From the NCBI GenBank assembly GCA_018434325.1, contig JAHDPO010000027.1, positions 1 through 40,359 on the forward strand: a stretch of DNA of 40,359 bases. The letters run 5' to 3'. The translations under genes and the position numbers were made by a program. This DNA comes from Clostridia bacterium. GTDB lineage: Bacteria > Bacillota > Peptococcia > DRI-13 > UBA5745. Positions 1 through 40,359 of this stretch are shown here, piece by piece; the first letter of the stretch is position 1; each line of letters opens with the position of its first letter. A model generated the notes under the pieces. That model saw only the letters and a program-made list of their open reading frames with translations. It was not told the origin of the DNA and made no database searches.

Positions 1-105
1 AGTCTGGGCAAAAAGACGCCTGCTTTTTCTGCCATCTACTCCTTTTCCCGCTGAACTTCCCTCAAGTGGCGGGATCTTTTCCTCCCACCCTTGTTTGCTG
101 CCCAT
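1..105 (-). CDS. Partial hypothetical protein, N-terminus only
   Basis: Reading the minus strand from an ATG at 105-103 gives 35 codons without a stop up to the window edge. An AGGAG ribosome binding site lies at 120-116, about ten bases upstream of the ATG. The visible peptide begins MGSKQGWEEKIPPLEG and is hydrophilic, and I recognise no family from it. It is divergent from the MarR gene at 209 and shares the intergenic palindrome at 151-172, so it may be the MarR target, which is often an exporter. The reading frame and ribosome site are seen; function and regulation are inference. The segment is short, so it could be chance. Confidence 0.45.
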   Translation of the reverse strand, partial: MGSKQGWEEKIPPLEGSSAGKGVDGRKSRRLFAQT

Positions 106-128
106 TTTATTTTTTCTCCTACAACAAC

Positions 129-185
129 TTGACACCGACATCGCAATCCTATTAGTTGACTAATCAACTAATCTGGTGTTATGAT
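129..185 (+). promoter_or_regulatory. Divergent promoter region with MarR-type palindromic operator
   Basis: A perfect inverted repeat, ATTAGTTGA-CTAA-TCAACTAAT, occupies 151-172. TTGACA at 129-134 is followed, after 17 bases, by a weak -10 (TTAGTT, 152-157) inside the palindrome. A second possible pair is TTGACT at 156-161 with TATGAT at 180-185. Either way a protein bound to the palindrome would cover the promoter of the MarR gene at 209, and probably that of the divergent gene at 105. Autorepression is the normal MarR arrangement. The palindrome is certain; its binding protein is inferred. Confidence 0.72.
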
Positions 186-208
186 GGGTAATAAAAGGGT
201 GGTTTTTT

Positions 209-682
209 GTGGAAAAACGCAAATCGCTGATCAAGGCGATTCTTGATACATACCGGATCAGCTTGTCATATATCAGTGAAGGCACATCAAAATATGGTAT
301 CGGCCGGGGACAGTGGTATTTCTTTAACCGGCTGTTGTTGGGAGGCGACGGCCTTTCCCAGGAGCAGCTTTCAGAAGAGATGGTTGTGGACAGCGCCCAT
401 ACGGCCCGGGCCATTAAGAAGCTGGAAGATGATGGCTATATTTTTCGCAAAGCAGATCCCAGTGATGGACGGAAGAAAAAGGTCTATGTAACGGATAAAG
501 CCGTTGTCATCAGAGACGAGTATCATCAGATATACAAAGAGTTAAATAAGGTTCTGACTACCGGCTTCACCCCTGAGGAGGTGGAGCTTACCCGGAAGTT
601 ATTGTACCGGATGCGGGATAATATTGATGAATATGTAAAAACCAGGGCTAGAGACCAACAACAAAGTAAGCAGGATGGCTAA
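209..682 (+). CDS. MarR family transcriptional regulator
   Basis: This is a 157-residue winged-helix regulator of normal MarR length, starting with GTG. The sequence has the family layout: an N-terminal dimerisation helix, a helix-turn-helix around residues 50-75 (QLSEEMVVDSAHTARAIKKL), and the wing with the conserved D-x-R-D-G-R-K-like turn (DPSDGRKKKVYVT) near residues 84-97. C-terminal helices complete the dimer. MarR proteins repress genes for export or stress response and release DNA on binding small molecules or on oxidation. A perfect palindrome at 151-172 directly upstream is the probable operator. The gene ends 20 bases before the TrmO-like gene and is probably cotranscribed with it. 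The ligand is unknown. Confidence 0.93.
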   Translation: MEKRKSLIKAILDTYRISLSYISEGTSKYGIGRGQWYFFNRLLLGGDGLSQEQLSEEMVVDSAHTARAIKKLEDDGYIFRKADPSDGRKKKVYVTDKAVVIRDEYHQIYKELNKVLTTGFTPEEVELTRKLLYRMRDNIDEYVKTRARDQQQSKQDG

Positions 683-702
683 TTTAACGATGGAGGCCAA
701 TA

Positions 703-1191
703 ATGACGGATATAATCGCGATGAAGCCTATTGGCAGGATTGAAACACCTTTCCAAACACAGGAAGATCTGAAGTTTCCTCCCTTTGATCCACGAGCGCC
801 TTATCATGATCCCGGCGTCAGGGGAACCGTCCGCCTTTTTGAAGAGTATGCGGAGGGTGTTGCCGATATTAAACCCGGAACATACGCTATGCTGATTTTT
901 TACTTTGACCGTTCCGATGGGTATAGCTTGACGACGAAATCTCCCCGCTACGACGAACCGGTAGGTATATTTTCCACCCGCAGCCCCAACCGGCCCAACG
1001 GCATTGGCATTTCCGTCGTTGAGTTTTTGAGCGTTGACGGCGGTATTTTAACTTTTCGGGGGGTAGACATGCTGGACGGAACGCCGCTGTTGGACATTAA
1101 ACCGTATTCGGGAGAAATCCCGGGGGCAATCTCAGAAGGAGGCCCGGGGGGAAAACCGGGAGGAGGCCTAAAAGAAATTCCAAGAGGATGA
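703..1191 (+). CDS. TrmO-like tRNA (t6A37) N6-methyltransferase
   Basis: The 162-residue protein matches the YaeB/TrmO family (PF01980), SAM-dependent enzymes that methylate threonylcarbamoyl-adenosine 37 of certain tRNAs. Family hallmarks visible are the opening MKPIGRIETPF, the central segment SPRYDEPVGIFSTRSPNRPNG (the RSPxRPNxIG core, residues about 85-104), and the later DMLDGTPLLDIKPY. The C-terminus is unusual: after DIKPY come about 25 residues rich in glycine and proline, encoded by very GC-rich DNA, which do not resemble the usual family end. ATG 703 follows GGAGG. Some members sit beside metal or corrinoid transport genes, as here, so a second role cannot be excluded. Confidence 0.85.
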   Translation: MTDIIAMKPIGRIETPFQTQEDLKFPPFDPRAPYHDPGVRGTVRLFEEYAEGVADIKPGTYAMLIFYFDRSDGYSLTTKSPRYDEPVGIFSTRSPNRPNGIGISVVEFLSVDGGILTFRGVDMLDGTPLLDIKPYSGEIPGAISEGGPGGKPGGGLKEIPRG

Positions 1192-1214
1192 AGCAAAGCC
1201 TGCAAACTTCATAT

Positions 1215-1378
1215 CTACGCCGACAGGTTTACGAAAGTAACGAACAGGGAATACGGTGAAAATCCGTAACAGCCCCGCTACTGTAAGTGCTATAGAACTC
1301 AATGCCATTATGCCACTGGCCTAAGCTGGGAAGGCGGCATTTGGGGGCGCAAGTCAGGAGACCTGCCTGCCGGTCAGT
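1215..1378 (+). ncRNA. Cobalamin (adenosylcobalamin-type) riboswitch
   Basis: The conserved core is present in order: a GCCGACAGGT-like 5' arm, GGGAA followed by GGTGAAAATCC, GCCCCGCTACTGT, and the B12-box region AAGTCAGGAGACCTGCCTGC at 1351-1370. Between them is a variable peripheral stem-loop. This is the class that senses cobalamins and usually switches off transport and synthesis genes when B12 is plentiful. It lies directly upstream of the ABC importer genes at 1475-4854, so control of corrinoid uptake is the natural reading. I see no obvious intrinsic terminator before the ribosome site at 1462-1468, so control by masking that site is possible. Ends are approximate. Confidence 0.93.
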
Positions 1379-1474
1379 ATAAATTCATTTTCCGAGGGGA
1401 GAGTGGTTTATTTTTTATACCTAAAATTCAGTTAAGCAATGGCGCAAATCAGAAAAGATGTAAGGAGGATATTC

Positions 1475-3007
1475 ATGAAAAAATTTTTATCGATTTTGCT
1501 TGCTGTATCTCTTTTTCTAATGATGCTGGGAGGCTGCGGATCAGTTGCCGGCGTGGCAGGCGGAGAGGCTGCCGCACCGGCTAAGGATTATTCCGGTACA
1601 TATAAAGGATCGGCTCCCGGCTATCACGGTAATCTGGACGTAACCGTGACCTTGGATAAAGCCGGCAAAATTCTTGCCGTAGAGGTAGGAAAAGATCATG
1701 GGGAAACGGAAAATATCGGCACGATCCCTATTGAAAAAATACCCGGCGCCATTGTAGCCGGACAATCTCTCAAGGTAGATACCGTGACGGGAGCAACCGT
1801 TACGGCCAACGGTATTCTGGCCGCTGTGGCGGCTGCTTTACAAAGCGCCGGCCTAGCCCCGGCGGATTATAATTACGCGCCGGCGGCAGCCGAAGAGCAG
1901 GCAGCCGCCGCTCTTGATCTGAGCGCCATGCCTCAAAAGGCCCCCATAACAGGCTCGGTTACCATAACGGACGTGAAAGGCCGCCAGGTGGACCTTGAGC
2001 TTCCCGTATCCACCTATGCCATCAGCACCATGGACGTAATCGATTATTTGATTCCCTTGCTGGGAGAGGAGGCCTTTCACATGCTGGTGGCTTCCGGTCA
2101 GGATGGCGGCGGCGGCATTCAAACCTACAGTAAGCTTTATACGCCTATCATCGGCAATTACATGAAGCATGTGGGTCAAATTTCTGAACACAACGCTCCC
2201 TTTGATCTTGAGATGATCCTGGCTACGGACCCCGATGTTTTGATCGTTAATTCCGCTATGGGGGCGCATAATTACGCTATGGAAATTGAAGCCCAATTAA
2301 CAGCGGCGGGAATTCCCATTGTGCTCATTGATATACCCGGCAAATCCCTTGCCGGGTCTGTTCAGGAGACAGAAAAGCTGCTGGGCCAAATATTCCAAAA
2401 GGAAGAACGGGCAAATGAGGTAGCCTCTTTTATTGACGAGCAGTATGCCTTAATTGCTTCCAAAAACCTTGACCAGCGGCAGGATAAGCCTACGGTCTAT
2501 TACGAAAAATCCGGTTATTCCGAGATCTTCGGTTCTACCAGCTCCAGCAAATCCGGCTGGGGCGCGGTTATCGCTCTGGCCGGCGGTGAAAATATTGCCG
2601 ATCCGCTGCTGCTTAACTCCGCCGCCGGCAAAGGAGGCAACAGCACCCTTGACCCTGAATATGTGCTGGAGGCCAATCCGGATTTTATTATTCTTAGCGG
2701 CTCCGGCGCCGGCTGGATGGATAATTATCCCGGCTCCACACCTGAGGTGCCAAAGTTTGACATCCTGAACAGAACGGGCTGGCGTGAGCTGGAGGCTGTT
2801 AAAAACGGCAATGTTTATGAACTGGCCCATGCCACCAGCAGGTCTATCTTTGGTTTTCATGCGGCCTTGAAGCTGGCGTCGGTGTTTTATCCCGAGGATT
2901 TTCAGGGCGTTGATGCCGATAAGATTATGGATGAATTTTTCGATAAGTTCATGCTGGTGAACAGTGACGTCACCGGCTGGTTTTACCAAGCCGCCGGGGC
3001 CCGCTGA
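1475..3007 (+). CDS. Corrinoid/iron-type ABC transporter binding lipoprotein with N-terminal FMN-binding domain
   Basis: I chose ATG 1475, which has AAGGAGG at 1462-1468, over the upstream in-frame ATG 1439. The 510-residue product has a lipoprotein signal (hydrophobic helix, then LGGC with Cys21). Residues about 38-125 form an FMN-binding domain (PF04205) containing D-T-V-T-G-A-T (residues 102-108), which matches the Dxx(s/t)gAT motif flavinylated by ApbE in NqrC/RnfG-type proteins. Residues about 150-500 are a class III periplasmic-binding fold like BtuF/FhuD. The cobalamin riboswitch and the following permease and ATPase genes point to corrinoid uptake. The fusion is unusual: it may couple uptake to extracytoplasmic reduction of the ligand, which is inference. 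A siderophore or haem substrate is the alternative. Confidence 0.88.
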   Translation: MKKFLSILLAVSLFLMMLGGCGSVAGVAGGEAAAPAKDYSGTYKGSAPGYHGNLDVTVTLDKAGKILAVEVGKDHGETENIGTIPIEKIPGAIVAGQSLKVDTVTGATVTANGILAAVAAALQSAGLAPADYNYAPAAAEEQAAAALDLSAMPQKAPITGSVTITDVKGRQVDLELPVSTYAISTMDVIDYLIPLLGEEAFHMLVASGQDGGGGIQTYSKLYTPIIGNYMKHVGQISEHNAPFDLEMILATDPDVLIVNSAMGAHNYAMEIEAQLTAAGIPIVLIDIPGKSLAGSVQETEKLLGQIFQKEERANEVASFIDEQYALIASKNLDQRQDKPTVYYEKSGYSEIFGSTSSSKSGWGAVIALAGGENIADPLLLNSAAGKGGNSTLDPEYVLEANPDFIILSGSGAGWMDNYPGSTPEVPKFDILNRTGWRELEAVKNGNVYELAHATSRSIFGFHAALKLASVFYPEDFQGVDADKIMDEFFDKFMLVNSDVTGWFYQAAGAR

Positions 3008-3010
3008 GCC

Positions 3011-4069
3011 ATGGAATGCAAAGGGGACAGCTGCCGGCGGACCGACCGGACGCTCTACGACAGTATGATCAGAAGGAGAGCCGTTTTAACGGCGGCACTC
3101 CTCGGTATTATGCTAGTATTGTTTTTTTTGAATATTTCCATCGGCTCTTCTTCCATATCCCTGACTGAAATTGTCCGGATTCTGTTTACGGGAGAGGGCG
3201 AGGGACATAGGGCGATGATCGTCAGGCAGGTGCGTTTGCCCATGGCCCTGATGGCTATGGCTGTGGGGGCCTGCTTGGGTATCGGAGGCTGTGAGATTCA
3301 GACGATACTGCGAAATCCTATCGCCAGCCCCTATACCTTGGGCATTACCAATGCCGCTGCTTTCGGCGCTGCCTTGGGACTTATCCTCAACGCCAATGTT
3401 TTGCGGGTTTCCGAGGCGCTTATGGTGACGGCCAACGCTTTTGTTTTTGCCTTACTGGCGTCGGTATGCGTATATGCCTTTTCCTGCCGGCCCGGCGCCG
3501 GAAAAAATTCGATTATTTTGTTTGGCATTGCTCTTAATTTTCTTTTTAGCGCCCTTACTATGGTACTGCAATATATTTCCGACGATGAGGACTTAAAAAG
3601 CCTGGTCTTTTGGAATATGGGCAGCTTGCTGAAAACCACCTGGGCAAAATTCCTGATCGTTTTGGCGGCCCTTATCTTTTGCTTTGTGATTTTATATAAA
3701 AACGCCTGGCAGCTTACGGCGATGACCTTGGACGATACGAAGGCCCGCAGCTTGGGTGTTGATACGCAAAAAGTAAGGCGCATGGTTATCATTCTGACTT
3801 CTCTGGCTACGGCTTTTGCTGTCTGCTTTGTGGGCTCCGTAGGTTTTGTGGGCATTATTGCCCCCCATATCGCCCGGCAATTGGTTGGTGAAGATCAGCG
3901 ATTTTTTCTGCCGCTGTCGGCCTTGATTGGCGCTGTCATCGTCTCCCTGTCCTTTGTCGCAAGCAAGCTGGTTATTCCCGGCGTAGTTTTACCCATCGGC
4001 CTTGTGACGGCAATTATCGGCATTCCGGTGTTTCTAGCCATCATTTTCAGCAGAATGCGGGTGATGTAA
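3011..4069 (+). CDS. FecCD/BtuC-type ABC transporter permease
   Basis: The 352-residue protein is highly hydrophobic with about ten membrane helices, as in BtuC and FecCD permeases. Family signatures include RLPMALMAMAVGACLGIGG and QTILRNPIASPYTLGI near residues 75-115, and GFVGIIAPHIARQLVGEDQR near 275-295, the cytoplasmic loop that docks the ATPase. It begins 4 bases after the binding protein stop and overlaps the ATPase gene by one base (TAATG), so the three genes form one operon under the cobalamin riboswitch. No clear ribosome site precedes ATG 3011, and ATG 3065 is a possible later start. Substrate assignment to corrinoids rests on the riboswitch. Confidence 0.93.
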   Translation: MECKGDSCRRTDRTLYDSMIRRRAVLTAALLGIMLVLFFLNISIGSSSISLTEIVRILFTGEGEGHRAMIVRQVRLPMALMAMAVGACLGIGGCEIQTILRNPIASPYTLGITNAAAFGAALGLILNANVLRVSEALMVTANAFVFALLASVCVYAFSCRPGAGKNSIILFGIALNFLFSALTMVLQYISDDEDLKSLVFWNMGSLLKTTWAKFLIVLAALIFCFVILYKNAWQLTAMTLDDTKARSLGVDTQKVRRMVIILTSLATAFAVCFVGSVGFVGIIAPHIARQLVGEDQRFFLPLSALIGAVIVSLSFVASKLVIPGVVLPIGLVTAIIGIPVFLAIIFSRMRVM

Positions 4070-4854
4070 TGCTAAAGATTGAAAAGCTATCTTTTTCCTA
4101 TAAGCCCCAAAAAGATAAAGAACCGGTTTTTCAAGATCTGAATATTGAATTCCGGCCTGGGCTTAATGCGGTGCTGGGACCTAACGGCGCCGGCAAATCA
4201 ACGCTGCTGAAATCGATGTTTGGTTTGCTTAACTATGGCGGAACTGTCTGGTATGATGACGAAAACCTTACCAGAATGAGAACGGAGGATAAGACAAAGC
4301 TGATGTCGTATCTACCTCAGATGGATGTGGAGACATCAACTCTCACCGTACTGGAAATGGTTTTGCTGGGCCGTCTGCCGGAATTGGGCCGCCGGGTGAA
4401 GGATGAAGATCTGAATAGTGTCATGGAAACACTGAAAGCCCTGAATATTCTTCATTTGGCGCCAAAAAGCTTGGGAGAATTAAGCGGCGGCCAGAAGAAG
4501 CTTGTATTTATTGCCCAGACTCTGGTTCGGGAGCCCAGGGTAATTTTGCTGGATGAGCCCGTCAATTCCCTGGATTTGCAAAAGCAGCTGGAATTATGCC
4601 AGCAGTTGCAGAAGCTCGTCGAAGATAAGGGCATTAGTATAATTGTAGTGCTGCACGATATTAATTTAGCCGTGCGTTTTGCCCAGCACATTGTTATTCT
4701 TGACGAGTGCGGCAGACTCTATAATGCCGGCGAGCCGGGTCAGGTGATTACGGAAAAAATGCTGCGGGAGGTTTATGGCATTGTGGCTTCTGTAAGCTAT
4801 GATGCGGACGGTATTCCTTCCGTTTCGGCCATCCGCTCTATCCGATGTGATTAA
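4069..4854 (+). CDS. BtuD/FecE-type ABC transporter ATP-binding protein
   Basis: The 261-residue nucleotide-binding subunit energises the permease encoded just upstream. Visible motifs are Walker A GPNGAGKST (residues 37-45), a Q-loop in MSYLPQMD, the signature LSGGQKK (about 138-144), Walker B VILLDEP (about 158-164) followed by a D-loop SLDL, and the switch histidine in VVLHDINLA. It belongs to the iron/B12/siderophore importer class. The start codon overlaps the permease stop, consistent with translational coupling. The operon ends here; an AT-rich repeat region begins at 4855 with no convincing hairpin terminator. Confidence 0.95.
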   Translation: MLKIEKLSFSYKPQKDKEPVFQDLNIEFRPGLNAVLGPNGAGKSTLLKSMFGLLNYGGTVWYDDENLTRMRTEDKTKLMSYLPQMDVETSTLTVLEMVLLGRLPELGRRVKDEDLNSVMETLKALNILHLAPKSLGELSGGQKKLVFIAQTLVREPRVILLDEPVNSLDLQKQLELCQQLQKLVEDKGISIIVVLHDINLAVRFAQHIVILDECGRLYNAGEPGQVITEKMLREVYGIVASVSYDADGIPSVSAIRSIRCD

Positions 4855-4923
4855 CATAATATAATTAGTCTAATTCGCATAATATAATTAGTCTAATTCG
4901 CATAATATGAGTAGTCTGATTAG
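4855..4923 (+). repeat. Three tandem 23-bp repeats with DtxR-like palindromes
   Basis: Units at 4855-4877 and 4878-4900 are identical; 4901-4923 is a diverged third copy, and CATATATTGG begins a possible fourth. Each perfect unit holds the palindrome AATTAG-T-CTAATT, whose TTAGnCTAA centre resembles the core of DtxR/IdeR iron boxes. The array ends 10 bases before the -35 of the bacterioferritin promoter. This position suits an upstream regulatory array. The repeats are certain; the regulator is inferred. Confidence 0.85.
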
Positions 4924-4933
4924 CATATATTGG

Positions 4934-4962
4934 TTGATAAATGTTCAATAAGACAGTATAAT
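4934..4962 (+). promoter_or_regulatory. Sigma-A promoter of the bacterioferritin gene
   Basis: TTGATA at 4934-4939 and a consensus TATAAT at 4957-4962 are separated by exactly 17 bases. They lie between the 23-bp repeats and the bacterioferritin start at 5022. Confidence 0.8.
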
Positions 4963-5021
4963 AAGGTTGTCTATTATTAGTTATAAAAATTAAAATTACG
5001 TCGAATGAAAGGAGCTTTATC

Positions 5022-5489
5022 ATGAAGGGAGATCCCAAACTTATTGAGGTTTTGAATTCTTTGCTTGCCGATGAGCTGACCGCAATCAATCAATACATTG
5101 TTCATGCAGAAATGTGCGAGGATTGGGGCTATGGCAAGCTGCACGCAGGTTTTGAAAAGCGGGCCATTGATGAAATGAAGCACGCCGAAAAACTGATTGG
5201 CCGGATACTCTTCCTCGGGGGTACGCCTATCGTGTCCGACCTGAAGAGCATTCATATCGGCGCTGAAGTTCCCAAGCAGGTAGAAAATGATCGTGTTGCC
5301 GAAGAAGGTGCAATTAAGGCTTACAATGATGCTATTGCTCTGGCCGGTGAGGTGCGGGATTACGCTACCCGGGATATTCTTGTACAGATTCTTAATGACG
5401 AAGACCGTCACATGGATGAGATCGAAGAATTACAGGATCAAATTGAGCAAATGGGCCTGCCCATTTTCTTGACGACTCAAGTAGGCTAA
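5022..5489 (+). CDS. bfr: Bacterioferritin
   Basis: The 155-residue four-helix protein stores iron as a mineral in a 24-subunit cage and oxidises Fe(II) at a di-iron centre. The ferroxidase residues are in place: Glu in LADELTAINQY (helix A), E and H in IDEMKHAEKL (helix B), Glu in helix C, and E and H in NDEDRHMDEI (helix D). The Met of DEMKHAEK corresponds to the haem-ligating Met52 of E. coli Bfr, so haem binding is likely. The ribosome site AAGGAG precedes ATG 5022. It has its own promoter and an iron-box-like repeat array, so it is probably an iron-controlled single gene. The terminator at 5575-5609 follows. Confidence 0.95.
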   Translation: MKGDPKLIEVLNSLLADELTAINQYIVHAEMCEDWGYGKLHAGFEKRAIDEMKHAEKLIGRILFLGGTPIVSDLKSIHIGAEVPKQVENDRVAEEGAIKAYNDAIALAGEVRDYATRDILVQILNDEDRHMDEIEELQDQIEQMGLPIFLTTQVG

Positions 5490-5574
5490 GGTAAGCTACG
5501 GGCTGTAAGGTATCGGCCTGAATTTAATTTACGATGTATATCTTGTGAAGGGGATACTCTTCCAAGCAAAGAAA

Positions 5575-5609
5575 AAGCAGAGTTTGGCTTCGGCCGGCTC
5601 TGCTTTTTT
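5575..5609 (+). terminator. Rho-independent terminator after bacterioferritin
   Basis: The stem AAGCAGAG (5575-5582) pairs with CTCTGCTT (5598-5605) and is followed by a run of T. It lies 85 bases after the bacterioferritin stop. Confidence 0.82.
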
Positions 5610-5630
5610 GTTGCACAGCCGGGGTGGGGT

Positions 5631-5728
5631 GAGGCTGTCGTTGTCGCAAAGCTGATTGGTGTGAGCGAGCTGACTACCTAATTTTGCAGGGTTTAGGAAA
5701 AAAAGCTGCCGCAATTTACGACAGCCTC
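5631..5728. mobile_element. 98-bp inverted-repeat element (MITE or IS remnant)
   Basis: Perfect 11-bp terminal inverted repeats, GAGGCTGTCGT (5631-5641) and ACGACAGCCTC (5718-5728), bound a non-coding segment. The end sequence resembles the GGGGCTGTCGCA end at 40227, which precedes a transposase-like start, and also IS1182-family termini as I recall them. I see no convincing target-site duplication. A small non-autonomous element or internally deleted IS is the likely reading; a transcription-related hairpin is the alternative. Confidence 0.45.
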
Positions 5729-5757
5729 GAAGCCCCCAAAATGTCTGTCTCGCTTTA

Positions 5758-6279
5758 TTACTGCCGATTCTCTTCGTGATTTAGAATAGAGGCTATTTTT
5801 TTATTCAAACGATAGGTCTTTTTGATATGCTTTGGCACAGCTTGCAGCTTTTCCCGGGTACCGGCTGCCGGCAAATTTCCTTTGCGCTGATAATACTCCA
5901 GGGCATTTCTTAACAGCTCTTCGGGCAAGCCGATATACTCGGAAAGCTCCCAGGTGGACCGGCAGCCGGCAGCCAGGGCTTTCTTCAGCTTCTCCAATGG
6001 GCAAAGGGCTTTGGCTGCCCAGGCGCTGGCCCTGTACTCACAACGGCTGCGCAGCTCATAAGGGGCGCTCAACTGATGGAGGGAGCCCGTAAAGTAATGG
6101 CCCAGCTCGTGCCAGAGAAGGCAGGCTTCCTCCTCCTGACTTTCGATCTGAGACTTGTCCAGGATCAGAGCATAGCCGGAGTCGCTGAGAATAGCGGACT
6201 TGGCTACGGTTAAAGGGTAATCGATAACCTCGATACCTTCGGCTTCAGCCGTATAGATCGCTCGTTCATTCAGGTTCAT
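5758..6279 (-). CDS. ImmA/IrrE-type zinc metallopeptidase
   Basis: The 173-residue protein carries the gluzincin motif H57-E58-L-G-H61 with a probable third ligand, E81, in CEYRASAWAA, the arrangement of the ImmA/IrrE family (PF06114). In ICEBs1 and related elements, ImmA cleaves the element repressor ImmR after DNA damage or quorum signals. Here the gene lies downstream of, and on the same strand as, an XRE repressor gene (6370-6717), in the immR-immA order. It probably inactivates that repressor to switch on the tail locus, which is inference. The C-terminal 70 residues are basic and may recognise the repressor. The product is of usual length and intact. Confidence 0.9.
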   Translation of the reverse strand: MNLNERAIYTAEAEGIEVIDYPLTVAKSAILSDSGYALILDKSQIESQEEEACLLWHELGHYFTGSLHQLSAPYELRSRCEYRASAWAAKALCPLEKLKKALAAGCRSTWELSEYIGLPEELLRNALEYYQRKGNLPAAGTREKLQAVPKHIKKTYRLNKKIASILNHEENRQ

Positions 6280-6302
6280 CTGGATACCTCGTCTGCAATA
6301 GG

Positions 6303-6346
6303 TGTTATTTTAAATATAACAAAACTACTATACGATTGTACGTACA
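6303..6346. promoter_or_regulatory. Palindromes upstream of the metallopeptidase gene
   Basis: TGTTAT-7-ATAACA (6303-6321) and the perfect 10-bp palindrome TGTACGTACA (6337-6346) lie between the XRE repressor and metallopeptidase genes. They are candidate operators for separate control of the protease. No binding protein can be named from sequence. Confidence 0.4.
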
Positions 6347-6369
6347 GTAAATGCGAATGCCTAGTCTCT

Positions 6370-6717
6370 TTAATTGTGATTCTCCTGCTTCCTTTGCTGC
6401 CGCAGAGTCTTGACCATATTGAGCAACAGTTCCTTATCGGCGCTGGAAAGCTCTCGCACCTCGCCGGAAAAGGCGATCATAAACTCATCCTCAGCCAAGG
6501 GAGATTCGGCGTCATAAGAGGCGGTTTCCGCAGTACGCCCCAATAAATAATCGGTAGTAACGCCGAAAAGGTCGGCCATCTGGGTCAGCAAATGCAGATC
6601 CGGAGTGGTACGGCCTTTTTCCCATTGGCTCACTGCAGTCTGATGGACATTTAATACGGCGGCCAGCTCAGCTTGAGAAAGACCTTTGGATTGTCGCAAT
6701 GCCTTGATCGGCAGCAT
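6370..6717 (-). CDS. XRE/Cro-CI family repressor (ImmR-like)
   Basis: The 115-residue protein has a classical helix-turn-helix in residues 1-60 (LSQAELAAVLNVHQTAVSQWEKG, then TTPDLHLLTQMADLFGVTTDYLLG). The short acidic C-terminal region (about 65-115) is probably for oligomerisation or protease recognition. Length and layout match ImmR-type repressors of mobile elements. It is divergent from the tail-locus early genes that start at 6969, and the 251-base region between contains a strong promoter reading toward them. The most likely role is repression of the tail locus, relieved by the ImmA-like protease encoded downstream. An ATG start with GAGG upstream is clear. Confidence 0.92.
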   Translation of the reverse strand: MLPIKALRQSKGLSQAELAAVLNVHQTAVSQWEKGRTTPDLHLLTQMADLFGVTTDYLLGRTAETASYDAESPLAEDEFMIAFSGEVRELSSADKELLLNMVKTLRQQRKQENHN

Positions 6718-6796
6718 AGTGAATCACCTCGTCACTATAATAATAGATATACTCATTTTTGGCAAGAGTTATTTCTAAATATAAATAGTTTATCTA

Positions 6797-6828
6797 TTGA
6801 CAGTTTGGCAAATTGAGGATAATATAAT
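6797..6828 (+). promoter_or_regulatory. Rightward promoter of the tail locus early genes
   Basis: A consensus TTGACA at 6797-6802 is followed by TAATAT (6820-6825, 17-base spacing) overlapping TATAAT (6823-6828, 20-base spacing). The promoter lies in the repressor-early gene intergenic region, which is AT-rich and repetitive, as expected for an operator region. The rest of 6718-6968 shows no gene. Confidence 0.68.
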
Positions 6829-6968
6829 AGTGAAACTAATAAAAAACGATAAACGGCAATAATATCGCTATTAAAAGAGATGATGCCGCTGTCCAGGCAA
6901 GCCAAGAGGCATAAGGCCTAAGGGGCAGGCTTAATGGATGGAGCGATGATGCCGGAAGGTTAAGTCTG

Positions 6969-7394
6969 ATGAATCACCGAGGGATAATGATGAAAGAGGA
7001 TAAAAATGATGAGCTTTGTTTAGGAGAGAGACTGGCCTTGCTTTATACGGTGGACTGCAAAACTGCCGTGACGATCAAGCTGCCGGGAAAAGACCCCCTG
7101 GCCCGTTTGCGGCAGGCCATATTTGGCAGGAGCACCATAAAAGGAGAGCTGTCCTGGCTGAATCTAAGCCCAAAACTATTGTTGATTTTTAATGATCAGG
7201 CAGAAAAAAAGATGAAGCCCAACGCTTTTTTGATTAAAAAAAGAAACGAAGTGGACCGGGTTATCTATGGCAATTACGTGGTTTGTAAAATTGTAGAAGA
7301 ATCCTTTAATGAGGAGGACCGGGCAGCCATTCGTAAAAAGTTGGAGCGGATTTGGTTTTATCAAAAGATAAAGGAGGATCGGGATGAGCAGTGA
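6969..7394 (+). CDS. Hypothetical phage-locus protein
   Basis: This 141-residue, mostly basic protein is the first gene rightward of the repressor. I recognise no family. It has a compact alternating hydrophobic pattern in residues 25-75 (ALLYTVDCKTAVTIKL; GELSWLNLSPKLLLIF) that suggests a small beta-rich domain, and a charged helical C-terminus (RAAIRKKLERIW). ATG 6969 follows GGAAGG; ATG 6987 or 6990 would remove six or seven residues. It overlaps the next gene by 11 bases, so the two are translationally coupled, which suggests a regulatory or accessory role with the sigma-like activator. Confidence 0.7.
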   Translation: MNHRGIMMKEDKNDELCLGERLALLYTVDCKTAVTIKLPGKDPLARLRQAIFGRSTIKGELSWLNLSPKLLLIFNDQAEKKMKPNAFLIKKRNEVDRVIYGNYVVCKIVEESFNEEDRAAIRKKLERIWFYQKIKEDRDEQ

Positions 7395-7815
7395 AATGAT
7401 GACGGCAACGGTGTCAATAGGCAAGCAGGAGCTGGAAGAATACCTCAATCTGGTCCGGGAAGCGGCGGAATTAGAGGAAGATATCAAGGATTTGGAAACG
7501 CGGAGTCAGGCCAGGTCTTGGATCGAGGGTAGACGCAGCAGCTGCGGCGGCACAGACCGCATCGGCAGCCTAGTAGCCAGGATCGTGGAGCTGCAAAGCT
7601 TGCTGGAAAGAAAGCAGGCGGATATCCTCCAAAGAAGGCTATTGGTGGAAAGTGCAATCGAGGGGCTGGAGCCGGGAGACCGGCGGCTGATCCGTTTGCG
7701 GTATGTGCGGGGGCTGGCTTGGAATGAGGTGGCCGAAGAGCTGGGATATTGCACCCGGCAGGTGATACGGATTCATCAGCAGGTTCTGCACAAGATGTCA
7801 ACCAATGTCGCTTGA
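7384..7815 (+). CDS. Sigma-70 region 4-like phage activator (DUF1492/RinA-ArpU type)
   Basis: The 143-residue protein has an N-terminal coiled coil (about 12-100, including LEEDIKDLET and IVELQSLLERKQADILQRR) and a C-terminal region-4-like helix-turn-helix: LEPGDRRLIRLRYVRGLAWNEVAEELGYCTRQVIRIHQQVLHKM in several parts, residues about 92-138. Proteins of this type drive late gene transcription in Gram-positive phages. Its position, just before a 261-base structured gap and the long tail operon, fits an activator of the tail genes. ATG 7384 follows AAGGAGG. Intact. Confidence 0.85.
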   Translation: MSSEMMTATVSIGKQELEEYLNLVREAAELEEDIKDLETRSQARSWIEGRRSSCGGTDRIGSLVARIVELQSLLERKQADILQRRLLVESAIEGLEPGDRRLIRLRYVRGLAWNEVAEELGYCTRQVIRIHQQVLHKMSTNVA

Positions 7816-8076
7816 GGCTATGGTATATTGATATTGTAGAGAATGCTGCATTTGAGAATACGCGAGACGGGCAGAGGGGCGCCCGCCAGGGGCCCCCTCC
7901 CGTAAGTATCTTTTCTGATAGAGAGGAGAGTCACCGGAAAGGTGGCTCTTTCATTTGGAGGAGGGCAGGCTCTCTACGGCGATCGTCGTTTCATTATAAA
8001 TCGGCAGGGGACTTGGCCAGCCCGCCTGCCAAAATTTAAAAACTATAGTAAACAAAACGAAATGAAGGGTGGGAGT
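7816..8076 (+). promoter_or_regulatory. Structured non-coding control region before the tail operon
   Basis: No convincing gene is present. It contains a GC-rich inverted segment around 7870-7905, a terminator-like hairpin at 7927-7949 (AGAGTCACC-GGAAA-GGTGGCTCT followed by TTTCATTT), and a 6-bp inverted repeat GGCAGG (8003-8008)/CCTGCC (8025-8030) just before an AT-rich segment. These suit a late promoter with an activator site and an upstream terminator or antitermination site. I could not fix a convincing -35/-10 pair. Confidence 0.5.
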
Positions 8077-8523
8077 ATGCTAGGATATCATTTGATCATG
8101 GAGAAGGTTAAGTTCCTTTGGACTACGGAATATCCCTCTATTCCCCTTTATACAGGCCAATGGCCTGCGGCTTTCACGGGGCCGGGGATTTTGATGCAGT
8201 ACAGTAAAGGCTCTCAGGAGCCGGCCACTTGCCGGACGGTCAAGCATGAAGTGTACCTGCGGCTGATCTGCGCCGGTTCCGAGGAAAAGGCTGCCCATGA
8301 ATTGCAGCAGGAAATCCTGGCTTTATTTGACCAGAGTTATCTCGCTGTGGCCGACCGTTGTATCGAGATGAAGACGGAAGGCGGTCTGGTAGAAAAAGAG
8401 GATATTCCCGTGGGCGAGGAGCCGCCTTTTGTAGGCTTGCAATTCACTTATTTTGACGATAGGGGCAAGCCGGAAGAATACCCAGTAATGCAAAAGATTC
8501 AAACAAAGATGATAAAGGAGTGA
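8077..8523 (+). CDS. Phage tail terminator/completion-like protein
   Basis: The 148-residue protein is the first gene of the structural operon and lies directly before the sheath gene, where contractile phages and PBSX-type elements place a tail terminator or head-tail joining protein. Its sequence has an alpha/beta appearance, with a conserved-looking central part (CRTVKHEVYLRLICAGSE) and a C-terminal segment ending FVGLQFTYFDDRGKP. Identification is by position more than by motif. ATG 8077 has a GGGTGGGAG ribosome site; ATG 8062 is an alternative. A terminator protein would be expected in a headless tail because the tube must be capped. Confidence 0.6.
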   Translation: MLGYHLIMEKVKFLWTTEYPSIPLYTGQWPAAFTGPGILMQYSKGSQEPATCRTVKHEVYLRLICAGSEEKAAHELQQEILALFDQSYLAVADRCIEMKTEGGLVEKEDIPVGEEPPFVGLQFTYFDDRGKPEEYPVMQKIQTKMIKE

Positions 8524-8528
8524 TTTTC

Positions 8529-9602
8529 ATGGGTTTACCCAATATTAATATTGCTTTCAAAACACAGGCCGCCAGCGCGGTCAGCCGTTCCGAAAAGGGC
8601 GTTTTAGCCATAATCATCAAGGATGCCGCTGCCGAGGGCCAAGGCTTTCACGTACTGACCGGCGCCACTCAGATTCCCACTATTTTGGACGTAACCAATA
8701 AAGAATATATTGCCAACAGCTTTGTGGGCTATCTGAACCAGCCCCGCAAGGTTATGGTCTATGTGCTGGCCGCCGACGCCGGCGATGATTACAGTGAAGC
8801 TTTGGATTTTCTTGCAACCCAATCCTTTGACTACCTGGTAGGGCCTGTCGATTGCTCTCCTGCCGGTGCGGCAGGCATCGCTTCCTGGATTGCCGGTCAG
8901 CGCAATAATGATTTTAGCCCCAAGGCCGTATTGCCGGGCTTGGCAGCGGACAGCGAGGCTATTATTCATTTCTCTGCCGATAAGATCAAGGTGGGCAATG
9001 GTGAGAAAACAGCGGCAGCTTATTGCAGCCGCCTGGCCGGCCTGATTGCCGGTACTCCTCTGACCATTAGCTGCACCTTTGCTCCTCTGCCGGAAGTGGC
9101 GGATGTGGAGCGGCTGACGAAAGAGCAGATGGACCAGGCTATCGACGCCGGTAAGCTGATTATTTTCCACGACGGCGACAAGGTTAAAGTGGGCCGGGGC
9201 ATCAACAGCCTGATCACCACTACCGCCGATAAGGGAGAGGCTTTCCGCAAAATCAAGATTGTGGAAGCCCTGGATATGATCAAAACCGATATCCGCAAAA
9301 CGGCTCAGGACAGCTACATCGGCAAGTATGCCAATAGCTACGACAATAAGTGCCTGCTGATCTCCGCTATTAAGGGCTATTTCAGCCAGTTGGAGCTGGA
9401 GGGTATTTTGCAGGTCGGTTCTTCCCACGTGGGTATCGATATGGCCGGCCAGACCGCTTATTTGCAGTCTGTCGGCGTGGACGTATCCCTGATGAACGAG
9501 CAGCAGATCAAGGAAGCCAATACGGCGGATAAAGTATTCCTGGAAGCCAGGATCAAGATTCTGGACGCCATCGAGGATATTGCCCTGAATATTGTGATTT
9601 AA
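8529..9602 (+). CDS. Contractile tail sheath protein (XkdK/diffocin type)
   Basis: The 357-residue protein resembles the short sheath proteins of clostridial tailocins and PBSX-like elements. It opens GLPNINIAFKTQAASAVSRS and continues with a conserved sheath core, including GVLAIIIKDAA, a middle variable part, and the C-terminal half with FRKIKIVEALDMIKTDIR and a final QSVGVDVSLMNEQQIKEA segment that forms the contractile lattice. Sheath subunits polymerise around the tube and drive it through a target envelope on contraction. ATG 8529 is preferred over GTG 8520 because AAGGAG lies nine bases upstream. The gene is intact. Confidence 0.92.
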   Translation: MGLPNINIAFKTQAASAVSRSEKGVLAIIIKDAAAEGQGFHVLTGATQIPTILDVTNKEYIANSFVGYLNQPRKVMVYVLAADAGDDYSEALDFLATQSFDYLVGPVDCSPAGAAGIASWIAGQRNNDFSPKAVLPGLAADSEAIIHFSADKIKVGNGEKTAAAYCSRLAGLIAGTPLTISCTFAPLPEVADVERLTKEQMDQAIDAGKLIIFHDGDKVKVGRGINSLITTTADKGEAFRKIKIVEALDMIKTDIRKTAQDSYIGKYANSYDNKCLLISAIKGYFSQLELEGILQVGSSHVGIDMAGQTAYLQSVGVDVSLMNEQQIKEANTADKVFLEARIKILDAIEDIALNIVI

Positions 9603-9674
9603 TAATTCAATTCACGTATGCAGCGGCGCTTTACAGTAAATTGACAAATAATTGATAAATGAAACAGGAGGATT

Positions 9675-10109
9675 ATGAATATGGACAGTGCAAAACGAGT
9701 GATGTCCGGTACTTGGGGCGAGGTCTGGCTGGACAATGAATACGTGGGGGAGTGCTACGGCTTGCAGGCCAAGTCTTCCTTTGAAAAAGAAGATGTGATG
9801 ATGTGCGGCCGCATGGCGGTGGATAAAAAGATCAAAAGCATTACCAACACCGGCTCTCTGAAAATGCATAAGGTTTCCAGCCGGATGGCCGTGGCCATCG
9901 GCGGAGCGGTGCAGTCCGGCCGGGACCTGCGGTTTACCATCATCTCCAAGCTCAACGATCCCGACGCCTATGGCGCCGAGCGGGTGGTGCTGCGGAACGT
10001 GTCTTTTGACGACCTGACCCTGGCGGACTGGGAAGTGGCCGTCTCCGGCAAGGTGGAGGCGCCCTTCACTTTCACCGATTACGAATTCCTGGACGTAGTA
10101 AGGAACTAA
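9675..10109 (+). CDS. Contractile tail tube protein (XkdM type, DUF2001)
   Basis: The 144-residue protein has the size and sequence character of XkdM-like tube proteins: an N-terminal GTWGEVWLDNEYVGECYGLQAK, a central beta-rich segment and C-terminal FTFTDYEFLDVV. Tube subunits stack as hexameric rings inside the sheath. AGGAGG at 9666-9671 is 3 bases from ATG 9675 and 9 bases from ATG 9681, so the true start may be 9681. The 72-base gap after the sheath gene holds no gene. Intact. Confidence 0.9.
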   Translation: MNMDSAKRVMSGTWGEVWLDNEYVGECYGLQAKSSFEKEDVMMCGRMAVDKKIKSITNTGSLKMHKVSSRMAVAIGGAVQSGRDLRFTIISKLNDPDAYGAERVVLRNVSFDDLTLADWEVAVSGKVEAPFTFTDYEFLDVVRN

Positions 10110-10160
10110 GCGGAAGCTGCCTAAACCATGGGCATAGTAGTATAGCGTAGGCGGGACAAA

Positions 10161-10215
10161 GCTGCCGGGGGCCGGAAATCCGGGAGATTCCCGGGATTCC
10201 CTATCCCCTGGCGGC
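10161..10215 (+). other. Large GC-rich hairpin between tube and chaperone genes
   Basis: GCTGCCGGGG (10161-10170) can pair with CCCCTGGCGGC (10205-10215), and inside it AATCCGGGA pairs with TCCCGGGATT around GAT. The structure lies in the intergenic stretch after the tube gene. It could be an attenuator or an RNA-stability element that lets sheath and tube be made in excess over the assembly chaperone. No clean T-run follows, so a full terminator is less likely. Confidence 0.6.
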
Positions 10216-10249
10216 TTCCTTGGCCCCAAAAGAAAGGATGACAAGAAGA

Positions 10250-10621
10250 ATGACGGAAGTAATGGAACTGCTTTTAAAAGCGGAAATGCCGGATCTGCCC
10301 AACAAGGAGATAAAAATTAAGCGGCTCAGCGATATTTGCGGCGGCCCGGTGGTTTTTTCCCTGAAAGCCCTGACCTTTAGCCAGGTAGCGGAATTGAAGG
10401 AGGCCCATAACGGGGACAATCTGACCCTCCATATTATTTTGGCGGGAGTCGTATCTCCCGATTTAAAAGCCAAGGAGCTGCTGGCCAAGTATAACGCCGT
10501 TACTCCTCTGGAGATGCTGAAAAAGATGCTGCTGCCCGGAGAGCTTGAGGATATTTCCCGAGAGGTGGAAAAGCTTAGCGGCTACCGCAGCAGTACGCTG
10601 GAAGAGATTAAAAAAAAATAG
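10250..10621 (+). CDS. Tail assembly chaperone (XkdN type), zero-frame product
   Basis: The product of 123 residues from ATG 10250 resembles XkdN-like proteins: MELLLKAEMPDLPNKEIKIKRL, FSLKALTFSQVAELKEA, and a closing helical region ending in lysines. TTG 10220 and ATG 10238 are upstream alternatives, but homologues as I know them begin near MELLLKAE. Tail assembly chaperones of this class coat the tape measure during tail growth and are typically made as short and frameshifted long forms. Here the frame ends in three AAA codons and TAG, within a run of nine A residues, and a -1 frame continues (separate entry). Confidence 0.85.
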   Translation: MTEVMELLLKAEMPDLPNKEIKIKRLSDICGGPVVFSLKALTFSQVAELKEAHNGDNLTLHIILAGVVSPDLKAKELLAKYNAVTPLEMLKKMLLPGELEDISREVEKLSGYRSSTLEEIKKK

Positions 10622-10773
10622 ACACCGACGCTGACGTTCAGCTGATGTACTATCTGTTCAGAGAAAAAAGCGTAATGCCCGGCTCTTATTACAGGCTGTC
10701 TCCCGGCGAGAAAGCTGTGATAAGAGCTTTTTTTGAACGGGATATGGAGGATCGGCTGAATAGAACCAGGTAA
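10618..10773 (+). CDS. -1 frameshift extension of the tail assembly chaperone
   Basis: Nine A residues at 10610-10618 contain A AAA AAA (10612-10618) in the zero frame, directly followed by TAG. Slipping back one base there gives ATA GAC ACC and 51 codons to TAA at 10771-10773, including QLMYYLFREKSVMPGSYY and KAVIRAFFERDMEDRL. The extension has no good ribosome site of its own; an internal ATG at 10645 lacks one. It ends 16 bases before the tape measure start. This copies the gpG/gpGT and XkdN-type arrangement of lambda-like and PBSX-like tails. The frame is seen; the slippage is inferred. Confidence 0.75.
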   Translation: MDTDADVQLMYYLFREKSVMPGSYYRLSPGEKAVIRAFFERDMEDRLNRTR

Positions 10774-10789
10774 GGAAGGAGGAATGGAT

Positions 10790-12451
10790 ATGGCGACAAT
10801 TACTACACCATTTATCGCATTTAAAAAGGAATATATTTTACAGTTTGATACAACCAGTGAAATTAGGGGAGTAATAGACGATACCAAGAAAGAAGTATTA
10901 AGATTAGGCGGTTGTCTGGAAGAACTGTCTGATAAAGTTAACCATTTAGCAAACAGCTTCTCATATATGGGAAAGCAAATCAGACAGACCAATGGGGAAA
11001 TACAAGAGACACTGGGATTGCTAAATAAGCTGAATGGTACAGAATACAGCATAAAAATTCAAGCTAGTGAAGAGCTGGAAGAAATAGTTGCGCTGCTAAA
11101 TAGTCTAAATGGCTCAGAATATAGTATAAGAGCCAAACATGAATTTTTAGTAGATACAGGAGAAAATGAAATTAACAATTCTCATAGTAACCTGTATCAG
11201 CCTAAGCAACTAAATACTATCAGACAAGACAAAGTCGGAAATGAATTTCGAGATGATGGTAAAGTGGTTGAATTATTAGGTAAATGGGTATCTACTTTTG
11301 GCCTTATGTCAATGAGTGCTATTATGGGAGCATCATTATCCTTAGAGAATACGACAAAATTGGCACAAGGCAAAACAGTAAAAAAAGCGGGGGCCCTTTT
11401 AGGGCTTTCTGCGATGTTTGGCCTTTATTCTACGATAGGTGAAAGCAGTTATAAAGCTGGTGTTGCAGATCAAAAAGAAATAATTAAAAATAATGAATTG
11501 CAATTAGATAATATACTTAATGAAATAATTGTATCTAAAAACAAAATTGTATCTTCAATTGAGGTTGGTAGCCAATTAGCCGCTTCAAAAGATCCCGAGT
11601 ACTCTATAATTATAGAGGAATATCAAAATCAAAAATCTCTTAATCAAAATGAGGCCGGTGAAGCTTACAATGCCTGGATTAAAAAAAATTATAAAGAAGA
11701 AACTTCCTTCATGCAAAGCACTGCTGGAATTAAAGAACGAGAAACGGAAAGCTCAATAGCAAGCTATCATGGAGCTTTGGTTTACGAAGAGGACTCGATT
11801 AAAAGAGAACTGAAGGATTTCGTATATAATGGAAATAAGGATACAAAAACATTCGGAAATTTGAATGAGAATATGCAAAATCATTTAACAGAACTCAAAG
11901 AGAAATTTGACTTTGCTTATGCAATAAAAGATGATCCAATAGCAGGGGCTATACTTGAAAGCATTAAAATGGAACTGGATAGTATCAGTCAACAAGCTTT
12001 TTTGGAAAGTGACTTAGTCAAAATGCAGAAGGAACTAGACTCTGACTTGGCTGCTAATATGATGAAAAATGCGCAAATAAAGGCCCTCAAGAAAGTTGGC
12101 GAAGATCCAGATATCATTACAGCATATCGTGAAAATTTCGGGAAGGTAGGAGAAGAAATCTATAATAGCCTTGTAATCAGGATTGGCGAAATAAACGAAA
12201 AAGAAAAAGCTTCTACCGGCCAAGCCTTCGGCATGGCCTACATTCCTTACGACAATTTCCCGGCTTTGCTGCACCAAGGGGAGCGTGTGCTCACCGCCGG
12301 CCAGGCCAGGACTGCCGACGGCCAGGCCCGCCGCCGTGAGGGTGTGGTGGTCAATATCGGCGATGTCTACGGCAACACCAAGAACGACGCCTACGATATT
12401 GCCCGCATCTTAGTTTCCGAAATTACAAGAGCTTGCGAGGTGATGGCATGA
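10790..12451 (+). CDS. Tail tape measure protein, short and mosaic
   Basis: I prefer ATG 10790 (AAGGAGG seven bases upstream) over ATG 10784. At 553 residues it is short for a tape measure, implying a tail below about 90 nm at roughly 1.5 angstrom per residue. The C-terminal about 75 residues carry the conserved AYIPYDNFPALLHQGERVLTA motif of clostridial and PBSX tape measures and are encoded by GC-rich DNA like the neighbours. The preceding part (about 10800-12210) is clearly AT-rich and contains a hydrophobic region (residues about 160-220, before a long helical region), and an N-terminal duplication of LLNxLNGxEYSI (11021-11050 and 11096-11125, 75 bases apart). A recombined central part is the simplest explanation. 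Confidence 0.82.
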   Translation: MATITTPFIAFKKEYILQFDTTSEIRGVIDDTKKEVLRLGGCLEELSDKVNHLANSFSYMGKQIRQTNGEIQETLGLLNKLNGTEYSIKIQASEELEEIVALLNSLNGSEYSIRAKHEFLVDTGENEINNSHSNLYQPKQLNTIRQDKVGNEFRDDGKVVELLGKWVSTFGLMSMSAIMGASLSLENTTKLAQGKTVKKAGALLGLSAMFGLYSTIGESSYKAGVADQKEIIKNNELQLDNILNEIIVSKNKIVSSIEVGSQLAASKDPEYSIIIEEYQNQKSLNQNEAGEAYNAWIKKNYKEETSFMQSTAGIKERETESSIASYHGALVYEEDSIKRELKDFVYNGNKDTKTFGNLNENMQNHLTELKEKFDFAYAIKDDPIAGAILESIKMELDSISQQAFLESDLVKMQKELDSDLAANMMKNAQIKALKKVGEDPDIITAYRENFGKVGEEIYNSLVIRIGEINEKEKASTGQAFGMAYIPYDNFPALLHQGERVLTAGQARTADGQARRREGVVVNIGDVYGNTKNDAYDIARILVSEITRACEVMA

Positions 12452-13083
12452 TCAGGAAATTTATTTTCAAATATAAAGAAGACATGGAATGGGCCCTGCC
12501 GGTGACGCCGGAGGGCTTTTCTATTAGCTATGGCAACAAGGTGGAACTTATCGATATACACAATCTGGGAGACGTCAGCGTCTGCGGCGGCAAAACCCTG
12601 GCTACCATCCAGATTGGTTGCTTGCTACCCCGGCAAAATTACTCCTTTTCCAGCAGCAAGGATACTGATCCCTATAATGATGTGGCAACAATCAAAAGCT
12701 GGATCGATGAAAAAGCAGTACTCCGTTTTATTGTCTCCGATACCGGCATCAATCTGCCGGTGCTGATCACCAGCATCAGCTACGGAGAAAATGACGGCAC
12801 CAACGACATTTACGCAACCTTGGTATTGCAGGAGTACCGGGAGGTCAAGGCGGAAACAGAATATACTGCCGCTACCGGCAATAACCCCCGGGAAGGCGAC
12901 AGCCAGCCCGTTAAAAGCGACAGTTACCCAGTAGTGAAAGGCGATACCTTAAGCGCCATCTGCAAGGATCGTTATGGCAAGGCCAGCCTTTACCCTAAAG
13001 TGGCTGCCTATAATAAAATTAAAAATCCTAATCTTATTTTTATCGGACAAACCATTAAATTGCCCGATGAAAGTCAGCTGTAG
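12448..13083 (+). CDS. LysM-domain tail/baseplate protein (XkdP type)
   Basis: ATG 12448 overlaps the tape measure stop as ATGA; TTG 12433 is a weaker upstream start. The 211-residue protein has an N-terminal beta-rich domain (MEWALPVTPEGFSISYGNKV; LATIQIGCLLP) and a C-terminal LysM domain (YPVVKGDTLSAICKDRYGKA, then a closing NPNLIFIGQTIKLP, residues about 163-211). LysM binds peptidoglycan glycans. In PBSX-like tails this protein sits at the tube end near the baseplate hub. Position between the tape measure and XkdQ-like genes is canonical. Confidence 0.92.
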   Translation: MIRKFIFKYKEDMEWALPVTPEGFSISYGNKVELIDIHNLGDVSVCGGKTLATIQIGCLLPRQNYSFSSSKDTDPYNDVATIKSWIDEKAVLRFIVSDTGINLPVLITSISYGENDGTNDIYATLVLQEYREVKAETEYTAATGNNPREGDSQPVKSDSYPVVKGDTLSAICKDRYGKASLYPKVAAYNKIKNPNLIFIGQTIKLPDESQL

Positions 13084-13097
13084 GGCGGTGGTTGAAG

Positions 13098-14072
13098 ATG
13101 ATTAAGATTACCTGCTCCGACAAAAAGGGTAAGGTCCAGGATATCACCCAACTGATCCAAAGCATCAATTGGTCCGGCGACGACCGGCAATGCTGCCGTA
13201 CTCTGCAATTCACCATTTTGTCAAATGGCAACGATCCTCGAATACCTGGGGCGGAATGCAATTTGGGAGACCAGGTTCTATTCCAAAAAGATGATCAACT
13301 GCTTTTTGACGGCTTCATCTTTACCCGGCAAAAAGCAACCGGCAGCAGCTTGATGGATATTACCTGCTACGACCGGGGGATTTACCTGAAAAAGAACAGC
13401 GCCTCCTACAAATTTACCAAGAAGATGCCAGAGGCCATTGTCGGCATCATCGCTCACGAATTTCAAATCAAGACGGGAAAAATAGCCCAAACAGGCAGCC
13501 CGGTTTCCCAGAATTTTTTCGGCTCCTCTTTGTACGAAATGATCGATAAGGTTTACCAAATGGCAGGAAAGAAAACCGGAAAAGAATATCAGATTACTTT
13601 CGTTGGCGACGAGCTTCAGGTTCTGGAAAAAGAGGTGCTTGCCGATAAGGTTCCCCTGATCCGGCCCGGAGGTCCCCTGATCAGCGCATCTGTAACCGAA
13701 TCTCTGGAAGATATGATCAATCAGGTGAAGATCTACAATAAAAATGAGCAATTTCTTAAGCCGGAGGTCAGCAATGAGGAAATGATTAAAGCCTATGGTC
13801 TGATGCAGGCTTATTTGAAAGAACAAGAGGGTGAGGATAACCGGGCCTTGGCTCAAAAAATGCTGGAGGATAACGGGGTGGAACAAAAAATCAGCATCGA
13901 CAATTTTGGCAATGTCCAGCATATCAGCGGCAGGGCTGTGATGCTGCAAGAGCCTTATACCGGCTTGGAGGGTTTGTTTTTTATCGACTCGGACCGCCAT
14001 AAATGGGCTAACGGCGTTTATAAGAACAGCTTGGTTTTACGCTTTGGCAAAATGAAGGAAGGAAAGAGGTGA
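13098..14072 (+). CDS. Baseplate hub protein (XkdQ/gpD-like)
   Basis: The 324-residue product from ATG 13098 (TTG 13092 is the in-frame alternative) matches the XkdQ position and character. It has an N-terminal beta-rich domain (WSGDDRQCCRTLQFTIL), a segment VLFQKDDQLLFDGFIFTRQ, the hub-like part DITCYDRGIYLKKNSASYKF, and a later linker rich in charged residues. Hub proteins of this group (gpD/gp27-like) connect the tube to the baseplate and spike. It is flanked by LysM and XkdR-like genes with short gaps. Intact. Confidence 0.85.
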   Translation: MIKITCSDKKGKVQDITQLIQSINWSGDDRQCCRTLQFTILSNGNDPRIPGAECNLGDQVLFQKDDQLLFDGFIFTRQKATGSSLMDITCYDRGIYLKKNSASYKFTKKMPEAIVGIIAHEFQIKTGKIAQTGSPVSQNFFGSSLYEMIDKVYQMAGKKTGKEYQITFVGDELQVLEKEVLADKVPLIRPGGPLISASVTESLEDMINQVKIYNKNEQFLKPEVSNEEMIKAYGLMQAYLKEQEGEDNRALAQKMLEDNGVEQKISIDNFGNVQHISGRAVMLQEPYTGLEGLFFIDSDRHKWANGVYKNSLVLRFGKMKEGKR

Positions 14073-14078
14073 GCCTGA

Positions 14079-14474
14079 ATGGAAGATAATCCTTATGCCG
14101 TTTTTGTCCAATCCATGCGGCAGGAGGCAAAGCGGGTCAACGGTCCCGGCTTTCGCTTGGGCCAGGTAGTGAGTCCGGCGCCTTTGCAGGTGCGCTGCGG
14201 CAGCATTGTGCTGACCGGCGAAGATCTGCTGGTCAACGCTATGCTGAAGCCGGAATATAGCCGGCAAATAGAAATAAAGGAGCTCAGCGGTTCCTTTACT
14301 GCCAATTGCCTTTGTCCTGACAGCGGCAGCGGCGCCAGAACCATCAGCAGCGGCAGCTTAAAGGGCCAAGGGGTGACAAAGGATGAGGCCCTCAAGGCCG
14401 GCGACCAGGTGGTGATGCTGGCCATGGATGGGGATCAGCGTTTCATTATATTATGCAAGGTGGTGGCAGCATGA
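14079..14474 (+). CDS. Baseplate protein, DUF2577/XkdR-like
   Basis: The 131-residue protein is an OB-like small domain protein of the DUF2577 (XkdR) family. It has an N-terminal amphipathic helix (YAVFVQSMRQEAKRVNG), a PGFRLGQVVSPAPLQVRCG segment, a Gly/Ser-rich loop (CLCPDSGSGARTISSG), and a closing KAGDQVVMLAMDGDQRFIIL strand pair. By position in PBSX-like tails it is a baseplate component, perhaps part of the central spike. AGAGG precedes ATG 14079, and its stop overlaps the next start as ATGA. Confidence 0.82.
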   Translation: MEDNPYAVFVQSMRQEAKRVNGPGFRLGQVVSPAPLQVRCGSIVLTGEDLLVNAMLKPEYSRQIEIKELSGSFTANCLCPDSGSGARTISSGSLKGQGVTKDEALKAGDQVVMLAMDGDQRFIILCKVVAA

Positions 14475-14890
14475 CATTGTTTCCTTTGATCCAGTCCCAG
14501 CCAAGCGTAGCGGTAAACAGAGCTTTACCATTATGTAAAGAGGTGGACTGGGATTTTCAAAAGAATATTCCTATTTATAAGAAAGGCTCTCCATCCATCG
14601 TCAGCGGATTGAGGGCCGTTCTCGTCTGGGCTTGGAAAGCTCTGCATACCCAGCGCTTTCGCCATGAAATCTACTCCTGGGATTACGGCTGTGAGTTGGA
14701 AGCCTTGATCGGCCGGCCTTTTACGGAGGAGCTGAAGCGTTCCGAGGCTGTGCGCTACGTCAGGGAATGCTTGATGGTCAATCCCTATATTTCCGAAGTC
14801 AACCAGATCAAAGTGGATTTTCGGGACGAGAATTTGACGATAACCTGCAAACTGAAAACAATTTATGGGGAGGTGAGCCTTGATGTTTGA
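14471..14890 (+). CDS. Baseplate wedge protein, DUF2634/XkdS (gp25-like)
   Basis: ATG 14471 overlaps the XkdR-like stop (ATGA) and is preferred to ATG 14453. The 139-residue protein includes DWDFQKNIPIYKKGSPSIVS near the N-terminus, WKALHTQRFRHEIYSWDYGC, and ELEALIGRPFTEELKRSEA. This matches DUF2634, related to the gp25/W-type wedge proteins of contractile systems, which nucleate sheath attachment to the baseplate. It overlaps the baseplate J gene by 8 bases. Confidence 0.88.
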   Translation: MTLFPLIQSQPSVAVNRALPLCKEVDWDFQKNIPIYKKGSPSIVSGLRAVLVWAWKALHTQRFRHEIYSWDYGCELEALIGRPFTEELKRSEAVRYVRECLMVNPYISEVNQIKVDFRDENLTITCKLKTIYGEVSLDV

Positions 14891-15929
14891 AGAGAAAACC
14901 CCTGAGCTTATCAAGGGGGAAATATTGAACCAAATGGTCAGTGATATTGATAAACGGGAAGGCAGTTATACCAGTGATATGGTGGCGCCGGTGGCTTACG
15001 AGCTTTGGCGCATGTACGACAGCTTAAAGGCTTTGGAGCCGATGGTTTTTGTGGATGAAACCTCCGGCGAATATATCGACCGCAAGTGCGCCGATTATGG
15101 CATTGCCAGAAAGCCGGGGCTAAAGGCCAAAACGATTCTGACCTTTACGGGCGATGAAGGAGTAAGAATTCCGGCTAAAACCTTGCTTTTGACGGAGGAC
15201 GGCCTGGAATTTGAGACGGAAAAGGCCGTCACCATAAGCGGCGGCCAGGCTCAGGCCATGGCAATTGCCCGGCAAGTGGGGGATGACTATAACCTGCCTG
15301 CCGATACCATTCGGCAACAGATGGTGGCGATCAGCGGCCTCCATAGCATCAGCCATCCTGCCGTCCAAGGCGGCGCCGACCCGGAAAGCGACAGCAGCCT
15401 GGTGAACCGGCTTTATGCTTATCTGCGGATGCCGGCTACCAGCGGCAATGTCTATCACTATGAGCAATGGGCCTTGGCCGTAAACGGTGTGGGCGGCGTC
15501 AAGGTGGCGCCTCTTTGGAACGGCCCCGGCACAGTGAAGATTATCATCGTAGGTCCCAATAAAGAGCCGGCGCCTCTGGAAATTCAGCAAAACTGCCTGG
15601 CTTACATTGAAGAAAACCGGCCCATTGGCGCCGAAGTAACGGTAGTCAGCGCCGAAGGCCTGACCATCGATATCGACGCCCAGGTAGTCATCGACGGTTC
15701 GACCACCGCCGAAGAGGTCCGGGCCGCCTTTATGGCCAATCTGGCCCAGTATTTACAGGAGATTTCCTTTAACCGCTATACCCTGCTGTACAACAGGATT
15801 GCATTCATGCTGCTGGATGTTCCGGGGGTAGTGGATTATCAGTCTCTCAGCCTCAATGGCGGAGAAGCCAACATTAGCCTGGCCGATAACCAGGTGCCTG
15901 TCTTAGGGACGGTGGTGGTCAGGTTATGA
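14883..15929 (+). CDS. Baseplate J/gp47 family protein (XkdT-like)
   Basis: From ATG 14883 (GGGAGG upstream; TTG 14880 in frame) the product has 348 residues. Features of baseplate J proteins (PF04865) are clear: an N-terminal helical start, GEYIDRKCADYGIARKPG, the ARQVGDDYNLPADTIRQ segment, and SLVNRLYAYLRMPATSGNVYHYEQWAL, the conserved RxxxxLxxPATSGNxxHYxxWA block. The C-terminal part builds the wedge. It is the gp6/gpJ homologue that forms the baseplate ring and transmits the contraction signal. It overlaps the following gene as ATGA. Confidence 0.95.
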   Translation: MFEEKTPELIKGEILNQMVSDIDKREGSYTSDMVAPVAYELWRMYDSLKALEPMVFVDETSGEYIDRKCADYGIARKPGLKAKTILTFTGDEGVRIPAKTLLLTEDGLEFETEKAVTISGGQAQAMAIARQVGDDYNLPADTIRQQMVAISGLHSISHPAVQGGADPESDSSLVNRLYAYLRMPATSGNVYHYEQWALAVNGVGGVKVAPLWNGPGTVKIIIVGPNKEPAPLEIQQNCLAYIEENRPIGAEVTVVSAEGLTIDIDAQVVIDGSTTAEEVRAAFMANLAQYLQEISFNRYTLLYNRIAFMLLDVPGVVDYQSLSLNGGEANISLADNQVPVLGTVVVRL

Positions 15930-16468
15930 GCCTGATGAAGTTTATGCCGCCCTATTACCAGGAGAGCCCTGTTGTGGTTGATCTGCAAGGCGCTTTTGGC
16001 AGCCAGACCGAGGCTTTGGCGGCGGCAAAGGAAGATTTGTTTAAACAGTTTACTCTGGATACCGCCACCTGGGGGCTGGCCAGTTGGGAAAAGGCTTACG
16101 GCTTGGAGGTGGAAGTAACGAAAGACCATGAATACCGGCGCTCCAGGATTCGCAGCAAAATGCGGTCCACCAGCACCACTACCCCCGCCATGATCAAAAA
16201 TGTTGCGGAAAGCTTTAGCAATGGTTCGGTGGAGCTCATCGAGGACCCCGGCGGCCATCGCTTTGAGATAAAATTCGTAGGCAACATCGGCATTCCGCCG
16301 AATATGGAGGATTTGCAGGCGGCGGTGGAAGAACTGAAGCCGGCCCATTTGGCGGTGGATTATATAGTGATCTACCGGACGCATTTGATGCTGCGGCAAT
16401 TTACCCATGCCCAGCTCAGCGCTTTCACCCATAAGCAAATCCGGGAAGAAGAGATTAATTTAGATTAA
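15926..16468 (+). CDS. Baseplate/tail protein, DUF2313 (XkdU/YmfQ-like)
   Basis: The 180-residue protein overlaps the baseplate J stop. It matches XkdU/YmfQ (gpI-type) proteins: MPPYYQESPVVVDLQGAFGS, then TATWGLASWEKAYGLEVE, YRRSRIRSKMRSTSTTTPAMI, and a C-terminal beta-alpha-beta domain. In contractile phages this protein links the wedge to the tail fibre. The last 25 residues contain a tandem FTHAQL/FTHKQI, the kind of short repeated motif found at fibre-attachment ends. No fibre gene follows: a 132-base gap and then the holin. That is the oddest feature of the tail operon. Confidence 0.88.
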   Translation: MSLMKFMPPYYQESPVVVDLQGAFGSQTEALAAAKEDLFKQFTLDTATWGLASWEKAYGLEVEVTKDHEYRRSRIRSKMRSTSTTTPAMIKNVAESFSNGSVELIEDPGGHRFEIKFVGNIGIPPNMEDLQAAVEELKPAHLAVDYIVIYRTHLMLRQFTHAQLSAFTHKQIREEEINLD

Positions 16469-16600
16469 TTCAGAACACTTCATCATAGGGCGCTATATAC
16501 TATGTAGTGGGGGTGCAATTATTTTTGGGTTACAGAAGCAAGTAGGACAAACAGTTTATTTAAGGCTGTTTTAAAATATGAATTTAGGAAAGGATTTACC

Positions 16601-17140
16601 ATGTTAAGCGAATGGAAAAAGGTTCAGGCCGTTGTTACAGCAATGGTGGCAGCCGCAGCGGTCAGACTGGGCATTCTGGCGTTGCCGGTCTTTCTGCTGT
16701 TGGGGCTGAATATTACCGATTACTTCACCGCCATTATGGCGGCGCCCCGCCGGGGCGAGAGGATTAATTCAGATCGGGGCATGGCCGGAATCAAGAAAAA
16801 AATCAGCATGTATATATTGGTTTGCCTCGGTGCAGTAGTTGATATTCTGCTAACCGTATCTACGACAGGAATTTCTATTCCTACCCGCTGGGTTTTTGCC
16901 TTGTTGGTTACGATTTGGCTTATTTGCAATGAGGTGATCAGCATTCTGGAAAATCTCATTGATATTGGAGTAGCTATTCCGCCCTTCCTTTTACCCTTGG
17001 CAGAATGTATCCGGGAGACCATTGAAAGCGGCGGCGAAACTGCCGGCAAATGCACCCTCGGTCAGACCAAGGGCGAAGGCGGCGGCAATGAGAAAAAGGA
17101 GCTGCCTGCCGGCAGCGATATGAATGAGGAGGACAAATAA
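16601..17140 (+). CDS. Phage holin, toxin secretion/lysis (holin_4, TcdE-like) family
   Basis: The 179-residue protein has three hydrophobic regions: residues about 8-48, 70-91 and 97-120, then a hydrophilic glycine- and glutamate-rich tail (about 140-179). The segment around NITDYFTAIMAAPRRGERINSD followed by GIKKKISMYILVCLG is typical of the phage_holin_4_1 group. Holins permeabilise the membrane so the endolysin can reach the wall and release particles. AGGAAAGGA precedes ATG 16601. The endolysin gene starts 3 bases after its stop, so the two form a lysis cassette. Confidence 0.92.
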   Translation: MLSEWKKVQAVVTAMVAAAAVRLGILALPVFLLLGLNITDYFTAIMAAPRRGERINSDRGMAGIKKKISMYILVCLGAVVDILLTVSTTGISIPTRWVFALLVTIWLICNEVISILENLIDIGVAIPPFLLPLAECIRETIESGGETAGKCTLGQTKGEGGGNEKKELPAGSDMNEEDK

Positions 17141-17143
17141 GCT

Positions 17144-17752
17144 GTGGTAATACGGAAATATTCCAAAAGTAAAAACGGCGATCAGCAGCTTTCCCTTAAC
17201 TTTACGGTTAAGGAGTTTGCCTGTAAAGACGGCAGCGACGCCATCTGGATCGATGAGGACTTGGTAGCTTTGCTGCAAAAAATCAGAGACTATTTCCAGG
17301 CCCCGGTAACCATTAACAGCGGCTATCGCACTGCTGCCTATAATGCTAAGATTGGCGGCGCTAAAAACAGCCAGCATATGCTGGGTATGGCTGCCGATAT
17401 TGTAGTGACAGGGATAACGCCTATTGCCGTGGCCCAATATGCCGAGCATTTGGGGGCCAAGGGCATAGGCTTATACAGTGACTTTGTGCATCTGGATACG
17501 AGAAAAGGGGCTAAAAGCCGCTGGATCAATAAAGGAAAAGAAGTGGTGGTAAGCGGCTTCCCCGGCTACCAGAAGGCGGCGGAAGGCTCTTTGCCGATAC
17601 AAATCCATGACCAGGATGGGAAGCTGTTGGCCGCCCTTCAAGGCCGGCTCATCGAAGGCGTAACCTGGGCGCCGGTGCGGCAGATAGCGGAAGCGCTAAA
17701 AGCCACTGTGATCTTCGATCATGAAACGGTAAAGATCACGGCGCCGCAATAA
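17144..17752 (+). CDS. M15-family peptidoglycan peptidase endolysin with C-terminal stalk-like domain
   Basis: The GTG start at 17144 follows AGGAGG in the end of the holin gene. The 202-residue protein has an M15A-type D-Ala-D-Ala carboxypeptidase/L,D-peptidase domain (residues about 1-125) with zinc ligands H78 and D85 in SQHMLGMAAD and H116 in DFVHLDT. The C-terminal part (about 150-200; GKLLAALQGRLIEGVTWAPVRQIAE in two parts) resembles copper amine oxidase N-like domains that many Bacillota use as wall-associated modules. It cuts peptidoglycan peptides to lyse the producer and free the tails. No signal peptide, so it depends on the holin. Confidence 0.9.
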   Translation: MVIRKYSKSKNGDQQLSLNFTVKEFACKDGSDAIWIDEDLVALLQKIRDYFQAPVTINSGYRTAAYNAKIGGAKNSQHMLGMAADIVVTGITPIAVAQYAEHLGAKGIGLYSDFVHLDTRKGAKSRWINKGKEVVVSGFPGYQKAAEGSLPIQIHDQDGKLLAALQGRLIEGVTWAPVRQIAEALKATVIFDHETVKITAPQ

Positions 17753-17801
17753 TTGCCATAAGGTAAAGAGGAGTTTGCAACAGGTTATGCTGCCGGTCTG
17801 A

Positions 17802-17921
17802 CTGCTCCCCAAGAAAATCCAAAGCAAATTGTATATAGAGAGCTGCGGCTTCCTCCAGAGCATCTTCGTCAATATCAAAGCGGGGATGATGATGGGGGAA
17901 GTCGCTTTGTCTCCTATAAGC
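17802..17921 (-). pseudogene. 3' remnant of an M20D-type amidohydrolase gene
   Basis: On the minus strand a 40-residue segment reads SDFPHHHPRFDIDEDALEEA and then ALYIQFALDFL, which is the characteristic C-terminal end of M20-family amidohydrolases (the HHPxFDxDExAL block). Nothing of the upstream catalytic part is present: only a few residues precede it, and the tail locus or intergenic DNA adjoins. The original gene was probably truncated by rearrangement. The surrounding 17753-18018 stretch otherwise holds nothing I can call. Confidence 0.72.
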
Positions 17922-18018
17922 CATATTAATCAATGATAAAGTTTAATTTACCTTTGATTAAATTTGATCTTCCTTTTCCCGGCAGAGTCGTTTAAAATAA
18001 GAATAAGGAGGTGTCGAA

Positions 18019-19110
18019 ATGGAAAGGTTGCCTATTGGCAAGGTTATCTATAGCATGCGCAAGGAGCGGGGAGCGACCCAGGAGGATCTGGCTCTTTCCG
18101 TTGGCGTATCCGTACCGGCGGTATCGAAGTGGGAAAGCAGTCAGGCTTACCCGGATATAACGCTTTTGCCTTCTATTGCCCGCTATTTTAATACGACTAT
18201 CGATCACTTGCTGAATTATGAGCTGGATATTACGGATGAGGAAATAATGGCTCTGATGAAATCCTGGGGCCAGGTTTTTGAGGAGGAAGGCGTGGCTGCC
18301 GGCGTGGCCCTTTGCGAGCAGTATTTATATCGCTATCCAAACAATTTATTTTTAAAGCTGAGGACGGGCTCCCTGTATTTGACGTACCTTAGCCGGGCTA
18401 TGGACGAGGCTGGGGCGGAGGAGCTGGCCTGGAAAGCTATAAATCTATTAGAAATGGCGTCGGAAAGCAAAAACGATGAGATATCTTACAGCGCCTATTA
18501 TCTCTTGAGCGCTCTTTATGCTTTTGTGGGCCAGGCCGAAAAATCAGAAGAGGTTTTATCCCGGATCCCCAAAAATCCCATTAATCCCGAAGATATGCTG
18601 GTGCCGTTATACATCCGCCAGGGCCGTTTTGAGGAAGCGAAAAAATTGCTGCAGACAAATATGCTGAGTCGACTGCAGCACGTAAGCAGAGCTTTAGGCA
18701 GCTACAGCATGATTTGCGGCAAAGAAGGCCGCCAGGACCTGGCCAAGGCTTTGCTGCATCAGGCAGAAAGAGTAACGGAAATGTTCTCCCTGGATGCCGG
18801 CAGCCGGATCAACTGTTATTTGGAGCTGGCGGAGTATTACGCCGGGCAGCAAAGCGGCCCCCAGGTCATGTTCTATATGAATAAGCTGGGCGACTGCCTT
18901 CTTGAGCTGAGCAGAAAAGGGCCCAAAGAGTATTATCGGGAAAATCCCCTGTTTACTCATGTGGAAATTTTGCAGCCCGTTCAATCCCTGCCCTATTTCC
19001 GAAGCTTGCTGATCAAGATATTTGAGTATGGCGAGGAATTCGACTTCCTGCGGCAGGATCAGGAGTTTTTGGCCCTGGTGGAGCGTCTTAGTACGATTTG
19101 GAGCGAATAA
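18019..19110 (+). CDS. XRE-family regulator with C-terminal helical repeat region
   Basis: The 363-residue protein starts with an XRE helix-turn-helix (residues about 5-65; TQEDLALSVGVSVPAVSKWE) and continues with a long alpha-helical region of TPR-like repeats (about 75-350; for example LFLKLRTGSLYLTYLSRAMDEA and YYLLSALYAFVGQAEKSEEV). Such architecture is used for peptide- or partner-sensing regulators and for stand-alone regulators in Bacillota. Target unknown. AAGGAGG precedes ATG 18019. It ends 2 bases before the GntR gene, so the two are an operon. Confidence 0.88.
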   Translation: MERLPIGKVIYSMRKERGATQEDLALSVGVSVPAVSKWESSQAYPDITLLPSIARYFNTTIDHLLNYELDITDEEIMALMKSWGQVFEEEGVAAGVALCEQYLYRYPNNLFLKLRTGSLYLTYLSRAMDEAGAEELAWKAINLLEMASESKNDEISYSAYYLLSALYAFVGQAEKSEEVLSRIPKNPINPEDMLVPLYIRQGRFEEAKKLLQTNMLSRLQHVSRALGSYSMICGKEGRQDLAKALLHQAERVTEMFSLDAGSRINCYLELAEYYAGQQSGPQVMFYMNKLGDCLLELSRKGPKEYYRENPLFTHVEILQPVQSLPYFRSLLIKIFEYGEEFDFLRQDQEFLALVERLSTIWSE

Positions 19111-19112
19111 AT

Positions 19113-20105
19113 ATGAAACTGCTTATTGACGTTACTTCGGAAATACCGATTTACCAGCAGGTTGTAGACGGGTTGAAGAGAGCCATTCAAAGCGGCATCC
19201 TGCCCCCCGGCGGGCAGCTGCCTACGGTGCGGGAGCTGGCGGAGGAAAATATTATTGCCAGAGGTACGGTCAAGCATGCTTACGATACGCTGGAGCTGGA
19301 AGGCCTGATCAAAAAGCAGCAGGGCAAGGGCACCTTTGTTTGCCCATTAGAGGAAGAAAAGACTCTGGGCAAAAAAGAACAGGCCACCCTGGCCATCGAT
19401 CGTCTGCTGGACCAGATGGAGGGGCTGGGCTTTTCTCTGCGGGATATCCGGATCATTTTGGATTTGAAGCTGCGGGAGCGGGAAGAGTCCTATCGTCATG
19501 TCAGAATCGGCGCAGTGGATTGCTCGCCGGAGGCCTTATCCGTAATCCTGGATCAGCTGTCCGGCTTTCCCGGCGCCGATGTTTTTGAGTATTTGCTGCA
19601 GCCGATTTTGGATTCCGCTTCCCAGTTTAATCCCGGTTGGGATATTTATACCACCACCCCCACTCATTTTCAGGAGCTCAGCGAGAAAATGCCGCCGGGC
19701 AGCCGCCTGATCCAAGTGGTTTTGTCGGTGGCGGCGGAGACAATTTTGGAGCTGGCCAGGATCCCGGGTGAAAAACGGGTGGGGATACTGTGCAGCAGCC
19801 GGCGTTTTGGCGAGATCATCAAAAGGGCCTGCCGGCGCTACTGCCGGTTAAACCGGGAGCCGCAAGTCCATTACTTTGGCGATCCCGAGGCTAAAACCAC
19901 GGCAGCCTTCCTTGATCATACGGAGCAGTTGATTCTGCCCCTCAATTATCGGAGATTTTGCTCGGCCAAGGAGCAAAGCCTGCTGGCACAATACTCTGCC
20001 GACAAAAATCCTATCATCTTTCAATACCAGATGGAGCAAGGCTCTTTGCTCTATTTGGCGGAACAGATACAACGGGTCCAGAGCCTGATCCGGGGCCTGG
20101 AATAA
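19113..20105 (+). CDS. GntR family regulator with unusual C-terminal domain
   Basis: ATG 19113 with GGAG at 19100-19103 is preferred over TTG 19098. The 330-residue product has an N-terminal GntR winged helix (residues about 8-75; IYQQVVDGLKRAIQSGILPP, GGQLPTVRELAEE, ARGTVKHAYDTLELEGLI). The C-terminal about 230 residues (with RIGAVDCSPEALSVILDQL, KRVGILCSSRRFGEIIKRA and later alpha/beta pattern) look like a Rossmann-like or periplasmic-binding-like ligand domain rather than FadR or UTRA, and I cannot name it. It sits directly upstream of the glutamate mutase operon, whose promoter has repeats near the -10, so control of that operon is a good inference. Confidence 0.88.
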   Translation: MKLLIDVTSEIPIYQQVVDGLKRAIQSGILPPGGQLPTVRELAEENIIARGTVKHAYDTLELEGLIKKQQGKGTFVCPLEEEKTLGKKEQATLAIDRLLDQMEGLGFSLRDIRIILDLKLREREESYRHVRIGAVDCSPEALSVILDQLSGFPGADVFEYLLQPILDSASQFNPGWDIYTTTPTHFQELSEKMPPGSRLIQVVLSVAAETILELARIPGEKRVGILCSSRRFGEIIKRACRRYCRLNREPQVHYFGDPEAKTTAAFLDHTEQLILPLNYRRFCSAKEQSLLAQYSADKNPIIFQYQMEQGSLLYLAEQIQRVQSLIRGLE

Positions 20106-20162
20106 AACCAATCCGGAGGCCTAAATAAAAAATTATAGTATTAAAATCATAAAGACGGGAAT

Positions 20163-20212
20163 AAAAGAAGCAAGTGCGGTGATTTTGGCTGCCTCCTTGC
20201 TTCTTTCTCTAT
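20163..20212 (+). terminator. Terminator after the regulator pair
   Basis: GAAGCAAG (20167-20174) pairs with CTTGCTTC (20196-20203), followed by TTTCTCTATTTTA. It separates the XRE/GntR pair from the glutamate mutase promoter. The loop of 21 bases is longer than usual. Confidence 0.65.
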
Positions 20213-20254
20213 TTTAGGTGAAGGAAAAAGGGACAGAAGAATTCCATTTGATGA

Positions 20255-20308
20255 TTGACAAATGTTCTGTAACTTTATATGATAATAGATATAGAACATT
20301 AACTTTAT
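20255..20308 (+). promoter_or_regulatory. Promoter and candidate operators of the glutamate mutase operon
   Basis: TTGACA (20255-20260), 17 bases, TATGAT (20278-20283) make a strong promoter. Two repeat types are nested in it: the inverted pair AATGTTCT (20261-20268) and AGAACATT (20293-20300) flanking the -10, and the direct pair TAACTTTAT (20270-20278 and 20300-20308). Such a layout would let a dimeric regulator, possibly the GntR protein encoded upstream, cover the promoter. Promoter and repeats are seen; the regulator is inferred. Confidence 0.75.
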
Positions 20309-20342
20309 TGCGATGAAAAAACATTGAGAGGACGGGAGAAAG

Positions 20343-20753
20343 ATGCAGGGGAAAACTCTTATCCTGGGCGTAATTGGCGCCGATGTCCATGCGGTGGGGA
20401 ACAAGATTCTTTATCACGCCTTCAGGCAAGCCGGCTTTGAGGTGGTCAACCTGGGCGTTATGGTATCCCAGGAGGAATTTATCGAGGCGGCCATCGAAAC
20501 TGCGGCGGCGGCCATCGTTGTGGCTTCTCTTTACGGTCATGGCGAGCTGGATTGCCGGGGCATGCGGGAGAAGTGCCAGGAGGCGGGCTTAGCCGATATT
20601 CTGCTCTATGTGGGCGGCAATATTGTTGTCGGCAAACAGCCCTTTGAAGAAGTGGAAATCCGTTTTAAAGATATGGGCTTTGACCGGGTATTTCCGCCGG
20701 GTACCCTGCCTGACGCCGTTATTGATGCTTTGCGGGAGGACTTGCAGCCGTGA
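20343..20753 (+). CDS. glmS: Glutamate mutase sigma (S) subunit, cobalamin binding
   Basis: The 136-residue protein is the small adenosylcobalamin-binding subunit of glutamate mutase. The base-off cobalamin motif D-x-H-x-x-G is present at D14-V-H16-A-V-G19, with H16 as the axial ligand, and later GGNIVVG helps shape the Rossmann-like fold. It catalyses, with the epsilon subunit GlmE, the rearrangement of L-glutamate to L-threo-3-methylaspartate. ATG 20343 follows GGGAGAAAG. Its stop overlaps the glmL start (GTGA). Confidence 0.95.
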
Positions 20754-22153
20754 GCCTGGTTTTGCTCATTGATTTTGGCAGCACCTATACGAAGGTAACG
20801 GCAGTAGACAAGGAGGCCAAGGCTTTATTGGGTACGGCGGCGGCTTATACCACGGTGGCTACCGATATCAATGAAGGCTTAGAAAAAGCTCTGGCTGACT
20901 TGCGGAAGATTTTGCCGGCTGCTGTGGATTTAGAGAGCGCTCAGCGATTTGCCTGTTCCAGCGCTGCCGGCGGTTTGCGGATGGTCACCAGCGGCTTAGT
21001 ACCCTCTTTAACGGCAGAGGCTGCCCGGCTGGCTTCTTTAGGCGCCGGCGCCAAGGTGGTCAAGGTCTTCTCTTATGAATTGACAGAGGATGACCTGGAA
21101 GAGATCGAGAGCTTAAAGCCGGATATTTTTCTGCTTACCGGTGGTACCGACGGCGGCAATAAAGCATGCATTCTTCACAATGCGGCTATACTGTCTCAGT
21201 GCCAAAGCGAGTTCCCCATACTTCTGGCCGGCAACCGCTCCTGCGCCAAAGAGTGCGAGGCTTTGCTGGCAGGCAGAGAAGTATACCGCTGCGAAAATGT
21301 CATGCCCAAGATGAACCAGCTGAATATCGAACCGGTTCAAAATAAGATCAGAGAAATTTTCTTGCATAAAATCATTCAGGCGAAAGGCCTCAGTAAAGCC
21401 AAGGAGCTGATTTCCGGCATCCTGATGCCTACGCCGGCGGCGTTAATGGCCGCCATGGAGCTTTTAGCCAAAGGCACAGCCTGTCAAAAAGGCTTAGGTG
21501 ATCTGATGGCCGTAGATTTGGGAGGGGCCACCACGGATGTTTATTCCATGGCCCGGGGCCTGCCCCAAGGCGAAGATACGGTGATGAAAGGCTTGCAGGA
21601 GCCCTATGCCAAAAGGACGGTAGAAGGCGACATCGGCATGCGCTACAGCGCCGGCGGTATATTGGCGGCGGCGGGAACGGATAAGCTGGCGGCTTTATCG
21701 GGACTGACCCCCTGTGAGGTGGAAGAGCTGGTGGAGTATGTGACCAGCCATACGGATGTGCTGCCCGGCAGTCCGGGGACAGATGCCCGTTTGGCCGCTC
21801 TGGATTTTGCACTGGCCGCAGCGGCGGTGGAGACGGCAATGACCCGCCACGCCGGCAGCCTGGAGCAGATTTACACGCCGACGGGTCCTTCCTATATTCA
21901 GACCGGCAAGGATTTGCGGGAGGTAGGGCAGCTGGTGGTCACCGGCGGCGCCATTATCCACAATCATAATACTGCAGCCATCGTCAAGCAGGCTCTCTAT
22001 AGTCAGGACTGCCCCTTTTCCTTAAAACCCAGAAAGGTAAATATCTTTATCGATCGAAGGTATATATTGGCAGCCATGGGACTTTTAGCCGATAAAGATC
22101 CCGATTGCGCACTGGCCATCATGAGAGAGGAGTTGGAATTCCATGGAGCTTAA
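20750..22153 (+). CDS. glmL: Methylaspartate mutase accessory protein GlmL (MutL)
   Basis: The 467-residue protein belongs to the ASKHA-fold GlmL/MutL family encoded between the glutamate mutase subunits. Phosphate-binding motifs are visible: [14 protein letters not shown] near the start and [14 protein letters not shown] near residue 250. These proteins are thought to reactivate or protect the B12 enzyme by exchanging damaged cobalamin, using ATP. GTG 20750 overlaps the glmS stop; the C-terminus overlaps glmE by 11 bases, so all three are translationally coupled. Confidence 0.93.
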
Positions 22154-23606
22154 AAATAAGCGGATTGCAGACGAGGAGTTTCAGGAAATCAGAAAAACCG
22201 TATTGCAGCAATGGCCCACCGGCAAGGATGTGGATTTGGAGGAAGGCTTTGCCTACCATAAGGCCCTGCCGGCCCATAAAATTTTTTCCCATAAGCTCAA
22301 TAAGGCTAAGGCTCAGGGCGTTACGCTGATTCAGCCGAGAGCCGGCGTAGCCTTGATCAATGAGCATATTGAGTTATTGACGTATTTGCAGGACAAGGGC
22401 GAAGCCGACCTGCTGCCCACCACCATCGACGCCTATACCAGGCAAAACCGTTACCAAAAGGCGGAGATGGGCATAGAAGAGTCTGTGAAGGCCGGCACTT
22501 CTAAGCTTAACGGTTTTCCGGCAGTCAATCACGGTGTAGCTGCCTGCCGCCAGATTATCGAAGCTTTGGATACGCCGGTACAGATTCGTCACGGCACTCC
22601 CGACGCCCGCCTGCTGGCGGAGATCACCCTGGCCGCCGGTTTTACCAGCTTTGAAGGAGGAGGCATATCTTACAATATTCCTTATGCCAAGTCCGCTCCG
22701 GTAGAACAGACGGTGCTGGACTGGCAGTACGTAGACCGGTTGGCGGGTATTTATGAAGAGGCCGGCATTGCCGTCAACCGGGAGCCTTTCGGTCCTCTGA
22801 CGGGCACGCTGGTTCCTCCCTGTATTTCTCATTCCGTAGCCATTATTGAAGCCTTGCTGGCAGCGGAGCAAGGTGTAAAAAATATCACCGTAGGCTATGG
22901 CCAGTGCGGCAACCTGATGCAGGACGTGGCGGCTATGCAGAGCCTGATGTCTTTGACGGAGGCCTATCTTAAAGAATACGGCTACAGCAATATGGCTGTT
23001 ACTACCGTGCTGCATCAGTGGATGGGCGGCTTCCCTCAGGATGAGGCCAAGGCGTTCTCCGTTATTTCCTGGGGCAGCGCCGCCGCCGCCTTGTCTCATG
23101 CCACGAAAGTCATTGTTAAGACGCCCCATGAGGCCTTAGGTGTGCCGACCATGGAAGCTAACGCCCAGGGCTTGCGCTGCACCAAGCAAATGATCTCCAT
23201 GCTGCAGGATCAGCATTTGAACGAAAAGATGCTGGCGGAAGAAAAAGAGATTATAGCAAAGGAAACCCGCTGCATCGTCGACAAATGCTTCGAGCTGGGC
23301 GGCGGCGATATTGCCAAAGGCGTAGTGGCGGCTTTCCAGGCCGGCGTCATCGACGTGCCTTTTGCTCCCAGCAAATTTAATGCCGGCAGGCTGCTGCCCG
23401 CCCGGGATAATCAAGGCGCCGTCCGGATCATCGACACCGGTTCGGTCCCCTTGTCCAAGGAACTGAAGGATTTCCATAAAGCCAAGATCGAGGAGCGGGC
23501 CAAGATCGAAAAACGCCAGCCTTCCTTCCAAATGGTAATCGACGATGTTTATGCCATCAGCAAGGGCCGGCTAGTAGGCCGTCCCGCCGGTTTTGTCCAG
23601 CAATAA
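22143..23606 (+). CDS. glmE: Glutamate mutase epsilon (E) catalytic subunit
   Basis: The 487-residue protein is of the usual length for the TIM-barrel epsilon subunit, which binds glutamate and houses the adenosyl radical reaction. Characteristic sequence includes [18 protein letters not shown] near the start, [16 protein letters not shown], the substrate-site stretch [15 protein letters not shown], and [19 protein letters not shown]. With GlmS it makes methylaspartate for the ammonia-lyase encoded next. ATG 22143 lies within the end of glmL. Intact, no internal oddities. Confidence 0.96.
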
Positions 23607-23638
23607 TAAGACGAAGATTAATGAGGAGGCGCAAGATC

Positions 23639-24874
23639 ATGAAGGTTATCAAAGCGGTATGCGCAGCGGGGCGCACGGGGTTTTATTTTGACGATCAGCG
23701 GGCCATCAAAGGCGGCGCCGTCGCCGACGGTTCTTATTATAGGGGCAAGCCGGCAACGCCCGGTTTCTCCGCTGTACGGCAGGCCGGAGAAAGCATCTCC
23801 GTATTGCTGATTCTGGAAGACGGCCAGGTGGCTTGGGGCGATTGCTGCGCCGTCCAATACTCCGGCTGCGGCGGCCGGGACCCTCTGTTTTTGGCCAAGG
23901 ATTTTATTCCGGTGATCGAAGAACATATTTTCCCCCAGCTGATAGGCGCGGAAATGGATAATTTCCGTCAATTGGCGGATCAGGTAGAAAAGATCATGGT
24001 GGAGGGCAAGCAGCTCCATACCGCTATCCGCTATGGCGTTTCCCAGGCGATCCTGGATGCGGTGGCCAAATCAAAGAAGCAGCAGATGTGTGAGATTATT
24101 GCCGAAGAATATGGCACCAGCGTGGCCGACAAAGTGCTGCCGATCTTTACCCAGTCCGGCGACGACCGCCACAGCAACGCCGATAAAATGATCATGAAGC
24201 AGGCTCAGGTGCTGCCACATGCGCTGATCAATAACGTGGAAACCAAGCTTGGCAAAAAAGGAGAGCTGCTCCTGGAATATGTTGGCTGGCTGCGGGACAG
24301 AATTCTCGAACTGCGGCTGGAGGAGACGTATATGCCGGTGATGCATATCGACGTTTACGGCACCATCGGCCAGCTTTTGGGCAATACAAATTACGAAGCC
24401 ATGGCTGATTACCTGGCCACGCTGGGTGAAGCGGCCAAGCCCTTTAAACTGAGGATCGAAGGCCCGATGGATGACGATGGACGGGAAAAGCAAATGATCG
24501 CTTTAAGCAGCCTCACTAAGCTTTTGGACGACAGAAAGATTCCGGTGGAGCTGGTAGCCGACGAATGGTGCAATACCTTGGAGGATATCAAGTACTTTGC
24601 CGATAATAAGGCGGGGCACATGATCCAGATCAAGACTCCCGATTTAGGCGGCATCGGCAATATCGTGGAAGCTGTGTTGTACTGCAAAGAAAAAGGCGTT
24701 TTAGCCTATCAGGGCGGCAGCTGCAATGAAACGGACCGTTCCGCTCAGGTTTGCGTTCATCTGGCTATGGCCAGCCAGCCCGTGCAGATTTTAGCTAAAC
24801 CCGGTATGGGCGTAGATGAAGGCTATATGATCGTTTACAACGAGATGCAGAGGATTCTGGCGTTGCGTAAATAA
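23639..24874 (+). CDS. mal: 3-Methylaspartate ammonia-lyase
   Basis: ATG 23639 has AGGAGG nine bases upstream and is preferred to ATG 23621. The 411-residue enolase-superfamily enzyme converts L-threo-3-methylaspartate to mesaconate and ammonia. Expected residues align with known methylaspartate lyases: H194 in VLPHALINN, metal ligands D238 in MHIDVYG, E274 in RIEGPMDD and D308 in VADEWCN, and the catalytic Lys332 in MIQIKTPDLGGIGN (D238, E273, D307 and K331 in the clostridial and Citrobacter enzymes as I recall). It completes the glutamate-to-mesaconate module. No mesaconate hydratase or citramalate lyase gene is visible in the window. Confidence 0.96.
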   Translation: MKVIKAVCAAGRTGFYFDDQRAIKGGAVADGSYYRGKPATPGFSAVRQAGESISVLLILEDGQVAWGDCCAVQYSGCGGRDPLFLAKDFIPVIEEHIFPQLIGAEMDNFRQLADQVEKIMVEGKQLHTAIRYGVSQAILDAVAKSKKQQMCEIIAEEYGTSVADKVLPIFTQSGDDRHSNADKMIMKQAQVLPHALINNVETKLGKKGELLLEYVGWLRDRILELRLEETYMPVMHIDVYGTIGQLLGNTNYEAMADYLATLGEAAKPFKLRIEGPMDDDGREKQMIALSSLTKLLDDRKIPVELVADEWCNTLEDIKYFADNKAGHMIQIKTPDLGGIGNIVEAVLYCKEKGVLAYQGGSCNETDRSAQVCVHLAMASQPVQILAKPGMGVDEGYMIVYNEMQRILALRK

Positions 24875-24894
24875 AGAAAGGCAGGGATGTTGCC

Positions 24895-26256
24895 ATGAAA
24901 GAAGAATTCCGTATTTTATCGACCACCGCCATTTTAGGCTACGGCTTTCCTCTGCAATCTTTTGAAGAAGGCATGAAACGCCGGCCTCATTTGATTGCGG
25001 TCGACGCTGGTTCTACCGATCCGGGGCCCTATTATTTGGGGGCCGGCGTTTCGTTCACCGACCGGGACGCGGTGAAGCGGGACCTGGAAATCATGCTGAA
25101 AGCAGGCGTGCCCAATAAGATACCGGTAGTCATAGGCACCGCCGGCGGCTCCGGCGGCCGGCCCCATCTTGACTGGTGCCGGGAAATCATCGCGGAAATT
25201 GCGGCAGAAAATCAGCTGCATTTTAAAATGGCTTTGATCGACGCCGAATTTGATAAGGAAGAGATCAAGAAGGCTCTGACCGCCGGCCTGATTGCACCTC
25301 TTGAGCCGGCGCCGCCTTTGACGCCGGAAGCGGTGGAGGCCTCCAGCCACATTGTAGGGCAGATGGGAGTAGAGCCTTTTATTAAAGCCTTAGAGGAGGA
25401 ACCGGCGGTAATCCTGGCCGGTCGGGCTTACGATCCTGCCGTTTTTGCGGCCTTAGCCATTAAGGAAGGCTATGACCGGGGATTGTCCATTCACTTGGGC
25501 AAAATCCTGGAGTGCGCCTCCATCTGCGCCACCCCCGGCAGCGGCTCCGACTGCATGTTCGGCTATATTGGTGAGGATTATTTCCGGGTGGAGCCTCTTA
25601 ATCCCATCCGCAAATGCACCACTCTGTCGGTGGCGGCCCATACCTTATATGAGAAAACCAATCCTTATATCCTGCCCGGCCCCGGCGGCCATCTGGATTT
25701 GACGGATTGCAGCTTTGAGCAGGAGACGGACAATATTGTCCGGGTCAAGGGCAGCCGTTTTGTGCCGGCAGAGCAATATACCGTCAAGCTGGAAGGGGCC
25801 AAGCGCATCGGCTACCGGACGGTATCCATAGCCGGTACCCGGGATCCGGTGATGATTGCCGCCATCGATGAGATCATTACAGGCGTGAAGGAGCGGGTAG
25901 CCGACAATTTTCGCGAAAAGCAATGGCAATATCATTTGCGGTTCAATATCTATGGCCGGGACGGCGTGATGGGCTCGCTGGAACCGAATCCCTCCACAGC
26001 AGGGGTGCACGAGCTGGGTATTATCATTGAGGCCACAGCCCCCACCCAGAAGCAGGCGGATACCATTTGTTCCTTTGCCCGTTCCACGATGCTTCATTAC
26101 GGCTACCAAGGCCGCCGGGCTACTGCCGGTAACCTGGCCTTCCCATACTCGCCCAGTGACTTCCATGCCGGCGAGGTCTACGTGTTCAGCGTTTATCACT
26201 TGCTGAAGACTGAGGATCCGGCGGCTTGCTTCCCGATTAGCTATGTGAATCTGTAG
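24895..26256 (+). CDS. AtuA/DUF1446-like protein of the methylaspartate operon
   Basis: The 453-residue protein resembles the acyclic terpene utilisation AtuA (DUF1446) family, soluble proteins without a firmly established reaction. Recognisable stretches are AVDAGSTDPGPYYLG near residue 36, IGTAGGSGGRPHLDWC near residue 80, and VILAGRAYDPAVFAALAI near residue 170. It starts 20 bases after mal and is followed by a DUF4387-like gene, a pairing that is common. No signal peptide or membrane segment is seen. In this operon it might act on mesaconate or a later intermediate, but that is a guess. Alternatively it handles an analogous branched acid. Confidence 0.82.
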   Translation: MKEEFRILSTTAILGYGFPLQSFEEGMKRRPHLIAVDAGSTDPGPYYLGAGVSFTDRDAVKRDLEIMLKAGVPNKIPVVIGTAGGSGGRPHLDWCREIIAEIAAENQLHFKMALIDAEFDKEEIKKALTAGLIAPLEPAPPLTPEAVEASSHIVGQMGVEPFIKALEEEPAVILAGRAYDPAVFAALAIKEGYDRGLSIHLGKILECASICATPGSGSDCMFGYIGEDYFRVEPLNPIRKCTTLSVAAHTLYEKTNPYILPGPGGHLDLTDCSFEQETDNIVRVKGSRFVPAEQYTVKLEGAKRIGYRTVSIAGTRDPVMIAAIDEIITGVKERVADNFREKQWQYHLRFNIYGRDGVMGSLEPNPSTAGVHELGIIIEATAPTQKQADTICSFARSTMLHYGYQGRRATAGNLAFPYSPSDFHAGEVYVFSVYHLLKTEDPAACFPISYVNL

Positions 26257-26271
26257 GAAGGAGAGGGCAAA

Positions 26272-26589
26272 ATGAAAACCAGTCTTTTAGAAATTACCGA
26301 TGTGATCCGCAGCAAAAATTCCGGCCCTTATGAGCTGACCTTCGACATTATGTTTAAAGATGGGGAAAGCTTTGAAAAGGTTTGCCGGGCGAAAATCATC
26401 AATGAAGATCTGATTTGCCGCTTGTATCGGATTGAGGCTTCGGATATTATTAATATCGTGGAGTTTAAGCCGGCCAAAGCCATTAAAGTCACGATCAAGC
26501 GGCCCATCTGTTCCGGCGACCTGGGGGAGACCGACGTTTACGGCGCCCAGCAGCACGCCCCATTATTGGGCATAACCTTTGAACTATAG
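26272..26589 (+). CDS. DUF4387-like small protein
   Basis: The 105-residue protein matches DUF4387 in its opening (ITDVIRSKNSGPYELTFDIMF), in the middle (KVCRAKIINEDLICRLYRIE), and in the end (SGDLGETDVYGAQQHAPLLG). In other genomes it is found beside, or fused with, AtuA-like proteins, and the pair is presumed to form one enzyme. The reaction is unknown. GGAGAGGGC precedes ATG 26272, 15 bases after the AtuA-like stop, so cotranslation with it is likely. Confidence 0.85.
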   Translation: MKTSLLEITDVIRSKNSGPYELTFDIMFKDGESFEKVCRAKIINEDLICRLYRIEASDIINIVEFKPAKAIKVTIKRPICSGDLGETDVYGAQQHAPLLGITFEL

Positions 26590-26609
26590 AACTACCAAAG
26601 GGAGGAAAT

Positions 26610-27548
26610 ATGGCATATTCCGAGCCCGTAGAAAAAAGTCATCTCTATTCCGTATTTTTTGCGCCCAGAGGTTATACCCGTATGGCCAGTCTTGGCATGC
26701 AGATTGCGGCCAGCTACCTCAGCCCTTTTGACAAGCTGATCGGAGTGGTGGGGGAAGGTGGCTCCGGCAAAAGCATGCTGATCAAAGGCATGTTTCCCGG
26801 CCTGGAGCTTACCAACGATGATGAAGGCGTCAATGTCCGGCCTCTGCCCATCCTCAGCGTAGGGGACAGCCCCAGCGGTTTTTACAGCACCCATACGTAC
26901 CATCTGGATATCCGCTTTGAGGCTGCTTTTACTCAAATGCATGTATTGGCCGCCGCTATTTTGGAGGCGGTAGAGATGGGCAAGCGGGTTATCGTGGAGC
27001 ATTTTGAGCTGGTATATCCTTTTTTAGAGAGAAACGCTAATTTGCTGATCGGAATCGGTGAAGAGGTGATCATCACCCGGCCTACCTTGTTTGGTCCGGA
27101 GCCTCAGGACATTGCGGAAATCGTTTTCCGCTCCATTAAGTTCAGGCGCATGACCCATACTGCCGAAGACTTATGCGAATATTATCTGAAGCATACGGCT
27201 AAAAGCAAAGAGCCCTATATTCACTCCGACGTCCGCCACGGTTTTGTGCTCAGTTTCCAAAATAAGCCGCAGGTGGATCTGGATGATATGGAAAATGCCA
27301 TCAATGAGATAATTGCTCAGGATATTACGATTTCCTATAAAGATGATCATCATATTTTGATCGGCGATCAGGAGCATGCCTGTACCGGCCCGCGTATCCA
27401 TGTAAGCAGTACTGCGGAAATCCGCAAATTTGCTTTAAACAAAGAATTCATGATCGAGCCGGACAGCGGCCGTTATTTGATGGTGGGCATAGTCGGCAAT
27501 CACGCCCCCATGAAAATCAAGGATTTGAATAAAATCATGCTGGCCTGA
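26610..27548 (+). CDS. P-loop protein of the methylaspartate operon (alanyl-tRNA synthetase additional-domain-like annotation)
   Basis: The 312-residue protein has a Walker A motif, GEGGSGKS, at residues 49-56, followed by LIKGMFPGLELTNDDEGVNV. It continues with an alpha/beta domain (EAVEMGKRVIVEHFELVYPF; LLIGIGEEVIITRPTLF). The C-terminal half (about 195-300) has HSDVRHGFVLSF and other pieces that I associate with proteins often annotated as 'alanyl-tRNA synthetase second additional domain'. That label is weak here. It is the last gene of the glutamate operon and may be an ATP- or GTP-dependent maturation or regulatory factor for the pathway enzymes. Not a tRNA synthetase. Confidence 0.75.
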   Translation: MAYSEPVEKSHLYSVFFAPRGYTRMASLGMQIAASYLSPFDKLIGVVGEGGSGKSMLIKGMFPGLELTNDDEGVNVRPLPILSVGDSPSGFYSTHTYHLDIRFEAAFTQMHVLAAAILEAVEMGKRVIVEHFELVYPFLERNANLLIGIGEEVIITRPTLFGPEPQDIAEIVFRSIKFRRMTHTAEDLCEYYLKHTAKSKEPYIHSDVRHGFVLSFQNKPQVDLDDMENAINEIIAQDITISYKDDHHILIGDQEHACTGPRIHVSSTAEIRKFALNKEFMIEPDSGRYLMVGIVGNHAPMKIKDLNKIMLA

Positions 27549-27576
27549 ATTGGCCTGAATTAATCGCAAGAAACCA

Positions 27577-27605
27577 TTGACTTTCCCGCCGTTTCATATT
27601 ATTAT
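27577..27605 (+). promoter_or_regulatory. Promoter of the tRNA-Leu gene
   Basis: TTGACT at 27577-27582 and TATTAT at 27600-27605 have the ideal 17-base spacing and lie 29 bases before the tRNA. Confidence 0.72.
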
Positions 27606-27634
27606 TTTTGATGTCGCTATATTCATGGCGACAT

Positions 27635-27720
27635 GCCCGAGTGGCGGAACAGGCAGACGCACAGGACTTAAAATCCTGCGGGGCTTAAACCCCGTACCGG
27701 TTCGACCCCGGTCTCGGGCA
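27635..27720 (+). tRNA. tRNA-Leu (anticodon TAA)
   Basis: The acceptor stem GCCCGAG (27635-27641) pairs with CTCGGGC (27713-27719), with discriminator A at 27720. The anticodon stem CAGGA/TCCTG frames the loop CTTAAAA, giving anticodon TAA at 27669-27671. A long variable arm (GGGG-loop-CCCC) and the T arm ACCGG-TTCGACC-CCGGT are clear. The long variable arm is as expected for leucine. CCA is not encoded. Confidence 0.97.
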
Positions 27721-27734
27721 CTGCGCAAACAAAG

Positions 27735-27765
27735 AAAACCCTTGAGAAATCAAGGGCTTTTTGCT
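27735..27765 (+). terminator. Terminator after tRNA-Leu
   Basis: CCCTTGA (27739-27745) with a GAAA loop and TCAAGGG (27750-27756), followed by CTTTTTGC. On the minus strand the hairpin is followed by TTTTC, so it may also serve the surface-protein gene that ends at 27807. Confidence 0.88.
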
Positions 27766-27806
27766 TTATGGCAGTTTTTAAATGACTTTGCAGCCTTGCG
27801 CTTTGA

Positions 27807-30800
27807 TTATTTTGCCAGCAGATTATATAGCACCTGTGCCATTTCGGCTCTTGTGGCCGTGTCTTTCGGAGTTAGCTTGCCGTAGCTGCCGCCGACCGTG
27901 CCGGTTTTCACCAAGAAGGCCATGGATTCCTGTGCCCAGGGATCAATCATCCCTGCATCGGAAAAGTCGGACAGCGTTTTGCCTGAGTCGCCCTGGGGGA
28001 GCCGGCCGATGATCTTCAGTGCGTTGTAGAGCAACGTGAACATCTCCTGACGGCTAATCGGATTGCCCGGGCCGTACAGATTGTTGCCTATGCCGTTTGT
28101 AATTCCGAGCCGTTTCGCCGCCGCCAGGCAGCCGGTGTAATAGGTATTGCCTGCGTCGGAAAAATTATCTGTTGGATTCGTATCAGCCTCAATACCGCAG
28201 GCTCTCATCATCAGAACAATAAATTCGCCGCGGCTAAGCTTGGCATAGGGACTGTAATTGCCGTTGCCTGTGCCGCCGGTGATTGTCCTCGCCGCAATAA
28301 AGCTCACGGCTTTGTTATACCAGGCGCCGCTTGCAACATCATTGAAGCTTACTTTGTTATATACAACGGCGTAGCCGCTGAAATGGGTTGCGTTAAAGGT
28401 AACCCTGCCCGTTGCTGCATCATAGCGTCCGTTGGGGATGGCCGCCACATTGCCACTGCCGTCGATGTACCATACAACGATGCTCTCGGGGTTTAAAAGC
28501 TCCGCTTCTGTCGGCGCATAAGGTATGCTGATTGTGACAGGTGCGCTGGGATTTGACCAGTCGACCTGCACGCCGTCAATTTCAAGTGTCAGCGAAATGA
28601 GGGGCCTGTCGCCGATTTTATTTTTCATATCGTCGGATAAGGCGTTCTTTTCGCCCGCTTTAACAACGATTTTTGCGTTTGCTCCGCTTATTCCGGCAAC
28701 TCCGGAGAGCATGTTGGAAGGTACGGTAACTTTAGCTATATTACTTTCAACATCGAAGGTTTTCGCGAGGCCCGAGGTCGTTAAATCTCCGACGGGAATA
28801 AATCCTCCTGGCGTCTTTGCTGCTGGCGAACTGCCGGCGCCGGTGCTGCCGCCGTTGTCGTTATTTATTTGCCCGGTCCATTTGGCGTAGACAGTTATGC
28901 CGGCATTCACTGTTGTCGAAGAGGTAAACGTGTTTCCTGCTCCGTCTTTTCCCGTGAACCAGCCGCCGAAGGTATAACCGCTTCTAGCCGGATTGGAAGG
29001 CCATGCCGCGGCGCCGATGCTGTCGCCTGAGTTCACGGTTTTGGCGGTATATACCGAACCATTGCTGTTAAATGTCACGGTATAGGCCGTAACCGGCGGC
29101 ACTGCGCTGATGACGATGCTTAGGGCCTGCGTGTCCTGGCCCGCGCTGTTTGTTGCCATGACGGTAAAGTCGAAGATCCCCGTCGTCAACGCTGTGCCGG
29201 AAAGGTCGCCATCACTTTCAAGGTCGATGCCTTCCGGCAGGCTGCCTCCGGAAAGTATCCAGGTGACGGGTCCGTCGCCTGTGGCGGCGAGGGAATAGGC
29301 GTACTCTGCGCCCAAGGTTCCGCCAGGCAGGGCGGTTGTGGTAATGACAGGCGCGACGCCCTGGCCGCCCACGGGGGTCGGCGGGAAGGTAATGATGAAT
29401 ATAAGCATGTTGCCGGATACAGGCTCATCAATAAAGCCCGCTGAAGATGTTCCGTCATTGACGGCGGGCGTCAGTCCCTCCGGGAATCTATATCCCGCAT
29501 TAGCTCTAAGATAAATAACGGCTATGTAGGATGAAGCGGCATTAAACTTCCCGTCGGTAAGGGTGGCCTCGCCATAGTCGCTGTCAAGCCATTCTATGCC
29601 GTCTACATAATATTGAGCGCCGCTTCCGGCCGTCAGAGCATCATAGCCCACCGGAACCTCCCCTGTCGCCGGCGCCGCCAATCCGCCGACCTCCGCCCAG
29701 GTGATTTCATTTGAGAAGGTCACCGTGAAGGTAAATTTATTTCCTGAAGCATTGCCGCCGGAAATATTACCCGATTCAAAGATTCCGTCCCCGCTAAACT
29801 CCGGTTCCAGGCCGCCGCCCGGCGGAAATTTGCAGCCTTCCCGGGACGTCAGCTCGATTACGGCTCGGTAGGCCGGGCCGCCGCTGATGAATTTCCCGTC
29901 GGTTAAGGTCGCCGGGGTACCGTCGCTATTTTTCCAGGTCAAATTGCTGACGTTGCAGCAATAACCTGCAGTCAGGTCATGCATATCCTGGGGCGTTTCG
30001 CCCGCCGCAGGCGGATTCAGGCCTTCGATATAAATATGCCCTATTTCTTCCGAAAAGGTTGTCACAAAAGTAAGCGTATTCCCTGAAACGTCTCCGCCGG
30101 CAAAGGCGCCCGGCGAAGCCGTTCCGTCGCCGGCAACGTCCGGAGTTAGCCCGCCGGTCGGGAATTTATAACCCGGCTGCGACGTTAGCACAATTCTGGC
30201 TTGATACCAGGAGCCTCCGTACAGGAACTTGGCGGAGTCCATCGGACTTCCTCCCGTATATTCCCAGGTAAGAGCGGATACCGTATATTGATCCGGATTC
30301 CCGGATGATATGGCAGAGGGCGCAGCAGGTGTTTCGCCGGCGGCCGGCGCTTCCAGATTCAGCACACTTACATCATCCGCGGCAATGACTGCCGGAAAGG
30401 TCACCACGAAGGTCAGCTTGTTTCCCGGATTGTCTGTATCGACCGTCATATCCGCCGGCGAACCGGTGTTGACGGTCAGGGCCGGTCCGCCAGCCGGGAA
30501 TTTATAGCCAGCAGCGGCGGTAAGCTGGATTCTGGCCTGGTAAGTATTTGCGGCATTGGTAAATTTCCCGTCGTCCAAGGAAGCGCTGCCGCCGCCCAGG
30601 TTTTCCCATGACAGACTCGAAACGCTATATCTGCCGTCTCCCGCAGTTAGGCCCGCTGTTTGCGGAGTCTCTCCGGCGGCCGGCGCCGTCAGGCCGGACA
30701 CCTCCGCCGCCTCGATGATGGAGCCGTCGATGATTGTCACATTATTGGTATTGATGGAAATGATGAAAATTTTGTTGCGGGCCGAGTCCGCGGCAATCCC

Positions 30801-31739
30801 AACCGGGCTGGCATTATTGGGAATGGCAAGGGTCTGAATAACCGTATGGGTCGCGCCGTCGATCACGGAGACGCTTCCGCCTTGATTGGCAACATAGATT
30901 TTCTTTGTGCTCTCGTTCACCGTGATACCCCAAGGCATTGGATTGCCGCCCCCCAATGATATAGAGGCAGTGACAGAGTTATCGGAACCGTCTATAACCG
31001 TCACATTATGTGAGCCGCCATTAGTGACGTAAATCTGATTCGTTAGACTGTCTACCGCGATACTCTCGGAGATTGAGCCTGGGGTATTGATCGTTGTGAC
31101 GAAGTTGGCGGATGCGGTATCGATCACTTGCACGTTGCCGCTTTCATAAATCACATAGATTTTATGCGTCGCATCGTTTAAGGCCATGGCAAGGGGATAG
31201 GGGTCTATAAATACGGTATCGGTTACCGTGCCCCCGCTCAGTATTTTCACGGCGCCTTTAGCCATATCGGAATTATAATATTCGAGAACGTAGAGCAGCT
31301 GGGTGCCTGAATCATAGGCAACGTCTACCGGCTGGTAAAAATAATCCGGCATAACAGAGACCGCATTCGTAACTCCGTCGATGATGCTGACGCACCCGCC
31401 GCCGCTATTAGCCACGTAAATTTTGTTATTTATCTCGTCGGCCGTCATTCCTCTGGGGGAACGTGCCACAGTCAGTGAGGTGGTTGTGTAATCCGTGCCG
31501 TCAATCACAGTCACGCGGGAGTTTGAATCGGAATCGCCGCTGGCGACGTAAATCTTGTTTGTGGCCTCGCTTACCGTCACGCGGCGGACAATATCGCTGC
31601 CCACCGGCACGGCTGTCTCAATCATGTCCGCGTTTGCCTGCGGCATCCAGCAGGACGATAACAAAATTGCCGCCGTGAGGACCAGTAAAAAATGAAAAGA
31701 CCTCATGGCGTTTGCGTTCTTTTTTGTTTTTTTTATCAT
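27807..31739 (-). CDS. Large SLH-anchored surface protein with YVTN propeller and repeat domains
   Basis: The 1310-residue exported protein begins with a signal sequence (hydrophobic FLLVLTAAILLSS, residues about 14-27, with a possible lipobox LSSC and a possible cut after ANA). Residues about 50-345 hold seven YVTN-type blades (for example NKIYVASGD, NKIYVANSG, NQIYVTNGG, each ending near VTVIDG). Four repeats of about 100 residues follow, each with PAAGETP (or similar), a W and YKFPxGG. Next come an Ig-like putative domain (PVITTTALPGGTLG), an InlB-type repeat (YTFGGWFTG), and about 180 C-terminal residues of three SLH domains (FNDVASGAWYNKAV; RGEFIVLMMRA; RAEMAQVLYNLL) that bind wall polymers. 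Likely an adhesin or surface-interaction protein. Its gene follows the LAL regulator gene on the same strand. Confidence 0.93.
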   Translation of the reverse strand: MIKKTKKNANAMRSFHFLLVLTAAILLSSCWMPQANADMIETAVPVGSDIVRRVTVSEATNKIYVASGDSDSNSRVTVIDGTDYTTTSLTVARSPRGMTADEINNKIYVANSGGGCVSIIDGVTNAVSVMPDYFYQPVDVAYDSGTQLLYVLEYYNSDMAKGAVKILSGGTVTDTVFIDPYPLAMALNDATHKIYVIYESGNVQVIDTASANFVTTINTPGSISESIAVDSLTNQIYVTNGGSHNVTVIDGSDNSVTASISLGGGNPMPWGITVNESTKKIYVANQGGSVSVIDGATHTVIQTLAIPNNASPVGIAADSARNKIFIISINTNNVTIIDGSIIEAAEVSGLTAPAAGETPQTAGLTAGDGRYSVSSLSWENLGGGSASLDDGKFTNAANTYQARIQLTAAAGYKFPAGGPALTVNTGSPADMTVDTDNPGNKLTFVVTFPAVIAADDVSVLNLEAPAAGETPAAPSAISSGNPDQYTVSALTWEYTGGSPMDSAKFLYGGSWYQARIVLTSQPGYKFPTGGLTPDVAGDGTASPGAFAGGDVSGNTLTFVTTFSEEIGHIYIEGLNPPAAGETPQDMHDLTAGYCCNVSNLTWKNSDGTPATLTDGKFISGGPAYRAVIELTSREGCKFPPGGGLEPEFSGDGIFESGNISGGNASGNKFTFTVTFSNEITWAEVGGLAAPATGEVPVGYDALTAGSGAQYYVDGIEWLDSDYGEATLTDGKFNAASSYIAVIYLRANAGYRFPEGLTPAVNDGTSSAGFIDEPVSGNMLIFIITFPPTPVGGQGVAPVITTTALPGGTLGAEYAYSLAATGDGPVTWILSGGSLPEGIDLESDGDLSGTALTTGIFDFTVMATNSAGQDTQALSIVISAVPPVTAYTVTFNSNGSVYTAKTVNSGDSIGAAAWPSNPARSGYTFGGWFTGKDGAGNTFTSSTTVNAGITVYAKWTGQINNDNGGSTGAGSSPAAKTPGGFIPVGDLTTSGLAKTFDVESNIAKVTVPSNMLSGVAGISGANAKIVVKAGEKNALSDDMKNKIGDRPLISLTLEIDGVQVDWSNPSAPVTISIPYAPTEAELLNPESIVVWYIDGSGNVAAIPNGRYDAATGRVTFNATHFSGYAVVYNKVSFNDVASGAWYNKAVSFIAARTITGGTGNGNYSPYAKLSRGEFIVLMMRACGIEADTNPTDNFSDAGNTYYTGCLAAAKRLGITNGIGNNLYGPGNPISRQEMFTLLYNALKIIGRLPQGDSGKTLSDFSDAGMIDPWAQESMAFLVKTGTVGGSYGKLTPKDTATRAEMAQVLYNLLAK

Positions 31740-31852
31740 AATATCAGACTCCCTTTCCTGCGATGATTCATCATAGCATAGACCGGAAAATCCTACATCG
31801 TACCTGAGTACTGCGCAAATAATGCCTGCTCTGAAAAGAAATCCCGCCGGTG

Positions 31853-31895
31853 CAATAAAAAAGAGATACTCGCCTTTTGCGTGGCGCGTATCTCT
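31853..31895 (-). terminator. Terminator of the LuxR/LAL regulator gene
   Basis: On the minus strand a near-perfect stem (AGAGATAC..GCC with GGC..GTATCTCT) is followed by TTTTTTATT. It sits between the regulator stop at 31920 and the surface-protein start at 31739, so the two genes are probably transcribed separately. Confidence 0.85.
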
Positions 31896-31919
31896 CCGAT
31901 ATGATTCAAATGCTGAACT

Positions 31920-34505
31920 TTAGAGCAGTTCTAATTCCCGCAGCAGCTTGATGCACTGGACACGGTTCTTTACACCCAGCTTGGCATAGATATTGCCGGT
32001 GTGGGTTTTGACCGTCCGGAGACTGATGCCAAGCTTTTCGCAGATATTTTCATTCGCTTCGGCATTTACCATCAACTCGAGCACTTTTTTCTCCTGCGGC
32101 GTAAGCTGCTCCAGTATTTTCTCCGCTGCCCCCGCCGCAACCTCGCCGTGAGCTTCGGCAGTTTGCAGCAGGCTGTCGCGGATCTGATTAAGCAGATTGG
32201 CCGCAAAGGCTTTTCTTTCTGCCGTAAGCTGCACTTCGGACTGCTTCCCTCTTGACTTGATGTAAGCCCTGAGTATTTGAGCCATAGGGGCCAGTTCATC
32301 CAAATAGCTTCTGACATAACCTTCCCTGATGCCGATGGCCAGCGATTCGTCAATATACCGTAACGCCTGGCGCACATGGTTGTCCTTATAAGCGAGGAGC
32401 GCCAAAAGGTTTAAGGTCTCCACCCGGCTGTGGGGCCTTTTGCCTTCCGCGTTGAACGCCAGAAGCCTTTGAAGAAGAAACCGGGCGTCCTGCGTGCTGT
32501 TAATGGCCAGCAAGACTCTGGAACAGGTGAGCAATTCAAATTCCTTGACCTCGCTGAGCTCTGTGAAAATGTCCAGCTTGCCCATGGAAAGCCATTCCCG
32601 CGCTTTTTCTATGCCGCCAATATCAAAGTATAGCCTTACGCGGAAGGCGTTGAGCAAAAATAGCCAGTGCATTCTGCCGATTTTTTGGAGCTGTTTTTCA
32701 CATTCGTCTATAGCGGTAAAAGCCCCCGATATGTCGCCGACAGCCCTTTTCATTCTCGCTATATCCACCATTGCCGGAACAAGAGCTCCGGGGCACTTTG
32801 CCTCCATGGCTTCTCCCATTGCTTTCAGCAAGTGGGGGAGAGCCTCCTCCAGCCGGTTGCTTTCATACAGATATTCCCCGATTGCCAGCGGTGCATAACC
32901 CGGATTTTTCGTAATGATCCGCCTGTAGCTTTCCGTCATTTTTTTATATTGTTCGGGGTTTTGCCGGAACAAGCCGGCTATACTTCTGGCGGGACAGCGG
33001 AAAAAATAAATGTCTGCCGTATTCAGATCATAATATTCCGCTATTCGATAGTTTTCGCTGCTCTTAATCTCTGCCGCCGCAAAAATAAGACGGATAAAAT
33101 CATGATTGCCCTCTCTGATGAGCAGATAGGCTTCTGCCATCATACACACGAGTTCACTGTAAGCATCCCACTCCGGATCGGGACCGCAGGGATAATCCTG
33201 CTTCAACCTTTTCATCTTGCCGAGCCATTGCCTGGACAGGGTATAATCACTCAAATCGGCGTAATATAACGCGTAAATTGCAGCAATCTTAAAACTGCCC
33301 TCCCGGCAGGCGTCCGGCAGGCTCTGAACCCATGAGAGTAATTTGCCGAATTCAAAGCCGCGCAGCATCGGGTCGATTAGATGTTCAATCAAGTCAAAGG
33401 CCCGTGCAAAGTCCTTTCCATATAAAAAATGCTCAATAGCTTCCGGCAGCAAGCCCTGTTCACGGAACCAAATCCCTGCTTTCAAATACAGTCCGGGAAT
33501 TTCCTTCGGGTATGTTTCCTGAAGCAATTCCAGGAGAAAATTCCGAAACAGGTGATGATACCTGTACGATTGCTTCTGCCAATCCAAAGCCGTCAGAAAA
33601 CCGTTTCCCTCACCGATTTCCTCAAGCAGCCTTGCCCCGTTTGCCTCACCGGTAATGGCATCGCACAAATCGGGCCGCAGGGTATCCAGAATGGAGGTTT
33701 TCATGGCAAAGGCCACCTTTTCCGGTCTCCAGCTGCGGATTACTTCATTCCTGAGATATTGTCCGATATCATGGCCGGCGTGGGCAAGCGCTTCGATTGC
33801 GTTGTGCCCTCCGCTGTCCTCCATGGACAGCGTAACCGCTACCAGCGCGGCTGCCCAGCCTTCGGTATATTTTTCTACGGACTCTAATTCACTTTCCTGC
33901 AGCGTGATTCCGCGAGCCTGATAAAATTGTAATATTTCTTTTCCGGCGAAGCGGAGATCATCTTCCCCAAGCCGCTGTGCCTGCCATTTGATTCTGTGTT
34001 TTGCCCATTGAGAATCAGGCGCCGTCCGGCTGATAAAGAACAGGTGCATTTGGGCGGGGAGATAATCGATCAGGTGAGAGAGGCCCTGCAGGATGGAAGG
34101 GGTATTTATCAGATGAAGATCATCCAAAACCAGAAAGAAATCTGATGAAATTTCCGACAATCGGTTGATAAGAAGGTCAACATGGATAGCGGCATCCATC
34201 AGTTCCCTTGATGAGAAAACATATTCCGTATTTTTTAAAATACCGTCCGCTATATCCTCTAGAGCGGTACAGACATATTTCCAGAAGGTCACAGGGTCGT
34301 TGTCACGATCGTCAAGCGACAGCCATGCATAGGGCAGTCCGCATTTGCTCAGCCAATCAAGAACGGCGGTGGTTTTTCCGTAGCCGGCGGGCGCAGTTAT
34401 CAGTGTCAGCTTGCAATTCCGTGCGCTTTGCAGCCTGGCAAAGAGTCTGTCCCTGCTGACAATATTTCTGCTGATACTTGGTGCGTGAAGCTTGGCTTTG
34501 AGCAA
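31920..34505 (-). CDS. MalT/LAL-type LuxR family transcriptional regulator
   Basis: The 861-residue protein has an N-terminal STAND ATPase with Walker A APAGYGKTT (residues 38-46) and a Walker B region FFLVLDDLHL near residue 120, a long central TPR-like helical region (about 370-780), and a C-terminal LuxR helix-turn-helix (about 795-860; LTPQEKKVLELM, ENICEKLGISLRTVKTH). Such regulators bind ATP and an inducer, then activate promoters. It starts with TTG, preceded by GGAGG. Neighbouring surface protein makes it a good candidate regulator of that gene, but a different target such as the PucR neighbour is possible. The inducer is unknown. Confidence 0.95.
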   Translation of the reverse strand: MLKAKLHAPSISRNIVSRDRLFARLQSARNCKLTLITAPAGYGKTTAVLDWLSKCGLPYAWLSLDDRDNDPVTFWKYVCTALEDIADGILKNTEYVFSSRELMDAAIHVDLLINRLSEISSDFFLVLDDLHLINTPSILQGLSHLIDYLPAQMHLFFISRTAPDSQWAKHRIKWQAQRLGEDDLRFAGKEILQFYQARGITLQESELESVEKYTEGWAAALVAVTLSMEDSGGHNAIEALAHAGHDIGQYLRNEVIRSWRPEKVAFAMKTSILDTLRPDLCDAITGEANGARLLEEIGEGNGFLTALDWQKQSYRYHHLFRNFLLELLQETYPKEIPGLYLKAGIWFREQGLLPEAIEHFLYGKDFARAFDLIEHLIDPMLRGFEFGKLLSWVQSLPDACREGSFKIAAIYALYYADLSDYTLSRQWLGKMKRLKQDYPCGPDPEWDAYSELVCMMAEAYLLIREGNHDFIRLIFAAAEIKSSENYRIAEYYDLNTADIYFFRCPARSIAGLFRQNPEQYKKMTESYRRIITKNPGYAPLAIGEYLYESNRLEEALPHLLKAMGEAMEAKCPGALVPAMVDIARMKRAVGDISGAFTAIDECEKQLQKIGRMHWLFLLNAFRVRLYFDIGGIEKAREWLSMGKLDIFTELSEVKEFELLTCSRVLLAINSTQDARFLLQRLLAFNAEGKRPHSRVETLNLLALLAYKDNHVRQALRYIDESLAIGIREGYVRSYLDELAPMAQILRAYIKSRGKQSEVQLTAERKAFAANLLNQIRDSLLQTAEAHGEVAAGAAEKILEQLTPQEKKVLELMVNAEANENICEKLGISLRTVKTHTGNIYAKLGVKNRVQCIKLLRELELL

Positions 34506-34535
34506 TTTGCGTCCTCCTCTCCTGTGATATGATGG

Positions 34536-36002
34536 TTAGGGTTTTCGCTTATGCGTTAAAATTCGGTAAGATAACAGCATATGTTCTCTGACGTTTGCGT
34601 CTTTAAGATCGCAGCTCAACATTTTCAGGATTTTTTCAATTCTGTATATCATGGTATTTCTGTGTATAAACAGACTTGCTGCGGCTTGAACCAGATTTCG
34701 CTCGTTGTGCAAGTATTCGACAAGAGTTGCCAGATATGAGCTGTTGTGACTTTTGTCATACTGTTCCAAGCGGATAATGTCCGGATGACAGGAGTTTATT
34801 AATAGGTCCCAATCGTTTTGGCCTATTAAAGAGCTGACGGCATAGGTTTCAAATTTGTATATTTTATTTGCGGGATCATGATAGTTTCCGAATTCGATTG
34901 CCAGGGCAGCCTGCTTATAGTACGTCCTGATCCGAAAGAAGCCGCAAAAGAGTTGACTGACGCCAAAACAAAATCCTTTTTCCGCGGAAATCTTCTCAAA
35001 TGCAGCAATGTAATCGTTCCTGCCGTATTCTCCACAATTAATTATTATAATAATATCTTCATTGTAAACAAAACACAAAACCTCGCTTAGCTCTTTTTTG
35101 AAAATCAGATTAAAATAGGATACAAAGCTATATTTGTTAGACATTTCGATATCCTTAAAGAATGCTTTTACGACAATAAAGGAATCATTCTCTTTCCAGC
35201 CCCGTTCAGAAAGAAAATGTTTAATGATGTTATTGTCATAATAGCTGTTGTTAAGGATGTTACCGATTGACGAATATGCCTCGCTAAGTTCCGCTACGTT
35301 CTTTTTTAAATAGGTCTCAAGTATTGTGTTCAGGAATTCCAGGAGGAAATCCAGAAGGTAAAAATGACCGTAGTTGAATTTCGTCTCAAATTCCAAAACC
35401 TCAATAAAGCCGTATCTGCTGTTGTTAAGATGATTTATCAGATCTTTTGAGTAGCGGTTATTGATAAAAAGGTTTTTATCGGTATAATATTCGCCGTTGT
35501 TCAATATCATTATGGGATTAAGGCTCATGTATTTGTGCATATAATGGATCCATTCGTAGGAGAAATATCCGGTTTTCATTACGTGCACCCATTGAGGATC
35601 CAAGCCCTCATGATCAACATAGAAATTAGTAATTCCCAGCAGCTTCAGTTCAGCGTCCACAAAATACATGGGGTTTTTTATTAACGGCCACGTCAAATCA
35701 ATCACTTTTTGAAAATCAATGGCGTATTGAACAACATTTACAATATCCTCAAACCATTGACTATAGGTATCAATAGCATCTTGCGTTTTCTCCAAAGCAG
35801 TCTTTAAGTTCTCGTCCTTGAATATAATTTCTTCATCCTGGGCTTTCAAAATCACATCGGGTCCGGATTGAAAAATATATGCCGCATCCGCAGCCTGTCT
35901 TCTTCTGACTTTGGAGAGGACAGGCTTGCGTTTTTCATCTATATTCAGGATCAAATTCTCACCCGGCAACAAATTAGCGATCATCTGCATATTTAATTTC
36001 AT
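34536..36002 (-). CDS. PucR/CdaR-type transcriptional regulator
   Basis: The 488-residue protein has a long N-terminal sensory region of no clear family (including NPMYFVDAELKLLGITNFY near 110-130, PAS/GAF-like in character), a GGDEF-derived CdaR-type middle part, and a C-terminal PucR helix-turn-helix (about 425-470; LVQAAASLFIHRNTMIYRIEKI). PucR-type regulators control purine, sugar-acid or amino-acid catabolic genes. It is divergent from the MFS gene at 36311. ATG 36002 has GGGAG at 36016-36012, and a 30-bp palindrome immediately upstream may be its operator. Effector unknown. Confidence 0.9.
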   Translation of the reverse strand: MKLNMQMIANLLPGENLILNIDEKRKPVLSKVRRRQAADAAYIFQSGPDVILKAQDEEIIFKDENLKTALEKTQDAIDTYSQWFEDIVNVVQYAIDFQKVIDLTWPLIKNPMYFVDAELKLLGITNFYVDHEGLDPQWVHVMKTGYFSYEWIHYMHKYMSLNPIMILNNGEYYTDKNLFINNRYSKDLINHLNNSRYGFIEVLEFETKFNYGHFYLLDFLLEFLNTILETYLKKNVAELSEAYSSIGNILNNSYYDNNIIKHFLSERGWKENDSFIVVKAFFKDIEMSNKYSFVSYFNLIFKKELSEVLCFVYNEDIIIIINCGEYGRNDYIAAFEKISAEKGFCFGVSQLFCGFFRIRTYYKQAALAIEFGNYHDPANKIYKFETYAVSSLIGQNDWDLLINSCHPDIIRLEQYDKSHNSSYLATLVEYLHNERNLVQAAASLFIHRNTMIYRIEKILKMLSCDLKDANVREHMLLSYRILTHKRKP

Positions 36003-36310
36003 GCTTCCATCTCCCTGTTACTATTGTGCAGTAATGCACAATAGTAATTCGTTATAGTGATTTATTTCGTATTTTAACGAATATTGTCTAAATAAACTGT
36101 AAATGATATTCTTTATTTAATAACAGGTAACGCGTCGTCAGCCGGGGCGTTTGATGATATGTGTGCTTTGTATTGTATAGTACGAAGCGATTATACAGCA
36201 TGAGGCGCCGCCCAGTCAATCTGTTCACGTCAAAGGAGGAGGTTTGCGCATTTTATTCATTATATACCACGTTTGTTTGCACGTTCAGATGATCAAGGAG
36301 GGTACAATCG
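36003..36310. promoter_or_regulatory. Divergent control region with 30-bp perfect palindrome
   Basis: No gene lies in this 308-base stretch. It holds the perfect palindrome TTACTATTGTGCA-GTAA-TGCACAATAGTAA (36018-36047), a second inverted repeat ATTCGTTA (36047-36054)/TAACGAAT (36075-36082), and a stretch with AAGGAGGG before ATG 36311. A purine-rich AAAGGAGGAGG at 36232-36242 precedes a 25-codon in-frame reading frame from TTG 36244 that overlaps the MFS start. The palindrome is the most likely PucR-type operator. Confidence 0.7.
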
Positions 36311-37564
36311 ATGAAAAGTAAAAGCATAACCAGGTATATTGCTTTAACGGGTATTGCCATCAGCACATATATGATGAATCAGGTTCCCTATGCGTTCACA
36401 AGCTTTTATGTGGCTTTCAAAAACTCCACCGGATTTTCCGACGTCCAGCTGGGCATGCTGCTCACTGTTTTAGGTATAGCCGGCACGCTGCTGTATTTCC
36501 CCGGAGGCTGGCTGGCGGACAGGTTTTCAACCAAGACTTTATTGCTGATAGGCTATTTCGGTTCGGGAATATTGGGCTTTGGAGCTGCCATGATGCCCTC
36601 CTACAGCATTATGCTGATGATTTATGGGGGCTTGGCGATCACTACGATCCTGTTTGCCTGGAATCCGGCTTTTAAAGCCATAAGGCTGCTGGGCAGCGAT
36701 GAAGAGCAGGGCAAGCTCACAAGTGTTCGGATAATTATAAGAAACGGTGTCGGATTGGCCTTCAGCACCATAGGGATATATCTGTTTGCTTCTATGCAGA
36801 CAGAACGGGCGGGGATGCAAATACTTCTGATCATGTTCTCCTCGCTTACGATCCTCGGCGGTTTACTGGTGCTTTTCTTCTTTAATCCTGTGGTTGCAGA
36901 CACGGCTAAAGAGAAGCCGGCATCATTCCAGGATTTCAAAAGCGTCATGAAAATAAAAGACGTATGGCTGATTGGCTTATTTGGATTTGGTATCTATCTG
37001 GCGTCTACTTCTTTGGTATACATACAGCCTTACATGGTGAAGGTATACGGATTGTCCACGGTACAATCGTCCACATTGGGCGTTATTTGCAAGCAGATGC
37101 CGATTATCGCCGTGCCTGCGCTGACCTATTTCGGCCATAAGCTGAAATCCACTACCAAGGTAATCTATCTCAGCCTTGTCATCGCCGCTCTCTGCTTTTT
37201 GGCATACGTTATTATGCCTACCAGCGCCGCATTGCTTTATATCGCAATAAGCTTTTTCATCATCGCCAGTTTTTGCATTATGGGATCATGGGCGATTCAA
37301 TTCATCCCGATTGTCGAGATCAGGCTGCCGGTGGCTCTTACCGGTTCCGCAATAGGCATCGTATCCATTATTGGGTACTTAACCGATACCTTTTACTTTT
37401 CCCTCTGCGGCAACTGGATTGAAAACTATGAATTGGCCGGTTATAGGTACATCTTTATGTTTACGGTTTTCTGGCTGGTTGTATCCGCTATAGCCGCTTT
37501 CATTGTACTCCAGGATATTAAAAAGCTTGGGCCTGCGCCTGATGCTGCCGAAGCGAAAGGATGA
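36311..37564 (+). CDS. MFS transporter
   Basis: The 417-residue protein has about twelve hydrophobic helices and the motif GGWLADRFSTKTLLLIG after helix 2, the MFS signature (GxLaDrxGxrxxl). Two six-helix halves are joined by a loop around residues 195-215. Substrate cannot be read; the neighbourhood (enolase-superfamily dehydratase, PucR regulator) points to a sugar acid or carboxylate. GGAGGG precedes ATG 36311. It ends 52 bases before the dehydratase gene and is probably cotranscribed with it. Confidence 0.93.
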   Translation: MKSKSITRYIALTGIAISTYMMNQVPYAFTSFYVAFKNSTGFSDVQLGMLLTVLGIAGTLLYFPGGWLADRFSTKTLLLIGYFGSGILGFGAAMMPSYSIMLMIYGGLAITTILFAWNPAFKAIRLLGSDEEQGKLTSVRIIIRNGVGLAFSTIGIYLFASMQTERAGMQILLIMFSSLTILGGLLVLFFFNPVVADTAKEKPASFQDFKSVMKIKDVWLIGLFGFGIYLASTSLVYIQPYMVKVYGLSTVQSSTLGVICKQMPIIAVPALTYFGHKLKSTTKVIYLSLVIAALCFLAYVIMPTSAALLYIAISFFIIASFCIMGSWAIQFIPIVEIRLPVALTGSAIGIVSIIGYLTDTFYFSLCGNWIENYELAGYRYIFMFTVFWLVVSAIAAFIVLQDIKKLGPAPDAAEAKG

Positions 37565-37616
37565 AATCCGCGCTGCGCTCAAACTATAGTTTACTATGAT
37601 GAAAGGGTGATGTTGT

Positions 37617-38798
37617 ATGAAAATAATCAGTGTAGATGCAATTGCCATGCCGGAAAACAAAGCCTCCTCAATGCGGCCTATCTGTTGCCGCATCAATACC
37701 GACGAAGACATCTACGGCTACGGTGAAGCCGGCGTAGCCCTTGTTAGCGGGGCCAAAGCGTCTTATGAGCTTATTAAAGATTTTGCCGGCATGATCATGG
37801 GCATGAATCCCCTGCACCATGAGGTTATTTGGGAGACACTCTTCAAAGAATCTTTTTGGGCTCAGGGCAACGGTCCGATCATTATGGCCGCAATCAGCGC
37901 CATCGACACGGCTCTTTGGGACATCAAGGGGAAATACTATAATGCCCCGGTCTATGAGCTATTGGGCGGCAAGCACCGCGATAAGCTGAGATGCTATGCC
38001 AGCCAGCTTCAGTTTGGATGGGGTGTTCAGGAATTTGAACCCGACGGCAGCATTGAGTCTTTCAAAGATTCTTACAGGAAAGCCATCGATGAGGGGTATG
38101 ACGCAATTAAAGTGAATTTCTTCATGAAAGATCGCAATGGCAAATGGCTGACCCACGTTGACACGACCTGCAATCTGTCAAAGGATTTGATCCACACCGT
38201 CGAGGAAAGAGTTGCCGCCGCGCGTGAGGTTTGCGGGAGCGACGTCGATATCATCATGGAAAACCATGCGATGACTGATGTTACAACGGCGATACAGCTT
38301 GCAAAGGTCTGCGAAAAATACGATATTCTATTCCTTGAGGAACCAACCACCCCGCTGAATCCCAAGGTTTGGGCAAAGCTTGCCGGCAGTACGAGCATAC
38401 CCCTTGCAACGGGCGAAAGAACTTTTACAAGATGGGGATTTTTACCGCTTTTTGAAAATGGAAGCATCTCCGTCGCCCAGCCCGACATTGGCAATTGCGG
38501 AGGTATCACGGAATGCAAGAAGATCTGCGATATGGCGCATATATACGATGTTGGAATTCAGACTCACGTATGCTCCAGCCCAATCAGTGTTGCTGTTTCC
38601 CTGCAATTGGAGGCTGCTATTCCGAATTTCTCGATTCATGAGCACCATGTATCGAATACGCTTCCTCATATTACCTGTCTTGGCAAATACAATTATCAAC
38701 CGGTAAAGGGCTATTTTGAGGTGCCCGAGTTGCCCGGCATCGGACAAGAGCTCTCAGATTACGCCTTGAAGAACTCCGTGATAGAGACGATCAAATAA
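37617..38798 (+). CDS. Enolase superfamily sugar-acid dehydratase (ManD/GalD/RspA-like)
   Basis: The 393-residue protein is of the mandelate racemase/muconate lactonising enzyme fold. Family marks are WDIKGKYYNAPVYELLGGK, the KxN of YDAIKVNF, metal-site parts MENHAMTD, FLEEPTTPLNP and LATGERTFTRWGF, and the late QTHVCSSPISVAVSLQLE. The pattern is closest to the D-mannonate/D-galactonate dehydratase (RspA-like) groups. The exact sugar acid cannot be told. It dehydrates an aldonic acid to the 2-keto-3-deoxy form in catabolism. ATG 37617 is preceded by GGGTGATG. Lies between a transporter and a permease gene. Confidence 0.9.
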   Translation: MKIISVDAIAMPENKASSMRPICCRINTDEDIYGYGEAGVALVSGAKASYELIKDFAGMIMGMNPLHHEVIWETLFKESFWAQGNGPIIMAAISAIDTALWDIKGKYYNAPVYELLGGKHRDKLRCYASQLQFGWGVQEFEPDGSIESFKDSYRKAIDEGYDAIKVNFFMKDRNGKWLTHVDTTCNLSKDLIHTVEERVAAAREVCGSDVDIIMENHAMTDVTTAIQLAKVCEKYDILFLEEPTTPLNPKVWAKLAGSTSIPLATGERTFTRWGFLPLFENGSISVAQPDIGNCGGITECKKICDMAHIYDVGIQTHVCSSPISVAVSLQLEAAIPNFSIHEHHVSNTLPHITCLGKYNYQPVKGYFEVPELPGIGQELSDYALKNSVIETIK

Positions 38799-38853
38799 GA
38801 TGAACGTATCGACAACCCATGTTTTTATTATAATATGGGGGAGGTTGTAATCT

Positions 38854-40191
38854 GTGGAAAATCATAAAGCTGAAAAACAAAATGGCCTAAACCTAAGATC
38901 CCTTGTGTCAATAGCCGCGGGGACTGTGATCGGTGCGGGCGTGGTCTCGCTGGTCGGCATTGGGATTGGCGAGACCGGTATATCTGCCTGGCTGGCATAC
39001 GCAGCGGCGGTCGTATTAGGCTTTGTGCTTATTCTGCCCTATATATTTCTGAGCAGCGCCATCCGCGTCAAGGGCGGCAATTATACCTTTATCGCTCATA
39101 ATTTGGGCAGAGTAATGGGCGGTGTATATGCGATGGGTTTTACGCTGAACGTATTGGCTTTCAGCCTGTTCGGTGCTTCACTTGGCACATACATAAAAGC
39201 CATTATGCCCAACGCCAACGGAAATCTGTTCGGGGTTGCGGTCATTACGCTCTTCCTTATCACCAACATGCTCGGCGTAAACATCATGTCAAAGAGCCAA
39301 AATATTATGCTTCCTTTGCTGTTGACAGGGTTGGCAACCTATATCGTACTGGGGATTTTCCATATAAACCAGCCGGTATTTGATTTTACTGCACCCCAGT
39401 TTTTTTCCAACGGCGCAAATGGTTTCATTGCAGCGGTGCTTATACTCGTATTTTCAACAACCGGTCACTGCTTCACTGTGGCCTTCAGTAAAGAGGCTGC
39501 CAATCCAAAAAGGGATATTCCTCTGGCCATGATTATTACCACCGGCATAATTCTTGTTCTATACACCATGGTAGCCCTTGTAACAAGCGGTGTTCTCCCT
39601 GTCTCCGAGGTTGCCAACAAGCCGCTTACCGTTACGGCGCGGCAATTCATGCCGCCGGTACTGTTTTATTTGTTTGTAATAGGCGGACCCATTATGGCCT
39701 TATCCACCACCTTGAACACCACGTTTACTATATTTTCGAGGCCCTTTCATCAGGCGACAAAGGATGGCTGGTTTCCCAAGATCCTTGGAACGACAAACCG
39801 TGCCGGCGCTCCCTATTATTTATTGATTCTCATTTATCTTATTGGAGTTACTCCCTTGCTGCTCAATTTCAGCATCGCTGAAATCGTCAATAGTTGCGTG
39901 CTTGTTGATTGCGTAAATGAAGTTTTAGCCTTGGCAGCTATCTTGATTTATCCCCAAAAAATTGAAGGGGCATGGGAAAACCGTTATTTCAAGGTATCGA
40001 AAAGCTTTTTCAGAGTCGGAATGGCACTGTCATTATTGGCCCGCATTTTCCTGATCATTACCACGCTTTATGCGTTAACTCCCGGAATCGGCATTGGCAC
40101 CTTGGTTTTGTACGTGATCTTCTTTTTGTACGCGCTGCTCAGGGAAAGAACGGGCAAGGTCAAGATGGAGAAGAGCTTTGAATTGCAGTGA
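38854..40191 (+). CDS. APC superfamily amino acid permease
   Basis: The 445-residue protein starts with GTG (GGGGGAGG upstream) and has about twelve membrane segments. The first helix SIAAGTVIGAGVVSLVGIGI carries the Gly-rich GxxIGxG-like stretch of the APC family, and later AVAFSKEAANPKRDIPLAM matches the amphipathic loop of this family. Substrate is probably an amino acid or related amine. It is the last gene of the transporter/dehydratase set and is followed by a terminator-like hairpin at 40261-40300 inside a probable IS end. Confidence 0.92.
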   Translation: MENHKAEKQNGLNLRSLVSIAAGTVIGAGVVSLVGIGIGETGISAWLAYAAAVVLGFVLILPYIFLSSAIRVKGGNYTFIAHNLGRVMGGVYAMGFTLNVLAFSLFGASLGTYIKAIMPNANGNLFGVAVITLFLITNMLGVNIMSKSQNIMLPLLLTGLATYIVLGIFHINQPVFDFTAPQFFSNGANGFIAAVLILVFSTTGHCFTVAFSKEAANPKRDIPLAMIITTGIILVLYTMVALVTSGVLPVSEVANKPLTVTARQFMPPVLFYLFVIGGPIMALSTTLNTTFTIFSRPFHQATKDGWFPKILGTTNRAGAPYYLLILIYLIGVTPLLLNFSIAEIVNSCVLVDCVNEVLALAAILIYPQKIEGAWENRYFKVSKSFFRVGMALSLLARIFLIITTLYALTPGIGIGTLVLYVIFFLYALLRERTGKVKMEKSFELQ

Positions 40192-40226
40192 TTATTCGAG
40201 TGATACAACAAGATAATTAGGATGTA

Positions 40227-40240
40227 GGGGCTGTCGCAGT
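40227..40240. mobile_element. Candidate left end of an insertion sequence
   Basis: GGGGCTGTCGCAGT resembles the termini of IS1182-family elements and the ends of the 98-bp element at 5631-5728. A transposase-like reading frame starts 76 bases further in (40316). The other end lies outside the window, so the family is unproven. Confidence 0.45.
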
Positions 40241-40260
40241 AACAGCACCTAAAAAAGGAA

Positions 40261-40300
40261 CAAAAAACGGCAACTGGCGTAAGCCAGAAGCCGTTTTTTG
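40261..40300. terminator. Bidirectional intrinsic terminator
   Basis: The stem CAAAAAACGGC (40261-40271) and GCCGTTTTTTG (40290-40300) encloses an inner CTGGC-GTAA-GCCAG hairpin, with T-runs on both strands. It would end transcription from the APC permease and insulate the downstream transposase-like gene from read-through. Confidence 0.88.
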
Positions 40301-40315
40301 TTGTAAAATATAGTT

Positions 40316-40359
40316 GTGAAACCAATAATCTTACAGCCAGATTATACAATAACCGGGAA
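40316..40359 (+). CDS. Partial N-terminus, probable transposase
   Basis: GTG at 40316 opens a frame (MKPIILQPDYTITG) that continues to the window edge. Its place 76 bases inside an IS-like terminal repeat, and the short N-terminal style, suit a transposase. Only 14 residues are visible, so this is weak and based mostly on context. Confidence 0.35.
   Translation, partial: MKPIILQPDYTITG

Follow-up and report, generated by a model that had tools for sequence, protein, structure and literature searches.

Sequence and structure comparisons suggest a citramalate lyase and a TsaE-like ATPase–editing domain fusion encoded in a glutamate mutase/methylaspartate operon

The 40,359-nucleotide stretch of a Clostridia bacterium genome analyzed here (contig JAHDPO010000027.1 of assembly GCA_018434325.1, hereafter the window) contains a glutamate mutase/methylaspartate operon in which mal, the gene for methylaspartate ammonia-lyase, is followed by genes for an AtuA-family protein, a DUF4387 protein, and a P-loop protein. 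Which roles do these three proteins assume? The sequence-only reading, made from the letters of the DNA alone, had proposed that the first two might form a non-homologous mesaconate-processing enzyme, with the P-loop protein as its activator or maturation factor. Our analysis makes it very probable that the AtuA/DUF4387 pair is a citramalate lyase and that the P-loop protein, a TsaE-like ATPase joined to an editing-type (SAD) domain, is an accessory of the pathway.

Layout of the operon and its surroundings

According to the ORF positions, seven adjoining genes, all on the + strand, follow each other in the order glmS–glmL–glmE–mal–AtuA–DUF4387–P-loop. The first four encode the B12-binding subunit of glutamate mutase (glmS, 20343..20753; NCBIfam TIGR01501, 210.8 bits versus a cut-off of 135.8), the accessory protein of the mutase (glmL, 20750..22153; NF040745, 612 bits versus 475), its catalytic subunit (glmE, 22143..23606; TIGR01503, 783 bits versus 390), and methylaspartate ammonia-lyase (mal, 23621..24874; TIGR01502, 590 bits versus 286), each above the NCBIfam equivalog cut-off. 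They are followed by the genes for the AtuA-family protein (24895..26256, 453 amino acids), the DUF4387 protein (26272..26589, 105 amino acids), and the P-loop protein (26610..27548, 312 amino acids). The gaps of 20, 15, and 20 bases that had been reported after mal are borne out by the ORF positions, the 15-base gap placing the DUF4387 gene directly after the AtuA gene. Because locus comparison found the same gene order in many further genomes, this operon layout is not due to chance.

The top-scoring promoter-like site of the region lies upstream of glmS (20255..20283, + strand; TTGACA-17-TATGAT, 11/12), a consensus match only, and such sites are no more frequent than in shuffled sequence. 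Downstream of the P-loop gene lies a tRNA-Leu (27635) with a promoter-like site of its own; a terminator-like hairpin comes after it.

Two other regions of the window are worth recording. A cobalamin riboswitch (1208–1384, + strand, 112.8 bits) precedes transport genes at 1439–4854 (+ strand) that encode a binding protein with an FMN_bind domain, a FecCD permease, and an ABC ATPase. These riboswitch-led genes probably serve B12 uptake, which would be useful to the glutamate mutase of the same window. Upstream of the operon, phage tail genes (14880–17752; Baseplate_J PF04865 with 208.9 bits for 14880–15929) and their neighbors are apparently part of a prophage.

The AtuA/DUF4387 pair as a putative citramalate lyase

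Sequence searches of the PDB with the AtuA and DUF4387 proteins returned one solved complex (9erq/9evf), the chains of which are named citramalate lyase subunits A (cmlA) and B (cmlB). Homology covers the full length of both proteins, the AtuA protein matching 9erq_A over residues 3–442 (E = 1.4e-164) and the DUF4387 protein matching 9erq_B over residues 1–104 (E = 3.7e-29). We superposed an AlphaFold2 model of the AtuA protein (pLDDT 86.8) with chain A of 9evf, and the two aligned with a Z score of 46.1 and 2.6 Å over 445 residues (56% identity, TM 0.91). PF07287 for AtuA and PF14330 for DUF4387 (135.7 bits) are the only families above the Pfam cut-off; the Fumerase domains (PF05681) are absent from both proteins. 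Being homologous to a solved citramalate lyase, the pair would act on citramalate, one step after the hydration of mesaconate, and we refer to the two genes as cmlA and cmlB, encoding the putative subunits A and B of such a lyase. The CmlAB pair is thus already known by structure, and most of the original finding is therefore ordinary. Because searches of the literature for DUF4387, CmlAB, and recent work on citramalate lyases returned no description of the enzyme, the assigned reaction rests on the names in the PDB and on the distribution of the genes.

The entry 9evf, released on 2025-10-08, is titled "Citramalate lyase - ADP - pyruvate complex." The bound ADP suggests a nucleotide-assisted cleavage, perhaps via an acyl phosphate. 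The CitDEF lyase works through a thioester.

A citramalate lyase role of the pair predicts that it alternates with CitDEF, both accompanying mal. Among 80 loci with the P-loop gene, cmlAB is found in 26 and cit lyase genes in 29, and no locus has both. At the level of whole genomes, 51 of which carry the P-loop gene, CmlB (PF14330) occurs in 23 and a strong CitF match in 29, with three genomes having both and two having neither (Fisher p = 6.7e-9 for this near mutual exclusion, with related genomes not being independent). A weak CitF match in one genome (G066, 29 bits) was left out of the lyase count, and the two genomes with neither enzyme also have no detectable mal. The genome of the window, which is 98.3% complete, contains CmlB and has no match to CitF (PF04223) anywhere. 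CmlAB hence replaces CitDEF in genomes with the methylaspartate pathway.

The hydration step has to be considered together with this assignment. As the sequence-only reading had stated, neither a hydratase nor a citramalate lyase of the classical types lies in the window, and the pair does appear to be a non-homologous enzyme of the mesaconate branch that belongs to the pathway. However, the step points to citramalate lyase instead, as indicated by the names in the PDB, the alternation with CitF, and clusters that also contain a class I fumarase. That the pair is a non-homologous mesaconase hydrating mesaconate to citramalate would fit its position directly after mal and the lack of a hydratase inside the window, but is highly improbable, given that the solved relatives are named citramalate lyase and have pyruvate bound, that the pair alternates with CitF, and that it has class I fumarase as a cluster mate. 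In the clusters of Escherichia coli O55:H7 and Prevotella nigrescens, cmlAB occurs together with a class I fumarase. One enzyme of this class, FumD of the E. coli O157 cluster, is a proven mesaconase (Kronen and Berg, PMC4682846). The same authors recorded a DUF1446 gene downstream of mal in the E. coli cluster as unknown, and the present assignment would give this gene a role.

The window's own genome also has one class I fumarase match, which is located on another contig (C51:7400-8209). The idea that the genome lacks the classical enzymes thus holds for CitF and fails for the hydratase, a class I fumarase of the mesaconase type being present. At its locus (L004:6813-8248), this only match of the genome has an ORF for the second subunit beside it and is flanked by genes that read as PLP enzymes of Cys/Met metabolism, not as citramalate genes.

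Related lyase genes were also observed outside this context. On plasmids of Klebsiella (L009:8989-17048) and Neorhizobium (L010:9986-13195), AtuA–DUF4387 pairs of about 60% identity are accompanied by a class I fumarase and by aldehyde dehydrogenase or P450 genes, with no mutase. These loci may represent further catabolic operons for C5-dicarboxylates in which the same lyase performs the last step. In E. coli, a glmE–mal match is found in 1,081 of 5,426 complete genomes and is chromosomal at all but one place.

Taken together, the operon would encode a variant of glutamate fermentation via 3-methylaspartate that uses CmlAB instead of CitDEF, the activities being assigned by homology. Glutamate would be converted to methylaspartate by GlmS/E, with GlmL keeping the mutase active, and Mal would deaminate methylaspartate to mesaconate. 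The class I fumarase from the other contig would probably then hydrate mesaconate to (S)-citramalate, and CmlAB would cleave (S)-citramalate to pyruvate and acetate (or acetyl phosphate) in a nucleotide-assisted reaction, possibly with an acyl phosphate where CitDEF uses a thioester. Such a variant would explain how bacteria without CitDEF can complete the methylaspartate route.

Domains, distribution, and candidate roles of the P-loop protein

Scans against Pfam and NCBIfam gave no match to the P-loop protein above the cut-off, and PDB sequence searches returned generic Walker A matches only. An AlphaFold2 model built from 64 homologues (pLDDT 88.4) is organized in two domains. The N-terminal domain (residues ∼10–163; 26637..27098, + strand) aligns with the TsaE-type ATPase YdiB (PDB code 5np9) with a Z score of 10.6 and 3.1 Å over 125 residues. 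The C-terminal domain (residues ∼172–305; 27123..27524, + strand) aligns with AlaX (PDB code 9iuw) with a Z score of 14.0 and 2.7 Å over 123 residues, and the editing domains of ThrRS and AlaRS also match. Foldseek matches of the protein to PLP aminotransferases had an rmsd of about 14 Å and were discarded as noise.

Profile comparisons agree with these folds to different degrees. In hhalign, the C-terminal half matches ThrRS editing domains (Prob 92.8, E = 5.5e-8), and the SAD domain run against AlaRS on its own gave no match. The profile of the full alignment matches TsaE with Prob 74 (E = 2.8e-5), and the split run gives Prob 7. The controls, the N-terminal domain against ThrRS and the C-terminal domain against TsaE, were negative. 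Pfam tRNA_SAD (PF07973) is matched by 19 of the 64 homologues at E up to 0.01, which are weak matches, and PF02367 (TsaE) has no match in the window protein and is matched by six of the 64 homologues below the cut-off (best E = 0.0051).

Motif residues are conserved in both domains. In the TsaE-like domain, Lys-54 of the Walker A motif, His-98, and Asp-100 are found in all 64 homologues and Arg-102 in 59, forming an H98-x-D100-x-R102 motif. In the SAD domain, His-183, Asp-187, Cys-258, and His-264 are each present in 63 or 64 of the 64 homologues and align to the four metal-ligand positions of ThrRS; they form the motif H183xxxD187/C258xxxxxH264, which departs from the canonical HxxxH/CxxxH. 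The genome has a separate, genuine tsaE at another place, and the P-loop gene is therefore not the housekeeping copy. From fold and profile matches, the P-loop protein is predicted to combine a TsaE-like ATPase with a ThrRS/AlaX-type editing (SAD) domain; this fusion is undescribed, a literature search for TsaE–AlaX fusions having found no description.

Which of its neighbors does this protein serve? In the window and at most cmlAB loci, the P-loop gene adjoins cmlB, which would suit the sequence-only reading that it matures or activates CmlAB. This is not supported by the wider distribution, and a maturation factor of the neighboring CmlAB is very unlikely: at 29 of the 80 loci with the P-loop gene, the lyase genes are of the CitDEF type and cmlAB is absent, neither the E. 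coli cluster nor the surroundings of cmlAB in Klebsiella and Neorhizobium showed a homologue, and genomes without mal carry the protein as well. Across genomes, the P-loop gene variously adjoins cmlB, mal, glmL, citC, citX, cobO, or fumA, and the lyase type changes about eight times on the tree of the P-loop protein (FastTree, with several open forks), indicating that the protein is not dedicated to a single lyase. Given that it occurs with both lyase types, a CmlAB-specific maturation role was rejected.

The association with the upstream part of the pathway is much tighter. Among 397 genomes of one Bacillota phylum, the P-loop gene occurs in 62 of 75 genomes with mal versus 9 of 322 without it (odds ratio 166, p = 2e-49, a p value that relatedness of the genomes makes too small). 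Conversely, mal is present in 47 of 50 genomes reached through the P-loop gene, and for seven of the nine loci without a visible pathway gene nearby, the genome has mal elsewhere. Thirteen genomes with mal are without the P-loop gene, ten of them with GlmS. We infer that the P-loop protein assists the glutamate mutase/methylaspartate module rather than the lyase.

The nine genomes that carry the P-loop protein without mal, and without GlmS over the cut-off, demonstrate that it is not solely for methylaspartate. In all nine, the P-loop gene adjoins rph (RNase PH); on contigs that extend far enough, genes for a Ham1-type pyrophosphatase (rdgB) and a yfcE-type phosphoesterase come next. Among example neighbors, Pfam also identified a GntR regulator, a glutamate racemase, and a GerM-type protein. 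A GlmE-like gene lies directly beside the P-loop gene in six of these genomes and within a few kilobases in two; in one (L144), none was seen. The PRAG motif has been lost from the GlmE-like proteins, and RHGTPDAR mostly as well. The forms from genomes without mal thus connect the P-loop protein, in the absence of methylaspartate production, with the GlmE family and with an RNA-processing gene. Pairs of a degenerate GlmE-like gene and a TsaE–SAD gene by rph are located at L143:8342-10618, L146:7343-9508, L148:6815-9054, L149:493-2945, L150:6765-9008, and L151:98-1795. At L147:8493-8990, a 165-amino acid homologue has the TsaE-like domain only; rph starts 90 bases on, leaving no room for an editing domain.

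Our leading idea for the function, put forward tentatively, is that the P-loop protein is a trans-editing factor that would take 3-methylaspartate off mischarged tRNA, with the ATPase acting as a switch; such a putative ATP-regulated SAD deacylase would act as a proofreader of translation and protect glutamate fermenters from a non-standard amino acid that their own metabolism produces. The editing fold, the conserved site, the linkage to the methylaspartate pathway, and the RNA-processing neighbor rph in the genomes without mal argue for this function, and the altered metal ligands, the existence of forms without mal, and the genomes with mal that have no P-loop gene argue against it. L-threo-β-hydroxyaspartate, a relative of methylaspartate, competes well in the charging of tRNA-Asp and is incorporated by translation instead of Asp (PMC1989143); the literature searches returned no report of tRNA being charged with methylaspartate itself. 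If correct, the protein would be a quality-control factor whose gene travels with the very pathway that produces the amino acid to be removed.

The main rival, only slightly less probable and likewise tentative, is an ATPase partner of GlmE-family proteins that assembles, reactivates, or regulates glutamate mutase; in the rph-type operon, its target would be a GlmE relative that no longer catalyzes the mutase reaction, and the SAD domain would be a ligand-binding or docking module. The GlmE-like gene beside or near the P-loop gene in eight of the nine genomes without mal, where GlmS is missing, the P-loop genes that adjoin glmL (L045, L047, and L064), and the retention of the TsaE-like domain alone beside a GlmE-like gene in L147 are in line with such a partner. 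However, reactivation is a role already filled by GlmL, E. coli and ten Bacillota genomes have GlmS and mal without the P-loop protein, and the conserved metal site of the SAD domain is not needed for docking. It is less likely that the protein is a small-molecule enzyme or sensor, that is, a nucleotide-dependent regulator with a SAD-like domain binding glutamate, methylaspartate, or a metal. The altered ligand motif would be compatible with this, although catalogued SAD domains always sit in tRNA-related proteins; nothing positive speaks for a sensor, and a GntR-type gene nearby already offers regulation. Whether trans-editing or another of these functions applies, the P-loop protein represents an undescribed ATPase–editing fusion with a sharp genomic link to the production of a non-standard amino acid.

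Comparison with known systems

The lyase of the window corresponds to the CmlAB complex (9erq, 9evf) in the full-length homology of both subunits, including the 56% identity of subunit A, and in the gene order, with A preceding B downstream of mal as in the E. coli cluster. In contrast to the enterobacterial systems, the mesaconase-type fumarase lies elsewhere in the genome, and cmlB is followed by a TsaE–SAD gene that the enterobacteria do not possess. Mesaconase of the class I fumarase type (FumD) belongs to the same pathway, acts one step earlier than the pair, and has no homology to AtuA or DUF4387.

Methylaspartate clusters with CitDEF (Clostridium tetanomorphum type, PMC4682846) share glutamate mutase, Mal, and often a class I fumarase with the window, and the P-loop gene occurs in such clusters too (L014 and L035). 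They differ in the lyase, which is the unrelated CmlAB here, in a genome without CitF.

With TsaE (YjeE/YdiB), the ATPase of tRNA t6A synthesis, the P-loop protein shares the fold of residues 10–163, the Walker A motif, and an HxDxxR-like motif. Unlike TsaE, it has no Pfam match and is fused to a SAD domain, and the true tsaE is a separate gene. With the editing (SAD) domains of AlaX and ThrRS, it shares the fold of residues 172–305, and three of the four metal ligands are aligned, whereas it features HxxxD and CxxxxxH instead of HxxxH and CxxxH and is joined to an ATPase, not to a synthetase.
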